Shown here one piece after another: positions 1 to 64,000 of a stretch of 64,000 bases of DNA. Position 1 is the stretch's first letter. Every line of letters starts with the position of its first letter. The stretch comes from Mucilaginibacter xinganensis. GTDB lineage: Bacteria; Bacteroidota; Bacteroidia; Sphingobacteriales; Sphingobacteriaceae. Both the position numbers and the translations under genes were made by a program. The stretch lies in NCBI RefSeq assembly GCF_002257585.1, contig NZ_CP022743.1:2480001-2544000 (forward strand). Direction: 5' to 3'. The notes beneath the pieces are model-generated. The model saw only the letters and a program-made list of their open reading frames with translations, ran no database searches and was not told where the DNA came from.

Positions 1-656
1 AAATTGCGGTTATAGGTCCAACAGCTGCGGGTAAAACGCAGCTGCTTTACCTGCTTACCGGTTTAATTAAGCCTGGTAGCGGAACCATATTGTTTGATGG
101 CAAGAGTATTGACGAGTACGACAGCGAGGTGTTTTACAAGCAGGTGGGGTTTGTTTTTCAGGACAGCATTATTTTTAACATGAGCATTCGTGAAAATATA
201 GCTTTCAGCGACACTGTCACTGATGAATCGTTACAAAAAGCGATAGATACTGCCGAATTGAGAGAGTTCGTCGAAAGTCTTCCTGAGAAGCTCAGTACCG
301 TAGTATCGGAACGAGGCTCGAGCTTGTCCGGGGGACAAAAGCAGCGCATCATGCTGGCGCGGGCGCTTGCAATCAATCCAAAGGTGTTGTTGCTGGATGA
401 CTTCACAGCACGGGTTGACGCCAATACCGAAAATAAGATATTGGCAAATATTCAAAAAAACTATCCGGGTTTAACCTTGCTTTCGGTCACTCAAAAAATA
501 GCATCCGTAGCACATTACGACCAGATAATTTTATTGATGCAGGGCGAAATTGTAGCCAGCGGCAAGCACGACGACCTGCTGAAAACAAGCCCTGAATACG
601 TACAGATCTATAATTCGCAACAAAGTACCAGCAATTATGAACTACAACCTAAATGA
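1..656 (+). CDS. ABC exporter ATPase subunit, degenerate half (5' end outside window)
   Basis: This is the C-terminal nucleotide-binding domain of an ABC exporter half. The frame is open from the window edge and begins just before the Walker A motif GPTAAGKT (nt 15-38), so the membrane part lies upstream. The signature LSGGQ is intact (nt 324-338). Walker B ends in LLLDD, with Asp where the catalytic Glu is expected (nt 399-401), and the switch-loop His is replaced by Gln (SVTQKI). Those two changes mark the non-hydrolysing half of a heterodimeric exporter. The next gene starts 20 nt before this stop codon, so the two are translationally coupled. The substrate (drug, lipid or peptide) cannot be read from the sequence. 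Confidence 0.9.
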   Translation, partial: IAVIGPTAAGKTQLLYLLTGLIKPGSGTILFDGKSIDEYDSEVFYKQVGFVFQDSIIFNMSIRENIAFSDTVTDESLQKAIDTAELREFVESLPEKLSTVVSERGSSLSGGQKQRIMLARALAINPKVLLLDDFTARVDANTENKILANIQKNYPGLTLLSVTQKIASVAHYDQIILLMQGEIVASGKHDDLLKTSPEYVQIYNSQQSTSNYELQPK

Positions 657-2406
657 GCTGCAGGCAAAGGCGCAAAAAACCTCAACCTGGGCGTCTTTAA
701 ATAAACTGCTACAGTTGATTGCGCACGAAAGGAGAAACCTTTGGCTGGCTTTTTTTACCATATTGGTCACCTCAACCATAAACTTAATGGGGCCGCTGGT
801 TATTGGTAAAACCATTGATAATTACATTTTTACAGCGCACAAAAATTATTATGGGGTATTGGTAAATTGCGGTATTTTGTTTTGCATGTACCTCGTTTCG
901 CTGGTAACCAGTTATGTGCAAACTATGCTGATGGGTGGAGTAGGGCAGCGCATGTTATTTACCCTCCGTAACGCTATTTTTAATAAATTGCAGTTATTGC
1001 CGGTAGGTTTTTTCAATCAGAATAAAGCGGGAGATCTCATCTCACGGGTTAATAATGACACGGATAAACTTAACCAGTTCTTCTCGCAGTCTTTAATGCA
1101 ATTTATTGGCAGCATAGCCACCATGCTTGGCGCAGGGATATTTTTACTGGCTATTAATATCAAGCTTGGTGCAGCAACGCTTATTCCGGCGGTTATTATC
1201 TTAATTTTTACCAGCGCTACATCAGCATGGGTTAAAAGAAAGAATGCAGTGAACTTAAAAAGTGTTGGAGGTATGAGTGCCGAAATACAGGAAAGCCTGA
1301 ATAATTTCAAGGTAATCATTGCTTTTAATCGCCGCGATTATTTTCGTAAACGTTTTGACGAGGCGAATCAGGAGAATTATAGGACGTCCATAGGTGCAGG
1401 TATCGCCAATAACTCGTATGTACCCGTGTACGGCTTATTCTCAAGCCTTGCGCAGCTTATTGTATTGGCCTATGGTATTTATTTGGTATCGAAAGGCGAG
1501 TTGGGCATTGGATTACTTGCGGTAAGCTTTTTATCATATGCTAACAACTTTTACAATCCTTTAAGGCAGCTGGCTGCATTGTGGACAAATTTCCAGGTTG
1601 CTATGGCGGGTTGGGACAGGATCTCGCAGATTCTTTCTTTGGATTCAGATCTGGCAATTGAGACGAGCGCCGAAACAGAGCCAAATGCGCCCCTTTTGGA
1701 ATTCAGGAATGTGTATTTTGGCTATGAGGCTGATAAAGAAATTTTACATAACATAAGTTTTCAACTCGAATCAGGTAAAACTTATGCGCTTGTTGGCCCC
1801 ACAGGTGGCGGGAAAACTACCACGGCGTCATTGATAGCCAGGTTATATGACCCTGATAAAGGACAGGTTTTACTTAACGGGAAAAACATCAGGAGTTATG
1901 AACCCGTTGATCGTACGAAAAAGATAGGGTTTATTTTACAGGAGCCATTTCTGTTTACGGGTACCGTGCGTGAAAATATTTTATATGGCAATGATCTGTA
2001 CGTTAACTATAACAATGAACAATTGGAACAGGTAATCCGCGAGGCCAATCTGGGTAGTTTATTGGCTATATTTGAGAGCGGCATGGATACAAAAGTGCTA
2101 TCAGGTGGTGATAGCATCAGTCTTGGGCAAAAACAACTGATCGCTTTTATGCGTGCTGTTTTACGAAACCCCGAATTACTTATTTTAGATGAAGCAACTG
2201 CAAACATTGATACGATTACTGAAAAATTATTAAGTGATATTTTAAATAACCTGCCTGCAACAACAACCCGCGTAATTATAGCACACAGGCTGAATACGAT
2301 TGAAAATGCAGACGAAATATTCTTCGTTAACTCGGGCGAAGTGGTTCGCGCCGGGTCGTTCGATCACGCAATGGACATGTTATTACAGGGAAAAAGAGTT
2401 AGTTGA
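637..2406 (+). CDS. ABC exporter, permease-ATPase subunit (partner half)
   Basis: This 589-residue protein is a full type IV (MsbA/LmrCD-like) ABC exporter half. About six membrane helices occupy residues 35-320 and an ATPase domain follows from about 350. Walker A is GPTGGGKT (387-394), Walker B is LLILDE with the catalytic Glu present (519), and the switch His is present in IIAHRL (550). The signature, however, reads ISLGQ (494-498) instead of LSGGQ. Paired with the upstream gene, this gives one fully consensus ATP site and one doubly degenerate site, as known for TM287/288, BmrCD and LmrCD. The ATG overlaps the upstream gene by 20 nt. Multidrug or lipid export is the usual role; the substrate is unknown. 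Confidence 0.92.
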   Translation: MNYNLNELQAKAQKTSTWASLNKLLQLIAHERRNLWLAFFTILVTSTINLMGPLVIGKTIDNYIFTAHKNYYGVLVNCGILFCMYLVSLVTSYVQTMLMGGVGQRMLFTLRNAIFNKLQLLPVGFFNQNKAGDLISRVNNDTDKLNQFFSQSLMQFIGSIATMLGAGIFLLAINIKLGAATLIPAVIILIFTSATSAWVKRKNAVNLKSVGGMSAEIQESLNNFKVIIAFNRRDYFRKRFDEANQENYRTSIGAGIANNSYVPVYGLFSSLAQLIVLAYGIYLVSKGELGIGLLAVSFLSYANNFYNPLRQLAALWTNFQVAMAGWDRISQILSLDSDLAIETSAETEPNAPLLEFRNVYFGYEADKEILHNISFQLESGKTYALVGPTGGGKTTTASLIARLYDPDKGQVLLNGKNIRSYEPVDRTKKIGFILQEPFLFTGTVRENILYGNDLYVNYNNEQLEQVIREANLGSLLAIFESGMDTKVLSGGDSISLGQKQLIAFMRAVLRNPELLILDEATANIDTITEKLLSDILNNLPATTTRVIIAHRLNTIENADEIFFVNSGEVVRAGSFDHAMDMLLQGKRVS

Positions 2407-2501
2407 GGTTAGGGATAATAGACCGGAAAGAGATTGTTTTCCTATCGCTGATGTTGGTGTAAGCAGATCTTTTCAGGCTGATATACGGTTAATTGTAAAC
2501 T

Positions 2502-2556
2502 GTTAACGGCTAATCCCTATTCTTAACTAATCTCTCAACTCTAACCGCTAATCTCC
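2502..2556. repeat. degenerate CTAATC-type intergenic repeat
   Basis: The gap between the ABC gene and the Nudix-type regulator holds three imperfect copies of a CTAATCTC-like word. The stretch 2520-2535 is the exact reverse complement of 62221-62236, just after guaB (16 of 16 bases), and the same word recurs at 43581-43616. Its function is unknown; it looks like a dispersed non-coding repeat. Confidence 0.5.
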
Positions 2557-2596
2557 AATTTTTTTTATACACTTGTAAATAAACTATAAACCTATT

Positions 2597-3301
2597 ATGC
2601 AGAGATATACAGGTCAGAAACGAATTTTAGTTGCTACAGATTGTATAATTTTCGGATTTGACGGATGGAATTTAAAATTACTGCTCGTTCAGCGTAACAT
2701 TGAGCCCGAAAAAAACAAATGGAGCCTTATGGGAGGTTTTATTCAGCCATCGGAGTCTCCGGAGGATGCTGCGAACCGGGTTTTAGAATTACGTACTGGT
2801 TTGAAAAATGTTTACATGGAGCAATTTCAGGTATTTGGCAAGCCTGACCGGGACCCGGTTGAGCGAACGCTATCCATCGCTTATTTTGCGCTTATTGATA
2901 TTCACCAGTATGAACAACAGATAAGTGATGAATACCATGCAGAATGGTTTTTGCTTAAGGATGTGCCTGAACTGATCTTTGACCATAATGAAATGGTTAA
3001 ACTAGCTCAAAGGCAGTTGCGCTATAAAGCGGCACTGCACCCGATTTTATTCCAGTTACTCCCCGAAAAATTCACTATTCCACAACTCCAGGCCCTTTAC
3101 GAAGGCGTTTATAACACCACGTTTGATGACCGTAACTTTAGCCGCAAACTTTTATCAACAGGCTTGCTGGTTAAGCTGGCCGAAAAAGATAAATTTTCGT
3201 CTAAAAAAGGAGCGTTTTATTACAAGCTCGATCAATCACACTATACCGAAAACTTTGAAAGATTTTTAAATTTAGTGCCTAATCCTGACAAGTTTTTTTA
3301 G
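2597..3301 (+). CDS. Nudix-fold transcriptional regulator (NrtR/AraR-like)
   Basis: This 234-residue protein has an N-terminal Nudix fold (about 1-140) and a C-terminal winged-helix part (about 150-225, with YEGVYNTTFDDRNFSRKLL and a closing FYYKLD). That architecture is typical of the NrtR family. The Nudix box keeps its Gly and first Glu, but the catalytic R-E-U-x-E-E reads R-V-L-E-L-R, so the metal-binding glutamates are gone and hydrolysis is unlikely. In Bacteroides, relatives with a degraded box (AraR, BT0354) bind a sugar and control its utilisation genes. No sugar gene adjoins it here, so the ligand and targets are unknown. Start chosen as the first ATG; a near-consensus TACACTTG lies about 25 nt upstream. 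Confidence 0.85.
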   Translation: MQRYTGQKRILVATDCIIFGFDGWNLKLLLVQRNIEPEKNKWSLMGGFIQPSESPEDAANRVLELRTGLKNVYMEQFQVFGKPDRDPVERTLSIAYFALIDIHQYEQQISDEYHAEWFLLKDVPELIFDHNEMVKLAQRQLRYKAALHPILFQLLPEKFTIPQLQALYEGVYNTTFDDRNFSRKLLSTGLLVKLAEKDKFSSKKGAFYYKLDQSHYTENFERFLNLVPNPDKFF

Positions 3302-3602
3302 GGAAGAAAGTATTGTCAAGGCTTAACTGTTTTCTGAATAGTATGATACTGTGTTATATTAGATCATCAAATTATATATTTGGGATAATAACCTTTAAAT
3401 TATTAGCTAACAACTTGATTTTTGCTTAAATAAAACAGTTTTAGGATATACAAGCGATAGTGAGAAAAAAGTATATTCGTACATTGGTTTTTTGGGTTTG
3501 CAGCAATAGCACACCGTGAGGAGCATAATTAATTGGGTTAATTATAACATAGTCCAAAAGATGTTCATAAAATTTGCCGTGGCTATATTAGAGCAGTAGA
3601 TA
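3302..3602. other. intergenic region, no gene seen
   Basis: This 301-bp AT-rich gap has no credible reading frame. It contains a TATATTTG matching the Bacteroidota -7 element (3375-3382) without a good -33 partner, and an 8-bp inverted repeat ATAATTAA / TTAATTAT with a 5-nt loop (3525-3545) about 60 nt before the porP-like start. Either could serve that gene, but neither is compelling. Confidence 0.4.
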
Positions 3603-4622
3603 TTGATGAAGAAACTTTTATACTTATTGCTGATTTTTCTTGCCTGTTCGCAACTTGCATCAGCGCAACAGAAGCCGCAGTACACGCAGTATGTTTTTAA
3701 TAATTATCTTTTAAATCCGGCCGTAGCAGGTATTGAAAATTATACGGATGTCAAAGCTGGTTACCGGAGCCAGTGGACGGGCTTGCAGGGAGCCCCCGTA
3801 ACAAGCTATCTAACTGTAAATGCGCCGCTTGGGCAAAATTTTTTACAGGGCGACGCAACTGCGTTCCCGGCCAGCGGAGGAATAAATCCGTCGAGCAGGT
3901 TATACACCCAAAACTATATGGCTGCAGAGCCGCACCATGGTATTGGTTTCATGGTAGTAAGTGACCAGGCAGGGCCTATTAACCAAACCAATATTGCTGC
4001 ATCATATGCCTATCACCTGGGGCTTTCCGGCAATTTAAACCTCGCTGTAGGCGTTTCCGCCGGTGTTAATCATATTAGCCTTAATACTTCATTAATCACC
4101 CTTGAGAATCCGCTTGATCCGGCTATAAGTAACGGCAACAATAGCCAATGGAAGCCGGATGTAAGTGTTGGTGGATGGCTGTACTCATCAAACTACTATA
4201 TTGGAGCATCTGTGCAGCAACTGATCCCTCAAAACCTTTATTTTAGCACCAATAATTCTTACAATCAAAGCAAAACAGTTCCACAGTATTTTCTAACAGG
4301 GGGGGTGAAGGTTTTCCTAACAGACGAAATTACCCTGCTGCCATCATTCCTGATAAAAGTTATAGAGCCTACGCCCATAACCTACGATTTGAATGCCAAA
4401 TTTTCTTTTAGTGATAAATTTTGGTTTGGCGGTTCCTATCGGCATAACGATTCATTTGGTGTACTGGCCGGCGTAAATGTAAGTTCGTTTATAAATATTG
4501 GGTATTCTTACGACATCACCACTTCAGCGTTAAATACCGTAAGTAATGGGACCCATGAAATTGTAATTGGCTTACTGCTTAATAACCGTTATAAAGTTAC
4601 CTGCCCGCAGCACCTATTTTAA
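3603..4622 (+). CDS. PorP/SprF family type IX secretion / gliding membrane protein
   Basis: The 339-residue protein begins with a signal peptide (cleavage near ASAQ, residue 22) followed by QKPQYTQYVFNNYLLNPAVAG, recognisable as the conserved N-terminal signature of PorP/SprF proteins. The rest is an alternating beta-strand outer-membrane barrel ending in LLLNNRYKVTCPQHLF. Family members sit in the outer membrane and help secrete or anchor type IX cargo such as the gliding adhesin SprB. They are usually encoded next to a large cargo protein; here the neighbours are a regulator and rpoN, so it is an orphan copy. It converges on rpoN with 90 bp between them. Confidence 0.9.
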   Translation: MMKKLLYLLLIFLACSQLASAQQKPQYTQYVFNNYLLNPAVAGIENYTDVKAGYRSQWTGLQGAPVTSYLTVNAPLGQNFLQGDATAFPASGGINPSSRLYTQNYMAAEPHHGIGFMVVSDQAGPINQTNIAASYAYHLGLSGNLNLAVGVSAGVNHISLNTSLITLENPLDPAISNGNNSQWKPDVSVGGWLYSSNYYIGASVQQLIPQNLYFSTNNSYNQSKTVPQYFLTGGVKVFLTDEITLLPSFLIKVIEPTPITYDLNAKFSFSDKFWFGGSYRHNDSFGVLAGVNVSSFINIGYSYDITTSALNTVSNGTHEIVIGLLLNNRYKVTCPQHLF

Positions 4623-4712
4623 GAGTGTAGTTGCGGTTGGCAGTTCACAATTACCTGCGTAAATTAGTTTGAAGTATTTACAGCTATCGCCAATTCATAA
4701 CCGCCAACTTTT

Positions 4713-6188
4713 CTACAGTTCCTTCCGTAGCCTTGCAACCGGGATATTCATCTGCTCGCGATATTTTGCAACCGTGCGGCGGGCTATGTTGTAACCAGCA
4801 TCTTTCAAAATCTCGGTAAGCTTTTCATCAGCCAGGGGATGGCGTTTGTCTTCTTTACCGATATGCTCTTCCAATATTTTTTTAACTTCTTTGTTTGATA
4901 CTTCCTCGCCGCTTTCGGTTTGAATTGCTTCAGAGAAAAAGGACTTTAACAGGAACGTACCAAATTCTGTTTGAACATATTTTGAGTTGGCCACCCTTGA
5001 TACTGTTGAAATATCCATATTGATGCGGTCTGCAATATCTTTCAGGATCATTGGTTTCAAATTCTTATCGTCGCCGGTAAGGAAAAACTCGTATTGATAT
5101 TGCATAATGGCATTCATGGTTTTTAACAATGTTTGCTGGCGCTGTTTAATAGCATCAATAAACCATTTTGCTGAATCGAGCTTTTGTTTTACAAACTGAA
5201 CGGCCTCTTTAAGTTTTTTGTCTTTTGCCGATGCTTTATCGTAGTGTTCAAACATCTCCTGGTAGGAGCGGCTTACTCTAAGTTCGGGTGCGTTTTTTGA
5301 ATTTAGGGTAAGGATCAGGAATCCATCATTATTGCTGATATGAAAATCAGGGATCACCTGCATTTGCTTGGTGTTTATTTCATTAGAGTCACCAGGCTTT
5401 GGGTTAAGTTTTAAAATTTCATTTACAACGGCTTTTAACTCGGCCGAGGTCATGTTTAATGATTTTTCAAGCTTGTCATAATGTTTACGGGTAAACTCAT
5501 CAAGGTAGTGCTCAACTACCAGCATGGCTTTTTTTATGATCGGGTCTGTTGGGTCTTTTTTTCTCAACTGTATCACCAGGCATTCCTGAAGGCTGCGCGC
5601 GCCAACTCCTGCGGGATCGAAACTTTGAATCACCCTCAACATGTCTTCCACCTCATCATCTTCTGCAAAAACGTTTTGCGAAAAGGCGAGATCGTCGGTA
5701 AGCGAGGTTATAGGGCGCCGCAGGTAGCCGTCATCATCCAGGCTGCCTATTATTTGTTTCCCTATCCTGAAATCTTTGTCTGATAAAGGAAGGAGATCGA
5801 GCTGTTGTTGCAGGCTTTCAAAAAACGAGCTTTGCACAGCAATGGGTATTTCTTTTCGCTCATCTTCGTCCTCACCGTTTTGATCATATTTTGAACCATA
5901 TTCATTCAAATTGTCTTCCTGCAGGTAATCTTCAATGTTAAACTCATCAGCTTCACCCTTTTCTTCATCACCGTTAAAATTATCGTCTTCCGGATCGCGG
6001 TCGGGATATTGTTCTTCAGGCTCGTTTAAATTGGTAAGGCTAAGATCTTCAAGTGCCGGGTTTTCTTCCAATTCTTCTTTGATGCGGGTATCTAATGATA
6101 CAGTGGGCACCTGCAGCAATTTTATAAATTGTATTTGCTGAGGAGAGAGTTTTTGTAAAAGTTTCTGTTGAAGATTTTGTTTTAGCAT
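4713..6188 (-). CDS. rpoN: RNA polymerase sigma-54 factor
   Basis: This 491-residue protein is sigma-54. The N-terminal activator-interaction region is Leu/Gln-rich (LQQKLLQKLSPQQIQFIKLL, about 5-25). An acidic linker follows (about 55-115), then the core-binding domain. The C-terminal DNA-binding part ends with the diagnostic RpoN box ARRTVAKYRE about 20 residues from the end. It directs transcription from -24/-12 promoters and needs AAA+ enhancer-binding activators; none is encoded in this window. Length and order match the family. The start is the first ATG, 12 nt downstream of a good promoter match. Confidence 0.97.
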   Translation of the reverse strand: MLKQNLQQKLLQKLSPQQIQFIKLLQVPTVSLDTRIKEELEENPALEDLSLTNLNEPEEQYPDRDPEDDNFNGDEEKGEADEFNIEDYLQEDNLNEYGSKYDQNGEDEDERKEIPIAVQSSFFESLQQQLDLLPLSDKDFRIGKQIIGSLDDDGYLRRPITSLTDDLAFSQNVFAEDDEVEDMLRVIQSFDPAGVGARSLQECLVIQLRKKDPTDPIIKKAMLVVEHYLDEFTRKHYDKLEKSLNMTSAELKAVVNEILKLNPKPGDSNEINTKQMQVIPDFHISNNDGFLILTLNSKNAPELRVSRSYQEMFEHYDKASAKDKKLKEAVQFVKQKLDSAKWFIDAIKQRQQTLLKTMNAIMQYQYEFFLTGDDKNLKPMILKDIADRINMDISTVSRVANSKYVQTEFGTFLLKSFFSEAIQTESGEEVSNKEVKKILEEHIGKEDKRHPLADEKLTEILKDAGYNIARRTVAKYREQMNIPVARLRKEL

Positions 6189-6199
6189 AATAGATCGGC

Positions 6200-6230
6200 C
6201 AAAAATACATCAATTACTTTTAACTTGAAA
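6200..6230 (-). promoter_or_regulatory. candidate sigma-A promoter of rpoN
   Basis: On the minus strand TTTC (6230-6227), a 19-nt spacer and TATTTTTG (6207-6200) match the Bacteroidota -33/-7 consensus TTTG and TAnnTTTG with one mismatch. The rpoN ATG lies 12 nt further on, so the leader would be very short. Confidence 0.5.
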
Positions 6231-6362
6231 ATAAGTTAGCAGATGGTTGACAATGTTGTTAAATTAAAAAAATAAGCGAATTGTTTTTAATAATTAAAAA
6301 GTTGATCAAGATCATTTCATCTTTATTTTTTATAATTACCTTTAATAAACTAAATACTAATT

Positions 6363-6773
6363 ATGGCTATAATAAAAGAGTTTAAAGAGTTTGCCATGCG
6401 CGGCAATGTTGTTGACCTTGCCGTGGGGGTTATTATTGGTGCGGCTTTTGGCAAGATAGTTGCTTCCCTGGTAGCGGACGTTATCATGCCACCCATCGGT
6501 TATATAACAGGTGGCGTTGATTTTGCAGACAAAAAAATTGTTTTGAAAGAAGCTGACCCGGCGCATAAGATATTGGAAAATGCAATACATTACGGCAATT
6601 TTATAAATGCCATAATCCAGTTTCTTATTGTTGCCTTCTGTATTTTTATAGTGGTTAAGGGAATTAACTCTTTGAAAAAAGAAGAAGCTCCGGCACCAGC
6701 AGCTGATCCGGTACCAACAAAAGAAGAAGTGTTGCTTACTGAAATAAGAGATTTATTGGCTAAGAAAGCGTAA
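6363..6773 (+). CDS. mscL: large-conductance mechanosensitive channel MscL
   Basis: This 136-residue inner-membrane protein is MscL, the pentameric channel that opens under membrane tension to release solutes during hypo-osmotic shock. The N-terminal amphipathic helix and TM1 are canonical: [20 protein letters not shown], then [20 protein letters not shown] periplasmic loop of about 30 residues is followed by TM2 ([20 protein letters not shown]) and the charged C-terminal helix ending [10 protein letters not shown]. Length is normal. It diverges from rpoN with about 175 AT-rich bases between the two starts and converges with the ChaN-like gene. Confidence 0.97.
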
Positions 6774-6779
6774 AAGCTT

Positions 6780-6838
6780 ATAGTGATTGTTCATGGTTCA
6801 TAGCCGAAATCTTTCGAGCATGAACTATGAACCACTAT
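6780..6838. terminator. imperfect bidirectional hairpin between convergent mscL and ChaN-like genes
   Basis: TGGTTCATA (6794-6802) pairs with TATGAACCA (6826-6834), and ATAGTG (6780-6785) with CACTAT (6833-6838) as an alternative outer stem. The gap is built almost wholly from a repeated GTTCAT/ATGAAC word. A transcription-end role is inferred from position; there is no strong U-tract. Confidence 0.35.
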
Positions 6839-6845
6839 ATATGAA

Positions 6846-7724
6846 CTAAAATGTTTTGGGTAATTTAGGATCTGTAAAGATGATATAATCGCCTTTGCTT
6901 ATAAATTTGCTCCAGTCGGGGTTCTCAAAACTATCATCTGCATAGGTTGCAATATTAATTATACGCACTTTGGGTGCGTATTTTCTCAATTGTGCGGCTG
7001 TTCCAAGTTTTTCTTCGCTATGGAAACCGCCGTTTACCTGGAAAATCTTGAATCCTGAATGGCTTTTGTACAGTTGCGCAATATTATAGCCCATAGTTGC
7101 GTCCCAAAGGTTTTGGGCCTGGTACATTTTCATATTCCCCATACTCCCATGCCCGCCCATTATTTCAATAAATTTATCGTAGTATTTCCCCGTTGCTGTG
7201 TCTATAGGTAATGGTGGTAAAAAAGCTTTGCCTTTGGTGTCAAGTTGGTCCAGGCTTGCAAGCCCTAACCGATTTACCATGTTGGCATAGCGTGCCGGGG
7301 TGTTGGCAGCAGCAACCGGGATATGGCTGGCTTTGGCCAATTCAATCATAGGGCGGTAATCTTTATAATTATGCCATGCACGGGCTTCTGTTATAAAGTT
7401 TTTCTCGCGAATAAAGCCAGATAGATACTCATTGAGGGGCGTTTGACAGTCGGTTTCAAACATTTCCATTGATAACGCCAGTTTGGCGGGATATTTATCA
7501 GCCAATTTCTTAAATATCAGTTGCTCCAGGTAATGGCCGGTTGAATCGTTATGTTCTTCGCCAAAAAATAAAACATCGGCCTTATCCATATTGCTCACAA
7601 TTTCGTCAACAGTCACCAGCTTTTGTTTTGATGTGCTGTAGATTTTATAATGTGCAGATAGTGAATCCTGCGATAAAGCTGCAAATGGAAGGATGAAAAA
7701 GAGGATGATTAAAGAGGCTTTCAT
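6846..7724 (-). CDS. ChaN-like (haem-binding uptake / Tiki-fold) exported protein
   Basis: This 292-residue protein has a signal peptide (MKASLIILFFILPFAALSQ) and the conserved features of the ChaN/EreA-like fold: VLFFGEEHND near residue 50, a SMEMFETD segment near 86, and a C-terminal HSEEKLG histidine motif. Campylobacter ChaN is a haem-binding lipoprotein of iron uptake; related Tiki/TraB-fold proteins are metalloproteases. There is no lipobox Cys, so it is probably soluble in the periplasm. No iron-uptake gene lies beside it, so the role is inferred from the fold alone. Confidence 0.8.
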   Translation of the reverse strand: MKASLIILFFILPFAALSQDSLSAHYKIYSTSKQKLVTVDEIVSNMDKADVLFFGEEHNDSTGHYLEQLIFKKLADKYPAKLALSMEMFETDCQTPLNEYLSGFIREKNFITEARAWHNYKDYRPMIELAKASHIPVAAANTPARYANMVNRLGLASLDQLDTKGKAFLPPLPIDTATGKYYDKFIEIMGGHGSMGNMKMYQAQNLWDATMGYNIAQLYKSHSGFKIFQVNGGFHSEEKLGTAAQLRKYAPKVRIINIATYADDSFENPDWSKFISKGDYIIFTDPKLPKTF

Positions 7725-7854
7725 TTTGTTTTTTTTTTGAGATTGCTGTAAATCACTTCGATGATTAATAAGGGCAATTTATACAATTGCAAGGTAATTT
7801 AACTACTATAAACTTTTATAACATATCACTACTTTTCAACAACCTAAACTAATG

Positions 7855-7885
7855 TTTGAAAATATTTAAAATATTACTACATTTG
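7855..7885 (+). promoter_or_regulatory. consensus sigma-A promoter of the rpmH operon
   Basis: TTTG (7855-7858), an exact 19-nt spacer and TACATTTG (7878-7885) match the Bacteroidota consensus in full. Transcription would start around 7889-7892, giving a leader of about 33 nt before rpmH. This is the best promoter match I found in the window. Confidence 0.8.
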
Positions 7886-7923
7886 CGCTCTTGTTTTAAA
7901 AACGACGAATAGAATAAATAGCC

Positions 7924-8082
7924 ATGAAAAGAACGTTTCAGCCCTCACAAAGGAAAAGAAGAAATAAACACGGTTTCCGTGAGCGTATGTCAACTGCTAA
8001 CGGCAGAAGAATATTAGCATCGAGAAGAGCTAAAGGCAGAAAGAGATTATCAGTATCTGACGAGCGTAGTCACAAAGCATAA
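7924..8082 (+). CDS. rpmH: 50S ribosomal protein L34
   Basis: This 52-residue, strongly basic protein starts [20 protein letters not shown] and continues [25 protein letters not shown], the universally conserved L34 sequence. L34 is a component of the large ribosomal subunit. As in most bacteria it is followed by rnpA and yidD, forming the ribosome/RNase P/membrane-insertion cluster. A full consensus promoter lies 39 nt upstream. The 69-nt gap to rnpA contains a weak hairpin with GU pairs (about 8112-8140) that might separate the strong rpmH message from rnpA. Confidence 0.97.
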
Positions 8083-8151
8083 AGCTGGTTGCTCTTCCGG
8101 ATAAGGGCCTGAGCCGGTTATATACTAAAATTCGGTTCAGCATCAGCAACA

Positions 8152-8538
8152 ATGTATACTTTTAAAAAAGAAGAACGGTTATGTAATAAGAAGCTTATTG
8201 ATAAGCTTTTTCATAACGGTTCTTCTTTTTTGTGTTATCCATTTAAGGCGTCGTGGCTGCCTGTCCAGGAGCCCGGTGAATCTGCTCCTGTTCAAGTTGT
8301 ATTTTCAGTTTCTAAAAGACGTTATAAACGTGCAGTTGATCGTAATTTGATAAAACGACGGATGCGTGAGGCCTACCGGTTAAATAAGCAGGAGTGTTTA
8401 TACAATGTGTTGAATAGTGGCAACATCCCGATTATGCTTTCGATAGGTTTTATCGGTAAAGAAATTGTTGAGTATGATTTTGCAGAAAAAAAGATGCTGA
8501 AGCTTTTAACACAACTGTGTATTGAAATTGCAAAATGA
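8152..8538 (+). CDS. rnpA: ribonuclease P protein component
   Basis: The 128-residue basic protein carries the RNase P protein signature: the N-terminal [17 protein letters not shown] aromatic/basic segment and the RNR motif [17 protein letters not shown] (about 62-78). It assists the catalytic RNA in maturing tRNA 5' ends. Its stop overlaps the yidD start by 4 nt (ATGA), so the two are translationally coupled. The position after rpmH is the standard arrangement. Confidence 0.95.
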
Positions 8539-8777
8539 AAGCTATCAGCAACATACTAAAGCTAATAGTTGGATCTGTATTTGTTTTCCTTATTAAAATA
8601 TACCAGTATTTTATTTCGCCTTTAACCGGTGCTGCTTGCAGGTATACGCCTACTTGTTCACAATATGGAGTGGAGGCAATCAAAAAGCACGGGCCGTTTA
8701 AAGGCGGATGGCTAACGTTAAAACGTATTGCCAGCTGTAACCCATGGGGGGGGCACGGGCACGATCCTGTACCATGA
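8535..8777 (+). CDS. yidD: membrane protein insertion efficiency factor YidD
   Basis: This 80-residue protein has the YidD core: [20 protein letters not shown], then EAIKKHG and [16 protein letters not shown] near the C-terminus. An N-terminal amphipathic stretch ([15 protein letters not shown]) lies at the inner face of the membrane. YidD assists YidC-dependent insertion of membrane proteins. It overlaps rnpA by 4 nt. No yidC is in this window. The conserved Cys residues are all present and the length is typical. Confidence 0.95.
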
Positions 8778-8821
8778 AATAAAGCTTTAAGTCTTAAATG
8801 ATATAACTCAAGATTAAAACA

Positions 8822-9514
8822 ATGAGCCTGATTTTACAAATTGAAACCGCTACCACATCGTGTTCTGTTGCCTTGGCAAAAGACGGGGTTGTGCTGGGCT
8901 TTAAACAGGTAAATGAACGTAATTTACATGCCGAAGTAATTACGCGTTTTATTGAGGAGATAATTGCAGCAGCAGGGTTCAATTATCCGGATTTAGACGC
9001 TGTTGCAGTGAGTTGCGGGCCAGGTTCATACACCGGCTTACGTATCGGTATTTCAACTGCTAAAGGCTTATGCTTTGCACTTGATAAGCCTCTGATAGCA
9101 ATTGAAACGTTGGCAGCCATGGCCGACGGTGTTATTGCGATGGGACAGTACGCAGCGAGAGAGGACCTGATTTTATGTCCAATGATCGACGCACGCCGAA
9201 TGGAGGTTTACACAGCTGCGTTTACAGTGCGTGGCCAGCGTATAAAACCAACAGCCGCCACAATAGTTGATGAAAGTAGCTTTAATGATCTTTTAACGGG
9301 AAATGAAGTGCTTTTTTTTGGAGACGGTGCGGAAAAGTGCTTTAATGTTTTAAATAATAACCCTAACGCCTCTTTTTTACCCGATTTCGTAAACTCAGCC
9401 ACCTGGCTTACTCAAAAAGCTGCTGATAAATTTCAGCGTAAAGAATTTGAAGATGTTGCTTACTTTGAACCTTACTATCTGAAAGATTTTATTGCCGGTA
9501 AAAAAGCTGTTTAA
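8822..9514 (+). CDS. tsaB: tRNA threonylcarbamoyladenosine biosynthesis protein TsaB
   Basis: This 230-residue protein is TsaB, the ASKHA-fold scaffold that works with TsaD and TsaE to make the t6A base next to the anticodon of ANN-decoding tRNAs. Diagnostic segments are the N-terminal ILQIETATTSCSVAL, the metal-less HAEVI (about 39-43) and the strongly conserved SCGPGSYTGLRIGISTAKGL (about 61-80). It starts 44 nt after yidD and probably belongs to the same transcript. The C-terminal half is shorter and less conserved, as usual in the family. Confidence 0.93.
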   Translation: MSLILQIETATTSCSVALAKDGVVLGFKQVNERNLHAEVITRFIEEIIAAAGFNYPDLDAVAVSCGPGSYTGLRIGISTAKGLCFALDKPLIAIETLAAMADGVIAMGQYAAREDLILCPMIDARRMEVYTAAFTVRGQRIKPTAATIVDESSFNDLLTGNEVLFFGDGAEKCFNVLNNNPNASFLPDFVNSATWLTQKAADKFQRKEFEDVAYFEPYYLKDFIAGKKAV

Positions 9515-9575
9515 TTCCGGGTAATATACAGCTGAAAATTCGCTTTTTCTGTTAACTATATGTCTTAAATGCTCC

Positions 9576-11009
9576 TTACTCGTTCGTTTTAAATAAACGC
9601 CCCCATAAGCGGCCCAGGAATCCTTTTTCGCCTGTTGGAATGGTGCTGGCGTTCATCGGGTGTTCTATTACCGGCCCAAACTTAAGCGAAAATCCTAAAA
9701 ATATATCAGCCCCGGTAAATGCACTGTTTGTGTAAGCTTGTGTTGAACTTTTATTTAATTGTGCTGATAATAAACTGCCTGTTTGCGCTACTTTATCACT
9801 TCCGATGAAAAACTCAAAGTTTGGTGTTTGCATCATAAATTGTGCACCCAGGTTAAACAGCTTTAAATCATCATAAGTTGTTGTTAAGGTTAAAGTGTAT
9901 TTTTTATATTGAAAAGGGTTAACCAACGCACCGGTAAAGCCCGGATAAAATAATTCTTTTGATGCGATAAGTGTAGGTAAATATCTGAAGTTCTTATCGT
10001 CATCTAACCAGAATTTCTTGTGAACACTTAACTCTGCCCGGCCATCTATCGGGGTAGTGAATGATGTTTGTACTGCATTGCCATGAATTATTCTGCTTAC
10101 GCCATTGTAAACACTGTCTTCCCGGCCGCGGGTTGATAGGCCCTTTACTGTACTAATATCATTAAAGGCGCCTGCGTGCGAGCGGCTGCTCCAGTGAATG
10201 AAGCCAAGATCTTTGATGTTACCCTGAATAAAAAAGCTGTCTTCTGTTCTGAATGTTCCCCCCAGCGAGATAGCGGCACCGGGATTGCGGAAAGAAGGTA
10301 AATAATCACGGGGGGTTAAATGTCCCGGTATATAACTGGTGTAATAAACGCCGTTAAGTCCGATAATAGCTGAATCATCGGGTTTGTTAAAAGCAACCTG
10401 CGAATGATTAACTTTTAATTCTTCATACTGAATCCCTAATAACGCACTTAATTTCGCGCCAAAAGAAAACTGTTTATTGATCTTCTCTTTATAAGTGAAA
10501 CTGATTTGGTGGTACGACTGAAAGTAGAAGTTGTTATTGAAAATGTCTGAATACCCGTTGGCCGGAAAACTTCCTGCGCCGTTTAATAATGCTATAGATT
10601 CATCGGTAAAGACTCCCTTTCCTTCCATTTTTGTTTGTGCAGCAAACCCAAGTTCCACATCGCCGTTGAGGCTCGAAAACATTTTAAACATTACCAAATA
10701 AGCATTTAAATTTGTGTTTACGTGGTTGTATTTACCCTGGTTGATTAACAATGCCGAATTGTTATAGCTATTGTTAAATGCTCTGCCTTTTAACGTCGCC
10801 TGGGCATTGCCGGTAATAAAAAAATTAGCATTGAAGTTGGGTACCAGGAAATTGGACGAAAATTGTCTGCTCGAGTCGGTAATGAAAGCTTTTTGCGAAG
10901 GGTTCTCAAAAGAGTCATACAAACTACCTGTATTATACTGGGAAAATTGCTGGCCAAAAATTTTAACGGAGAATGACAGTAACAAAAAAACTAGTAAAAT
11001 CTTCTTCAT
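9576..11009 (-). CDS. DUF5723-like exported outer-membrane barrel protein
   Basis: The 477-residue protein has a signal peptide (MKKILLVFLLLSFSVKIFG, cleaved before QQFSQYNTGSLYDSFENP) and then alternating aromatic and polar strands suggesting an outer-membrane beta barrel. The opening with an early NPSQKAF motif recalls the DUF5723 family of Bacteroidota. The function of the family is unknown. A long tandem of barrel-like strands (LSALLGIQYEEL, LSLGGTFRTED, FNLGAQFMMQTP) runs to the C-terminus, which ends in a short basic tail instead of a typical barrel-closing aromatic. It is in the same orientation as the next gene but 125 bp away. Confidence 0.65.
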   Translation of the reverse strand: MKKILLVFLLLSFSVKIFGQQFSQYNTGSLYDSFENPSQKAFITDSSRQFSSNFLVPNFNANFFITGNAQATLKGRAFNNSYNNSALLINQGKYNHVNTNLNAYLVMFKMFSSLNGDVELGFAAQTKMEGKGVFTDESIALLNGAGSFPANGYSDIFNNNFYFQSYHQISFTYKEKINKQFSFGAKLSALLGIQYEELKVNHSQVAFNKPDDSAIIGLNGVYYTSYIPGHLTPRDYLPSFRNPGAAISLGGTFRTEDSFFIQGNIKDLGFIHWSSRSHAGAFNDISTVKGLSTRGREDSVYNGVSRIIHGNAVQTSFTTPIDGRAELSVHKKFWLDDDKNFRYLPTLIASKELFYPGFTGALVNPFQYKKYTLTLTTTYDDLKLFNLGAQFMMQTPNFEFFIGSDKVAQTGSLLSAQLNKSSTQAYTNSAFTGADIFLGFSLKFGPVIEHPMNASTIPTGEKGFLGRLWGRLFKTNE

Positions 11010-11133
11010 ATATCGCGCAATGCCGGGTGTTTATATTCGTCTTAAAGATAAAATTCCAAATCGATTAATGGAAAAATAATGATAATTACCCATTTAAACG
11101 AAACTGAAGATTTATAGTTGTTTAAACCGTGAG

Positions 11134-12726
11134 CTATTTTGATTTGGTAGCTACAGTATCTGAATTTAATTTAATGCAGAAATTGGTGTAAAAATTTTTA
11201 TCGGCAGCCGTGAACTGGAACGATGCGGCATAAAAATTTTTCCAGCCCGGCTCATTAGATTTAAAATCATCGTATGTCTCCGTATTCATATCTCTTTCAA
11301 GTATGGGTTGTGCATTTTTAAAATGGAAAAAGAAAGAAACATTGCTTTGAGCAGCCTGCAGGTTGTCAAACTGGTTGTATTGTTCGTTTTTGCTTAAAAA
11401 TTTACGATTTATATAAATATCATAATAGCTTGCTAATTCGGCGCTGCTATTGGCCAGGATTAAATAGTTATCAATAATTATAAAATAAGGCCTTTTAAAA
11501 ATGCTGAACGCATCGCCCAGTAAAAAAAAAGGTAATTTATCATAGCTTAACTGGCCTATGTCTTCCGTGTTCATGGTGCTTATTGCAGTTATGATCAATT
11601 TAAGCTTTGATCCATCCCTGACGTTAATTATGGCGAATTTTTCAAAATAACGGGTTGTAATAACGGCAAACTCATTACCCAGTAAGCTATTGAATTCAGT
11701 TCTGATTTTTACTGCCGATTCAGTTTTTATTTTGCTGAACAGCTGATCTCGTTCAGTTGCCAGTCCTGTTTTGTTTTGATGATCAGCCAGCTCTGTGCCA
11801 AATTTTGATTGGTTTGAGACTGAAAAACTTGTACTGTATGCCGTTGTTGATGGAAAGATATCTTTTAAATGGTTAACAACCGGCTGCTGGCTTGTAAACA
11901 GGTTTAGATAGCTTGCAAGGTCGTTTTTTTGCACAAAAGTTGATCCGTTAAACATTAGCGCGTCGTTGCGGTAATTGAGGCTTAATGCTGCAAGTGCAGG
12001 CAGCATTCGGAAGTTCTTAAAGATATCGGTATTTTTGTTTTTAAATAATTGCTCAAACAAAGGTGAAAGCTGGCTGTAATTTACATACAGGTTAGCCAGC
12101 GAATTATTGCTTTGCTGTTCAGAAAGTAACACAAAGCTTTTTTTATCAGTACTATTTTTGTGGGAGGCGCTATGTTCCGTTAATTCTTTTGAAAAACTGC
12201 CTGAAAAGACATTGTTTGCTTTGCTTATGATGTAAAACCGTTTTTTTAAAGCATTAATGTAAATATTATAACCACTTCCTCCCGAAGTACGGATAGGTGT
12301 AATAAGCAAGCCGCTGTTTGGCTGTTTTGCCAACTGATCAAATACACCTGGTTCAAACCCCTTAGCCGGCGACATGGAAAGCAGGAATTCTATTCCGTCT
12401 GTTTTTGAAGGATGTAAGGAGATAAAGATGTTTTGCCCGGCAAAGTATTTATCCAGCAAAGGGTGCTGAAGTAGCTTTTGTCTTAAGGTGTCTAACCAAC
12501 CCAGTTTCTGTTTGCCAATAACAGCTTCAAATAATTTATTATCTTTAAAAATATCATAAAAACCTTTGTCGTTATTGAATTCAAATATCAGAGCAGCGTT
12601 ATCCGGTATTGCGTGCATCACCTGGCTGGTACGCGTACCAGGCGGAGTTAAGTTTTTAAAATAAACAACCGTTATGTACGCTGTAGCTATCAATAAGATC
12701 AGGGTAATAATTATCTGCTTTTTCAT
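11134..12726 (-). CDS. membrane-anchored periplasmic protein of unknown function
   Basis: I do not recognise this 530-residue protein with certainty. An N-terminal signal anchor (IIITLILLIATAYITVVYF, about 4-22) is followed by a long extracytoplasmic region. It opens with VMHAIPDNAALIFEF, recalling DUF3352-like proteins whose domain begins with a P-x-x-(A/T)-x-x-x-x-E/D motif. No catalytic residues are evident. A TACATTTG -7 element lies 16 nt upstream of the ATG on the minus strand. It shares orientation with the downstream DUF5723-like gene, so both may concern the cell envelope; that is inference from position only. Confidence 0.75.
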   Translation of the reverse strand: MKKQIIITLILLIATAYITVVYFKNLTPPGTRTSQVMHAIPDNAALIFEFNNDKGFYDIFKDNKLFEAVIGKQKLGWLDTLRQKLLQHPLLDKYFAGQNIFISLHPSKTDGIEFLLSMSPAKGFEPGVFDQLAKQPNSGLLITPIRTSGGSGYNIYINALKKRFYIISKANNVFSGSFSKELTEHSASHKNSTDKKSFVLLSEQQSNNSLANLYVNYSQLSPLFEQLFKNKNTDIFKNFRMLPALAALSLNYRNDALMFNGSTFVQKNDLASYLNLFTSQQPVVNHLKDIFPSTTAYSTSFSVSNQSKFGTELADHQNKTGLATERDQLFSKIKTESAVKIRTEFNSLLGNEFAVITTRYFEKFAIINVRDGSKLKLIITAISTMNTEDIGQLSYDKLPFFLLGDAFSIFKRPYFIIIDNYLILANSSAELASYYDIYINRKFLSKNEQYNQFDNLQAAQSNVSFFFHFKNAQPILERDMNTETYDDFKSNEPGWKNFYAASFQFTAADKNFYTNFCIKLNSDTVATKSK

Positions 12727-12742
12727 TGCTGCTTGCTGTGCA

Positions 12743-12750
12743 AATGTAAG
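12743..12750 (-). promoter_or_regulatory. candidate -7 element (TACATTTG) for the 530-residue protein gene
   Basis: TACATTTG on the minus strand matches TAnnTTTG exactly and lies 16 nt from the ATG. No good TTTG lies 19-21 nt further upstream, so the -33 element is weak or absent. Confidence 0.4.
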
Positions 12751-12935
12751 CTATTTAAAGGGGTAAAAGTTTGTAATGATTATAAGCGGTGTAAAAAAAC
12801 GCACGCAATAAATTCTCAATTTGCATAGCGCCTTAATTGTCTTTTAATTGTTATAAGCATTGTAAATTAGCGCAACTTTTGAAGCTATTGCAATTTTTTC
12901 CACCCCATAAACCTTAACTTAGCCGTTTATAATCC

Positions 12936-13322
12936 ATGAAGAAAAAAATATTTATCACTGCCTCGGTTTTAGGAGCATTGGCAGTTATTGCCGGGGCCTT
13001 TGCAGCACATGGTTTGCAGGGGCGTTTAACTGCAAAGGAGATGCAGGTTTGGAATACCGCTGTTCAATACCAGTTTTATCATGTTTTCGCCCTGCTGGGC
13101 TTGTCAAGCCTTAGCCGGTATCAAACAAGGCTTATTAAAGATTGCTATTACCTTTTTACACTTGGAATTGTATTTTTTTCCGGCTCATTATACCTGCTTG
13201 CCACCCGCGGATTGACGGGCTGGACATGGGCAGATATAATAGGGCCTGTAACGCCATTAGGTGGGGTACTGTTTATTGGTGGCTGGATAACCATGGGAGT
13301 GGCTGCTTTTAAAAATAAATAA
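12936..13322 (+). CDS. DUF423 family inner-membrane protein
   Basis: The 128-residue protein has four predicted membrane helices and the conserved N-terminal pattern of DUF423 (E. coli YgdD): VLGALAVIAGAFAAHGL, then VWNTAVQYQFYHVFALLGL. Its role is unknown. It ends 4 nt before the next start and so is likely co-transcribed with priA and the OsmC-like gene. The start is the first ATG of the frame and fits family length (about 120-130). Confidence 0.9.
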   Translation: MKKKIFITASVLGALAVIAGAFAAHGLQGRLTAKEMQVWNTAVQYQFYHVFALLGLSSLSRYQTRLIKDCYYLFTLGIVFFSGSLYLLATRGLTGWTWADIIGPVTPLGGVLFIGGWITMGVAAFKNK

Positions 13323-13326
13323 CTGA

Positions 13327-15813
13327 ATGTTAGAGTTTGCTGAAGCACAATTTACCGAAAGGGAAACACTTTTTGTTGAAGTGATTTTGCCATTAGCTAT
13401 TGCTAAAAACTACACTTATCGTGTCCCATTTGAAATGAATGATGCGGTAATGGTTGGCAAAAGGGTAGTAGTGCAGTTTGGTAAAAGCAAGCTTTATACA
13501 GCAATAATTGCTGCTACAGGTAAACTGGCGCCCGAAAAATACCAGGCAAAATATGTTATTGAGCTGCTGGATGATCGTCCGGTTGTTACCGGCGAACAAT
13601 TAAGATTTTGGCAGTGGATGTCGGAATATTACATGTGCACACTGGGTGAGGTAATGAATGCCGCCCTGCCTTCGGCCCTGAAATTGGCCAGTGAAACAAA
13701 GATTGTATTAAACAAAGATTTCGAGGTTGACCGTTCCGTATTGCACGATAAAGAATTCTTAATTGTTGAGGCACTTGATATACAGCCGGAGCTAACCGTG
13801 AGCGATATTGTGAAATTGCTTGGACAAAAAACGGTTATGCCTATTTTGAAGTCGTTGTTTGAAAAAAACGTAATCAATATATCAGAAGAAGTAAGTGAGC
13901 GGTATAAGCCGCGAACCAGAAGTTTTATTACACTAAACCCTGTTTACCAAAATCCTGATAACCTGAAAGAATTGTTTGGCATACTTGAAAAACGAGCACC
14001 CAGGCAAGCTGATGCTGTACTGGCTTATATCAAACTGGCGCGTCATCAAAAAAGTATTTCAAAAACTGAATTGATAGAGGAGAGCGGCGCAGGTGCAGCA
14101 AGTATTAAATCGCTGGAAGAGAAAGAAGTATTTATTATAGAGGAAAAGAACGTTAGTCGTTTGTTTTTTGAAGAAGAAGAGCTTTATAGCAACTTTGAAC
14201 TAAGCGAAAAACAAAATGTTGCGTTAAACGAAGTAAAAGAGCATTTTAATAAAATGGATGTGGTGCTTTTGCATGGGGTAACCTCTTCAGGCAAAACACA
14301 AATCTACATAAGGATTATAGAAGAGATAATAAACTCAGGGCGGCAAGTTTTGTACCTGCTGCCGGAGATTGCACTCACTACCCATATTATTGAGCGGCTG
14401 AGGGTGTATTTTGGCGCTAGTATCGGGATCTATCATTCGCGGTTTAATGATAATGAAAGGGTTGAAGTTTGGCAAAAGGTTATTACTAAAGAATATAAAG
14501 TTTTGCTTGGCGCACGTTCGGCTGTGTTCCTGCCGTTTAATGATCTGGGCCTGATAATTGTTGATGAAGAGCACGAAACTTCATACAAGCAATTTGATCC
14601 CGCGCCAAGGTATAATGCCCGTGATGCCGCCATTTTTTTAGCTAACATGCATAAAGGCAAAGTGCTGTTAGGTTCTGCAACCCCATCATTTGAGAGTTAT
14701 TACAATGCCCGGATCCATAAATATGGTCTGGTTGAACTCAATGAAAGGTATGGCGGTGTTAAACTTCCTGAAATTGAGGTGGTAAGTATAGGTTTGGAAA
14801 CCAAACAAAAAACTATGCAATCGCACTTTTCAAGTGTGCTGATGGCTGACATCAATATGGCCCTTGAAAAAAAAGAGCAGGTAATATTGTTCCAAAACAG
14901 AAGGGGATATGCCCCGTTGCTGATCTGTAAGATCTGTGCTTATACACCTAAATGTATCAATTGTGATGTTAGCTTAACGTATCACAAAAGCAGCGGTAAA
15001 CTGCATTGCCATTATTGTGGTTATAAAGACGACTCACCAAAAATTTGCCCGGCATGCGGATCAACGCATCTGGAATATAAGGGTTTTGGCACCGAGAAGA
15101 TTGAGGATGACCTGGCTATGCTTTTGCCCGATGCCAGGCTGGCCCGCATGGACCTTGATACTACCCGGTCACGCAACTCATTGCAAACCATACTGAATAA
15201 CCTTGAGGAAAAAAAGATTGATATACTTGTTGGTACGCAAATGGTTGCAAAGGGATTGGATTTTTCGGACGTTACCGTTATTGGGATCATTAACGCAGAC
15301 AGCCTTTTGAAGTTCCCCGATTACCGGGCCAATGAGCGCAGCTACCAGATGCTGGCTCAGGTTAGCGGCAGGGCAGGGCGCAGAGGTAAGCAGGGCAAAG
15401 TGGTGATCCAAACCTATGATCCCGCGCACCGGGTGATCAGGCAGGTAATTGAAAATGACTATAAAGGCCTGTACTTTACAGAAATGGAAGAGCGCCGAAG
15501 TTTCAAGTATCCGCCGTTTTACCGGATCATCAACCTCGACATAAAGCATAAGGATCCTGAAATTGTGCATAACCAATCTGTTTATTTGGCTAATGAACTT
15601 CGCAAACAATTTGACGACAGGGTAATAGGCCCGCAACCCCCAATGGTTAGCCGGATAAGGAATTACTATATTCAAACCATTATGCTCAAATTTGAGAAAG
15701 ATGGCGTATCAATTAATAAAGTAAAAGGAGTCATCAGGGATATCATCACACAGTTTCAAACTACAAGGCTTAGCAAAGGAAGCATTGTACAGCCCGATGT
15801 TGATCCTTATTGA
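13327..15813 (+). CDS. priA: primosomal protein N' (replication restart helicase PriA)
   Basis: This 828-residue protein is the PriA helicase that recognises stalled forks and reloads the replisome. The N-terminal 3'-DNA-binding domain (about 15-115) and a winged-helix segment precede the helicase core with Walker A GVTSSGKT (about 318-325) and the DEEH box (IIVDEEHE, about 416). A zinc module of eight Cys (CKICAYTPKCINC, then CHYCGYKDDSPKICPACGS) sits near 538-575. The QVSGRAGRRGKQG motif VI follows near 675. Full length and all motifs intact. It follows the DUF423 gene after 4 nt. Confidence 0.97.
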   Translation: MLEFAEAQFTERETLFVEVILPLAIAKNYTYRVPFEMNDAVMVGKRVVVQFGKSKLYTAIIAATGKLAPEKYQAKYVIELLDDRPVVTGEQLRFWQWMSEYYMCTLGEVMNAALPSALKLASETKIVLNKDFEVDRSVLHDKEFLIVEALDIQPELTVSDIVKLLGQKTVMPILKSLFEKNVINISEEVSERYKPRTRSFITLNPVYQNPDNLKELFGILEKRAPRQADAVLAYIKLARHQKSISKTELIEESGAGAASIKSLEEKEVFIIEEKNVSRLFFEEEELYSNFELSEKQNVALNEVKEHFNKMDVVLLHGVTSSGKTQIYIRIIEEIINSGRQVLYLLPEIALTTHIIERLRVYFGASIGIYHSRFNDNERVEVWQKVITKEYKVLLGARSAVFLPFNDLGLIIVDEEHETSYKQFDPAPRYNARDAAIFLANMHKGKVLLGSATPSFESYYNARIHKYGLVELNERYGGVKLPEIEVVSIGLETKQKTMQSHFSSVLMADINMALEKKEQVILFQNRRGYAPLLICKICAYTPKCINCDVSLTYHKSSGKLHCHYCGYKDDSPKICPACGSTHLEYKGFGTEKIEDDLAMLLPDARLARMDLDTTRSRNSLQTILNNLEEKKIDILVGTQMVAKGLDFSDVTVIGIINADSLLKFPDYRANERSYQMLAQVSGRAGRRGKQGKVVIQTYDPAHRVIRQVIENDYKGLYFTEMEERRSFKYPPFYRIINLDIKHKDPEIVHNQSVYLANELRKQFDDRVIGPQPPMVSRIRNYYIQTIMLKFEKDGVSINKVKGVIRDIITQFQTTRLSKGSIVQPDVDPY

Positions 15814-15837
15814 TATTAAGGTTTAATAAGTTTGTTT

Positions 15838-16305
15838 ATGAGCGAACATAATTATAAAACAACCATTACCTGGACAGGGAACCAGGGGGTTGGCACCAGT
15901 GATTACAGAGCATACAAAAGGGACCATGCTATAAATGTGGATGGAAAGCCGGAAATACCAGCATCTTCCGATCCCTCATTCAGGGGCGATAAAGCAAGGT
16001 ATAATCCTGAAGAATTATTGGTTGCATCACTTTCTTCATGCCACATGTTGTGGTATCTGCATTTGTGCAGCGCGGCAGGTGTTGTGGTAGTTAATTATAC
16101 CGATGAAGCTACAGGTATTATGATTGAAGCAGTAAACGGCAGCGGCCATTTTAAAGAGGTAACTTTACATCCGGTTGTTACAGTTAGTGATGCATCAATG
16201 ATTGAGAAAGCCAACGCGTTGCATCATGAAGCTAATAAAATGTGTTTTGTGGCTAACTCTGTTAACTTCCCTGTTTTGCATAAGCCCTCTTTTGTTGCGG
16301 TATGA
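15838..16305 (+). CDS. OsmC/Ohr family peroxide-defence protein
   Basis: The 155-residue protein belongs to the OsmC family of thiol peroxidases. The two conserved cysteines are in LVASLSSCHMLWYLHLC (first reactive Cys about residue 64) and MCFVANSVNFPV (second, about 139), and the N-terminal pattern TITWTGNQGVGTSDYRAYKRDH matches the shorter OsmC-like type. It reduces organic hydroperoxides using a Cys pair. I use ATG 15838 and not the in-frame TTG at 15832, because ATG gives the usual MSEHNYKT-type start. It begins 24 nt after priA. Confidence 0.88.
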   Translation: MSEHNYKTTITWTGNQGVGTSDYRAYKRDHAINVDGKPEIPASSDPSFRGDKARYNPEELLVASLSSCHMLWYLHLCSAAGVVVVNYTDEATGIMIEAVNGSGHFKEVTLHPVVTVSDASMIEKANALHHEANKMCFVANSVNFPVLHKPSFVAV

Positions 16306-16403
16306 TTTTAGGCTTTGATAGCGTTGTGAAAAGAAAATAAATCTGGAAATTAACCGATTATAAATCGTTGGTCTGTTAAACCTGTTTAATCCATAAATCA
16401 TGT

Positions 16404-16411
16404 TAGATTTG
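16404..16411 (+). promoter_or_regulatory. candidate -7 element (TAGATTTG) close to the pcm start
   Basis: TAGATTTG matches TAnnTTTG and ends only 8 nt before the pcm ATG at 16420, which would give an almost leaderless message. The -33 region is weak. Confidence 0.4.
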
Positions 16412-16419
16412 TACTTATA

Positions 16420-17076
16420 ATGGCCTATAAGTATATCGACAATTACCGCGAAAAGGGTGCGCGCAAACTACTGGTTGAAGAGTTAAAGAAAAAAGGGATT
16501 GATGACGAAAATGTTTTAGCTGCCATAGGTAAAGTAAAACGCCATTATTTTTTTGACGAAACTTTCTGGAACCAGGCCTATAAAGATATAGCCTTTCCGA
16601 TAGGTGAGGGGCAAACCATTTCGCAGCCTTACACGGTTGCTTATCAAAGCCAGCTGTTGCACATTAACAAAGGTGATAAGGTATTGGAGATTGGTACTGG
16701 CAGCGGTTACCAAACCTGTGTATTGCTTGAACTCGGCGCAAAAGTTTACACTATTGAGCGGCAGGAGAAATTATACAACCACACCCGCCAGGTTTTGCCG
16801 CATATTGGCTATAAGGCTAATTTTTTTGTTGGCGATGGGTCAATAGGGATAGCTAAACATGCCCCCTACGATAAAATAATTGTAACAGCAGGTGCCCCCA
16901 CTGTGCCTGATGTATTACTCAAGCAATTAAAAATAGGAGGCATCCTGGTAATTCCTGTAGGCGATGAGCATTCACAAAAAATGGTAACCATTATTAAAGT
17001 TGCCGAGCATGATTATGAAAAAATTGTGCTGGACACGTTCAGGTTTGTGCCATTGGTGGGCGATAAGGCCTGGTAA
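16420..17076 (+). CDS. pcm: protein-L-isoaspartate O-methyltransferase
   Basis: The 218-residue protein is a PCMT-type methyltransferase. It shows the family's pre-motif FPIGEGQTISQPYTVAYQS (about 62-80), the SAM-binding motif I VLEIGTGSGYQTCVLLELG (about 88-106), the acidic YTIERQEKL, and motif III GGILVIPVGD. It methylates isoaspartyl residues in aged proteins and starts their repair with S-adenosylmethionine. It is probably a single-gene unit: 114 nt separate it from the OsmC-like gene, with a -7-like element just upstream. Confidence 0.95.
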   Translation: MAYKYIDNYREKGARKLLVEELKKKGIDDENVLAAIGKVKRHYFFDETFWNQAYKDIAFPIGEGQTISQPYTVAYQSQLLHINKGDKVLEIGTGSGYQTCVLLELGAKVYTIERQEKLYNHTRQVLPHIGYKANFFVGDGSIGIAKHAPYDKIIVTAGAPTVPDVLLKQLKIGGILVIPVGDEHSQKMVTIIKVAEHDYEKIVLDTFRFVPLVGDKAW

Positions 17077-17186
17077 TAATGGCCTCTTAACTTTTTATTC
17101 CCTTTTTGATTATGCTATTCAGGGAATTATTTCTTATATCCATTTAGGTATCAAATAAAAAATAATCAGATTTATTATCAACTGTT

Positions 17187-17194
17187 TATCTTTG
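17187..17194 (+). promoter_or_regulatory. candidate -7 element (TATCTTTG) of the RRM gene
   Basis: TATCTTTG matches the Bacteroidota -7 consensus and precedes the ATG at 17214 by 19 nt, a normal short leader. No clear TTTG occupies the -33 position. Confidence 0.45.
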
Positions 17195-17213
17195 CAAAAA
17201 AAAACAAAGAACA

Positions 17214-17534
17214 ATGACCAAATTATTTGTGGTAGGCTTACCGAGGGATATGGAGGAGACCGAGCTGCTGGAAATTTTCAGCGTTTATGGCCAGGTTGCA
17301 ATAGTAACCATTGTAACTGACATACAAACAGGTATAAGTAAAGGGTTTGGTTTTGTGCACATGGAAGACGAAGCAGGGGCAGGGCGTGCCATTGCAGCGC
17401 TTAATGGCGCAGAAATAGATGACAGGACAATTAGCGTGAGAATAGCCGAGAAAAAACAGCCGGTACCTGAACCGGTAGTTGAAAGTGCTCCCCGCAAAAA
17501 ACGCCAGCGCATAGGTGGTTCGTCTGCTTTTTAA
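17214..17534 (+). CDS. small RRM-domain RNA-binding protein
   Basis: This 106-residue protein is one RNA recognition motif plus a basic tail. RNP2 is KLFVVGLP (about 3-10) and RNP1 is KGFGFVHM (about 43-50), with the aromatic residues that stack on RNA retained. The C-terminal 20 residues (APRKKRQRIGGSSAF) are basic. Small single-RRM proteins are found in Bacteroidota and cyanobacteria, where they may act as post-transcriptional regulators, but targets are generally unknown. It converges on the lipocalin gene with 40 nt between stops. Confidence 0.93.
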   Translation: MTKLFVVGLPRDMEETELLEIFSVYGQVAIVTIVTDIQTGISKGFGFVHMEDEAGAGRAIAALNGAEIDDRTISVRIAEKKQPVPEPVVESAPRKKRQRIGGSSAF

Positions 17535-17574
17535 AGTCCCTGTAAATAAATAGGGAGGGTAGGCCAGGCATATA

Positions 17575-18105
17575 TTACACCCATTCCAGTTTCTCCACCG
17601 CAAAACCCGCTTTGCTGGCTGTATCTAAAAATTGCATTTTAATATCATCAGGGATAGTTGTTTCGCGCGACAGGATCCACAGGTAGTTGTGGCTGCTGCC
17701 GGAAACAAGTGCGTAACGGTAGTCGGGATCAAGGTCAAGCACATTATAGGCCAGGTAAAACGGCCCTAAATAGGAAACCTTAAGCATGCCGGTGTCTTCG
17801 TTTCCGTTAAATTTTATCTTTCCTGTTACTTCTTTCCATTCCGTTTTTTTAACATTAAATCCCTTTGTGATAACTTTTATGGTACCATCGGCATTAAGGG
17901 AATAATCTTCGGTAAGGCGCCTGATATTTTTTTCAATAAGATTGGGCAAACGGGCAATCTCGTGCCACAATCCCATATATCGGTTTTTATCAAATGGTTG
18001 AAAAGGTGCCGCACCTGCCGGAAGATCCTCCGATAATAATTTATAAGCAACGGCAGCCACACCGGCGCCTGCAGCTAAAGCTATCAGCCATTTTTCTTTT
18101 TTCAT
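17575..18105 (-). CDS. lipocalin family protein (Blc-like)
   Basis: The 176-residue protein has an N-terminal hydrophobic segment (WLIALAAGAGVAAVAYKLL) and then a Blc/apolipoprotein D-type lipocalin domain. Its first strand carries the GxW signature as YMGLWHEIARLPNLIEK (about 44-60), and YALVSGSSHNYLWILSRE supplies the conserved late strands (about 130-150). Bacterial Blc is an outer-membrane lipocalin that binds lysophospholipids and responds to envelope stress. There is no lipobox Cys, so this copy is probably anchored by the N-terminal helix. Confidence 0.92.
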   Translation of the reverse strand: MKKEKWLIALAAGAGVAAVAYKLLSEDLPAGAAPFQPFDKNRYMGLWHEIARLPNLIEKNIRRLTEDYSLNADGTIKVITKGFNVKKTEWKEVTGKIKFNGNEDTGMLKVSYLGPFYLAYNVLDLDPDYRYALVSGSSHNYLWILSRETTIPDDIKMQFLDTASKAGFAVEKLEWV

Positions 18106-18171
18106 AGTTTATTAAGGCAGCTACATCCTTTTTGTTTGCTGAATTGAATATTAAAAACGCAGTTAGCGTGC

Positions 18172-18444
18172 TTATAGTGTTTCTGTATAGTTAATAATAA
18201 ACTTTGCCACCTGTTCCTGTTCGGCAACGCTTAGTGTTTCACCATCATATATCCAGTAACCTTTTGTATCAAACAATATCCGGCCTAAATAATCCGGAAC
18301 CTCATCAAACGCCGTAAATAACTCATAGCTAAGTACCGCACCGCCATTGTCTGTACCGGGAACAATTCGTATAATTTCATCAGGCCCCTGTTTGCGTTTT
18401 ATCCATGCCTTGGCTTCTCTTATCAAATAAGTGTTGTTCATCAT
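18172..18444 (-). CDS. small orphan protein divergent from imuA
   Basis: This 90-residue protein is not recognised. It is polar, with MNNTYLIREAKAWIKRKQ at the start and a Tyr-rich middle (DYLGRILFDTKGYWIYDG), and it has no signal peptide or membrane helix. It is transcribed away from the imuA-imuB-dnaE2 cassette, with 88 bp between the two starts; that gap contains the 19-bp palindrome. A -7-like CAAAAGTG (18452-18459, TAnnTTTG with one mismatch on the minus strand) lies 8 nt upstream. Sharing a control region suggests co-regulation with the mutagenesis genes, which is inference. Could also be an ordinary hypothetical protein. Confidence 0.65.
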   Translation of the reverse strand: MMNNTYLIREAKAWIKRKQGPDEIIRIVPGTDNGGAVLSYELFTAFDEVPDYLGRILFDTKGYWIYDGETLSVAEQEQVAKFIINYTETL

Positions 18445-18487
18445 GATAAAACAAAAGTGGAAATTATTTTGTAAATCTTTACATAAA

Positions 18488-18513
18488 ATGCTAAAAATTT
18501 TAGCATAAATTTG
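18488..18513 (+). promoter_or_regulatory. imuA promoter with 19-bp operator palindrome
   Basis: Positions 18488-18506 form a perfect palindrome, ATGCTAAAA-A-TTTTAGCAT (9-bp arms, 1-nt centre). Its last base is the first base of TAAATTTG (18506-18513), an exact match to the Bacteroidota -7 element TAnnTTTG, 19 nt before the imuA ATG. A dimeric repressor bound here would block RNA polymerase directly. A LexA-like role is inferred because imuAB-dnaE2 cassettes are SOS-induced elsewhere; the box does not look like the E. coli or Gram-positive LexA box. Confidence 0.65.
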
Positions 18514-18532
18514 TAACCCGAATCAGAAGTTT

Positions 18533-19264
18533 ATGCCCGACACTAAAAAGGATATTATTAACCAGCTCCGAAAGGATATTTTGCTTTGGGAAGGCTTTAA
18601 GCCGCCCGAAGCAGGTAATGGTAATATTATGGGCTTAGGGACCATTGAAGCGGCTTTTCCAAATGGCGTTTTTCCTACAGGTGCCATTCATGAAATGGTT
18701 TGCCCAACGCCTGAGCAATCGGCAGCAACAGGTGGTTTTATGGCTGGTTTGCTATCAACATTAATGCAGCAGGGCGGGATATGCCTGTGGATAGGCACAG
18801 CAAGAAAGCTTTTTCCACCAGCTTTAATGGCTTTTGATGTGGAGCCCGACCGGGTGATATTTATTGATGTAAAGCGTGAAAAAGATGTACTGTGGGCCAC
18901 AGAAGAAGCATTGAAATGCGTGGGGCTTGCTGCGGTGGTTGCTGAACTGCGGGAGATTAGTTTTGCCCAATCACGTCGTTTGCAGCTGGCGGTTGAAAAT
19001 AGCAGGGTAACAGGCTTTATATTACGTAACGATCCGCGGAAATTAGGTTCAACTACCTGTGTGGCACGCTGGCAGGTAATGCATTTGCCAAGTGAGCTGG
19101 AAGAGGATCTGCCCGGCGTAGGCTTTCCGCGCTGGCAGGTGCAACTGCTAAAAGTACGTAACGGAAACCCGGGCAATTGGCAGCTGGAATGGGCGGATGG
19201 CCATTTTGTGACCATAACAGAAAAATCCAGCGTAAACGAAATGCAGCAACTTAAAGCCGGCTGA
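18533..19264 (+). CDS. imuA: ImuA-like mutagenesis accessory protein
   Basis: This 243-residue protein sits first in the imuA-imuB-dnaE2 cassette and has the RecA/SulA-like ImuA fold. Segments resemble a RecA core: AIHEMVCPTPEQSAATGGF where a Walker A would be, ICLWIGTARKLFPPALMAFDVEPDRVIFI, and an AVENSRVTGFILR strand. The Walker lysine is absent, so ATP binding of the RecA type is doubtful. In Caulobacter, Pseudomonas and mycobacteria the cassette performs SOS-induced translesion synthesis, with ImuA or ImuA' helping to recruit the others. It ends 1 nt before imuB. Confidence 0.88.
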   Translation: MPDTKKDIINQLRKDILLWEGFKPPEAGNGNIMGLGTIEAAFPNGVFPTGAIHEMVCPTPEQSAATGGFMAGLLSTLMQQGGICLWIGTARKLFPPALMAFDVEPDRVIFIDVKREKDVLWATEEALKCVGLAAVVAELREISFAQSRRLQLAVENSRVTGFILRNDPRKLGSTTCVARWQVMHLPSELEEDLPGVGFPRWQVQLLKVRNGNPGNWQLEWADGHFVTITEKSSVNEMQQLKAG

Positions 19265-19265
19265 T

Positions 19266-20771
19266 ATGAAAAAACGTTTTGTCTCTGTCTGGTTCCGTCA
19301 TTTAACTACTGATTGGCTAACGCTTCGACGGCCCGAACTGCGTGAAGTACCCTTTGCTTTTGTTACACCTGTAAGGGGGCGGATAGTGATTACGGCTGCC
19401 AACGCATTAGCAGAAAAACATGGAATAACAATTGGCATGGCGGCAGCCGATGCAAAAGCTATAGTGCCGTTATTGGAGGTCGTAGATGATCTGCCGGGCC
19501 AGGCCCCCAAATTATTAAAAGCGCTGGGGGAATGGTGTATTCGTTATACACCTTTAATAGCGGTGGATTTGCCTGATGGTTTAATACTCGATGTTTCGGG
19601 GTGTGCACATTTATGGGGGAGCGAGCGGGATTACCTGGGCGCAATTATTAAGGTATTGCGAAGTAAAGGCTATGACGCCAGGGGGGCAATGGCCGATACA
19701 GCAGGCACGGCCTGGGCAGTGGCACGTTTTGGGCGGTTAAAGCCAATTATTGAACCCGGCGGGCAAGCAGATGCTTTACTCTCTTTGCCGCCGGCAGCGC
19801 TTCGGCTGGAGCCTGTTATTTTGGAACGGCTGCAAAAGCTTGGTTTTTATGCTGTTAAAAGCTTTATAGGCATGGGCCGTTCAGTACTGCGCCGGCGTTT
19901 TGGGCAAGAGTTTCTACTGCGACTGGACCAGGCTCTGGGTAACGAGGCTGAACCGATGCAGTTATTGAAACCTGTTGAACCTTACCAGGAACGGCTGCCC
20001 TGTTTGGAGCCTATCCGTACGGCAACCGGTATTGAAATTGCTATAAAAAATTTACTCGAAAGCCTTTGCCGGCGCTTGCAGGGAGAAGGGAAGGGGTTAC
20101 GAACGGCTGTTTTAAAATGTTACCGGGTAGATGGGAAGTTGGTTGAAGCCAGTATAGGCACTAACCGTCCCTCACATCAAGCCAGTCATTTATTTAAGTT
20201 ATTCGAACTTAAAATAGCATCTATAGAACCTGCTTTGGGGATTGAGTTGTTTACACTTGATGCCCCAAAGGTTGAAGATGTATTGCCAGGGCAGGAAGCG
20301 CTTTGGGCAGTTGAAGCCTGTGGCCTGGCCGAAATAGGTTTAGCGGAATTGCTGGACAGGCTGGCAAATAAAATTGGACAGGGAAGTATCCATCGGTACT
20401 TGCCTGATGAGCATTACTGGCCGGAGCGGTCCATCAGGCTTGCAGCTTCGGTACAGGAAAAACCTGCAACGGCATGGCGAACAGACAGGCCCCGGCCCTC
20501 GTTATTATTGCCATACCCTGAGCGGGTGGAAGTGACCTCCCTGGTTCCTGATTATCCGCCAATGTTATTTATCTATAAAAGTAAGGTTCACAAGATTAGA
20601 AAAGCGGATGGCCCGGAGCGGATAGAACGGGAATGGTGGCTGGAAAGTGGCGAACACCGGGACTATTATCATGTGGAAGACGATGAAGGCCGGCGTTACT
20701 GGCTGTTTAGGTCGGGCCATTATTCAGGCGAACAATTGGGGCAGTGGTTTATTCATGGATTCTTTGCATGA
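19266..20771 (+). CDS. imuB: ImuB, catalytically inactive Y-family polymerase homologue
   Basis: The 501-residue protein is a Y-family DNA polymerase relative. The acidic catalytic residues are missing: the N-terminal strand reads RFVSVWFRHL where active polymerases carry an Asp, and the palm strand reads LDVSGCAHLWG instead of an SxDE motif. That is the known condition of ImuB, which serves as the adaptor bridging the beta clamp and the DnaE2 polymerase. A C-terminal region with RxYYHVEDDEGRRYWLFRSG matches the family tail. Expressed directly after imuA (1-nt gap); dnaE2 follows after 13 nt. The order is the classic cassette order. Confidence 0.93.
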   Translation: MKKRFVSVWFRHLTTDWLTLRRPELREVPFAFVTPVRGRIVITAANALAEKHGITIGMAAADAKAIVPLLEVVDDLPGQAPKLLKALGEWCIRYTPLIAVDLPDGLILDVSGCAHLWGSERDYLGAIIKVLRSKGYDARGAMADTAGTAWAVARFGRLKPIIEPGGQADALLSLPPAALRLEPVILERLQKLGFYAVKSFIGMGRSVLRRRFGQEFLLRLDQALGNEAEPMQLLKPVEPYQERLPCLEPIRTATGIEIAIKNLLESLCRRLQGEGKGLRTAVLKCYRVDGKLVEASIGTNRPSHQASHLFKLFELKIASIEPALGIELFTLDAPKVEDVLPGQEALWAVEACGLAEIGLAELLDRLANKIGQGSIHRYLPDEHYWPERSIRLAASVQEKPATAWRTDRPRPSLLLPYPERVEVTSLVPDYPPMLFIYKSKVHKIRKADGPERIEREWWLESGEHRDYYHVEDDEGRRYWLFRSGHYSGEQLGQWFIHGFFA

Positions 20772-20784
20772 GAAAGGGGTGAAG

Positions 20785-23700
20785 ATGAGTTACATAGAAT
20801 TACAGGTAACAACCAATTTTAGTTTTCTGCGCGGTGGGGCGCACCCGGAGGAACTGGTGACGCAAGCGGCTGATTATGGACAGGTAAAAATTGCCATTAC
20901 TGACCGGAACAGCGTAGCAGGAGTGGTACGTGCTCATATAGCAGCCAAAGCAAGAGAAATGAAAATTATCCCTGCCTGCCGGCTTGATTTGCTGGATGGC
21001 CCCAGTTTACTGGCATATCCTACTGACCAGGAAGCCTGGGGCCGGCTCTGCGGAATACTCACCACCGGCAATCTCCGTGCAGAAAAGGGGGAGTGTTACT
21101 TGTATAAGCAGGATGTGTATACACAGGCCAAAGGCATGAAATTTATGGCGGTGCCACCTGCTGCGCTAAATAAACAGTTTGATTTTGACGATTCCTTTAA
21201 AATAGCTTTAAATGAATATCGCGAGGTTTTTGGCAGGGAACTTTACCTGGCTGCCAGCAAATCTTATAATGGCGACGATGCTAAACGCCTTTACCGCCTA
21301 TCCCGTTTAGGGGTGCCAATGGTAGCCACTAATGATGTGTATTACCATGAACCGGCACGCCGGGAATTACAGGATGTTTTGACTTGTGTGCGGGAAAAGC
21401 GTACCATCCAAAATGCTGGTTTCCTGTTACATCCAAATGCCGAGAGGCACCTTAAACCAAGCGCTGAAATGAAGCGGCTGTTTCGGCAGTATCCTGATGC
21501 TACCGGTTTGACCCTGGAAATAGCTGAAGCATGTACATTCTCTCTTGATACCTTAAAATACATCGAACCTGAAGAAATTAGCCCCGATGGGCTTACACCA
21601 CAGGAACGTTTAACCCGGTTTACCTGGGAAGGTGCAAGGAAAAGGTTTGGAGCTGATGTGCCCGAAAGGATCAAAGAGCAAATTGAGTTTGAGCTGGAAT
21701 TTATTGGCCGTAAAAACCTTGCGTCTTACTTTTTGCGGGTATATAGATATACACGTAAAGCAGAAGAGTTAAATATTCTTTACCAGGGCCGCGGATCGGC
21801 AGCCAATTCTACCGTTTGTTATTGCCTGGCAATTACTGCAGTTAATCCTATGAAGTCAAGGCTGCTTTTTTCGCGTTTTATGTCAGATGCCCGGGATGAG
21901 TGGCCAGATATAGATGTTGACTTTGAGCATGAACGCCGTGAAGAGATCATCCAGTTTATTTATGAAGATTATGGTCGTGAACGGGCCGCTATTGTTGCTA
22001 CAGTTACCCAGGAGCGCCATAAAGGCGCTATTCGTGATGTGGGTAAAGCAATGGAGTTATCAGAAGATACGATCAAAAGGCTTTCAGGTGCAATATGGCA
22101 TTTTTCGGAAGAGGCATTTGACCGGCAGCGGATTTTGGAACAGGGGTTGAATCCTGATGATCCGCAATTGCGAAAAGTGCTCGAACTCACAGAACAGCTT
22201 ATGGGCTTCCCCCGTCAATTGGGGCAGCATACCGGGGGCTTTGTTATTACCCGGGGTAAGCTGTCTGATATTTGCCCGGTAATGAATGCCCGTATGGAAA
22301 ACCGTACCCAGCTGGAATGGAACAAGGATGACCTGGAGGCTTTGAGTATTTTAAAAGTGGATGTACTTGGATTGGGGATGCTGACGTGTATTCGCAAGGG
22401 TTTTGAACTGGCTAAGCAACATTATGAACTCGACCTTACACTGGCCAATATCCCGCAGGATGATCCTGCAGTGTATGAAATGATTTGTCATGCCGATACG
22501 CTTGGCGTTTTTCAGATAGAAAGCCGGGCGCAAATGTCAATGTTGCCGCGCCTGAAACCCCGGTGTTTTTATGACCTGGTCATAGAAGTTGCCATTGTGC
22601 GGCCCGGGCCAATCCAGGGGGATATGGTACACCCATACCTGCGCCGGCGGGACGGTATAGATCCGGTTGAATACCCATCAAAAGAACTGGAAGAAATATT
22701 GGGCCGTACGCTGGGCGTTCCACTATTTCAGGAGCAGGCAATGGAGATAGCTATTGTGGCCGCCGGCTTTACCCCGGCCGAAGCCGACCAGCTACGCCGC
22801 AGCATGGCAACTTTTAAAGCAAAAGGCCTGGTTAGCCAGCACAGGAAAAAGCTGGTTGACGGCATGATGAAAAAAGGATATGCTGAAGATTTTGCCAACC
22901 GTATTTTTAAACAGCTGGAAGGTTTTGGTAGCTACGGTTTTCCTGAAAGCCATGCTGCTTCATTTGCACACCTTGTGTACGTTTCCTCGTGGCTAAAATG
23001 GCATTACCCGGATGTATTTGCGGCCGCATTGCTAAACAGTCAGCCGATGGGGTTTTACCAACCGGCGCAGATAGTGATTGATGCGGAAAGGCATGAGGTT
23101 ACGGTTCGTCCGGTGGATATTAACAATTCTATGTGGGACAATACACTTGAGGAAAAGACAGGTAAATATTTTGCGGTACGGTTAGGATTCAGGCAGGTAA
23201 AGGGACTTGCGGAAGATGATATACAGGCGCTTATTGTGGCCCGGGGGAAAGGTTATACGAGTATCAGCCAGCTTAGCGACGCCGGTGTGTCGCAGGCAGC
23301 CATTGAAAGACTGACCGATGCAGACGCATTCCGTTCGCTGAAACTTGACCGGCGTGAAGCTTTATGGGAAGTGCCCGCGCTTAGTGATAAGCCTGTTGGT
23401 TTATTTGCCGGGCAGCCTTCGGAAAGTAATTACGAAGCGCAAATTACCTTACCTTTTATGACCCAGGCAGAACACGTGGTGCAGGATTATGCTTCCACAG
23501 GGCTGTCCTTAAAAGCACACCCGGTTAGTTTTGTGCGTGAAAAACTTAGGCTGTTGCATGTAACTGCTACAGGTGAATTGGCTAATATGAAAGATGGTGA
23601 CCCGGTTAAAGTTGCCGGGCTGGTAACGGTAAGGCAGCGGCCGGGCACAGCCAAGGGGATTTTATTCATAACCATTGAAGATGAAACGGGATTCTCTAAC

Positions 23701-23964
23701 CTGGTTGTATGGGAGAAAGTTTTTGAAACGCACCGCAAAGAAATTTTGCAGGCACGCCTGCTGATGGTAGAAGGAAAATTGCAGATAGAAGGCGAAGTGA
23801 TCCACGTTATTGTAAAACGTTGCTTTAACCTGTCAGCTTTATTACGGGGGCTCACTGCAACCGAAAATGAGAATTTGCCTGTGCTCACACTCTCCCGTTC
23901 AGATGAAACAACGTCACCCGCGCCTGTGAAGGAAGTGTTTCATAAAGGGCGTAATTTCAGGTAA
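20785..23964 (+). CDS. dnaE2: error-prone DNA polymerase III alpha subunit DnaE2
   Basis: This 1059-residue protein is DnaE2, the mutagenic C-family polymerase of the imuABC cassette. The PHP domain opens with YIELQVTTNFSFLRGGAHPEEL; the polymerase catalytic Asp residues lie in WPDIDVDFEHERR (about residues 372-384), and a GxLxFQEQ-type VPLFQEQAMEIAIVAAGF follows near 645. The OB domain is near the end (PVKVAGLVTVRQRPGTAKGI). An in-frame reading extends to 20647, but that would overlap imuB by 125 nt. I prefer ATG 20785, which has GAAAGGGGTGAAG just upstream and begins at a conserved family start. Length agrees with DnaE2 (about 1050-1100). Confidence 0.94.
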   Translation: MSYIELQVTTNFSFLRGGAHPEELVTQAADYGQVKIAITDRNSVAGVVRAHIAAKAREMKIIPACRLDLLDGPSLLAYPTDQEAWGRLCGILTTGNLRAEKGECYLYKQDVYTQAKGMKFMAVPPAALNKQFDFDDSFKIALNEYREVFGRELYLAASKSYNGDDAKRLYRLSRLGVPMVATNDVYYHEPARRELQDVLTCVREKRTIQNAGFLLHPNAERHLKPSAEMKRLFRQYPDATGLTLEIAEACTFSLDTLKYIEPEEISPDGLTPQERLTRFTWEGARKRFGADVPERIKEQIEFELEFIGRKNLASYFLRVYRYTRKAEELNILYQGRGSAANSTVCYCLAITAVNPMKSRLLFSRFMSDARDEWPDIDVDFEHERREEIIQFIYEDYGRERAAIVATVTQERHKGAIRDVGKAMELSEDTIKRLSGAIWHFSEEAFDRQRILEQGLNPDDPQLRKVLELTEQLMGFPRQLGQHTGGFVITRGKLSDICPVMNARMENRTQLEWNKDDLEALSILKVDVLGLGMLTCIRKGFELAKQHYELDLTLANIPQDDPAVYEMICHADTLGVFQIESRAQMSMLPRLKPRCFYDLVIEVAIVRPGPIQGDMVHPYLRRRDGIDPVEYPSKELEEILGRTLGVPLFQEQAMEIAIVAAGFTPAEADQLRRSMATFKAKGLVSQHRKKLVDGMMKKGYAEDFANRIFKQLEGFGSYGFPESHAASFAHLVYVSSWLKWHYPDVFAAALLNSQPMGFYQPAQIVIDAERHEVTVRPVDINNSMWDNTLEEKTGKYFAVRLGFRQVKGLAEDDIQALIVARGKGYTSISQLSDAGVSQAAIERLTDADAFRSLKLDRREALWEVPALSDKPVGLFAGQPSESNYEAQITLPFMTQAEHVVQDYASTGLSLKAHPVSFVREKLRLLHVTATGELANMKDGDPVKVAGLVTVRQRPGTAKGILFITIEDETGFSNLVVWEKVFETHRKEILQARLLMVEGKLQIEGEVIHVIVKRCFNLSALLRGLTATENENLPVLTLSRSDETTSPAPVKEVFHKGRNFR

Positions 23965-24118
23965 GCGCGCGTGAAGTTTATCTTTTTTGCAGCATGTTTT
24001 TTAGTTATTCTATGCAAATTGTTTTATATCTTTAAATAGTAGGGTATAAAATATCTAAACCGTTGTCCTTATTATGCCCGCTTCCCTGTTCTTTAATTTC
24101 AAAAATAATAAACTGATT

Positions 24119-24586
24119 ATGAAAAAACTATGGATTTTATGGACATTAATCGCTCCCTTTTTTGTGATAAGCTGCAATGTGGACTATGGAAAAAAAGATT
24201 TTTACAGGAATGATGCGGTACTTAATAAACAATGCTATATAGCCGTTGATAATAAAGACACAGCCTTTTTAAATATTGAAATACATAAAAGTAAAAAAGT
24301 ATCAGGAAAACTTATTTTTAAATATGCGGAAGATGCTAAAAACGAAGGAGCGGTGGATGGTAAATATAGCGGTGATACGCTATTTGCCGACTATTCGTTC
24401 ACAACAGGAACCCTAAAAAATATTGTTAATAAAAATCCCCTGGCATTTTTAAAAAAAGGTGGGGGGCTGGCGTTGGGAGTAGGGGTAATTGAAACTTATT
24501 TAGGTAATTCATATTTCAGTAAAATCAAACCAATTGATTTTGAAAGGGGCAGATTTAAGTTTAAAATAACAGACTGCAAAAAATAA
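24119..24586 (+). CDS. small lipoprotein of unknown function
   Basis: The 155-residue protein starts MKKLWILWTLIAPFFVISC, a signal peptide with a lipobox Cys (residue 19), so it is a lipoprotein. The mature part is polar with beta-strand character, and one glycine-rich hydrophobic stretch (FLKKGGGLALGVGVI) lies near residue 110. I do not recognise the family. An in-frame ATG at 24074 would place 15 residues before the signal peptide and hide it, so 24119 is used. It is followed by the strong bidirectional terminator at 24689. Confidence 0.75.
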   Translation: MKKLWILWTLIAPFFVISCNVDYGKKDFYRNDAVLNKQCYIAVDNKDTAFLNIEIHKSKKVSGKLIFKYAEDAKNEGAVDGKYSGDTLFADYSFTTGTLKNIVNKNPLAFLKKGGGLALGVGVIETYLGNSYFSKIKPIDFERGRFKFKITDCKK

Positions 24587-24688
24587 AGCGTGCTGATAAG
24601 AAAAGTATATTTCCGATAATGTATCTAAAAATCAGTGTGCTAAGCTGAATTAAGTTTATTATCGACGGAGGTACATTGCCGAAAATTT

Positions 24689-24730
24689 AAAAGGTGCAAG
24701 GCGGAATTTAGCTTCTGCCTTGCACCTTTT
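24689..24730. terminator. bidirectional intrinsic terminator
   Basis: A perfect 14-bp stem, AAAAGGTGCAAGGC (24689-24702) and GCCTTGCACCTTTT (24717-24730), encloses a 14-nt loop. The A-rich and T-rich flanks let it work on both strands. It lies between the converging lipoprotein and TIM-barrel-like genes. Confidence 0.8.
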
Positions 24731-24759
24731 GTGTTATTTTTAACTGTTAACGTTTCTCC

Positions 24760-25752
24760 TCACTGGTACTGGATATAGATAGGAGCAGGCTTCAAATCTA
24801 AAACTTCCTTCATCGTTAGCAGGCGTTTTGGCCCGTTCTTGATATCATTTTTATAGAAAAGCTTAAATCCGGTAAACTGCACCGGTTCGCCCTGAATGAA
24901 ATATTTGTAGGTGCCTTTCTTCAAATCGGGGCCGCCCCAGCCATCCATATCCATCACAAATTGAATTTCGCGGCGCAGTTTAATATTTTGGTAATTGGTC
25001 ACCATTTTTTTTGTGAAACGGTGCACAATAAAAATTTTTGGCGGTAGGTTGTATTTTTTAACCAGCGAAGCCAGGTATTGGGTTACATAGTTAATATCAT
25101 CCGCATCAAAAGTGCCTATCCTTTTTCCCGGAACACTGCCTTCTTTCATTGAAAACTCCGGGTCAATACCCAGGTGCACATTAGGCATTGTTAAGTATTT
25201 CTCCAGTAAGGGTACTTCCTTTTGCACAGTACTGAAACCAACCTGCAAATCCAAAAATACCAGCGCATTTATTGATTTGGCCATGCTGATCACGCTGTCA
25301 ATTTGTTTAAATGGCATCCGCAGGTTATGCAAACCGTTTCTCCCCGCATCAGCCTGCGCTGTAACGCAGATATAATGGAGGGCCGGCACAACTGGTGTGC
25401 TTGTATCCGCTTTTTCCCAGTTCTTTACTTCAGCTTTTAATTTTGCGAGCATAATTTTAGGTGGATATTGCCCTAATACGCCCATGTTTTTTGAATACAT
25501 ATTACCATAAAAAGCAATAATGCGGTTAAACGGGAGTATAGCGCCCGGCAGCGGATAAGCTTTTGTTTTAACAGGCCAGCGTTTATCGCCATTAGCCAAT
25601 TTGTGCATTAATGAATCGTACAAAGCTGTATCCAGCTTTTTACCAGTGGTATCACTTAAGTTAAGAATGTGAATTTTTGTTGCAGCTGCATTTGAAATGC
25701 TAAAAAAGCAACAAAGAATCAGCAGAAGCGAGGCAAATTTGATGTTTTTCAA
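24760..25752 (-). CDS. exported protein, TIM-barrel-like, function unknown
   Basis: The 330-residue protein has a signal peptide (MKNIKFASLLLILCCFFSISNAAA). Its mature part alternates strands and helices in the way of a beta/alpha barrel: IIAFYGNMYSKNMGVLG, HYICVTAQADAG, INALVFLDLQVGFSTV, and NVHLGIDPEFSM, where Asp-x-Glu sits at a strand end. These resemble glycosidase-like proteins of Bacteroidota but I cannot assign a family. The Asp and Glu in GIDPEF (about residue 197) are the best catalytic candidates. No sugar-utilisation neighbours are present. Standalone gene. Confidence 0.7.
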   Translation of the reverse strand: MKNIKFASLLLILCCFFSISNAAATKIHILNLSDTTGKKLDTALYDSLMHKLANGDKRWPVKTKAYPLPGAILPFNRIIAFYGNMYSKNMGVLGQYPPKIMLAKLKAEVKNWEKADTSTPVVPALHYICVTAQADAGRNGLHNLRMPFKQIDSVISMAKSINALVFLDLQVGFSTVQKEVPLLEKYLTMPNVHLGIDPEFSMKEGSVPGKRIGTFDADDINYVTQYLASLVKKYNLPPKIFIVHRFTKKMVTNYQNIKLRREIQFVMDMDGWGGPDLKKGTYKYFIQGEPVQFTGFKLFYKNDIKNGPKRLLTMKEVLDLKPAPIYIQYQ

Positions 25753-25822
25753 AATAGGTATTTATAGATGTGTAATTAATTCTTTTGTAAACGAATTATT
25801 CCAGGCAGGGGATTTATTTGTT

Positions 25823-27679
25823 TTACTCTATGCTTTTACCTTTCATGGCATGGCTTATTGCCTGGTCCATTAAACGCTCGGCAAAGGGGCGGGTAAATTC
25901 ATTAAGTTCATCTATAGCTTTGTGAATTAAATCCTTGTCGCCGCTGGTTAATGAATTTTTTAGGGTTTCAATATATTTATGTGTATCGGCAATTTCTGTA
26001 ACCGAAATAAAATCATTGTTCTTTCTCAAAAAGCCTTCAACCGTTTTTACCATTTGCTCCCCTTCAACGCGCGCCTCAATCAGCATCCGCTGGCTTACGT
26101 CGTCTTTTGCATGGGTGATGCTATCCATCAACATCTGTTCAACCTGGTCGTCAGTAATGCCATAAGTCGGTTTAACTTCAACCTCTTGTTTTACGCCTGA
26201 GCGCAATTCCATCGCCTGGATCTTCAGTATCCCATCGGCATTCAGCAAAAAGTTAATATCTACTTTAGGGAAGCCGGCGGGCATTGAAGGAATACCCTTA
26301 AGATCAAATTCAGCCAGTTTTCGATTTTCTTTTATCAGGTCGCGCTCACCCTGGTACACGGCAATTTTCATATTTACCTGTCCGTCTATCGAGGTGGTAT
26401 ATTGCCGGCCCGCCTTAGTAGGCACTTTTGAGTTACGCGGGATGATCACATCCATCAGGCCACCCATAGTTTCGATCCCCAACGATAGCGGGGTAACATC
26501 AAGCAGCAGGATATCACTCCGGTTACCAGCCAGTACATCAGCCTGGATGGCTGCACCAAGGGCAACAACCTCATCAGGGTTAACCTCATCGTGCACCGGG
26601 CGGCCAAAAAATTCCGCCACCATTTTTTTAACCAGGGCAGTCCGGGTTGAGCCGCCAACCATTATCACTTCATCAATCTGACTTATATCTAGTTTAGCAT
26701 CTTTGAGCGCATTCTGACAGCACGTTATAGTTTGTTGTACCTTAGCCAATATCAGTTGTTCAAAGGTATTACGGTCAATAGTGCACCAAATGTCACCAAT
26801 CTTTTCGTTAACCAGGCTTTGATGTGCAAAGGCTTTTTTTGCTTCTTCGGCTTTAAGGCGCAGCTGCTGAGCAAGCTTGTTATCCGCTATAAGATCGGCT
26901 TTGTTCAGCTGATTCTTTTCTATCCAGTAGTCAACTATGGCACTGTCAAAATCATCGCCGCCTAAAAAGGTATCGCCATTGGTAGCCAATACCTCGAAGA
27001 TACCGTTTTGGATCTGCAGGATGGAAACATCAAATGTTCCGCCGCCAAGGTCATATACGGCAATGGTTTTTGTTTCTTCGGGGTTGAGGCCAATGCCATA
27101 AGCCAAACTGGCTGCAGTGGGTTCGTTAACAATACGAAGCACATCAAGTCCGGCCAGTTTTCCGGCGTCCCGGGTTGCCTGCCTCTGCGAATCATTGAAA
27201 TACGCAGGAACAGTTATAACAGCGCGATTGACAGGGGTTTTTAGAGCGTGTTCGGCACGGGCTTTCAGTTCTTTTAATATCAGGCCGGAAAGCTCTATCG
27301 GTGTATAAAATTTATCGCCTACCTTTATTTTCACCAGGCTTTCGGAATCATCGTCAATAACTTTATAGGAGAAAAAATCCTTGTAGTTTTCAATATCGTG
27401 GTAAGATCGGCCCAGCAGGCGCTTAACCGAAAAAACAGTATTTTGAGGGTCGGTTACAAGGTATTCCTTTGCTTCGTTACCCACGGTGATTTCGCCGGTG
27501 GGCCCAAAGTGCACGATAGAAGGAACCAAAACACCCTTGCCGGTATCGTTTATTACCTGCGGGTTTTTATCCGGGTTGATAAAAGCGACCAACGAATTGG
27601 TAGTACCCAGGTCAATCCCAACTATTAACTCTTCTTTTTGTATAGAACCTGTTGCCAGGTTGATAGAAACTTTAGCCAT
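25823..27679 (-). CDS. hscA: Fe-S assembly chaperone HscA (Hsp70 family)
   Basis: The 618-residue protein is an Hsp70 with the phosphate-binding motif [12 protein letters not shown] (about 22-33), [15 protein letters not shown] (about 205-219) and the GGSTRTALV adenosine segment. The substrate-binding domain begins near 380 with [14 protein letters not shown]. The N-terminal lead [21 protein letters not shown] and the short C-terminus without an EEVD-like tail match HscA-type proteins and not DnaK. HscA helps release Fe-S clusters from IscU. No isc genes are nearby, so assignment to Fe-S biogenesis rests on sequence type. Confidence 0.85.
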
Positions 27680-27698
27680 TACTATTAATTAACACGCG

Positions 27699-27706
27699 CA
27701 AATGTA
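27699..27706 (-). promoter_or_regulatory. candidate -7 element (TACATTTG) of hscA
   Basis: On the minus strand TACATTTG matches TAnnTTTG exactly and lies 19 nt from the hscA ATG. The -33 partner is not clear. Confidence 0.45.
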
Positions 27707-27849
27707 GTATGTTTTAGCTGATGGTGTGTCATAGCAGTGTTTTTGATTGTTGATTTAATAGCCGGAATGGAAACTTAGCGGAAGATAATTCCGTTAATTC
27801 TTTAAATTCCTGCTCACTATATATCCAAAATGTAATTACTTTCACACCA

Positions 27850-30675
27850 ATGAAACGCTGCCACAGGTTTATCCATCTATTGCTGATTTTAAATGCCGTC
27901 GCGGGTATTGCAAAGGCGCAAACCTTTGGCGGCAATCCGCCGTCTATAAAGTGGAAACAAGTGAATACGCCCGCCGCCAAAGTTATTTTTCCGGTCGGGC
28001 TTGATTCTATGGCGCTGAGGGTAGCCAACATTGTGCAGCAGATGAACGGTGCTATCCAGCCAACCATTGGATATGAGCAAAAGCAGGTTAGCATTGTTAT
28101 GCAAAACCAAACCACGGTAGCCAATGCTTACGTTGGCCTTGCACCATTTCGCAGTGAGTTTTATTTAACACCTGAGCAAAATAGTTTTGATTTGGGGAGC
28201 CTGCCCTGGAATGCGCAGCTGGCGATCCACGAATTCAGGCACGTGCAGCAATACAACAATTTTAATGTTGGGGTATCTCACCTGCTGAAAGTGATTTTTG
28301 GCGAAGGCGGACAGGCTTTAGGTAACGCACTATCTGTACCCGATTGGTTTTTTGAGGGGGATGCGGTTTTTAACGAAACCCATGTTAGCGAACAGGGGAG
28401 GGGCAGGCTTCCGTATTTCTTCAATGGTTTCAGATCATTATGGGCGGAGGGGAAAGATTACAGCTATATGAAGATCCGCAACGGATCTTACCGCGATTTT
28501 GTGCCTGACTGGTACCCATTAGGATATATGCAGGTGGCATACGGGCGTGAGCAATACGGTGACGATTTCTGGAAAAAGGTAACGCATGATGCTGCCGCAT
28601 TTAAAGGTGGCGTTTATCCGATGCAAAGAGCCATAAAAAAGTATTCAGGGAAAACATTTACTCAATTCCGGAATGAAGGACTGGCGCATTTCAGGCAGCA
28701 ATTTGTTAGTGATACTGCGGGCCGGGACAAGAATACCCCGAAGCACTTTGACGCCGACCGGCAATACCCGGCTTTTGTAAACGATAGTACGGTAATCTAT
28801 ACAAAAAGCAGTTATGATCATGTGCCTGTTTTTGTGATCAGGAATGGCGGTAAAGAAAAAAATATTGGTGTAAGAGGGCTTTCTGTTGATGATTACTTCG
28901 ATTATCACGATGGGAAGGTAATATATAGCGGGTACCGCCCCGATGCCAGGTGGGGTTACCGCAATTTTAGCGAACTTATTTTATTGGATACAAAAACCGG
29001 GAAAGAACAGCGGCTTACCCGGAAAACGAAATACTTTTCACCCTCGTTCAGCAATGACGGCAAAACTATAGTAACCGTAGAAGAGGCTTCATCAGGTAAA
29101 AGTGATCTGCATTTAATAAATACTGCTGATGGTAAGCTGCTAGCTGTTATTCCAAACAAACAGAATCTTTATTATACATTCCCGGTATTTTACGGGGATG
29201 ATAGGGTAATCTCCGCGGTACGGAATTCAAAAGGCAAGATGTCTTTAGCGCTCATCAATATAAAAACGGGGGATGCGAAATACCTGTTGCCATTTTCATA
29301 TCAGCCAATAGTGTTTCCGAAAGTGAAGAATGATACGGTTTATTTTTCGGCTACCAGTGGCATCAATGATCGTTTATTTGCCATCAGCATACAATCGGGC
29401 AAATTGAATGCGCTGGCAGTTATTGGCCATAAAAAGTCAATTGGGAATTATCAACCCGCTATTGGCATTAATAAAATTGCCTGGGTTGGCTTTACATCCA
29501 CAGGCTGGCAGGTGAATGAAGCTGATAAAAAGGATGTTAAATCAGACGAAATCTCGTCTGGTCGAATTCCGGGTACGCTGCCCGACCTGGCTATAACAGC
29601 CCTGCAACGCGATTCATCAGCCAACCTGTTAGCATCGGTAAAAAACGAACCGTTAGGCATATCAAATTATTCCAAGTCTTATCATTTGTTAAATTTTCAC
29701 AGCCTTATCCCAAATATTAGCGACCCTAACTACGAAATATCTATAGCGGGAGAAAACGTGCTGAATACCCTGCAAACCAACCTCTCTTTCAACTATAACC
29801 GGGATGAGGGCTATAAGCAATTTGGGTTTGATGCAATTTATGGCGCTTTGTTTCCCTATATTTCAGCAGGAGCTAATTACACGGCAGAAAGGCGCGGATT
29901 TTACAAAGGGGCCAATGTTTACTGGAACGAAACCCAAATTAATGCCGGACTGCAGGTGCCGCTTAACTTATCGGCAGGTACGCACCTAACCGGTCTGCAG
30001 TTTGGCAGCGGGCTGGTTTATTCGCAAACCAGTTTTCAGCAGGCCTACCGGAGTATTTTTAATGACCGTTCATACCTGTATAGCAGTAATTTTATTTCTT
30101 TCAGCAATAGCACACAGCAGGCCCGCAAAAATATTTATCCCATGTTCGGCCAGCGGATCAGTTTGTCGTATAAGTCGGCTGTGTCCGGTTTAACAGCTAA
30201 CCAGTTTTTAGCTTCGGGTAGTTTTTTCTTTCCGGGTTTGTTCACCAATCATAGCCTGGTGTTAAGCGCGGCACACCAGCAAAAAGGTAAAAATAATGTC
30301 ATCAGTTTTTCTAATGATTTTCCCTTCTCCCGGGGGTACCAGGCAGAAAATCTGCATGATATGAATAACTGGAGGGCAAGTTACCAGTTGCCTATAGCCT
30401 ACCCGGATGCTGGTTTCGCCAATGTTTTTTACCTGCTTCGCATCCGGGGGAACGCTTTTTATGACGATACCCGCGCTACCGATTTTTTCACCAGCGGCAA
30501 ACAGTTTAAAGGTACTTTCCGGTCAACAGGCACGGAGGTGTTTTTTGATACCAAATTTTTTAACCAGGCATCCATAAGCTTTGGCTTAAGGTATAGCCGT
30601 TTGCTTGACGAAGATATTTTTGGTGGCAACGGGCGCAATAGGTTTGAACTTATTGTGCCGGTAACAATATTTTAA
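27850..30675 (+). CDS. gluzincin-like protease / TolB-type propeller / outer-membrane barrel protein
   Basis: This 941-residue exported protein starts with a signal peptide (cleaved near AKAQ, residue 24). Residues 90-180 contain a metallopeptidase pattern: HEFRH (127-131) is an HExxH zinc motif and PDWFFEGDAVFNE provides the downstream Glu (169). Residues about 270-600 hold repeated propeller-like strands (TKYFSPSFSNDGKTIVTVEE is the clearest). From about 640 alternating strands run to FELIVPVTIF, a typical outer-membrane barrel end with a C-terminal Phe. The architecture suggests a surface-localised, membrane-anchored peptidase, possibly for turnover or maturation of surface proteins. Activity is unproven. 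Confidence 0.8.
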   Translation: MKRCHRFIHLLLILNAVAGIAKAQTFGGNPPSIKWKQVNTPAAKVIFPVGLDSMALRVANIVQQMNGAIQPTIGYEQKQVSIVMQNQTTVANAYVGLAPFRSEFYLTPEQNSFDLGSLPWNAQLAIHEFRHVQQYNNFNVGVSHLLKVIFGEGGQALGNALSVPDWFFEGDAVFNETHVSEQGRGRLPYFFNGFRSLWAEGKDYSYMKIRNGSYRDFVPDWYPLGYMQVAYGREQYGDDFWKKVTHDAAAFKGGVYPMQRAIKKYSGKTFTQFRNEGLAHFRQQFVSDTAGRDKNTPKHFDADRQYPAFVNDSTVIYTKSSYDHVPVFVIRNGGKEKNIGVRGLSVDDYFDYHDGKVIYSGYRPDARWGYRNFSELILLDTKTGKEQRLTRKTKYFSPSFSNDGKTIVTVEEASSGKSDLHLINTADGKLLAVIPNKQNLYYTFPVFYGDDRVISAVRNSKGKMSLALINIKTGDAKYLLPFSYQPIVFPKVKNDTVYFSATSGINDRLFAISIQSGKLNALAVIGHKKSIGNYQPAIGINKIAWVGFTSTGWQVNEADKKDVKSDEISSGRIPGTLPDLAITALQRDSSANLLASVKNEPLGISNYSKSYHLLNFHSLIPNISDPNYEISIAGENVLNTLQTNLSFNYNRDEGYKQFGFDAIYGALFPYISAGANYTAERRGFYKGANVYWNETQINAGLQVPLNLSAGTHLTGLQFGSGLVYSQTSFQQAYRSIFNDRSYLYSSNFISFSNSTQQARKNIYPMFGQRISLSYKSAVSGLTANQFLASGSFFFPGLFTNHSLVLSAAHQQKGKNNVISFSNDFPFSRGYQAENLHDMNNWRASYQLPIAYPDAGFANVFYLLRIRGNAFYDDTRATDFFTSGKQFKGTFRSTGTEVFFDTKFFNQASISFGLRYSRLLDEDIFGGNGRNRFELIVPVTIF

Positions 30676-30701
30676 GTGTTAATAGTCTAATTTATAACCA
30701 G

Positions 30702-31409
30702 ATGGAAAAATATGTCACCCTTAAAATAGCTGATGGTACCGATATGAAGGCCTACACAGCGCTCCCGCAGGTTGCCTTTGGCAAAACCAACCCCGGCTTA
30801 ATTCTGGTTCAGGAAGCCTTTGGCGTAAACCACCATATTCGCGATATGGCCGACAGGTTTGCCGCACAGGGCTTTGTAGTGATAGCGCCGGAAATGTATC
30901 ACCGTACGGCGCCGCCCTATTTTGAGGGCAGCTATGATAATTTTGAAGCCGTCAGATCGCACGCTATGGCACTGACCTTTGAAAATAATGAAGCTGATTT
31001 GAAAGCTGCGCACCGCTGGTTGTGCCATCATGAGCTGGTAAACCCTGAAAATATATGCAGCATAGGTTATTGCATGGGCGGGCGAATTTCGTTTTTAGCT
31101 AACGCTACGCTGCCAATAAAAGCAGGTGTTAGCTATTACAGCGGCAATATCCAGGCTCTGGCAGCCAGGGCGCCCGGCGTAAGTTGCAGGCACTTGTTTT
31201 TTTGGGGTGGACTTGATAAACATATCGGTCAGGACCAGGTAGATACGATCATTAACGCCATGGATGAGGCCGGTAAAGACTATGTTAATGTGAAATTCGC
31301 AAATGCCGACCATGGCTTTAATTGCGATGAGCGCAGCAGCTATCATGAAAAGGCTGCAAAGGAAGCCTGGGCCTTAACGCTTGCCTTTTTTAATAATGCT
31401 ATAGCTTGA
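30702..31409 (+). CDS. dienelactone hydrolase family protein
   Basis: This 235-residue alpha/beta hydrolase belongs to the dienelactone hydrolase family. The nucleophile is Cys in IGYCMGGRISF (about residue 122), the Asp in FFWGGLDKHIGQ (about 172) and the His in NADHGFNCDERSSY (about 204) complete a Cys-Asp-His triad. Family members hydrolyse cyclic or activated esters; the natural substrate here is not evident. It lies 26 nt after the outer-membrane protein gene in the same direction and could share its transcript, although the products appear unrelated. Confidence 0.9.
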   Translation: MEKYVTLKIADGTDMKAYTALPQVAFGKTNPGLILVQEAFGVNHHIRDMADRFAAQGFVVIAPEMYHRTAPPYFEGSYDNFEAVRSHAMALTFENNEADLKAAHRWLCHHELVNPENICSIGYCMGGRISFLANATLPIKAGVSYYSGNIQALAARAPGVSCRHLFFWGGLDKHIGQDQVDTIINAMDEAGKDYVNVKFANADHGFNCDERSSYHEKAAKEAWALTLAFFNNAIA

Positions 31410-31454
31410 TCAGTTAACCAGGTTCCTGCCTTCTTGAATTTCTGCTTATAATGA

Positions 31455-31462
31455 TATCTTTG
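31455..31462 (+). promoter_or_regulatory. candidate -7 element (TATCTTTG) near the 31468 start
   Basis: TATCTTTG matches TAnnTTTG exactly and ends 5 nt before the ATG at 31468. TTG at 31434-31436 lies 18 nt upstream as a weak -33 element. The implied transcript would begin at or just before the start codon. Confidence 0.45.
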
Positions 31463-31467
31463 CAATT

Positions 31468-31893
31468 ATGAAAAGGTTGATCCCTGCTTTATTAATAGGC
31501 TTGTTTTGTTTCGGATGCGCTTCAAACGCCAACTATAAACAAATAGCGGTTGAATATTTAAAAACCAAAGTTTCAAACGCCGCTTCGGTTGATACTATCC
31601 AATTTTTTAAACCCGATAGCATTTACACTACTTTTCACGATACCAAAGAATACAGGACCTTAATGCTTGGGCTTAATAATTTCTACATAAATGCGGATTC
31701 CGCTAATATCAAAGAAACTGAAGCAACAATCAGGCAGAAGGAAAAGACCTTTAAAAATGTTGTGGTTGGCTGGGATGTTAGACTGATCTACAAAGCAAAA
31801 GATAAAAAGGGTATGGTGAAAACAGACACTTGCCGTTTTATGTTCGATAGCACATTGAAAATTGTTAAGGACCTGAACGGGATGGATTTTTAA
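31468..31893 (+). CDS. small lipoprotein of unknown function
   Basis: The 141-residue protein has a lipoprotein signal peptide, MKRLIPALLIGLFCFGC, with the lipidated Cys at 17. The mature part is polar, with alternating strands and helices (YKQIAVEYLKTKVSNAASVD, then VGWDVRLIYKAKDKKGMVK), and ends KDLNGMDF. It resembles small periplasmic lipoproteins of Bacteroidota but I cannot name a family. It is convergent with the histidine kinase, 38 nt between stops. Confidence 0.7.
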   Translation: MKRLIPALLIGLFCFGCASNANYKQIAVEYLKTKVSNAASVDTIQFFKPDSIYTTFHDTKEYRTLMLGLNNFYINADSANIKETEATIRQKEKTFKNVVVGWDVRLIYKAKDKKGMVKTDTCRFMFDSTLKIVKDLNGMDF

Positions 31894-31931
31894 TATTGCG
31901 TTACAATCTTTAATGCAATATCTCGTATTCA

Positions 31932-33266
31932 CTAATCCGCAATCTCCGGTAATACTATCCTGAAGGTAGAACCAATGCCCACTTCGCTTTCTACCTCAAT
32001 TTTGCCTTTGTGTTTTTCTATTATTTGTTTTACAATGCTTAAGCCGAGGCCTGTTGATTGCTCACCTTTTAATCCCGGGCGGCCTGCTTTTGAAAAGGGG
32101 GTGAAAATAACCGGCAGCATATCGGCCGGGATACCTTGGCCACGGTCCTTAACCTCTATAATAATCTGTTGATTGCCCCTGGTCAAAAATATTTCTATTT
32201 TGCTTTTTTCTTTAGAGAATTTTAACGCATTGCCTACCAGGTTATCCAGCACGCGGGTAAATTTCTCATAGTTTACCTCTGCAAAAGCGGGGCTTATTGA
32301 GCTGATTAGCTCAATTGTGTTTTTGGCTTCCCGATGAATTTTCCAAACGTCTATATTATCCCTTATCAAACCGTTTAGCTCGGTTTTTACGGTTGTAAAA
32401 TCTCCAGAATTCTCATTCCGGGCAGACTCCAGCAGGTCGTCAATTATGGTACGGGCCCTTATGCACGAAGCTTTCATTAAATTCAGGGTGTCCTGTGTAT
32501 CGGCATCAATATCGTCCATCTCCATCATCATAGCCAATGTTTCAACCGCCGCTATAGGATTACGCAGATCATGGGCAACAGTACCCAATAATTGACTTTT
32601 AAATGCGCTGCCGCGTTCAATTTCAAGGTTTTTCTCCTTTATCTCGTTCACCTGCATCCAAAAATTTGCTTTGTATGAGAAAAAGTACCTTGATATAAGG
32701 TAAAAGCCGCCCAGCAGTATAAAAGACACCAACTGGTTGTAGATCATTTCGGTAGGGTCAGTATGGCTAAAGGTTAGCAGCGACGTAAATAATACTTCAA
32801 CAGCCACCATGAGCATAATTGTTTCATAAACCTCGAAAACGCATAAAATGCTAATGATGATAAGCGATATAAGGTAAAGTGTTAACGCATTGCGCGGGTT
32901 GGCTGTAGCAATAAAACTACTGAACATACCGCAAAGGATGATGTAAAGCGAAAACGAAAAAACAAACAAGGACATTATGGCAGTAGTTGCTTTGTTTTTC
33001 CTAAAGTTCTCAATTAAAAAGTTACTGATGATATAAAATAGCAGCGCCGAGATCATGAATACCCAGTTGGCAATATTAAACTCCGGGAAGTTTTCGGCCC
33101 GCGTAAGGCTAAGCGGAAAAATGAAGTACAATAACCGTATTATGGCATTTAATATTAAAAATATAATGCTCCCCACGCGCACAGCAGCCAGGTTTTGACT
33201 GGTGTAGTAGTTGCGGTAGGCATTTTTATATTTACCGGGTAAGTTTTTAAAAAGGTGTTTATCCAC
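31932..33266 (-). CDS. orphan membrane sensor histidine kinase
   Basis: The protein has an N-terminal multi-helix membrane region (about 6 helices to residue 190), a short coiled linker, and a HisKA-HATPase core. The phosphoacceptor is in LLGTVAHDLRNPIAAVETL (H-box), with DNLVGNALKFS (N-box), DRGQGIP (G1) and GLGLSIVKQI (G2). No response regulator is adjacent. The frame is open back to ATG 33470 (512 residues), but a TACTTTTG promoter element lies inside that extension at 33299-33292, so I place the start at GTG 33266 (444 residues); TTG 33272 is an alternative. Its sensed signal is unknown. Confidence 0.85.
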   Translation of the reverse strand: MDKHLFKNLPGKYKNAYRNYYTSQNLAAVRVGSIIFLILNAIIRLLYFIFPLSLTRAENFPEFNIANWVFMISALLFYIISNFLIENFRKNKATTAIMSLFVFSFSLYIILCGMFSSFIATANPRNALTLYLISLIIISILCVFEVYETIMLMVAVEVLFTSLLTFSHTDPTEMIYNQLVSFILLGGFYLISRYFFSYKANFWMQVNEIKEKNLEIERGSAFKSQLLGTVAHDLRNPIAAVETLAMMMEMDDIDADTQDTLNLMKASCIRARTIIDDLLESARNENSGDFTTVKTELNGLIRDNIDVWKIHREAKNTIELISSISPAFAEVNYEKFTRVLDNLVGNALKFSKEKSKIEIFLTRGNQQIIIEVKDRGQGIPADMLPVIFTPFSKAGRPGLKGEQSTGLGLSIVKQIIEKHKGKIEVESEVGIGSTFRIVLPEIAD

Positions 33267-33291
33267 AATCAAGGTTATTCTTAGGCTATAG

Positions 33292-33299
33292 CAAAAGTA
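33292..33299 (-). promoter_or_regulatory. candidate -7 element (TACTTTTG) of the histidine kinase gene
   Basis: TACTTTTG on the minus strand matches TAnnTTTG. It falls within the longest possible open frame of the kinase, 25 nt before the GTG at 33266, which argues for the shorter protein. Confidence 0.4.
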
Positions 33300-33425
33300 T
33301 GCTTTTTTGACTAAGAAAGCGGCAATAAATATCAAATTACCCGCAATGACAAAGTAGCGGTTGGTTTTGTTTTGTAATGACAAATTAGCATTTTTAGGAA
33401 TATGGCAGGTGATTTGATTACTTAT

Positions 33426-33456
33426 GTTGGTTGAGTGGAATGGGTAGATAAAGTTG
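33426..33456 (+). promoter_or_regulatory. candidate clpB promoter
   Basis: GTTG (33426-33429), a 19-nt spacer and TAAAGTTG (33449-33456) match TTTG/TAnnTTTG with one mismatch in each element. The spacer length is ideal and the leader to the ATG (33491) would be about 30 nt. No HrcA/CIRCE inverted repeat is visible. Confidence 0.4.
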
Positions 33457-33490
33457 CCCTTTCGGCCCATTTAAAACAAAATACATCGCT

Positions 33491-36106
33491 ATGAATTTTA
33501 ACAATTTTACCATAAAAGCCCAGGAAGCAGTCCAAAAGGCTTCGGAAATTGCCTCTGGGAACCAGCAGCAGGCCATTGAAACTGCGCACCTGCTTAAAGG
33601 ATTACTATTGGTTGATGAAAACGTAATCTCATATTTGCTCAAAAAACTGAACGTCAACCTGAACCGTTTAAACGTTACGTTGGATGAGCAGATCGCTTCA
33701 TTTCCAAAAGTTAGCGGCAGCAACGTTTACCTGTCATCCGGTTCAAATTCAGCTTTGCAAAAAGCAACAGCATACCTTAAGGAGTTTAAGGATGAGTTTG
33801 TATCTGTTGAGCATATTTTGCTGGGCATTTTATCTGTTAATGATAAAACCAGTACAGCATTAAAGGATTATGGTGTAAATGAAAAAGACCTTAAAAAAGC
33901 TATTGTAAGTTTACGCGGCGATAACAAAGTGACCGACCAAAATGCGGAAGCAACCTATAATGCTTTAAATAAGTACGCAAGGAATTTAAATGAATATGCC
34001 GAATCAGGAAAGCTCGACCCGGTAATTGGCCGTGATGAAGAGATCAGGCGGGTTATCCAAATCCTGTCACGCCGAACCAAGAACAACCCTATACTTGTCG
34101 GCGAGCCAGGTGTTGGTAAAACAGCCATTGCCGAAGGTATAGCCTTTAGGATAATTAAAGGAGATGTACCGGAGAGTTTAAAAACAAAAACTGTTTATTC
34201 GCTTGATATGGGCGCTTTGATTGCCGGGGCAAAGTATAAAGGCGAGTTTGAGGAGCGGTTAAAAGCAGTTATTAAAGAAGTTACCCAGGCCGATGGTGAG
34301 ATCATCCTGTTTATTGATGAGATTCATACGCTGGTTGGCGCAGGCGGTGGCGAAGGTGCAATGGATGCCGCTAATATTTTAAAGCCGGCACTTGCCCGCG
34401 GCGAACTGAGAGCGATTGGTGCAACAACATTAAATGAGTACCAAAAGTTTTTTGAAAAAGATAAGGCCCTTGAGCGCCGCTTTCAGATGGTGCTGGTAGA
34501 TGAACCGGACACCGCTGACGCGATTTCTATTTTACGCGGGTTGAAAGAACGTTATGAAACCCACCACAAGGTGAGAATTAAAGACGAGGCTATTATTGCA
34601 GCGGTTGAAATGTCACAGCGTTATATTTCAGACAGGTTTTTGCCTGATAAGGCCATCGACCTGATGGATGAAGCCGCTTCCAAGCTGCGTTTGGAAATGG
34701 ACTCGGTTCCTGAGGTTGTTGATGAGCTGGAACGCCGGATCATGCAGCTGGAAATTGAACGTGAAGCCATAAAACGTGAGCACGATGACAAAAAAGTCAA
34801 AGAATTAAGCGAGGAAATAGCGAACCTGTCTGCCGAGCGTGATTCACTACGTGCCAAATGGCAGGGCGAAAAGGACCTTGTTGACGGCATTAACCAGAAG
34901 GTGGAACAGATAGAGAACTACAAGCTGGAAGCTGAGCAGGCCGAACGCGCGGGAGATTACGGGAAGGTTGCAGAGTTGCGCTACGGTACCATAGTGAAAG
35001 CACAACAGCAAGTTGAAGACCTGAAAAAGGCCTTACTTGAAAACCAGAGCGATAGCCGCATGCTGAAGGAAGAAGTTACCGCTGATGATATTGCCGGTGT
35101 GGTTTCACGCTGGACGGGCATCCCGGTTTCAAAGATGATCCAGAGCGAACGTGAAAAGTTATTGCACCTGGAGGATGAGCTGCATAAACGTGTAGCAGGG
35201 CAGGAGGAAGCCATCGAAGCTATAAGCGATGCTATCCGCCGCAGCCGTGCCGGGTTACAGGATAAACGCAAGCCGATAGGCTCATTCATCTTCCTTGGGA
35301 CTACCGGCGTTGGTAAAACCGAACTGGCTAAGGCTCTTGCCGAATATTTATTTAACGATGAAGGTGCTTTGGTGAGGATAGACATGAGCGAATATCAGGA
35401 ACGGCATGCTGTTTCAAGACTGATTGGAGCGCCTCCGGGCTATGTGGGCTACGATGAAGGTGGCCAGTTAACCGAAGCTGTGCGCCGTAAACCATACAGT
35501 GTGGTGTTGCTTGATGAGATTGAAAAAGCGCATCCCGATGTGTTTAATATATTGTTGCAGGTATTGGATGATGGCCGTTTAACCGATAACAAAGGCCGCG
35601 TTGTAAATTTTAAAAATACCATCATTATCATGACTTCCAACATCGGATCAAACCTGATAATGGATAACTTCCAGGAGCTGCAGGACAGCAATAGGGATGA
35701 GGTGGTTGCTAAAACCAAGAACCAGCTGTTTGACCTGTTAAGAAAAACAATCCGTCCGGAGTTTTTGAACAGGATTGATGAGATCATTATGTTCACCCCG
35801 CTTACCCGTGATGAAATAACCGATATTGTTAAACTTCAGTTTAAACAGGTACAGCAAACACTGGCCGAAATGGGTATCACCCTGGATGCATCAGACGAAG
35901 CTTTGGACTGGCTGGCACAGTTGGGTTACGATCCGCAATTTGGCGCAAGGCCGCTGAAGCGGGTGATTCAGAAAAAGATCCTGAATGAACTTTCAAAACA
36001 GATTCTTGCCGGGAAGGTGGATAAAGAGAGCAAGATCAAGCTCGATATGTTCGACAACCAGTTTGTGTTTTTAAATGAAGACTTGCTGGATAAGGTTGAA
36101 AAATAA
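33491..36106 (+). CDS. clpB: ATP-dependent disaggregase ClpB
   Basis: The 871-residue protein is a full-length ClpB/Hsp104. It has the N-terminal Clp repeat domain (about 1-145), AAA1 with Walker [10 protein letters not shown] (about 206-214) and Walker [11 protein letters not shown], the coiled-coil middle domain (about 405-525, rich in charged residues), and AAA2 with [11 protein letters not shown] near 606. The pore and arginine-finger elements SRRTKNNP and [10 protein letters not shown] are present. It rescues aggregated proteins together with the DnaK system. It is transcribed away from the histidine kinase, with a candidate promoter between. Confidence 0.97.
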
Positions 36107-36471
36107 GGGTATAATGTTTAGTTAAATGTAATAGTCATTATTTGATCTGACAGTTTGGTGTTTTTATAAGTTGTCAGATCAAATAATGACTATCCCATTT
36201 TAAATTCCTAGTGTTATACCAGCGACAAACTTGGCATAATTTCTTTTGGTATAAATTGATCACAAAACTGTGCGAATAATGTTTCGATACGTTTTTTGAC
36301 TCTTTTAAAGACAGGTACATTGGCGGCTGATTATCTGATGCAAGCCACATACCTGGAACTTGAAGAATAAAAAAAATATCCATTTTATAAAAAGGCACTC
36401 TCATTTCTATTCGCACTTCTCAGTAGCATAAGAATGCATTGGTTTAAGCAGGCAGTAGCTTTTGCCTGTTA
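36107..36471. other. intergenic region with long hairpin, no convincing gene
   Basis: Apart from the 22-bp hairpin at 36131-36193, the only reading frame is an 80-codon minus-strand one (36174-36416). It ends inside the hairpin and has no recognisable domain or start context. The remaining bases near 36430-36470 carry a GGCAGTA / TACTGCC repeat next to the outer-membrane-factor stop, possibly part of the efflux operon's end. Confidence 0.4.
36131..36193. repeat. perfect 22-bp inverted repeat downstream of clpB
   Basis: Arms 36131-36152 and 36172-36193 are exact reverse complements (22 of 22), with a 19-nt loop that can extend the stem by GU and AU pairs. The left arm begins ATAGTCATTATTTGATC. 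There is no U-tract of intrinsic-terminator quality. It could end the clpB message, or it could be a mobile-hairpin relic. Confidence 0.65.
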
Positions 36472-37881
36472 TTACTGCCAGCCTCCACCCAATGCCCTGT
36501 ATAAATTAACAATGGCTTGTAGTTCCTGTAAACGATCATTTACCCCACTTAACTGCGCGGCTAACAGGCTTTGCTCTGAAGTTAATACATCGGTATAATT
36601 AGTAGCCGAACTGTAACGTAGCAGTTCGTTGGTGTAGTCGACAGATTTGGTCAAAGCGGCAATTTGCTTGTCGCGTATTTGTTGCTTACTAATAGCATTT
36701 TCATAGGAATTCAGTGCATTTGACACCTCCTGACCAGCAGTTAGCAGCGTTTGCTGAAAAGTATTAAACGTTTCCTTTTGTTGCGCCTGCGCTATACGGT
36801 AACGGGCTTTATTTTGACCTTTGTTAAATATTGGCTGTGTTAGGCCGCCTACCAGATTGTAAAAAATAGAATTGTCAAAAAAGTTTTTCAACTGCAAACT
36901 AGATAAGCCACCACTGGCGGTAATGGTAAGCGTTGGATAAAAGTAAGAATGTGCCACATTGGTATTCTCAAACGCCGAGCGGAAAGCATACTCTGATGCC
37001 TGCACATCGGGCCTGTTACTGAGTAATTGCGCTGATAAACCGATATTTAATTGCTTAATTGGTACCTGATCCGCAAGAACGCCTCTTTTAATTGGGCCCG
37101 GAGCCCGGGCTAACAGGATGCACAAGGCATTCTCAATTTCGCGGATGCTTTGTTTCAAATCAGGGATAGATACCTCGGCAGCATAACGGTTGGCTTCGCT
37201 TTGCACTACCGCCGCACCATTTACAATAGCTCCCTGCTTAAGACTTTTCATGGTTTCCACATCCTTTATCCGGTTTTGTACCGTTTCTTCGGTAATGCGC
37301 AACTGCTGATCGTAAGATAAGAGGTTGTAATAATAATTGGCAATATCAGCAATCAACTGTGTTTGCGCCGCACGCTTAGAAGCATCGCTTTTTAAAAAAT
37401 TGGCTAATGCCTGGCGCTTTAAACTGCTCAATTGTCCCCATATATTAACTTCCCAACTGGCATTTAACGATGCCTGATAGGTAGTGGTATTTAAATTAAT
37501 ACCACTACCTGCGGGGAAGTTCAACGCTGCCTGCGATGACTTAGCCTTGGTGACTTGTACGCCAGCATCCAAAGAAGGCAGATAAGCCGCCTTACTGGCC
37601 CTTAAGGTGGCCTGTGCTTCAGCAATTTTAAGCACGGCCGTTTTCAGATCAAGATTGTTATTGATCCCTTCCTGTATTAAATTTTGGAGTATAGTATCAG
37701 CAAACAATGAGCGCCATGGCAGGCTTGCCATCGTGGTCGTATCCGTTTTTAAGCTGTCGCGATACAGGTTCACTGTTTTTAATTCGCCCGGGCGTTCATA
37801 AACTTTGTTTACTTTACAGGATGAAAGGGCTAATAAGCCAGCTAATCCTAAGATGATATATGGTTGGTTTCTTGTTTTCAT
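36472..37881 (-). CDS. RND efflux outer-membrane factor (OprM/NodT-like lipoprotein)
   Basis: The 469-residue protein has a lipoprotein signal (LAGLLALSSC, Cys about 22) and the two repeated TolC-type regions of the NodT/OprM family: TTYQASLNASWEVNIWG near 130 and NLVGGLTQPIFNKGQNKARYRIAQAQ near 345-370. It forms the outer-membrane exit duct of the tripartite pump. It is the last gene of the operon tetR-adaptor-pump-duct, starting 11 nt after the inner-membrane pump's stop. Confidence 0.95.
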   Translation of the reverse strand: MKTRNQPYIILGLAGLLALSSCKVNKVYERPGELKTVNLYRDSLKTDTTTMASLPWRSLFADTILQNLIQEGINNNLDLKTAVLKIAEAQATLRASKAAYLPSLDAGVQVTKAKSSQAALNFPAGSGINLNTTTYQASLNASWEVNIWGQLSSLKRQALANFLKSDASKRAAQTQLIADIANYYYNLLSYDQQLRITEETVQNRIKDVETMKSLKQGAIVNGAAVVQSEANRYAAEVSIPDLKQSIREIENALCILLARAPGPIKRGVLADQVPIKQLNIGLSAQLLSNRPDVQASEYAFRSAFENTNVAHSYFYPTLTITASGGLSSLQLKNFFDNSIFYNLVGGLTQPIFNKGQNKARYRIAQAQQKETFNTFQQTLLTAGQEVSNALNSYENAISKQQIRDKQIAALTKSVDYTNELLRYSSATNYTDVLTSEQSLLAAQLSGVNDRLQELQAIVNLYRALGGGWQ

Positions 37882-37892
37882 GATTTAAATTA

Positions 37893-40800
37893 TTAGATGG
37901 CTGGTTCACTGGTAGCTTCTGGCATGGTAGCTGTAGGATGCCCGCTTATCTTTTCCTGAAGCGATTGAAAAATGATGAACAGCACCGGGATCACAAACAC
38001 GCCGAACAGGGTACCGATCAACATACCACCTACGGCACCTGTACCAATGGAACGATTACCTACCGCACCTGCGCCGGATGCAAACATTAACGGCATTAAA
38101 CCTAAAATAAAAGCGAAAGAGGTCATTAAAATTGGTCTTAAACGGGCAACGGCACCTTCAATAGCGGCATTTACCAATGTTAGTCCGTGCCTGCGCCGGG
38201 CCACCGCAAATTCTACGATCAGGATAGCGTTTTTTGCCAGCAGACCAATGAGCATAATTAAAGTGATCTGCAGGTAGATGTTGTTTTCTACACCAAATAT
38301 TTTGGCGAAGATGAATGCTCCTGCAAGCCCGATAGGTAATGAAAATAAGACTGCGAATGGCAGGATATAACTTTCGTACTGCGCGCTCAATAAAAAATAA
38401 ACAAATATTAAACACAACATAAAAATAAATATCGTTTGGCTACCGCTGGATAATTCCTCGCGGGTAAGGCCCGAATATTCATAGCTGTAACCCGCAGGCA
38501 AAGTTTGCGCGGCTACCTCCCCAATAGCTTTAATTGCATCTCCTGAACTGTAGCCGGGCTTTGGAGAACCCTGTACAGCAATGGACGTAAAAAGGTTAAA
38601 GCGGTTAATTGCTTCGGGGCCGTAAACGCGTTTCAGCGAAACAAACTCGGATATGGGCGACATAATGTTATTACTGTTACGCACATAAATGTTATTAAGG
38701 CCTTGCGGTGAGCCACGGTAACTATTATCGGCCTGTATCATCACCCGGTATTGCTTACCAAATTCGTTAAAGTTTGATGCGTATAAGCCGCCGTAATAAC
38801 CCTGCAGGGTAACCAGTATGCTACTCACTGTTAAACCGGCAGCCTTGACCTTAGCCACGTTAACATCAACCTGGTATTGCGGAAAATTGATATTGAATGA
38901 AGTTGTGGCGTATTGCACTTCGGGGCGCTTATTCAGCGCTGCTAAAAATTTACCGCTCACCTCGCTGAATTTGTTGATTTCGCCGCCGGTTTTATCCTGT
39001 AGCTGAAACTCAAAGCCGCTGCTGTTACCAAAACCCTGTAATGTTGGAGGGGCGAAAAAGAAGATCTGCGCATTTTTGATCCCTGCGGTCATTCCGAAAA
39101 GTTTACCGGTCAGGCTGTTAATATCCTGGCCTTTTCCAGTACGCTGATCCCATGGTTTTAACTTGACAACGATCATAGCGTATGAACCGCCGGCACCGGC
39201 TATGAAATTTTGCCCGGTAATACGTAAGGTAGTTTGTACTTCGGGTAGTTTACGGATAATACCGTCCACCTGTTCGGCAATAACTGCTGTGCGCTCTAAT
39301 GACGAACCGGCAGGTAAACTTATGTTTCCAAACAATGTTCCTTGATCCTCATTAGGCACAAAGCTGGTTGCGGTAGTTTTTAGCAGGATGTAAAAAATAA
39401 CCGTAAAAACTGCTATACCTAAACCAGCCAGCCATTTTTTGTCTATCAAAAAGCTCACCGATCTTTTGTATTTGCCGGTAACGGTTTCAAATGCGGTGTT
39501 AAATGCATCATAAAACCGTTGCTTGTAGGTGGTTTTGTGATGCTCACCTTCAGCATGCGGTTTAAGCAACAAGGCACAGAGCGCCGGACTGAGTGTTAAA
39601 GCATTTACTGCCGAAATAATAATAGCGATAGCAAGTGTTAAACCAAATTGTTTATAAAATACACCCGACGAACCGCTGATAAAGGACACAGGGACAAACA
39701 CCGCCGCCATTACTAAGGTAATAGAAATAATAGCGCCGCTGATATCGTTCATGGCCTCGATGGTAGCGCCCTTAGCCGATTTCGCACCTGCATCTAACTT
39801 GGCATGCACCGCCTCCACTACCACAATAGCATCATCTACTACTATACCGATAGCCAGCACGAGGGCAAACAAGGTAAGCAGGTTAATGGTAAAGCCAAAA
39901 AGGTTTAAAAAGAAGAATGTGCCCACGATAGCCACCGGAACGGCGATGGCCGGAATAAGTGTAGACCGGAAATCCTGTAAAAAGACGAAAACAACAATAA
40001 ACACCAGGATAAAAGCTTCAATGAGGGTATGGATCACCTTATCAATCGAGGCATCTAAAAAGTCGTTGGCATTTAGCAGAGAGGTATATTTAATACCCGG
40101 CGGGAAAGACTTGGATGCGCCCGCAATAGTGCTTTCCAACTGCTTGATCAGCTCGTGGGCGTTGGAGCCGGCGGTTTGGTTAATGGCAATGCCTATTGAT
40201 GGCATACCGTTGGTTTTGGTATTGCCAGAGTAGGTTTGTGAACCCAGTTCAACACGTGCCACATCTTTTAAACGTAAAACCTGGCCACTGGTGGTTGCGC
40301 GGATAATGATATTGTTAAACTCGGTAACCGATTTTAAGCGGCCTTTGTATTTAATAGTGTACTGATAAGACTGGTTGTCATTTTCGCCAAATTTCCCGGG
40401 TGCCGCTTCCACGTTCTGATCGGCAAGCGCAGTGTTAATGTCATCCGGAATTAAACCGTAGGTGGCCATCACATCCGGCTTCAGCCAAATCCGCATCGAG
40501 TAATCGCGGGTGCCGAATACGCTGGCGTCGCCCACTCCGGTAATCCTTTTGATCTGTGGCAGCAGGTTGATGTTGGCGTAATTTTGGAGAAAGGTTTGGT
40601 CGAATGATTTATTGTCGCTGTATAAGGAGAAAATCATCACCATACTGCTTTGCCGCTTACTGGTAGTCACGCCGGATTTAGTCACTTCAGCCGGTAAAAG
40701 GCTGGTCGCTTTTGATACCCTGTTCTGTACGTTTACAGCAGCCAGGTCGGGGTCGGTTCCCAGTTTAAAGTAAATCGTGATCGATGCTGAACCATCATTA

Positions 40801-41048
40801 CTGGCGGTAGAGGTCATGTAGGTCATGTTCTCTACCCCGTTGATCTGTTCTTCAAGCGGCACAATCACACTGCTCATCACAACGTCAGCGTTGGCCCCTT
40901 GATACGAGGTGGATACTTGCACCGTTGGCGGCGCTATTTCGGGGTATTGAGAGATGGGCAATGAGGTTAAACCCAATATACCCAGTATAACGATAATGAC
41001 CGATATTACGGTTGAGAGCACCGGCCGTTCAATGAATTTGCGTAACAT
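37893..41048 (-). CDS. RND multidrug efflux pump, inner-membrane subunit (AcrB/MexB-type)
   Basis: The 1051-residue protein is a hydrophobic/amphiphilic RND pump. It begins MLRKFIERPVLSTVISVIIV, carries the proton-relay Asp pair in GIVVDDAIVVVEAVHAKLD (about 405-423) and the matching Lys in IGLLAKNAILIVEFA (about 935), and has two large periplasmic loops. It exports drugs, dyes or detergents in exchange for protons with the adaptor and outer-membrane factor encoded beside it. Length and motifs are complete. It starts 33 nt after the adaptor gene. Confidence 0.97.
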   Translation of the reverse strand: MLRKFIERPVLSTVISVIIVILGILGLTSLPISQYPEIAPPTVQVSTSYQGANADVVMSSVIVPLEEQINGVENMTYMTSTASNDGSASITIYFKLGTDPDLAAVNVQNRVSKATSLLPAEVTKSGVTTSKRQSSMVMIFSLYSDNKSFDQTFLQNYANINLLPQIKRITGVGDASVFGTRDYSMRIWLKPDVMATYGLIPDDINTALADQNVEAAPGKFGENDNQSYQYTIKYKGRLKSVTEFNNIIIRATTSGQVLRLKDVARVELGSQTYSGNTKTNGMPSIGIAINQTAGSNAHELIKQLESTIAGASKSFPPGIKYTSLLNANDFLDASIDKVIHTLIEAFILVFIVVFVFLQDFRSTLIPAIAVPVAIVGTFFFLNLFGFTINLLTLFALVLAIGIVVDDAIVVVEAVHAKLDAGAKSAKGATIEAMNDISGAIISITLVMAAVFVPVSFISGSSGVFYKQFGLTLAIAIIISAVNALTLSPALCALLLKPHAEGEHHKTTYKQRFYDAFNTAFETVTGKYKRSVSFLIDKKWLAGLGIAVFTVIFYILLKTTATSFVPNEDQGTLFGNISLPAGSSLERTAVIAEQVDGIIRKLPEVQTTLRITGQNFIAGAGGSYAMIVVKLKPWDQRTGKGQDINSLTGKLFGMTAGIKNAQIFFFAPPTLQGFGNSSGFEFQLQDKTGGEINKFSEVSGKFLAALNKRPEVQYATTSFNINFPQYQVDVNVAKVKAAGLTVSSILVTLQGYYGGLYASNFNEFGKQYRVMIQADNSYRGSPQGLNNIYVRNSNNIMSPISEFVSLKRVYGPEAINRFNLFTSIAVQGSPKPGYSSGDAIKAIGEVAAQTLPAGYSYEYSGLTREELSSGSQTIFIFMLCLIFVYFLLSAQYESYILPFAVLFSLPIGLAGAFIFAKIFGVENNIYLQITLIMLIGLLAKNAILIVEFAVARRRHGLTLVNAAIEGAVARLRPILMTSFAFILGLMPLMFASGAGAVGNRSIGTGAVGGMLIGTLFGVFVIPVLFIIFQSLQEKISGHPTATMPEATSEPAI

Positions 41049-41081
41049 AACGTTGGTTAATGTTAAATGATTTGAAATAAC

Positions 41082-42251
41082 TTATTTTAAGTCCTGGTAA
41101 ACCTTGTCGGCGCCCATAACTTCGGGCTTTATTTGGGCGGCGTCTTTCAGTGAACTGTTGCCATCGTATACTACCTTATCGCCAATTTTTAGGCCGTCGG
41201 TTACAACATAGTATTGTCCCGCTAAAAGGTCCATAATCTGTACCTCAACACTTTTAACCGTATTGGTCTGATCAACAACATACACAAAATGCTTGCCCTG
41301 CAGTTCGTAAGCCGAGCGCTGCGGAATAAATATGCCGCTTTTTACCGGCTGCGGAATGCGCACACTGGCGCTGCTGCCGCTACGCAGTAAACGTATTGGA
41401 TTAGGGAATGCGGCGCGGAAACTGGCCGACCCCGTTTGGGTATCAATTAAACCGGCAATGGTTTCCACTTTGCCGTGCTCGGTGTAGTTCGATCCGTCAG
41501 ATAGGATGAGCGATACAGCTGGGGTATTGGCAATCTTTTCTTTAAGAGTGCTGCCTTTTACCGTTCTTGAAAACTCAAGCAATTGCTTTTCATTTAAGGA
41601 AAAGTAAGCGTATACCTTATCAATATTTGATACCGTAGTTAATGGACTGGTAGTGGCGCTGGTCACTAAACTACCCACTTTATAAGGCAGTGTACCAATA
41701 ACCCCATTTACCGGGCTGGTAATGGTAGTATAGCCCAAATTGGTTTTGGCATTTGCCAGGGAAGTACGGGCCTGGGCCAGTGAAGCCTTTTTGGTGTTCA
41801 GCGCAAACTGGTCTGATTCCAGCTCATAAGGGCTGATGATATCTTTGTCAACCAGCGGTTTGGTTTTGTTGACTAGCAACTGAGCGCTTTTAACTTCCGC
41901 TTCAGCACTATTTATCGTCGCTATGGCATTATTTACATCCTGCTGATATTGAGGGGCATTCAGTTTAAAAAGCAACTGCCCTTTTTTCACCACTGTACCT
42001 TCATCCACATAAATGGCTTCCACAAAGCCGTCAATTTTCGGGCGGATCTCTATATTCTGTTCTCCCTGTAGTGTGGCCGGGTAGTCATTACTTAAGGTGG
42101 CATCTTTTGCTTCGATTGTAAATACCTGGTAGTTTGCAGGTGGCTGAGTTGCACCCGGGCCTCCCGCCTGGGTTTGAGAGCCTCCGCAGGCCATTAGCAG
42201 CAGGGGCGCTAAACTTAAAAAAGCAAGGTGTTGGAACGTTTGTATTTTCAT
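41082..42251 (-). CDS. RND efflux periplasmic adaptor (AcrA/MexA-type lipoprotein)
   Basis: This 389-residue protein has a lipoprotein signal (SLAPLLLMAC, Cys about 22) followed by the adaptor fold: a lipoyl half (IEIRPKIDGFVEAIYVDEGTVVKKGQLLF, about 68-96), a helical hairpin (about 100-165), the second lipoyl half (GYTTITSPVNGVIGTLPYKVG) and the beta-barrel part. It bridges the pump and the outer-membrane duct. A TetR-type operator lies 41-58 nt upstream of its ATG, and the regulator gene is immediately upstream. Confidence 0.95.
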   Translation of the reverse strand: MKIQTFQHLAFLSLAPLLLMACGGSQTQAGGPGATQPPANYQVFTIEAKDATLSNDYPATLQGEQNIEIRPKIDGFVEAIYVDEGTVVKKGQLLFKLNAPQYQQDVNNAIATINSAEAEVKSAQLLVNKTKPLVDKDIISPYELESDQFALNTKKASLAQARTSLANAKTNLGYTTITSPVNGVIGTLPYKVGSLVTSATTSPLTTVSNIDKVYAYFSLNEKQLLEFSRTVKGSTLKEKIANTPAVSLILSDGSNYTEHGKVETIAGLIDTQTGSASFRAAFPNPIRLLRSGSSASVRIPQPVKSGIFIPQRSAYELQGKHFVYVVDQTNTVKSVEVQIMDLLAGQYYVVTDGLKIGDKVVYDGNSSLKDAAQIKPEVMGADKVYQDLK

Positions 42252-42291
42252 TTTTTTTATGCGTCTTGTTAAATATTAAATTGACATTTAT

Positions 42292-42309
42292 GTTTGACTT
42301 TTTTGTCAG
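42292..42309 (-). promoter_or_regulatory. TetR-type operator upstream of the efflux operon
   Basis: GTTTGAC (42292-42298), a 6-nt T-rich spacer and GTCAG (42305-42309) form a dyad. The same words with the same spacing occur at 42929-42946 upstream of tetR. It lies 41-58 nt before the adaptor ATG, between tetR and the pump genes. Confidence 0.6.
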
Positions 42310-42325
42310 TTTTTAAGCAAAAAAA

Positions 42326-42913
42326 TTAGGTGAACAGCATTTCGACGATTATTTTCTTCCTTTCGTGCATCAGTTGTTCAAATTTAATATCAGTAATTTC
42401 CAGCATTTGCTTGAATAAAGGGCGTGTAAGTAAAGGGTAAGCGATCAGCGAGAGGAGGTTGAGCATAAAATTCACAGGCAACATTTTCCTGATCTCGCCC
42501 CGGTCTATCGCCTGTTGTATTTCCTTAAAAAAATATTGAAGTGCCGGCGATGGTTCCTTTTCGGGCATAACAAAACCGTGGGCATTAATTTCGCTGATCA
42601 TAAACGTTTCTTTATAGGGATACTCACGCAGTTCTGCTGAAAACACATCAATAAACCGGACGATTTTTTTTTTGAATGGTAGCTTGGAAAGTAATACTTC
42701 TTCTAAGCGCAGCTTCATTTCATCCATCGCTTCCTGGAATACCTGTTGAAATAAGGCTTCCTTGGACCTAAAGTAATAATTGATGACCGTCCTGGCGATG
42801 CCTGCTGCATCAGCAATGTCCTGGGTGGTGGCATTAAACTTGCCTTCTGAAAAGAATATTCGTTTGGCAGTATCCTTAATTAATTGCTCGGTGCCGGTGT
42901 CTCTAATAGCCAT
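42326..42913 (-). CDS. TetR family transcriptional repressor of the efflux operon
   Basis: The 195-residue protein has an N-terminal TetR helix-turn-helix, TTQDIADAAGIARTVINYYF (about 29-48), and a divergent ligand-binding C-terminus with hydrophobic helices (LPVNFMLNLLSLIAYPLLTRPLF). It is the first gene of the tetR-adaptor-pump-duct group, on the same strand. The two dyads described at its own promoter and before the adaptor make it the probable local repressor, controlling itself and the pump. The inducing ligand is unknown. Confidence 0.93.
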   Translation of the reverse strand: MAIRDTGTEQLIKDTAKRIFFSEGKFNATTQDIADAAGIARTVINYYFRSKEALFQQVFQEAMDEMKLRLEEVLLSKLPFKKKIVRFIDVFSAELREYPYKETFMISEINAHGFVMPEKEPSPALQYFFKEIQQAIDRGEIRKMLPVNFMLNLLSLIAYPLLTRPLFKQMLEITDIKFEQLMHERKKIIVEMLFT

Positions 42914-42925
42914 TTTTTTAACTAA

Positions 42926-42951
42926 TTTGTTTGACGTTTAAGTCAGACAAA
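42926..42951 (-). promoter_or_regulatory. TetR autoregulatory operator
   Basis: A 26-bp palindrome TTTGTTTGAC (42926-42935), 6-nt spacer, GTCAGACAAA (42942-42951) has one mismatched pair. It overlaps a TATGTTTG -7 element on the minus strand (42955-42948, TAnnTTTG) and lies 13 nt before the tetR ATG, exactly where a repressor would act. Confidence 0.65.
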
Positions 42952-43107
42952 CATAGTTATATGTTTCACAAACAGTGTCAAAATAATCACATTTTTTAAT
43001 ATCTATGACCTATATGGCGCTAAACCAGAACTAACGTGTCAGGCGCATTGCTTTAGTGATATTTACCATCGGGGTAAGGATAAAGGCAGGTATATTTCCT
43101 CTTAAGT

Positions 43108-43254
43108 TCAAAAGCGTGTAGATTTGGATAGCACCACGGGGTATTTTCCGGCAGGCCAACTAAACAGCTTTAGGCTAAGAGAAACTGTTGTAGCGCCTAA
43201 AGCAAATACTTCATTGGCAATATCCACATTAGCAATAGGTTCACTGCCACACCG
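43108..43254 (-). pseudogene. decayed coding fragment in the tetR-gltD gap
   Basis: In this 700-bp region without an intact gene, the minus strand reads 48 codons without a start to a stop at 43108, with a coding-like composition (includes NEVFALGATTVSLSLKLF and WPAGKYPVV). The plus strand also reads coding-like pieces over the same area. I read it as a worn gene remnant. The family is not recognised; a secretion-sorting-like C-terminus is possible. The rest of 42956-43500 shows nothing definite. Confidence 0.3.
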
Positions 43255-43506
43255 CTACCTAACCTTTCCGATCAGTTAATTACAGAAATTCGCGAATACC
43301 TGGCAATTCCTACTTTCATTTGCACGGGATAATGTACACTGGTTTTACATATTTCATAATACCGGGATGATACAATTTGTTTTTATAAGCCTTTAAACAA
43401 ATACAAATATCCCGAAGAGTGTTAGATGAGGTGTAATGTATTTATATTCAGTTATTTATAACTATTTTAAATATTAACGCATCACCAATAATTTTATACA
43501 ACAAAA

Positions 43507-43534
43507 AAACCGGACAGCTTTCACTATCCGGTTT
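43507..43534 (-). terminator. intrinsic terminator of the gltBD operon
   Basis: AAACCGGA (43507-43514) pairs with TCCGGTTT (43527-43534), and the inner bases add AG/CT with one mismatch. On the minus strand the stem is followed by a run of T, giving a normal intrinsic terminator about 80 nt after gltD. Confidence 0.75.
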
Positions 43535-43580
43535 ACATTAATTTGTTTATTGATTTTTTATCGAGTCCAAATGATAAGAA

Positions 43581-43616
43581 AAGCTAATCTCTAATCTCCA
43601 GCCTCTAATCGCTAAT
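43581..43616. repeat. CTAATCTC-type intergenic repeat after gltD
   Basis: The stretch between the gltD stop and its terminator consists of CTAATCT, CTAATCTCC, CTAATCG and CTAATTC in tandem. It shares its word with 2502-2556 and 62221-62236. No coding or structural role is visible. Confidence 0.45.
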
Positions 43617-45095
43617 TCAAAACGCCTGTTCAAACTGGTTCACCGCATCCTTGCTTTCCAGCAGGGAATGCCCCATCAGGAACTCGTCCACCTTTCTTGC
43701 AGCTTCCCGGCCTTCTGATATAGCCCATACAACGAGTGATTGCCCGCGGCGCATGTCGCCGGCAGCAAAAACTTTGCTAACGCTGGTACGGTAAGCACCT
43801 TCGGTAGCTTTAACATTTTTACGCGGGTCAAGCTCAATACCCAGGCTCTCTATCATTCCTTCGTATTGTGGGTTTAAGAAGCCCATGGCAAGGAAAATAC
43901 GCTGGCATGGTATTTCCCGTTCTGAACCTTCAACTTTGTTAAATTTAATTGGCCTTCCCATTACATCCAGTTCCCAGCTTACCTCGTTTACCCTGATCGC
44001 ACGCAGGTTGCCGTCTTCGTCACCTAAAAATTCTTCGGTATTAATACCCCAGTAACGGTCAGCACCTTCTTCGTGGCTGCTGGTGGTTTTCAACACCATC
44101 GGGTAAGTTGGCCATGGCATGTGCTCGGTACGTTGCACCGGCGGCTGCATCATTACCTCAAATTGCTTAATAGAACGTGCACCCTGGCGATTTGAAGTGC
44201 CAACACAGTCAGAACCGGTATCACCACCGCCAATTACTATTACATCCTTGCCTGTGGCTAAAATGTCTTCGGCAGTAACCTCAATATTGCTAACGCGTTT
44301 ATTTTGCTGCTTTAAAAAGTCCATCGCAAAATAAATTCCTTTTAATTCCCTGCCTGGGATATTAAGGTTTCGCGGGATAGTTGAGCCACCTGCTATGATA
44401 ACCGCATCATTATTGCGAACGATCTCATCGGCAGAAATATCTTTACCCACTTCGGTATTGTATTTAAATTCAACACCATCTTTTTCCATCACCTCCAGGC
44501 GGCGGTCAATTACCCATTTTTCAAGCTTAAAGTCGGGGATGCCGTAACGTAACAAGCCGCCTGCGCGGTCATCACGTTCATATACCGTAACTGCATGACC
44601 TGCTTTGCTCAGCTGCGCGGCGGCGGCTAAACCTGCCGGGCCTGAACCTACAACGGCAACGCTTTTGCCTGTTTTAACAAGTGGAGCGGTTGGTTTAACC
44701 AGGTTTTTTGAATAAGCTATTTCAATAATGTGTTTTTCAATTTCTTCAATAGCAACCGCAGGTTTGTTTATGCCAAGCACACAAGCCGACTCGCACGGAG
44801 CAGGGCAAATCCTGCCGGTAAACTCCGGGAAGTTATTGGTTGAGGAAAGTATGTTGTAAGCTTCTTCCCATTTTTTGCGATATACGGCATCGTTAAATTC
44901 AGGGATGATGTTGCCCAGCGGGCAGCCTGAATGACAGAACGGAATGCCGCAATTCATACAACGGGCCGACTGCTGGTTTAATTTTTCGTCGGAATAGGCG
45001 TGTACAAACTCATTATAGTTTTTAACACGTTCTGTAACCGGCGTTTTTGCGGGAAGCTCTCTGTTAAACTCCTGGAATCCTGTTGGTTTTCCCAT
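43617..45095 (-). CDS. gltD: glutamate synthase small subunit
   Basis: The 492-residue protein is the beta subunit of glutamate synthase. It has the N-terminal cysteine cluster segment CMNCGIPFCHSGCPLGNIIP (about 46-65) and a second CPAPCESACV, the FAD motif VAVVGSGPAGLAAAAQL (about 146-162), and the nucleotide motif VIVIGGGDTGSDCVGTS. It passes electrons from NADPH to the large subunit. It begins one base-overlap after gltB (its ATG shares 45095 with the gltB stop), so the two are translationally coupled. Confidence 0.97.
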   Translation of the reverse strand: MGKPTGFQEFNRELPAKTPVTERVKNYNEFVHAYSDEKLNQQSARCMNCGIPFCHSGCPLGNIIPEFNDAVYRKKWEEAYNILSSTNNFPEFTGRICPAPCESACVLGINKPAVAIEEIEKHIIEIAYSKNLVKPTAPLVKTGKSVAVVGSGPAGLAAAAQLSKAGHAVTVYERDDRAGGLLRYGIPDFKLEKWVIDRRLEVMEKDGVEFKYNTEVGKDISADEIVRNNDAVIIAGGSTIPRNLNIPGRELKGIYFAMDFLKQQNKRVSNIEVTAEDILATGKDVIVIGGGDTGSDCVGTSNRQGARSIKQFEVMMQPPVQRTEHMPWPTYPMVLKTTSSHEEGADRYWGINTEEFLGDEDGNLRAIRVNEVSWELDVMGRPIKFNKVEGSEREIPCQRIFLAMGFLNPQYEGMIESLGIELDPRKNVKATEGAYRTSVSKVFAAGDMRRGQSLVVWAISEGREAARKVDEFLMGHSLLESKDAVNQFEQAF

Positions 45096-48000
45096 TAGCT
45101 GATAGTTTGATATTGTAATTTCTCTAAAACTTTTTTGTACTCTCTTGGATATACTTTTACAAACTGAGTTGAGGCGATGTTCCAGTTTTTAAGTAATTTT
45201 TGTGCCACCTTACTGCCTGTCAGGTGAATGTGTTTATGCAGCAATGCAATTATTTGCTCTTCATCCCGGATAGACAGGGGATCAAGATCTACCATTTCGG
45301 TGTTGCAGTTTTCAGCAAAAGTATTGTTTGGATTATAGATCCATGCAATACCGCCACTCATGCCGGCAGCAAAGTTGCGGCCTGTTTCGCCTAATATCAA
45401 AGCAAAGCCACCCGTCATGTATTCGCAACCGTGGTCGCCGATACCTTCAACAACAGTGGTAGCGCCTGAGTTACGCACAGCAAAACGTTCGCCGGCCATA
45501 CCCCTGATAAACATCTCGCCTGATGTAGCGCCATACAGGGCTACGTTGCCAATAATGATGTTATCTTCGGGTGTAAAAGTTGCTTTTTCTGACGGATAGA
45601 TGGCCAGCTGTGCACCTGATAAGCCTTTGCCTACATAATCATTTGCTTCGCCTTCCAGTTCAAACGAAATGCCTTTGGTAGCAAACGCACCAAAACTTTG
45701 CCCTGCCGAGCCTTTAAACTTATAATTGATGGTGTTATCCGGTAACCCGGCAGACCCATATATTTTCGAGATCTCGTTTGATAACAAGGTACCTATTGTA
45801 CGGTCAACATTTTTCACATCAAAGGTTGCGAATACAGGTGTCTTGTCTTCCAGTGCAGGTTTTGCGGCTGCTAGCAACTGCCAGTCAAGAATGGCATCCA
45901 TACCATGATCTTGTTTTTCGCTGTTGTAAAGCGTAACCTCCTTAGGATTATTTACCGGGTGCAAAATACCTGAAAGATCGATCTTTTGTGCTTTCCAGTT
46001 TTTAAGGCCATCTTTTACCTTCAGGAACTGTACCCGGCCAACCATTTCATTAATGGTCCGGAAGCCCAGCTCAGCCATTATCTCGCGTAACTCTTCTGCC
46101 ATAAAGCGGAAAAGGTTAACCACATGTTCCGGCTTGCCCGAGAAAAGTTTCCTTAACTCTGGGTCTTGTGTAGCAACTCCCACAGGGCAGGTATTTAAAT
46201 GACACTTACGCATCATTATACAGCCGCCTGCAACCAAAGCTGCGGTGGCAACACCCCATTCTTCGGCGCCCATTAAGGCTGCTATAGCAAGGTCACGACC
46301 GGTTTTTAGCTGACCGTCTGTTTGCAGGACCACGCGGCTGCGCAGTTTGTTACGCACCAGTGTTTGATGTGCTTCGGTTAATCCGAGCTCCCAGGGTAAA
46401 CCGGCGTGTTTAACGGAGCTGATAGGAGAGGCACCTGTACCGCCATCATAACCGGCAATCAAAATAACATCGGCGTGGGCTTTGGCAACACCTGCCGCTA
46501 TAGTGCCTACGCCGGCTTTTGATACCAGCTTAACGTTGATGCGCGCAGCACGGTTAGCATTTTTAAGGTCGAAGATCAGCTGGGCCAAATCCTCAATAGA
46601 ATAAATATCATGATGCGGTGGCGGCGATATTAAGCCAACACCCGGCGTTGAGTGACGTGTTTTTGCAATCCAGTCGTCAACTTTATGACCCGGCAACTGG
46701 CCGCCTTCGCCCGGTTTTGCACCCTGAGCCATTTTTATCTGCAGTTCATCGGCATTGGTCAAATAGTTTGAGGTAACCCCAAAACGGGCAGATGCCACCT
46801 GTTTAATAGCCGAACGCATGGAATCGCCGTTAGGCATCAATTCATACCGTAATTCGTCTTCGCCGCCCTCGCCGGTATTGCTTTTGCCGCCTATGCGGTT
46901 CATGGCAATAGCCATTGTGCTGTGCGCCTCGTGCGAAATGGAACCGAACGACATAGCGCCTGTTGCAAAGCGCTTCATGATATTTTCGGCAGGTTCAACC
47001 TCGTCAATAGCTATAGCCTCGCGGTGATGAGCAAAATCGAGCAATCCACGGATGGTGAAATGCTTTTCGCTTTGCTCATTTATAGCTTTAGCGTATTCTT
47101 TATATACCTGGTAGTTGTTGCTGCGGGTAGCGTGTTGTAATAAGTGTACGGTTGTTGGGTTAAACAAGTGTTGTTCGCCACGGCGTTTCCACTGGTAAAT
47201 ACCACCCTCGGGCAATAAATGCGCGCCGGAACTTGAACCGCCAAAGCCTATTTTGTGCTTGCATAATGATTCGCGGGCAATTTCATCAAGGCCTAAGCCA
47301 CCAATGCGGGTCACGGCACCTGTAAAGTATTTATCAACAACAGCCTGATTAATCCCCAGTATTTCAAAAACCTGCGAACCGTGATATGACTGCAGCGTTG
47401 AGATTCCCATTTTTGAGAAGATCTTCAGCAAGCCGTCGTTAACAGATTTTACGTAGTTTTTATAAAGCGTTTTCAGATCAAGGCTGGTTTCAAGGCTGCC
47501 ATTGTTTTTCAATGTTTCAATGGTTGAAAGTGCCAGGTACGGGTTAATTGCGGTTGCGCCAAAGGCAAGCAAACAGGCAAAGTGGTGCACTTCCCAGGTA
47601 TCGCCGGTTTCAACAACCAGCCCAACTGAGCCACGGCGTCCTTTTTTAATGAGGTGATGATGTACAGCAGATACCGCCAATAATGATGGTATTGGCGCAT
47701 GTTCCGAATCAATAGCACGGTCTGATAGTATCAATACTTCAAAACCATCATCAACTGAATCTTCCGCATAGCGGCATAGCCTTGCTATACCTCTTTCCAG
47801 CGATCCGGGCATGCCGTCGGCATTATAATAAGTCTGCAGTGTTTTAGCATGGAACATGCCGGTATCAATACTGCGCAATTTTTCAAGCTGATGGTTTTTT
47901 AGGATAGGGTGCTGCAATACCACGCAATGGCAGTGCATTTTATCCTCGTCAAGCAAGTTGCCATTGTTACCTATAAAGGTTGAAAGGCTCATTACCAAAC

Positions 48001-49615
48001 GCTCTCGAATCGGATCGATAGGCGGGTTGGTTACCTGCGCGAAAAATTGTTTAAAATAGCTTGAAAGGTGCTGCGGCTTATCAGACAAGATAGCCAGCGG
48101 AACATCGGTACCCATTGAGCCTATCGGTTCCTTACCGTCTAAAGCCATTGGCTTAATAATGGTATCAATATCTTCACGGGTATATCCGAAAACCTGCTGG
48201 TAACGGAACACGGATGCTTCAGATAAACTGGCGAAAGCCAAACGTGGCTCCGCAAGCTCACCTAATCTTATTTTATAATTTTCCAGCCAACGGCCATAAG
48301 GCTGGCGCGATGCAATTTGCTGTTTGATCTCTTCATCCGTAATGATCATACCTTTTTCGGTATCTATCAATAACATTTTCCCCGGTTGCAGGCGGCCTTT
48401 GCGCAATACAAGGCTCTCATCAAGGTTAAGTACGCCAGCTTCTGACGCGGCAATAACACGGCCATCATTAGTGATCACAAAACGTAGCGGGCGCAGCCCA
48501 TTCCTGTCAAGCAGTGCACCTACCAGTTTGCCATCGGTAAAGGTAATTGCAGCAGGTCCGTCCCATGGCTCCATCAAAGTTGCGTGGAACTCGTAAAATG
48601 CCTTTTTAATTGGGTCCATCTGCTCATTACCATCCCACGCTTCGGGGATCAGCATCATCATTACGTGCGGTAATGAACGGCCTGTATGCTGCAGTATTTC
48701 AATTATATTATCAAGGCATGCAGAGTCAGACTGATTGTTGTCAATTACCGGCAACAGCATTTCCATTTCCTCGTTGGTGAAATAGGCTGAAGCGTATGAT
48801 TTTAAACCGGAATAAAACCAGTTTAAGTTACCGGTAAGTGTATTAATTTCACCGTTGTGGGCAATCAGCCTGAAAGGCTGCGCCAACTTCCACGATGGAA
48901 ACGTATTGGTTGAGAAGCGCGAGTGGATCATGGCAAAGCCGGACGCGATCCGTGGATCAGAAAGGTCTGTAAAATATTTACGCAGCTGGTAAGTGGTTAA
49001 CTGGCCCTTGTAAACGATGGTTTTACAGGAAAGCGATGTGAAATAAAAATGCTCAGTTGCAGCATTAATGGTTTCAGAAACCGTTTTATTAATATAACGC
49101 CTCAGTATGTACAGTTTGCGTTCAAAATCATCTACATTGGTAATGTTATGCGGCCTTAAAATAAAGATCTGTTCAACATTTGGTTCGGCCCTGCGGGCGG
49201 TTTCACCAATAACAGATGAGTTGGTGGTTATTTTACGATAACCCAGCGTATGCAGTCCTAATTTTTCAACCGCATTATCAATGATGTTTTTACAGGCTTT
49301 TTTAAGCGCTGATTCTTTTGGGAAAAATATCATCCCCACACCGTACTCGCCCGGCTCAGGTAAACTTATTTCCAGGTCTGAGCACTCTTCCATGAAAAAT
49401 TCATGGGGCAATTGTATTAAAATTCCCGCGCCATCACCCGAATCAGGGTCGCAGCCGCAAGCGCCGCGATGTTCCATGTTCTCGAGCATGGTGAGTGCAT
49501 CATCAATTATCTGGTAACTTTTATGACCGTTAATGTTAGTAATAAATCCGGTACCGCACGAGTCGTGTTCAAATTCTGGCCGGTAAAGGCCCTGTTGGCT
49601 TTCAGCTTGATCCAT
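45095..49615 (-). CDS. gltB: glutamate synthase large subunit
   Basis: The 1506-residue protein is the alpha subunit of glutamate synthase, which makes two glutamates from glutamine and 2-oxoglutarate. The N-terminal type-2 glutaminase has its catalytic Cys at about residue 20 (HDSCGTGFITNI); a short propeptide before it is probably removed. The central and FMN-binding synthase domains follow, with 3Fe-4S ligands in CIMMRKCHLNTC (about 1125-1140). The GXGXG repeats of the C-terminal domain (GIGDHGCEYMTGG) close it. With gltD it forms an operon for ammonia assimilation. Confidence 0.97.
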   Translation of the reverse strand: MDQAESQQGLYRPEFEHDSCGTGFITNINGHKSYQIIDDALTMLENMEHRGACGCDPDSGDGAGILIQLPHEFFMEECSDLEISLPEPGEYGVGMIFFPKESALKKACKNIIDNAVEKLGLHTLGYRKITTNSSVIGETARRAEPNVEQIFILRPHNITNVDDFERKLYILRRYINKTVSETINAATEHFYFTSLSCKTIVYKGQLTTYQLRKYFTDLSDPRIASGFAMIHSRFSTNTFPSWKLAQPFRLIAHNGEINTLTGNLNWFYSGLKSYASAYFTNEEMEMLLPVIDNNQSDSACLDNIIEILQHTGRSLPHVMMMLIPEAWDGNEQMDPIKKAFYEFHATLMEPWDGPAAITFTDGKLVGALLDRNGLRPLRFVITNDGRVIAASEAGVLNLDESLVLRKGRLQPGKMLLIDTEKGMIITDEEIKQQIASRQPYGRWLENYKIRLGELAEPRLAFASLSEASVFRYQQVFGYTREDIDTIIKPMALDGKEPIGSMGTDVPLAILSDKPQHLSSYFKQFFAQVTNPPIDPIRERLVMSLSTFIGNNGNLLDEDKMHCHCVVLQHPILKNHQLEKLRSIDTGMFHAKTLQTYYNADGMPGSLERGIARLCRYAEDSVDDGFEVLILSDRAIDSEHAPIPSLLAVSAVHHHLIKKGRRGSVGLVVETGDTWEVHHFACLLAFGATAINPYLALSTIETLKNNGSLETSLDLKTLYKNYVKSVNDGLLKIFSKMGISTLQSYHGSQVFEILGINQAVVDKYFTGAVTRIGGLGLDEIARESLCKHKIGFGGSSSGAHLLPEGGIYQWKRRGEQHLFNPTTVHLLQHATRSNNYQVYKEYAKAINEQSEKHFTIRGLLDFAHHREAIAIDEVEPAENIMKRFATGAMSFGSISHEAHSTMAIAMNRIGGKSNTGEGGEDELRYELMPNGDSMRSAIKQVASARFGVTSNYLTNADELQIKMAQGAKPGEGGQLPGHKVDDWIAKTRHSTPGVGLISPPPHHDIYSIEDLAQLIFDLKNANRAARINVKLVSKAGVGTIAAGVAKAHADVILIAGYDGGTGASPISSVKHAGLPWELGLTEAHQTLVRNKLRSRVVLQTDGQLKTGRDLAIAALMGAEEWGVATAALVAGGCIMMRKCHLNTCPVGVATQDPELRKLFSGKPEHVVNLFRFMAEELREIMAELGFRTINEMVGRVQFLKVKDGLKNWKAQKIDLSGILHPVNNPKEVTLYNSEKQDHGMDAILDWQLLAAAKPALEDKTPVFATFDVKNVDRTIGTLLSNEISKIYGSAGLPDNTINYKFKGSAGQSFGAFATKGISFELEGEANDYVGKGLSGAQLAIYPSEKATFTPEDNIIIGNVALYGATSGEMFIRGMAGERFAVRNSGATTVVEGIGDHGCEYMTGGFALILGETGRNFAAGMSGGIAWIYNPNNTFAENCNTEMVDLDPLSIRDEEQIIALLHKHIHLTGSKVAQKLLKNWNIASTQFVKVYPREYKKVLEKLQYQTIS

Positions 49616-49919
49616 TGTCTTAATAAAAGTTTATAAATGGTGCAACTACGAAGTTACTAAATGCAGGTTTGAATTAAAAATATCTTAAAATTTTTAAATT
49701 TTTCTAAATGGTATAATATTTATAACTCCAAAAAATGATGATTTGGTAATAAAATATCTTAATTTATTAAAATATGATAATTTGCGCTTTACTGAAGTGC
49801 AGTATTTTTAACTTACGCAGCGTTACTGAAACAGGTAATTAATAATACAGCTGGTGTTTGTGGTTTTTAAATTAAATTTTAAGTTTGATAATTAAACCTG
49901 TCTAATCATCTAAATTCTA
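49616..49919. other. intergenic region between gltB and the GH36-like gene
   Basis: The 304-bp divergent gap is very AT-rich and holds the promoters for both genes by position. I see no exact TAnnTTTG for either strand; the nearest is TACCATTT on the minus strand, with TTTG about 16 nt upstream. No gene, RNA or long repeat is visible. Confidence 0.4.
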
Positions 49920-51980
49920 ATGAAAAAATATTTTCTATCACTGATTTTTTCAATTTTCACAATTTACTCATTTGGGCAAGGTTTTGCCACTATCGATCAT
50001 AAAGGAGATTCCCTTTTGATTAAATACAATAATTCAGTAATTTTTTCTGCCGGGATATCAGCATCCCATTCCACCTATTTATTTCGCCGGCAAAATGAAA
50101 CGGTGAATGGCTGTATGTATCAAACCATTACCATAACCAGTAATAATTTTAAAGCTATTCAATTAAGTGCTACAGTGTTTACGAGTGATGAGGCAATTGC
50201 ATGCGAGAGTGAGCCTGCCGATAACCATATAAATATAGTAAGGCATGTAGTAGGCAAAAGCAGTAGTTTAATAAATAATGCGGTATATGAACGGAAAGAC
50301 GATTGGTTACTCTCTATTGATAAAGTTTATCCCAAGGTAAAAATCACTCCAAAAGACGATCATAATTATAGCCTCACTGCAAATGGATGGGAAATTGTTA
50401 TCCGTTTTAGGCCACAATATTACCAGAAACACCGTGGGCTTTCTAATTTTAAACCATCAGCTTATGCTGTATGGAAAAAACCGGTTGTAGGGTGGTGCAG
50501 CTGGTTTGCTTATTTTGATAAAATAACGGAGGCGGATATAAAAGAAACTGCCGATGTGATCAGTGAAAAGTTAAAACCTTTCGGGCTTGAATACCTGCAG
50601 ATGGATGACGGCTATCAAACGGTGCCAATTGGTTTGCCGCATACCTGGCTTAAGCCTAATCAGAAATTTCCTGCCGGCCTAAAAAGCCTGGCTGCCTATA
50701 TTAAATCGAAAGGATTGATTCCCGGAATCTGGACAAACGTGGCCTTTGCCGATTCTGCCGATGCTTATAAAAATAAAGCGCTTTTTGTAAAGGATGAAAA
50801 AGGACAACCAGCTTTGGGTAACTGGGTAGGTTACGTGATGGATGGCAGTAATCCACAAACTATTGCGCAATTGATAAGCCCTGTTTACCAGGGTTTAAAT
50901 GATGATGGGTTTGATTATTTTAAGCTCGACGCTTTGCGCCATTTGAAATATGAAGGCTATAATTCGTTTAAAAATTATTTTACCGAAAAAAACGCTGATA
51001 GAAACGACGCCTATAGGAATGTAGTGAGAGAGGTAAGGGAGAAAGCCGGAAAAGGAAAATTTCTATTGGCATGCTGGGGGATTCGACCGGAACTTGTGGG
51101 ACTTGTTGACGGGTGCAGGATAGGTAATGATGGTTATAGTTATGCAGGTTTGGCTCAATTTAATTCGTACAACAATATTATTTGGCGGAACGACCCTGAT
51201 CATATTGTGTTAAGTCAAAAAGAAGCTTATCGCAGTTGCGCTGCTACATCGCTAACAGGTTCGCTTTTTATGCTTACCGACAAACCCGGCATCTATAAAA
51301 ACTCGCCGTTTATTGAGGCCGCCCGCCGGTCTATCCCGGTATTATACACCCAGCCGGGCCAGGTTTATGACGTTGATCCATCGCGGTCGGCGTTAATCAG
51401 CCAGGCTGATGTTGAGATGAGCGGAAGCGGGCCCAGGCCTTTTGACGCCAGCAGCACAACAACTACCGGATTGTTTGAACTGGAACTGAATAAGCCGTTT
51501 GAAAATTGGATAGTACTCGGGCGCGTAGATGAAAGGGATAAAATACTGCCTTTTAAAGATCTTGGACTGGATGACAAAAAAGAATACCTGGTATTTGAAT
51601 TTTGGACAAAGCATTTTGAAGGTACATTTAAAACGCAGTTTACTCCGGGTACAATTGATACCGTTTTTAACTGCCAGGTGTTTTGTTTCAGGGAAAAACA
51701 AGATCATCCGCAAATAATGGCTACAAACAGGCATATCAGTTGCGGAGGGCTGGAGCTAACCAATGTGCAATGGAAGAATAATAGCTTGTCCGGCATAAGC
51801 CAGGCAGTTTTAAATGATGATTATGTTATTTATATCCATGAAAATAGCGGATTTAATTTTGGAGACGTTACACTAAAAAACGCGTCCGTGGTAAAAAATG
51901 AAAAGGATGGCGAAATAAGAAAGATTACTTTACATCCCACAGGTAACGGTTTGATTAACTGGGATGTGAATTATAAATAA
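49920..51980 (+). CDS. secreted GH36-like alpha-galactosidase/raffinose-synthase-type enzyme
   Basis: The 686-residue protein has a signal peptide (MKKYFLSLIFSIFTIYSFGQ) and a clan GH-D barrel. The barrel opens with VGWCSWFAYFDKITEADI (about 191-208) and LEYLQMDDGYQ. The nucleophile is Asp337 in YFKLDALRHL, and the acid/base is Asp404 in RIGNDGYSY. These match the Sip1/raffinose-synthase-related branch of GH36. It probably removes alpha-galactosyl or related residues from plant glycans in the periplasm or outside. There is no SusCD pair beside it. Confidence 0.85.
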   Translation: MKKYFLSLIFSIFTIYSFGQGFATIDHKGDSLLIKYNNSVIFSAGISASHSTYLFRRQNETVNGCMYQTITITSNNFKAIQLSATVFTSDEAIACESEPADNHINIVRHVVGKSSSLINNAVYERKDDWLLSIDKVYPKVKITPKDDHNYSLTANGWEIVIRFRPQYYQKHRGLSNFKPSAYAVWKKPVVGWCSWFAYFDKITEADIKETADVISEKLKPFGLEYLQMDDGYQTVPIGLPHTWLKPNQKFPAGLKSLAAYIKSKGLIPGIWTNVAFADSADAYKNKALFVKDEKGQPALGNWVGYVMDGSNPQTIAQLISPVYQGLNDDGFDYFKLDALRHLKYEGYNSFKNYFTEKNADRNDAYRNVVREVREKAGKGKFLLACWGIRPELVGLVDGCRIGNDGYSYAGLAQFNSYNNIIWRNDPDHIVLSQKEAYRSCAATSLTGSLFMLTDKPGIYKNSPFIEAARRSIPVLYTQPGQVYDVDPSRSALISQADVEMSGSGPRPFDASSTTTTGLFELELNKPFENWIVLGRVDERDKILPFKDLGLDDKKEYLVFEFWTKHFEGTFKTQFTPGTIDTVFNCQVFCFREKQDHPQIMATNRHISCGGLELTNVQWKNNSLSGISQAVLNDDYVIYIHENSGFNFGDVTLKNASVVKNEKDGEIRKITLHPTGNGLINWDVNYK

Positions 51981-52083
51981 AATGCCTGAATCAATTTTAA
52001 GTTGAAAACAGAGAAATTATTCACTGCTTTTTTATCAGGACGAAACTCCCCGGTATGGCGTAAATCATTTTGTAATTAAATGA

Positions 52084-52233
52084 CCTGTTACCAAAACAGA
52101 GAAAATTAAACTTAACCAGGTGCCGGTTAGCGGCGTAAGCGTTCCGGTGTATGTAAATTTAAAAGAACAATTTGATGCGAAAGATAAAATTTTAGTTTCA
52201 CCATTGGATTTTACGGTCATGCTTAAATTATAA
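52084..52233 (+). pseudogene. C-terminal coding remnant after the GH36-like gene
   Basis: Directly after an in-frame TGA, 49 codons read as a convincing protein C-terminus: KLNQVPVSGVSVPVYVNLK, then DKILVSPLDFTVMLKL and TAA. There is no start codon in the frame. The alternating strands resemble the end of an LEA-like or lipid-binding domain, an uncertain guess. A strong terminator begins at its stop codon, as a real gene end would have. It is read as the leftover 3' end of a deleted gene; 51981-52083 contains only a short unproductive frame. Confidence 0.45.
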
Positions 52234-52268
52234 AGGGATGCTGCGGTGTTCCGCAGTATCCCTTTTTT
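52232..52268 (+). terminator. intrinsic terminator
   Basis: AAAGGGATGCTGCGG (52232-52246) and CCGCAGTATCCCTTT (52251-52265) pair over 15 bp with one GU, enclosing a TGTT loop and followed by a T run. It ends the coding remnant or the GH36 message and faces the cupredoxin gene end. Confidence 0.85.
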
Positions 52269-52296
52269 ACCCCACTTACACAAAAACGTCTTTTGG

Positions 52297-52656
52297 TTAA
52301 TTAGTTACAATAACTGTTGCATTTTTCATCATTGAATGAATCAGGCAATGGTATGTGTAAGTACCTGCGGCATTAAATGTGAAATTGAAGGTTTTACCGG
52401 TTGCAAGGCTGCCGCTATCAAACGCATTGCCCAGATCAGTGGCAGTGTGTGGAGCGGTATCCATATTGGTCCATGTTACTGAACTGCCAACCTTGATAGT
52501 TACTGTTGCCGGATCAAAAGCGAAATTTTGTATGGACACAGTAGCGGCAGGGGAAGAGGGGGTAGGGTTTACCTTGGCCTTGTTTGATGAGCAACCGTAC
52601 ATAACTAATATGCCGGCAAAAACTATCAATGATAAATAAATAAGCTGCTTTTTCAT
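52297..52656 (-). CDS. cupredoxin (plastocyanin/azurin-type) lipoprotein
   Basis: The 119-residue protein has a lipoprotein signal (FAGILVMYGC, Cys about 22) and a single blue-copper domain. All type 1 ligands are visible: His70 in DTAPHTATD, Cys104 and His107 in YHCLIHSMM, and Met110. The YHC-xx-H-xx-M spacing is normal for small bacterial cupredoxins. It is probably a periplasmic or surface-tethered one-electron carrier. Its redox partner is not in the window. Confidence 0.9.
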   Translation of the reverse strand: MKKQLIYLSLIVFAGILVMYGCSSNKAKVNPTPSSPAATVSIQNFAFDPATVTIKVGSSVTWTNMDTAPHTATDLGNAFDSGSLATGKTFNFTFNAAGTYTYHCLIHSMMKNATVIVTN

Positions 52657-52769
52657 ATGCGCTGGATTTAATAAATGTTACATAGCTATCACGGTTGTAT
52701 TGTAGATATGGTTGCCTTGTGAAATAATTTATTTCTATGAAATTAAATGAGGGTTATGCGGCGCAGGAC

Positions 52770-52789
52770 AATACGTAGTTTTACGTATT
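52770..52789. promoter_or_regulatory. 20-bp palindrome between divergent cupredoxin and DUF3892 genes
   Basis: AATACGTA (52770-52777), a 4-nt spacer and TACGTATT (52782-52789) form a perfect dyad. It lies 80 nt before the DUF3892 start and 113 nt before the cupredoxin start, in their shared control region. An operator function is inferred. Confidence 0.4.
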
Positions 52790-52869
52790 AAAATGGCGGG
52801 TAAATACTCAAAGCCGGTTTATCTGTTTGATCTATTTTTACAGTACCTGATTAACTAAACACTTTAGAA

Positions 52870-53172
52870 ATGGCTGTACGAATAATTTGTATTAAGAAAG
52901 ATGAAGACAGTAGCGATAACCCTTATTTAGCAATTGATTATTTTGAATGGATAAATGAACGAATAAATGTTACTGGCGTAACCGAACGTACCCTTATTCA
53001 TGACTGGATTAAAAACGGGAACGGTGAGGCTTACGTTACAGATGATAAAGGCAATAAAACCTACCTTATACCTGCGATATGCCCGCAGGGGAATAAATAT
53101 GTTAAAACAGTTGATGACGAGTCGAAAGTAGATCTGCTGCTATTGCTCCCTGATTGTAACTTAAAAGTGTAG
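52870..53172 (+). CDS. DUF3892-like small protein
   Basis: The 100-residue protein resembles the DUF3892 family: WIKNGNGEAYVTDDKGNKTYL near the middle and a closing GNKYVKTVDDESKVDLLLLLPDC, where the family has a G-x-x-Y-x-x-T...D-x-L-L-x-L-P-x-C end. It is soluble with no signal. The function is unknown. A 20-bp palindrome lies 80 nt upstream and a terminator starts at its stop codon, so it is a single-gene unit. Confidence 0.75.
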   Translation: MAVRIICIKKDEDSSDNPYLAIDYFEWINERINVTGVTERTLIHDWIKNGNGEAYVTDDKGNKTYLIPAICPQGNKYVKTVDDESKVDLLLLLPDCNLKV

Positions 53173-53197
53173 TATAAACCCAAACTACGCCTTTTTT
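53167..53197 (+). terminator. intrinsic terminator of the DUF3892 gene
   Basis: GTGTAGT (53167-53173) and ACTACGC (53184-53190) pair over 7 bp including one GU, followed by a run of six T. The stem includes the gene's stop codon. Confidence 0.6.
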
Positions 53198-53353
53198 ACA
53201 CCTGCAGAATTTATAAAAGTGTTAAACGCTGCAGCGTTGCTGGTTTTCCCGATTAAATATGAATAATAATTATTAGCAACGGTTAAACTTAATAATTTTG
53301 TGCCTGTCATATGTATATAGAAATTATTATATACATATTAAACAGCCTTTATC

Positions 53354-54835
53354 ATGAAAAAGATATTTTATATAATTCCGGTGGCAGCAATGATAAGTTC
53401 CTGCTCACCTATCATATATAGCAGTAATCCGCAGCCGGTTTATAACGATCAGTCGCAATATGTACAGCAGCCGGTAACTGACCAGGTGTTTTATGATGAG
53501 CTTAGCCCTTACGGTCAATGGATAGATTACCCTGACTTTGGATACGTTTGGCAGCCAAACGTTGACGGGGATTTTAGGCCTTATGATACCAACGGCAATT
53601 GGGTTTACAGCGAAGATGGATGGACATGGGTGTCAAATTACAGCTGGGGATGGGCGCCGTTCCATTACGGAAGATGGTTTTATGACGGCGGTTACGGCTG
53701 GCTTTGGATGCCCGGCAGCGAATGGGCACCCGCGTGGGTTACCTGGGGGCAAAGCGGCGATTATTACGGCTGGGCACCTTTATCTCCAAATGGAGGATAT
53801 AACAACGGCTGGAGGCCGCGAAACGAAGACTGGAGTTATGTACACGCCGGTTATATGAATCGCAGGAACATTAATAACTATATTATCAGGAATAATGTTA
53901 CTGTTATTAACAATACAACCATTATTAATAACTATACCACCAACAACTATAATAATGGCAGCGGAAATAACAATGGTGGTAATGGTCACCGTGGTTTTAC
54001 TTATAACCGTGGTCCGCGTGTTGTGGATGTCGAAAACCGTACCAATACCACAATACGGCCGGTGCGGATCGGCATTATCCAAAAGCCGGGAGAATCGTTG
54101 TCAAATAACCAGCTAAATGTTTACAGGCCGGTTATTAAACAAAACCCCGACCAGGGCAGTAACAGACCTGCACCAGCACGTGTGGTAAGTTTTGATCGTG
54201 GCGATCACCGTAACCCCAATCAACAAAATCAAAGGCCAAATAATGGCCAGGTAAACCCTAACCCGCAGCAGGGGCAGCAATATCCAAGGGGTAATAATGA
54301 ACGGGGGAATAACCAAAATCCCGGTCAGCAACAGAGCAATCCAAATTCACGGCCGGTTACCGGCGAAGGGAATCATCAAACCCCCAACCCGCAGCAAAAC
54401 CAGCAATATCCAAGGCCTAATAATGGTCAGGCGAATCCTAACCCACAGCAAGGGCAACCTATTCCACGGCCTGTACAACAACAGCCTGTACCTGTTCAAC
54501 AGCAGCCACGGCCTGTACAACAACAGCCTGTACCTGTTCAACAGCAGCCACGGCCTGTACAACAACAGCCTGTACCTGTTCAACAGCAGCCACGGCCTGT
54601 ACAACAACAGCCTGTACCTGTTCAACAGCAGCCAAGGCCTGTGCAACAACAGCCTGTACCTGTTCAACAACAGCCAAGGCCGGTACAACAACGGTCAACT
54701 GATGATCGGCCAAGGCCGATTCAGCAGCAACCTCGTCCGGTGGTAAAGCCGCCGGTGCAGCCAAGGCCAAGAACTGAAGTTGTAAAGCCTCAGCCCGTAA
54801 AGCCGGTTGAACAGGCGCCGCCGGTACAACAATAA
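53354..54835 (+). CDS. DUF6600-type lipoprotein with a Pro/Gln-rich repetitive tail
   Basis: The 493-residue protein has a lipobox (VAAMISSC, Cys about 17). Its first half carries a Trp/Tyr/Gly-rich DUF6600-type region (YGQWIDYPDFGYVWQP, then WGWAPFHYGRWFYDGGYGWL, about 53-145). From about 250 it is dominated by Asn, Gln and Pro, ending in five copies of RPVQQQPVPVQQQP (42-bp DNA repeats at 54467-54676) and a short PxxP tail. It is probably anchored to the outer membrane with a flexible, perhaps cell-wall-spanning, tail. Function unknown. Confidence 0.85.
   Translation: MKKIFYIIPVAAMISSCSPIIYSSNPQPVYNDQSQYVQQPVTDQVFYDELSPYGQWIDYPDFGYVWQPNVDGDFRPYDTNGNWVYSEDGWTWVSNYSWGWAPFHYGRWFYDGGYGWLWMPGSEWAPAWVTWGQSGDYYGWAPLSPNGGYNNGWRPRNEDWSYVHAGYMNRRNINNYIIRNNVTVINNTTIINNYTTNNYNNGSGNNNGGNGHRGFTYNRGPRVVDVENRTNTTIRPVRIGIIQKPGESLSNNQLNVYRPVIKQNPDQGSNRPAPARVVSFDRGDHRNPNQQNQRPNNGQVNPNPQQGQQYPRGNNERGNNQNPGQQQSNPNSRPVTGEGNHQTPNPQQNQQYPRPNNGQANPNPQQGQPIPRPVQQQPVPVQQQPRPVQQQPVPVQQQPRPVQQQPVPVQQQPRPVQQQPVPVQQQPRPVQQQPVPVQQQPRPVQQRSTDDRPRPIQQQPRPVVKPPVQPRPRTEVVKPQPVKPVEQAPPVQQ
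54467..54676 (+). repeat. five tandem 42-bp repeats encoding Pro/Gln repeats
   Basis: Units start at 54467, 54509, 54551, 54593 and 54635, with a partial sixth at 54677. Adjacent copies are nearly identical, with drift in the last ones. The 14-codon period keeps the frame, so copy number can change without disrupting the protein. Confidence 0.95.
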
Positions 54836-54843
54836 TCTATAAG

Positions 54844-54880
54844 CTAAAAAGGCATCCGATATGGGGGGCTTTTTAGTTTT
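54844..54880 (+). terminator. probable terminator of the DUF6600 gene
   Basis: CTAAAAAG (54844-54851) pairs with CTTTTTAG (54869-54876), followed by TTTT. The 17-nt loop is large and partly G-rich, so the strength is moderate. Confidence 0.5.
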
Positions 54881-55091
54881 CCCCGGATATGCTATAAATT
54901 TAATATCTTCAGTGGATGTTTTTATATACACTCCGGGTGTTGAAGTAAACATTGTAAAATGTGCTTTTGAGCCATTTGCAGAAAAAAAAGCTTCCGGTAT
55001 GAAAAAAATTAAATTTAAATGGAATTTTTGGTGATGTTATAATTACAATGGCACAAGGTTGGTATTGTACAAAATAACTAAAAACTTAACC

Positions 55092-55223
55092 ATGAAAACT
55101 TCAACAAAAACCATCGTAATGTTAAAAGCAATTGACCTTGAATTGAAAGCTTTATTGCAGCAAGACCTTGAACGTTTTAAAGCACGTAACACTAAACAGG
55201 CTCCGGTAAAACAAGCGGCCTGA
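55092..55223 (+). CDS. 43-residue helical small protein
   Basis: This short frame reads MKTSTKTIVMLKAIDLELKA and continues as a charged helix (LLQQDLERFKARNTK) to AA. It is not recognised. It shares the 14 bases AAACTTAACCATGA around its start with the gene at 57161 and is followed by a hairpin at 55280, both of which favour a real gene. Amphipathic character and small size suit a regulator or toxin/antitoxin-type peptide, but nothing supports a specific role. It is the only good frame in this stretch. Confidence 0.5.
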   Translation: MKTSTKTIVMLKAIDLELKALLQQDLERFKARNTKQAPVKQAA

Positions 55224-55279
55224 CCATCATATATCTTCAAAAAACGCCCAATAATTAAAATAGCGCGGGCAAATCCTAC

Positions 55280-55313
55280 CTCACAAAGAATGCTTTTAGG
55301 TGATCTTTGTGAG
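55280..55313. repeat. hairpin similar to the guaB-ROK hairpin
   Basis: CTCACAAAGA (55280-55289) and TCTTTGTGAG (55304-55313) form a perfect 10-bp stem. Its right side, CTTTGTGAGTTAAAA, matches the right side of the guaB-ROK palindrome (CTTCGTGAGTTTAAA) at 13 of 15 positions. Position suits a terminator for the small gene or the serine hydrolase. Confidence 0.55.
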
Positions 55314-55483
55314 TTAAAACTGATTGTAAATTGTTGTGTATTTAAATGGCAACGGAATGTTATTCTTTATTAATAATTTCAATCTTTTCAGGTATCACTC
55401 AATGCTTGCATTTGATTAGCTTTTGTTTAAGGTTAGCTAATGTGATTTAGTTTTCTATATGCTATAGCAGAAATTCAAATGTT

Positions 55484-56944
55484 TCACTCAATCTTTTTAG
55501 CGTCGTGAATCCCGTTTTGATAAAGGACTGCTTTGGTTATTTGCCCCTTATCATCTTTTACAAACTCAACTTCGGCGTCAACCACTTTTAAAAAGAATTT
55601 ATTGTTGCTTTCTGCATAGAGCTGTATCTTTCCCTGCCCTGTTGCCTGCCCAAACAAGCTGTTACCTTCTCGGGTCACGGTTAAAATAAAACCCGGGGCA
55701 AGTTCATATTTACCGGTATACTTTTGCAGGGTGGTGTCGGCTACTGCTACTTCTTTTCTCACTTTTGAGCGGTTTAATCCCTTAAAGTCATAAACATTGG
55801 CAACACTATTAACAATCTCGCTCATAATATTGCCGTTATCTGAATTTACCATTACTACCACGCCATTGCCGCCTTCCATTCTACCGTAATACTGGCACCT
55901 AAAGCCTTCGTTTGCTCCGCCATGCTCAAAATACTTCACACCGTCCTGTAAACTGTCAATAAAAACGCCCAATGCTGCATTTTTATCAATGTATGGAGTT
56001 AATCTTAATCTTGTGGTTTGCTGATCAAGCACCTTTTTAGATGTTCCCTTTAAAGCCAGTTGTGTTTCTATAATGTACTTTGACAGGTCGGTAGGATTGG
56101 TCCACAAGCCTGCCGCTGCCTGCTCCGGATAAATGTGATACTTCCCTTTTAACGCCTTTCCGTTGTCGCGGTAGGCCGTCGCCAGTAGCCAGGGCTTATT
56201 ATTAACAGGCGGCTGGGCATAGGTACTGCTGGTCATCCCCAATGGTTTCAACACATTGTCGTACATGAATTTATCATACGGCTGATGCGTAACATCCATC
56301 ACTATCTGTTGTGAAATGGTAATACCCCCACCTGAATATTCGGACTTTATTCCCGGTGCATACATGGAGCGTACGGCATCTGAATTGGCCGGCTTTTTAC
56401 CATCGAGGATTTCCGGGATTGTGGGCAGTGGCTCCCCTTTTTCGTAACCTCCAAAACCATGCACCGTCAATCCACCCGTATGGCTCAATAAGTTAGCAAC
56501 CGTTATCTTTTTGTTTTTAGAAAGTGAATCATAAGGAAATTTCCACGTGGTTAAATAAGTGTTGATGTCGGTATAAAGATCAATCTTTTTATCCTGCACC
56601 AGTTTGAGCACCCCAACGGAATTTATTGATTTACTGATGGATGCCGCCTGGAAGAGTGTTTGCGGTGTTACCGCCAGTTTCAGGCTGTCGTCTGCATAGC
56701 CGTACCCTTTGGCCCACTCCAGCTTGTAATTGTGAATAACCGCAATACTTACGCCATGTACCTTGTAAAATGCCATCCTGTCCTGTATGGTCATAGGTCC
56801 CTCGTTCCCGGTTTGGATGTTTGGAAGCAGGTTTTGTTCAACACGCCTGATCTTTTCGCTGATATCTGACGGAGATTGTGCAGCTGCATTTATTTTAACA
56901 CAGAAAAGAAATGCGCAGGTAATAAGTATTTTACAGGTTTTCAT
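55484..56944 (-). CDS. exported serine hydrolase (beta-lactamase/PBP4-like, class C fold)
   Basis: The 486-residue protein has a signal peptide (ITCAFLFCVKINAAAQS) and the serine beta-lactamase-like fold. The nucleophile is Ser102 in the SISK motif (AASISKSINS), the second motif is YSGGG (about 200), and the third is HGGAN (about 335). The C-terminal 100 residues form a separate small beta domain. Family members are esterases, D-amino-acid peptidases or low-activity beta-lactamases. There is no helper gene, so the substrate is open. Confidence 0.88.
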   Translation of the reverse strand: MKTCKILITCAFLFCVKINAAAQSPSDISEKIRRVEQNLLPNIQTGNEGPMTIQDRMAFYKVHGVSIAVIHNYKLEWAKGYGYADDSLKLAVTPQTLFQAASISKSINSVGVLKLVQDKKIDLYTDINTYLTTWKFPYDSLSKNKKITVANLLSHTGGLTVHGFGGYEKGEPLPTIPEILDGKKPANSDAVRSMYAPGIKSEYSGGGITISQQIVMDVTHQPYDKFMYDNVLKPLGMTSSTYAQPPVNNKPWLLATAYRDNGKALKGKYHIYPEQAAAGLWTNPTDLSKYIIETQLALKGTSKKVLDQQTTRLRLTPYIDKNAALGVFIDSLQDGVKYFEHGGANEGFRCQYYGRMEGGNGVVVMVNSDNGNIMSEIVNSVANVYDFKGLNRSKVRKEVAVADTTLQKYTGKYELAPGFILTVTREGNSLFGQATGQGKIQLYAESNNKFFLKVVDAEVEFVKDDKGQITKAVLYQNGIHDAKKIE

Positions 56945-57160
56945 AGGAGGTTTTGGTAATTGAAACTAAGATACATAAAAACTGATTTATTAAGATAATA
57001 ATGTACAAATGGTGCAGAAGCCTGCTCAGCACCGCCGGGGAAAATGATGAATTAGTCTTTTAACCAATGTAACTAATCATGGCAAATCATCAAAAAAGTA
57101 AACAACCCGCGTGTTTTACGGTTATAAAAGCAACATAACTCTACTTATACAAACTTAACC

Positions 57161-57505
57161 ATGATAACATATAACAATTTAGTGGAAGCCACTAACGATT
57201 TGATGAAAAGAGGGTACACCGAAAACCTTAGTTTGGAAGGCGATACCATTGACGATAAGGAGAAAAATATCCACATGACGGCGGACGATATTGAGATTGA
57301 TGAGTTCTACCGTTTTGAAGGTGCCAGTAATCCTGATGATAATGTTATAGTATATGCGGTTACTTCAAAAAAATACAACTTAAAGGGTGTATTGGTTAAT
57401 GCTTTTGGTACTTATGCCAATGACAGTTCATCAGCCATCCAGGCAAAATTAAACCACGACCAAGTGAGTGATAATCTTCACCGGGATGATAAACCGGAAG
57501 CCTAA
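57161..57505 (+). CDS. small conserved protein (often mislabelled phosphoribosylpyrophosphate synthetase)
   Basis: The 114-residue acidic protein opens MITYNNLVEATNDLMKRGYT and contains MTADDIEIDEFYRFEGASNPDD and a closing VLVNAFGTYANDSSSAIQAKL. In Bacteroidota such proteins are frequently named after PRPP synthetase, but this one is about a third of that enzyme and has none of its catalytic loops, so the name should not be carried over. It is cytoplasmic. It shares its start context with the 43-residue gene at 55092. Function unknown. Confidence 0.75.
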   Translation: MITYNNLVEATNDLMKRGYTENLSLEGDTIDDKEKNIHMTADDIEIDEFYRFEGASNPDDNVIVYAVTSKKYNLKGVLVNAFGTYANDSSSAIQAKLNHDQVSDNLHRDDKPEA

Positions 57506-57937
57506 CCTTAAGTGGAAAGTCTTTAGTTCTATGGCATAAATATCGAATTTTGACTTAAGCCTGTTGCTTTAACACTAGTACTGTGGAGTAATGATAATCA
57601 ACCCAAAGGTGGAACATGCTGATTATAAGGAACTTATATCTATTTAATCCTTGATTGATACTTAAGTAATTGATAATCAGTATGTTTCACTTTGTTCCGG
57701 GTGTTCCGTGTACAAAAATGGAACGCTTCAGGTTTTTCCCGTGAATTTGTAATTTGCTTTACCGGGTCCTCTTTTGAGGTCATTTATTGATTTGAAAATT
57801 TGAAGGTTTGTCCAATTGAAAGTTGATGAAATTAATTGGTTTGTAATTTTCAAATCATCAAATAAAACAAATTTTCAAATTATACTGTCAATCAACAAAA
57901 ACTCTACATTTGCTATCCGTTAATTGAAAATTTACAA
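57506..57937. other. intergenic region with imperfect inverted repeat
   Basis: No gene is visible in these 432 bases. GTGGAACATGCTGATTAT (57609-57626) and ATAATCAGTATGTTTCAC (57673-57690) are reverse complements at 16 of 18 positions, 46 nt apart. GTTCC-type words are repeated just beyond (57694-57710). The region from 57781 to 57890 consists largely of TTTTCAAAT/ATTTGAAAA words in both orientations. The last 33 bases hold the M16 promoter element TACATTTG (57905-57912). Confidence 0.5.
57905..57912 (+). promoter_or_regulatory. candidate -7 element (TACATTTG) of the M16 peptidase pair
   Basis: TACATTTG is an exact TAnnTTTG match 25 nt before the ATG of the first M16 gene. The -33 region has no clear TTTG at the right distance. 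Confidence 0.45.
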
Positions 57938-59179
57938 ATGGTTAAATTCAACCGATTTACTTTAGATAATGGTTTGCGCGTTCTTGTGCATGAAGACCAT
58001 ACCACTCCAATGGCTGTGCTTAACATCCTTTATGATGTTGGCGCCCGCGACGAAGACCCCGAACAAACCGGCTTTGCGCACTTATTTGAACACCTGATGT
58101 TTGGCGGCTCGGTAAACATTCCCAGCTACGATGAGCCTTTGCAGCGTGTAGGCGGCGAAAACAACGCTTTCACCAGTAACGATATTACCAATTATTACAT
58201 TACGCTGCCATCGGCAAATATTGAAACAGCTTTTTGGCTGGAAAGTGACCGGATGCTTAGCCTTGCCTTTAGCGAGAAAAGCCTTGAAGTGCAACGAAAC
58301 GTAGTGATAGAGGAGTTTAAACAACGCTATTTAAACCAGCCCTACGGCGATGTTTGGTTAAAGCTGCGCCCAATGGTTTATAAAAAACACCCTTACCAAT
58401 GGGCAACCATAGGCAAGGAACTTAAGCATATTGAAGATGCAAAAATAGAGGATGTAAAAGCTTTTTTTAAAAAGCATTATAACCCGCAAAATGCCATTAT
58501 GGTTGTTGGCGGAGATCTTACTTTAGCGCAGGTAAAACAACTGTCTGATAAATGGTTTGGCCCGATCCCGGCGGGAGAAAAATACCTTCGCAACCTGCCG
58601 CAGGAACCGGAGCAGCATGATGAGCGCAGGGCAACGGTTACCGCCAAAGTGCCGCTGAATGATGTTTATATAGCCTTTCAGATGGGCAGTCGTTTAGATG
58701 AAACTTATTATGCGGCCGAACTGCTTTCAGATATCCTGTCGCGGGGTAATTCATCGCGTTTGTACCGTAGCCTGGTGAAAGAAAAGCAGATCTTCAGCGA
58801 GGTGCATGCGTATATGACAGGCAGCCTGGATAAAGGGATGTTTGTTTTTGAGGGCAAACCCCTTGAAAATATCAGCATTGAAACTGCCGAGGCTGCCATT
58901 TGGGATGAACTGGAAAAAATAAAAACGATAGCGATACCTGCGGATGAGTTGACCAAGGTTCAAAACAAGACCGAATCAACGATGATATTTTCTGAAATGT
59001 CATTACTGGATAAGGCGATGAACCTGGCTTCATTTGAGCTATTGGGCGATGCGGAGCTGCTAAACCATGAAACCGCAAAATATCTGCAGGTAACCGCCGG
59101 GCAGATAAAAGAATTAGCCAATAACCTGTTTAGAAGAGATAATTCATCAACGCTTATTTATTTGGCTGAAAAAAGTTAA
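57938..59179 (+). CDS. M16 family zinc peptidase, catalytic subunit
   Basis: The 413-residue protein is an M16 (pitrilysin/MPP-like) peptidase half. The inverted zinc motif HLFEH (in GFAHLFEHLMFGGS, about 44-57) is intact, and ENNAFTSNDITNYY and AFWLESDRM supply the downstream Glu. There is no signal peptide, so it is probably cytoplasmic. It forms a pair with the next gene, whose subunit lacks this motif; in the family such pairs form a closed chamber degrading small peptides. Length is typical of the short M16B type. Confidence 0.93.
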   Translation: MVKFNRFTLDNGLRVLVHEDHTTPMAVLNILYDVGARDEDPEQTGFAHLFEHLMFGGSVNIPSYDEPLQRVGGENNAFTSNDITNYYITLPSANIETAFWLESDRMLSLAFSEKSLEVQRNVVIEEFKQRYLNQPYGDVWLKLRPMVYKKHPYQWATIGKELKHIEDAKIEDVKAFFKKHYNPQNAIMVVGGDLTLAQVKQLSDKWFGPIPAGEKYLRNLPQEPEQHDERRATVTAKVPLNDVYIAFQMGSRLDETYYAAELLSDILSRGNSSRLYRSLVKEKQIFSEVHAYMTGSLDKGMFVFEGKPLENISIETAEAAIWDELEKIKTIAIPADELTKVQNKTESTMIFSEMSLLDKAMNLASFELLGDAELLNHETAKYLQVTAGQIKELANNLFRRDNSSTLIYLAEKS

Positions 59180-59180
59180 T

Positions 59181-59248
59181 AAAGGTTGTAAGTGTGATGA
59201 TGGTTGCGCTGCTTAACCTTTATCACAACTACAACTGATACAACCTTT
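59181..59248 (+). repeat. intercistronic hairpin between the M16 genes
   Basis: AAAGGTTGTA (59181-59190) is the exact reverse complement of TACAACCTTT (59239-59248), with a shorter inner pairing of GTGAT (59194-59198) with ATCAC (59222-59226). The stem occupies nearly all of the 81-nt gap before the second subunit. It could stabilise or attenuate the downstream message. Confidence 0.5.
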
Positions 59249-59260
59249 ACAACACGAAAC

Positions 59261-60541
59261 ATGACATTACAAAGAAAACAAGCGCCTGAATTCAGGCCAA
59301 TAGATAATATAAAACTATTAAGGCCCGATCACCAGTCGCTTTCCAACGGGTGTAACATATACTGCTTTAACTCCGGCGATCAGGACCTGGTAAGGATTGA
59401 ATGGATCTTCGGGAACCAACGCTTCGATCCAAAAAAACCTTTGCTGAACATCGCCGTAAATTCAATGCTTACTGAGGGCACCGGTACGTTAACCCAGGCG
59501 CAGATTTCGGATAAAGTTGATTTTTATGGCGCGTTCCTGCAGGTTGATTACGGGTATGACAATTCGCTGGTAACGCTGTATAGCTTAAATAAGCACTTAC
59601 AACACACCCTGCCGGTGATAAAAGATATTCTTACTGATTCCGTTTTTCCGGAAAAGGAACTGGAAACCTACATCCGCAACCAACAGCAAAAGCTGCAGGT
59701 AAGCATGCAGAAGAATGATTACGTGGCACGCCGTGAATTTAACAAAGCGCTTTATGGCGATACGCTTTATGGCCTGGGCGCTGATGCTGAAACTTATACA
59801 ACGCTGCACCGTGATGATATGCTGGCCCATTTCAAACAAATGTACCAGCCTTCCAATTGTACCATTATTATCTCCGGAAAAATTGAACCCGGCATACTGG
59901 AACTCATTACCGATACTTTTGATAAGGATTGGACAAACCCGGATGTTAAACCGGATACGGGCCAGCCTGCTGTAACCCCGGCCGCAGCGCATTTTTACTT
60001 TATTGAAAAACCCGATGCGCTGCAATCTGCTATCCGGATGGGTCTGCCGGTTATCAACCGTAATCACCCCGATTTTCCGGCTTTACAGGTGTTGAATACG
60101 GTGCTCGGAGGCTATTTCGGATCGCGGCTGATGGCGAATATCAGGGAGGATAAAGGCTACACCTACGGCATCGGATCAGGCATGAGCTCATTGAAACATG
60201 CAGGGGCTATGTTCATAGCAACCGAGGTTGGCGCTGACGTTTGCAAAGCAGCAGTAGCCGAAATTGAAAAAGAAGTAAACCTGTTAAAAAGCGACCTGAT
60301 CCCGGACGAGGAATTATCGCTGGTGCGCAATTACATGCTGGGCTCTTTATTAGGCAGCCTGGAAAATGTTTTTTCGCATGCTGATAAATTTAAGAACCTG
60401 TATTTTGCCGGGCTTGATTACGATTATTATGACCGGTATGTGCAGGTGGTAAAAACAATTACCGCTGAACGTTTAAAAGAAATGGCCAATCAGTATTTAA
60501 ATTTTGACAGTTTTTATAAAGTAATAGTAGGGAAGTACTAA
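59261..60541 (+). CDS. M16 family peptidase, non-catalytic partner subunit
   Basis: This 426-residue protein has the M16 fold without the HxxEH zinc site (the equivalent region reads NSMLTEGTGTLTQAQISDKV). It retains the Arg-Tyr loop ANIREDKGYTYGIGSGM near 285, typical of the C-terminal-half subunit that helps bind substrate. It therefore complements the upstream catalytic subunit. An in-frame start at 59204 would add 19 low-complexity Thr-rich residues from the intercistronic hairpin; ATG 59261 is preferred. Confidence 0.92.
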   Translation: MTLQRKQAPEFRPIDNIKLLRPDHQSLSNGCNIYCFNSGDQDLVRIEWIFGNQRFDPKKPLLNIAVNSMLTEGTGTLTQAQISDKVDFYGAFLQVDYGYDNSLVTLYSLNKHLQHTLPVIKDILTDSVFPEKELETYIRNQQQKLQVSMQKNDYVARREFNKALYGDTLYGLGADAETYTTLHRDDMLAHFKQMYQPSNCTIIISGKIEPGILELITDTFDKDWTNPDVKPDTGQPAVTPAAAHFYFIEKPDALQSAIRMGLPVINRNHPDFPALQVLNTVLGGYFGSRLMANIREDKGYTYGIGSGMSSLKHAGAMFIATEVGADVCKAAVAEIEKEVNLLKSDLIPDEELSLVRNYMLGSLLGSLENVFSHADKFKNLYFAGLDYDYYDRYVQVVKTITAERLKEMANQYLNFDSFYKVIVGKY

Positions 60542-60609
60542 AGGATTTCGGATGTCCAATTCTGAATTTGAAGACTATTTGTATGGTTGAAGTAAGACTT
60601 TTTAACCGC

Positions 60610-60649
60610 CAACAAAAATTGCTTTATCATTATAAGGCAATTTTTGTTG
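60610..60649. terminator. bidirectional hairpin terminator after the M16 pair
   Basis: CAACAAAAATTGC (60610-60622) and GCAATTTTTGTTG (60637-60649) form a perfect 13-bp stem with further inner pairs and a small loop. The A/T-rich arms make it active on both strands in principle. Confidence 0.7.
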
Positions 60650-60704
60650 CATATAGAGGTATGATCCAATAATTCCGAAATCACCCTTCCAAAATCCGAA
60701 ATAA

Positions 60705-62220
<1,516 letters not shown>

Positions 62221-62222
<2 letters not shown>

Positions 62223-62236
62223 AGATTAGTTAAGAA
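62221..62236. repeat. 16-nt copy of the CTAATC-type dispersed repeat
   Basis: The 16 bases AGAGATTAGTTAAGAA starting inside the guaB stop codon are the exact reverse complement of 2520-2535. A related word stands after gltD. Confidence 0.5.
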
Positions 62237-62261
62237 CGGTTTGCGGCTTTAAACCTCGGAT

Positions 62262-62304
62262 ACTTTAAACTCACGAAGTTTTCAAAACTTCGTGAGTTTA
62301 AAGT
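62262..62304. terminator. 43-bp perfect palindrome between convergent guaB and ROK genes
   Basis: Arms 62262-62282 and 62284-62304 are exact reverse complements over 21 bp with a single-base centre at 62283. The stem holds CTCACGAAG / CTTCGTGAG. It begins at the ROK stop codon, so it probably terminates both messages. It resembles the hairpin at 55280-55313. Confidence 0.75.
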
Positions 62305-63153
62305 TTATAAGGAATCGAAGTACAAGCCTGCAGCTCCCAAGATCCCACTGTTTTCCAATGCCGATCTTTCTATACGAAGGCGTTCAACACTTTTAGGATA
62401 AACCAGCGTGCGGATGCGTTCCCACATCGTTTTTTCAAAGAAATTATAAGCCAGCTGCACCGATCCGCCTAAAATGATCAGCGCCGGATCATAAGTGTAC
62501 ATCACCAATTTAATGGCATTGCCCAAGTGTGTACCCATTTCGGCATATAGTTTTAACGCCTGCTGATCGCCTTTTTGTGCGTCCCTGAACACATCTTCCC
62601 CGTTCAGGCCATATACATTATTGAAGAATGACCCGCTGCAGTAAAATTCATAGTTGTTATCCATGTAGTCAACACAGCCAAATTCGCCCGCGCCACAATT
62701 TGGGCCGGCGTATAGTTGGTTATTGATGATAATACCAGCGCCCAAACCCGTACCGATGGTGAGTCCTACCATATTTTTTCCACCTTTTCCCTTTCCAAAG
62801 TAATACTCGCCAAGGGCAAAGCAGTTGGCATCATTATTAACCAACACCGGCACCTGGTATTTATTCTCAAGGATTTGCTTTAAATGCACCTCTTTCCACG
62901 AAGGGATATGCACTACGTCATAAACAATTCCCAGTTCAATATCAACTACGCTTGGCACGCCAATGCCTATCGCCTTAATATCCTTGCCAATCAGCTTATC
63001 TATTATAAAATAAACATCTTCCAAAACCTGTTCTTCTGTGCCTTTGGTGTTTATCCGGCGCGAGATAATTTCAGAAATGGTGTGATCATTAACTACCGCA
63101 CCGCGAACGTTGGTGGCACCTAAATCGATGCCGATAATTTTTATGTATTTCAT
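62305..63153 (-). CDS. ROK family sugar kinase
   Basis: The 282-residue protein is a ROK-family kinase, probably for glucose or another hexose. The phosphate motif IGIDLGATNVRGAVVND is at 7-23 and the catalytic Asp is in VLVNNDANCFALGEYYF (about 100). The usual zinc cluster CxCGxxGC is largely lost: the His ligand region reads GAGEFGCVDY and only one Cys remains in NYEFYCSGSFF. That degeneration is known for one ROK branch. It lies 8 nt after an MFS transporter gene on the same strand, so uptake and phosphorylation appear coupled. Confidence 0.9.
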   Translation of the reverse strand: MKYIKIIGIDLGATNVRGAVVNDHTISEIISRRINTKGTEEQVLEDVYFIIDKLIGKDIKAIGIGVPSVVDIELGIVYDVVHIPSWKEVHLKQILENKYQVPVLVNNDANCFALGEYYFGKGKGGKNMVGLTIGTGLGAGIIINNQLYAGPNCGAGEFGCVDYMDNNYEFYCSGSFFNNVYGLNGEDVFRDAQKGDQQALKLYAEMGTHLGNAIKLVMYTYDPALIILGGSVQLAYNFFEKTMWERIRTLVYPKSVERLRIERSALENSGILGAAGLYFDSL

Positions 63154-63161
63154 TTAAAAGC

Positions 63162-64000
63162 TTAGTCTTTTGAATCAAAAATAGTTTTGTTGGTGATCAG
63201 TGGTTTTGCCCAAAAGCCGATACTTAGCATATATCCAAAAGTGATATACAGGAACATCATACCGGCTCTTAATCCCAGCAGGTTACCCAATCCGCCGATA
63301 AGGATTTGTACTATAGCGCCGCCAATGATGCCGGTAACCAGTATGCCCGCAAAAGATCCGTGATGCTCATCAATTGAACTGAGTGCCAGTGAAAATATGA
63401 TAGGATACATCACCGACATGAAAAAACCCACAATTGAAAATGCGTACAGCGAAACTTCGGCGCTGCCGAAAAGAGCCGCTGTAAGGGAGATAATTGCAAG
63501 TATTGAAAAAATTACCAGTAATCGGCGGCTATCCATTATTTTCAGCAGGAATAAGCCTAATATTCCTCCGGCTGTCATTAATCCCCAAAACCATGCAACA
63601 GCACGTGCACCCTGTACCTGCGGATCATAATGATGATAGCGGCTTAGGAACTCCGACATCCAGTAAGAAACCCCCTGCTCCGTTCCAACATAACAAAACA
63701 GGCCAATAAAAAAGGCTATCACTACCGGCCGTTTAAATAACTGGAGGTGTGTTTTCCATGGCCCGGCTTTTTCTTCGCTGGTCAGCTCCACTTTAGGGAA
63801 CTTTGAAAGCAGCAGGATAATAAACATCAGCAGGCAAATCACGGCAAAGATCCAGTAAAGCGAGATCCATGACATTCCCCCGGGAACCAGTCCTCCCAAA
63901 ATACCAAATACCCCGGAATGTTTTTTTTTATCCAGTTCGGAGATCATTATTGTCATCACTAAGGGGCTGAGAAATGAAGCCGCGCCAAAGATCAATTGGG
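63162..64000 (-). CDS. MFS sugar transporter, FucP/glucose-galactose type (5' end outside window)
   Basis: This reading frame continues past the window edge and encodes the C-terminal roughly 280 residues of a major facilitator transporter, with about seven or eight membrane helices. Segments such as GVSYWMSEFLSRYHHYDPQVQGARAVAWFWGLMTAGGILGL, abbreviated here by its parts GVSYWMSEFLSR and GLMTAGGILGLFLL, resemble the FucP/GGP branch. It precedes the ROK kinase by 8 nt, suggesting hexose import followed by phosphorylation. The exact sugar is not shown. Confidence 0.88.
   Translation of the reverse strand, partial: QLIFGAASFLSPLVMTIMISELDKKKHSGVFGILGGLVPGGMSWISLYWIFAVICLLMFIILLLSKFPKVELTSEEKAGPWKTHLQLFKRPVVIAFFIGLFCYVGTEQGVSYWMSEFLSRYHHYDPQVQGARAVAWFWGLMTAGGILGLFLLKIMDSRRLLVIFSILAIISLTAALFGSAEVSLYAFSIVGFFMSVMYPIIFSLALSSIDEHHGSFAGILVTGIIGGAIVQILIGGLGNLLGLRAGMMFLYITFGYMLSIGFWAKPLITNKTIFDSKD

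Follow-up and report, generated by a model that had tools for sequence, protein, structure and literature searches.

The imuA-imuB-dnaE2 cassette of Mucilaginibacter xinganensis is separated from a divergent gene for a 90-residue protein by a gap that holds a perfect palindrome, which raises the question of whether this palindrome is an SOS operator and, if so, which of the two genes it serves. We analyzed a window of 64,000 nucleotides around it (NCBI RefSeq assembly GCF_002257585.1, contig NZ_CP022743.1, positions 2,480,001 to 2,544,000), together with the whole genome and the corresponding loci of relatives. On the forward strand, imuA (18533–19264, from the list of open reading frames; NF033429, E 7.5e-22, 78.1 bits, below the curated NCBIfam cut-off of 150) is followed by imuB, which encodes a Y-family polymerase-like protein (19266–20771; PF00817), and by dnaE2 (20785–23964; family match), for which we chose the in-frame ATG of MSYIELQ as the start, the listed frame beginning at a GTG at 20647. 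Apart from the score of ImuA, the three adjacent genes have the order and the families of an imuA-imuB-dnaE2 cassette. ImuA also has a weak match to SulA models (TIGR00623, E 1e-6). The 90-aa gene (18172–18444, reverse strand) belongs to a family with the signature GRILFD..GYWIYDG....EQEQ.A.FI and, from its reading frame and the comparative evidence below, is a probable SOS gene.

The palindrome, ATGCTAAAAATTTTAGCAT, is of the form 9-1-9 and occupies 18488–18506; its final base (18506) is also the first base of TAAATTTG (18506–18513), and these coordinates, like those of the 90-aa frame and of the imuA start, reproduce those of an earlier note on this DNA. Its 13-bp core (18491–18503), CTAA-AAATT-TTAG, has CTAA and TTAG exactly 5 bp apart, and from the sequence and the published motif we predict an SOS operator here, with no strand assigned. 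The main text of Sanchez-Osuna et al. 2021 (PMC8565304) describes CTAA-N5-TTAG, identical in dyad and spacer to the window site, as the SOS operator of the non-canonical LexA of Bacteroidetes; it places the imuA-imuB-dnaE2 cassette among the targets in several species, and Sphingobacteriaceae among the groups with large regulons, and states that canonical LexA homologs are absent from Bacteroidetes. It further reports electrophoretic mobility shift assays with mutated sites, which showed that the site depends on its two dyads and on the length of the spacer but not on the spacer or flank bases, and induction of the regulon by mitomycin C in other species. Because the operator was published in 2021 with this cassette as a target, the window operator is of an established type and is not itself new. 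The canonical LexA box of Escherichia coli, CTGT-N8-ACAG, is likewise a palindromic SOS repressor site but has another dyad and another spacer; it is not present in 18480–18510.

Palindromy by itself is not clearly above chance, since perfect inverted repeats with arms of at least 9 and loops of 0–5 give five matches at three places in the window and one to four matches in each of five shuffles. Besides the palindrome, perfect inverted repeats of about this size lie at 53544–53562 and 62272–62294. Within the window, ATGCTAAAANTTTTAGCAT occurs once when up to three mismatches are allowed, with 0.19 occurrences expected and at least one found in 18 of 100 shuffles. What does exceed chance is the palindrome's place and its conservation. 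In a genome-wide search for the 19-mer, as the earlier note had proposed, no further copy exists at two mismatches or fewer, and at three there are 17 other places against 6 in a reversed control, five of the 17 lying at uvrA, recA, dinB, the gene of an S24 repressor, and dprA. With no second copy in the genome at two mismatches or fewer, the functional unit is not the full 19-mer but the 13-bp core.

Counted over all spacers, CTAA-N5-TTAG occurs 60 times in the 5.30 Mb of the genome and its reversed control 98 times, so that the motif as such is not over-represented; sites with an all-A/T spacer number 24, against 7. We annotated these 24 and one other, at dprA, using open reading frames for the A/T-spacer sites and, for most of the named genes, profile matches. 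Ten of the 24 lie at most 80 bp upstream of the starts of repair, regulator, or neighboring 2'-5' RNA ligase-like (2H) genes: single sites precede radA, a PA0069-type radical SAM gene, uvrA, recA, rSAM_link_UDG, a gene for a DEDD exonuclease with a GIY-YIG domain, and a second 2H gene near dinB, and a common site lies between the two genes of each of three pairs: imuA and the 90-aa gene, dinB and a divergent 2H gene, and the S24 repressor gene and a divergent GIY-YIG gene. Distances to rSAM_link_UDG and to the S24 repressor gene were counted from the in-frame ATG after the site and not from the longest frame. A further 9 of the 24 fall within open reading frames and 5 have no assigned gene; of the 7 reversed-control sites, 5 were examined, and all of these are within open reading frames. 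The core thus precedes recA, uvrA, dinB, and the repressor gene, contrary to the possibility, raised in advance, that no copy would stand before DNA-repair genes. The two 2H phosphoesterase genes (3243798 and 3245111 of the chromosome) have a site within 30 bp of each start, and a mixed-spacer site, CTAA-AATTG-TTAG, lies about 60 bp upstream of dprA (2034969). Targets shared with the regulon of PMC8565304, as its main text gives it, are recA, dinB, imuA-imuB-dnaE2, the radical-SAM/UDG genes, and the GIY-YIG exonuclease, whereas a term search of that text found neither the 90-aa family nor alkB nor dprA, and no mention of a hypothetical protein.

The operator is constant at imuA in other genomes of the Bacteroidota. 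A scan of relatives yielded 39 imuA loci, 37 of them from Bacteroidota; the two alphaproteobacterial loci, left out of the 37, both lack the motif. It heads the imuA operon in all 37 Bacteroidota loci, so the conservation at the same place that the earlier note had asked about is present throughout. In 33 of them the motif is at most 300 bp upstream of imuA, where 0.45 loci are expected from shuffles of all 39, and in the remaining four it stands about 400 bp upstream, before a leader frame of 118–130 aa that ends just 5' of imuA. A scan of 3,328 dyads upstream of imuA ranked CTAA-N5-TTAG first (37/37 loci; 17 for the runner-up and at most 8 in shuffles). Together, the core before recA, uvrA, dinB, and the repressor gene and the 37 imuA loci support, from sequence comparison, the reading of the palindrome as a Bacteroidota SOS operator. 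Small leader frames of several types (92–138 aa) lie between operator and imuA in 11 loci (L022, L024, L025, L026, L117, L120, and L131–L135); four full-length ones have a common N-terminal F.IDVEL pattern, and two of the four have no Pfam match. A common origin of the 90-aa family and these leader frames (alignment A4) was not accepted, the hhalign probability being 16.5% over 21 columns.

Promoters of Bacteroidota have the −7 consensus TAnnTTTG. The probable −7 element of imuA, TAAATTTG (forward strand), judged against this consensus, begins 2 bp after the operator core, and relatives have such an element in a like place: NAnnTTTG occurs within 25 bp past the core in 22 of 37 imuA loci, at 0–3 bp in 21 and at 10 bp in one, and this pattern finds none near the operator in the other 15. 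An element adjoining the core would fit a repressor that, when bound, blocks the imuA promoter. On the other side, a tentative −7-like element of the 90-aa gene, CACTTTTG (18452–18459, reverse strand), is 31 bp from the core. Among relatives of this gene, NAnnTTTG lies between operator and start in 38 of 42 loci, at 7–10 bp from the core in 13, 18–22 bp in 10, and 31 bp in 15, counts that ignore relatedness and use a loose pattern, with alternatives at 9 bp in two loci (L111 and L115). The clusters are spaced in steps of about one helical turn, which hints that the operator may have to face one side of the 90-aa promoter. Because CACTTTTG is off-consensus and 31 bp from the core, we are less sure that the window operator would repress the 90-aa gene than that it would repress imuA.

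The next question is whether the operator belongs to the 90-aa gene at all. A six-row profile searched against 301 genomes of Sphingobacteriaceae found relatives of the gene in 59, so that its earlier description as an orphan was wrong. We took as close relatives, and examined without exception, the 44 loci that match strongly (E 2e-25 or better, from 41 genomes), and 42 of the 44 have the motif upstream, 13–78 bp from the aligned start; the 155 kb of these loci contain 44 CTAA-N5-TTAG sites, of which 42 are those just upstream of the 90-aa relative. A dyad scan upstream of the gene again ranked this motif first (42 of the 44 loci; 18 for the next, at most 8 in shuffles). The two close relatives that lack it, L136 and L137, are part of operons that begin with dinB and dnaE and end with alkB, and the site stands ahead of dinB, at 31 bp in one operon and about 60 bp in the other. 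These predicted SOS-headed operons (L136:2791–8261 and L137:2791–8137) have the order dinB, dnaE, a small frame, the 90-aa family gene, and alkB, and the operator of L136 has a divergent SRAP gene on its far side. In a diverged subfamily with the variant NWIYDG, for which 14 of 16 matches were fetched (a fragment and a match with stop codons being left out), the motif is present in 13 of 14 loci, L174 being the one without it; three of the 13 sites fall inside the longest frame, yet the conserved start comes only about 45 bp after them.

On an alternative reading, the operator serves imuA only and the 90-aa gene is a bystander in the same gap. The operator is indeed found at imuA in relatives that lack the gene, which by tblastn is intact in only 5 of the 37 Bacteroidota imuA loci and a fragment in one more, and the 31 bp between the core and CACTTTTG in the window would suit a bystander. 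Yet by the same method 25 of the 44 close-relative loci have no imuA in the fetched stretch (about 1.5–2 kb per side, shorter at contig ends such as that of L125), and in 23 of them the operator nonetheless stands close upstream of the gene; among the 25, too, the motif led the dyad scan (23 loci; 9 for the next, at most 4 in shuffles). Twelve distant paralog loci, taken from the weak matches and including two in the window's own genome (40 kb in all; the frame of L179 is doubtful), contain no CTAA-N5-TTAG. On a maximum-likelihood tree of the 44 loci, linkage to imuA changes 12 times, at least 6 of these changes being forced by well-supported branches, and the operator is kept through them; most of the 44 loci belong to a single genus, which means that the counts are not independent. 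Given its retention without imuA, its absence from the distant paralogs, and these changes of linkage, the operator accompanies the 90-aa gene and not only imuA, and we regard the bystander reading as unlikely. Because the family keeps the operator when located elsewhere, the 90-aa gene would belong to the regulon independently of imuA: by this comparative evidence, which upholds the earlier suggestion that it shares the imuA control region, it is probably an SOS gene and a new member of the known regulon. In the fragment locus (L017), the gene is cut to its first part, with operator and imuA still in place.

A second alternative concerns the protein that would use the site. The leading candidate, at about 3.36 Mb of the genome, is a 257-aa protein with HTH_3 and Peptidase_S24 domains (L077:2528–3301), in which inspection by eye shows an Ala-Gly bond and the Ser/Lys of the S24 dyad, and its gene has CTAA-N5-TTAG in its own promoter; an S24 repressor with HTH_3 and such a site is likewise part of the regulon in the main text of PMC8565304. 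Divergent from this gene is a 118-aa GIY-YIG-like gene (L077:2085–2441), with the site (chromosome position 3359622) 60 bp from its start. The site could instead be used by another protein, such as a second HTH-type S24-like protein of regulator size (261 aa) encoded at 1.3655 Mb; in that protein, however, inspection by eye shows no Ala-Gly at the equivalent position, and its locus lacks CTAA-N5-TTAG, whereas the 3.36-Mb gene has the site, and we consider this reading very improbable. The genome's third S24 match is within a 732-aa frame.

Among the 44 loci, imuA is divergent in 19, and the downstream same-strand gene is of the alkB type (PF13532) in 17 and a Cdd1 gene (PF11731) in 8, both being present in one. 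The window has neither after the 90-aa gene, which is followed by a lipocalin gene; the alkB relative of this genome (40% identity) is in another place, a 3.5-kb locus from which the motif is absent. Estimates of dN/dS are 0.05–0.15 in the 9 of 36 pairs with usable dS and are rough, as dS is saturated in the other 27. Searches of Pfam and NCBIfam with the window protein gave no match; 9 of 37 family members match YopX (best E 0.0057), and 12 of 37 match phrog_36466, for which no function is assigned (best E 0.0004; window protein 0.0029). No relative is encoded in any of 600 stretches of viral contigs chosen by pattern match, and a search of PDB sequences with the family profile found nothing at E 1 or better, though the family is so short that a lack of homology matches is weak evidence. 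A structure model built from six sequences (pLDDT 80.9, pTM 0.74) has five strands and one helix, and Foldseek returned no match to it at E 0.001 or better. Structural homology from VIA-align was not accepted (best Z 6.2). The protein is acidic, with a net charge of −5 in the window and a mean of −5.2 over 46 members, a set without 9 loci missed by the pattern, and chains of the uracil-DNA-glycosylase inhibitors UGI and SAUGI recur among the VIA-align rows (Z 4.2–5.4). It might thus mimic DNA, as UGI does, and so hold a repair enzyme in check; yet Z values below 8 are middling by the tool's own scale, histone acetyltransferases score equally high, and neither Foldseek nor the profile search of PDB adds a match. 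We give such a mimic a low probability. Among the matches listed by a literature search, none of the titles and abstract openings points to the 90-aa family. UmuD and SulA are small SOS-controlled proteins, and the 90-aa gene resembles theirs in its small product, its predicted SOS control, and its place beside error-prone polymerase genes; a difference is that its window product has no Pfam or NCBIfam match.

Our preferred reading, which we hold with high confidence, is that the palindrome would act as a bidirectional SOS operator, through which an S24 LexA-type repressor controls both imuA-imuB-dnaE2 and the 90-aa gene and DNA damage induces both. A dimer of the non-canonical LexA encoded at about 3.36 Mb (HTH_3 and S24) would bind CTAA-N5-TTAG and thereby repress two units: imuA-imuB-dnaE2, whose −7 element adjoins the operator, and, in the opposite direction, the 90-aa gene. 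Upon damage, RecA filaments would trigger self-cleavage of the repressor at the Ala-Gly bond, and both units would be induced, the 90-aa product most likely helping translesion synthesis or alkylation repair. Two points here are inferred: that in this strain the repressor holds and releases the two promoters, and what the 90-aa protein does. More speculatively, and in our judgment with the odds against it, the family may represent SOS effectors of a new class. Such a protein, small, acidic, and produced after DNA damage, would bind the ImuA-ImuB-DnaE2 mutasome, DinB-DnaE, or the AlkB repair machinery and adjust its activity, perhaps by mimicking DNA, and its gene would move as a module, operator included, from one of these repair operons to another.

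The operator is a clean further instance of a published regulon, and with the 90-aa gene the SOS response of one large genus of Bacteroidota would gain a family that so far has no name. This family is linked to translesion synthesis, to alkylation repair through alkB, and to the helix-hairpin-helix Cdd1 gene. Its retention of the operator across repeated relocations makes the 90-aa gene a candidate, open to direct test, for a factor that assists the mutasome or AlkB.
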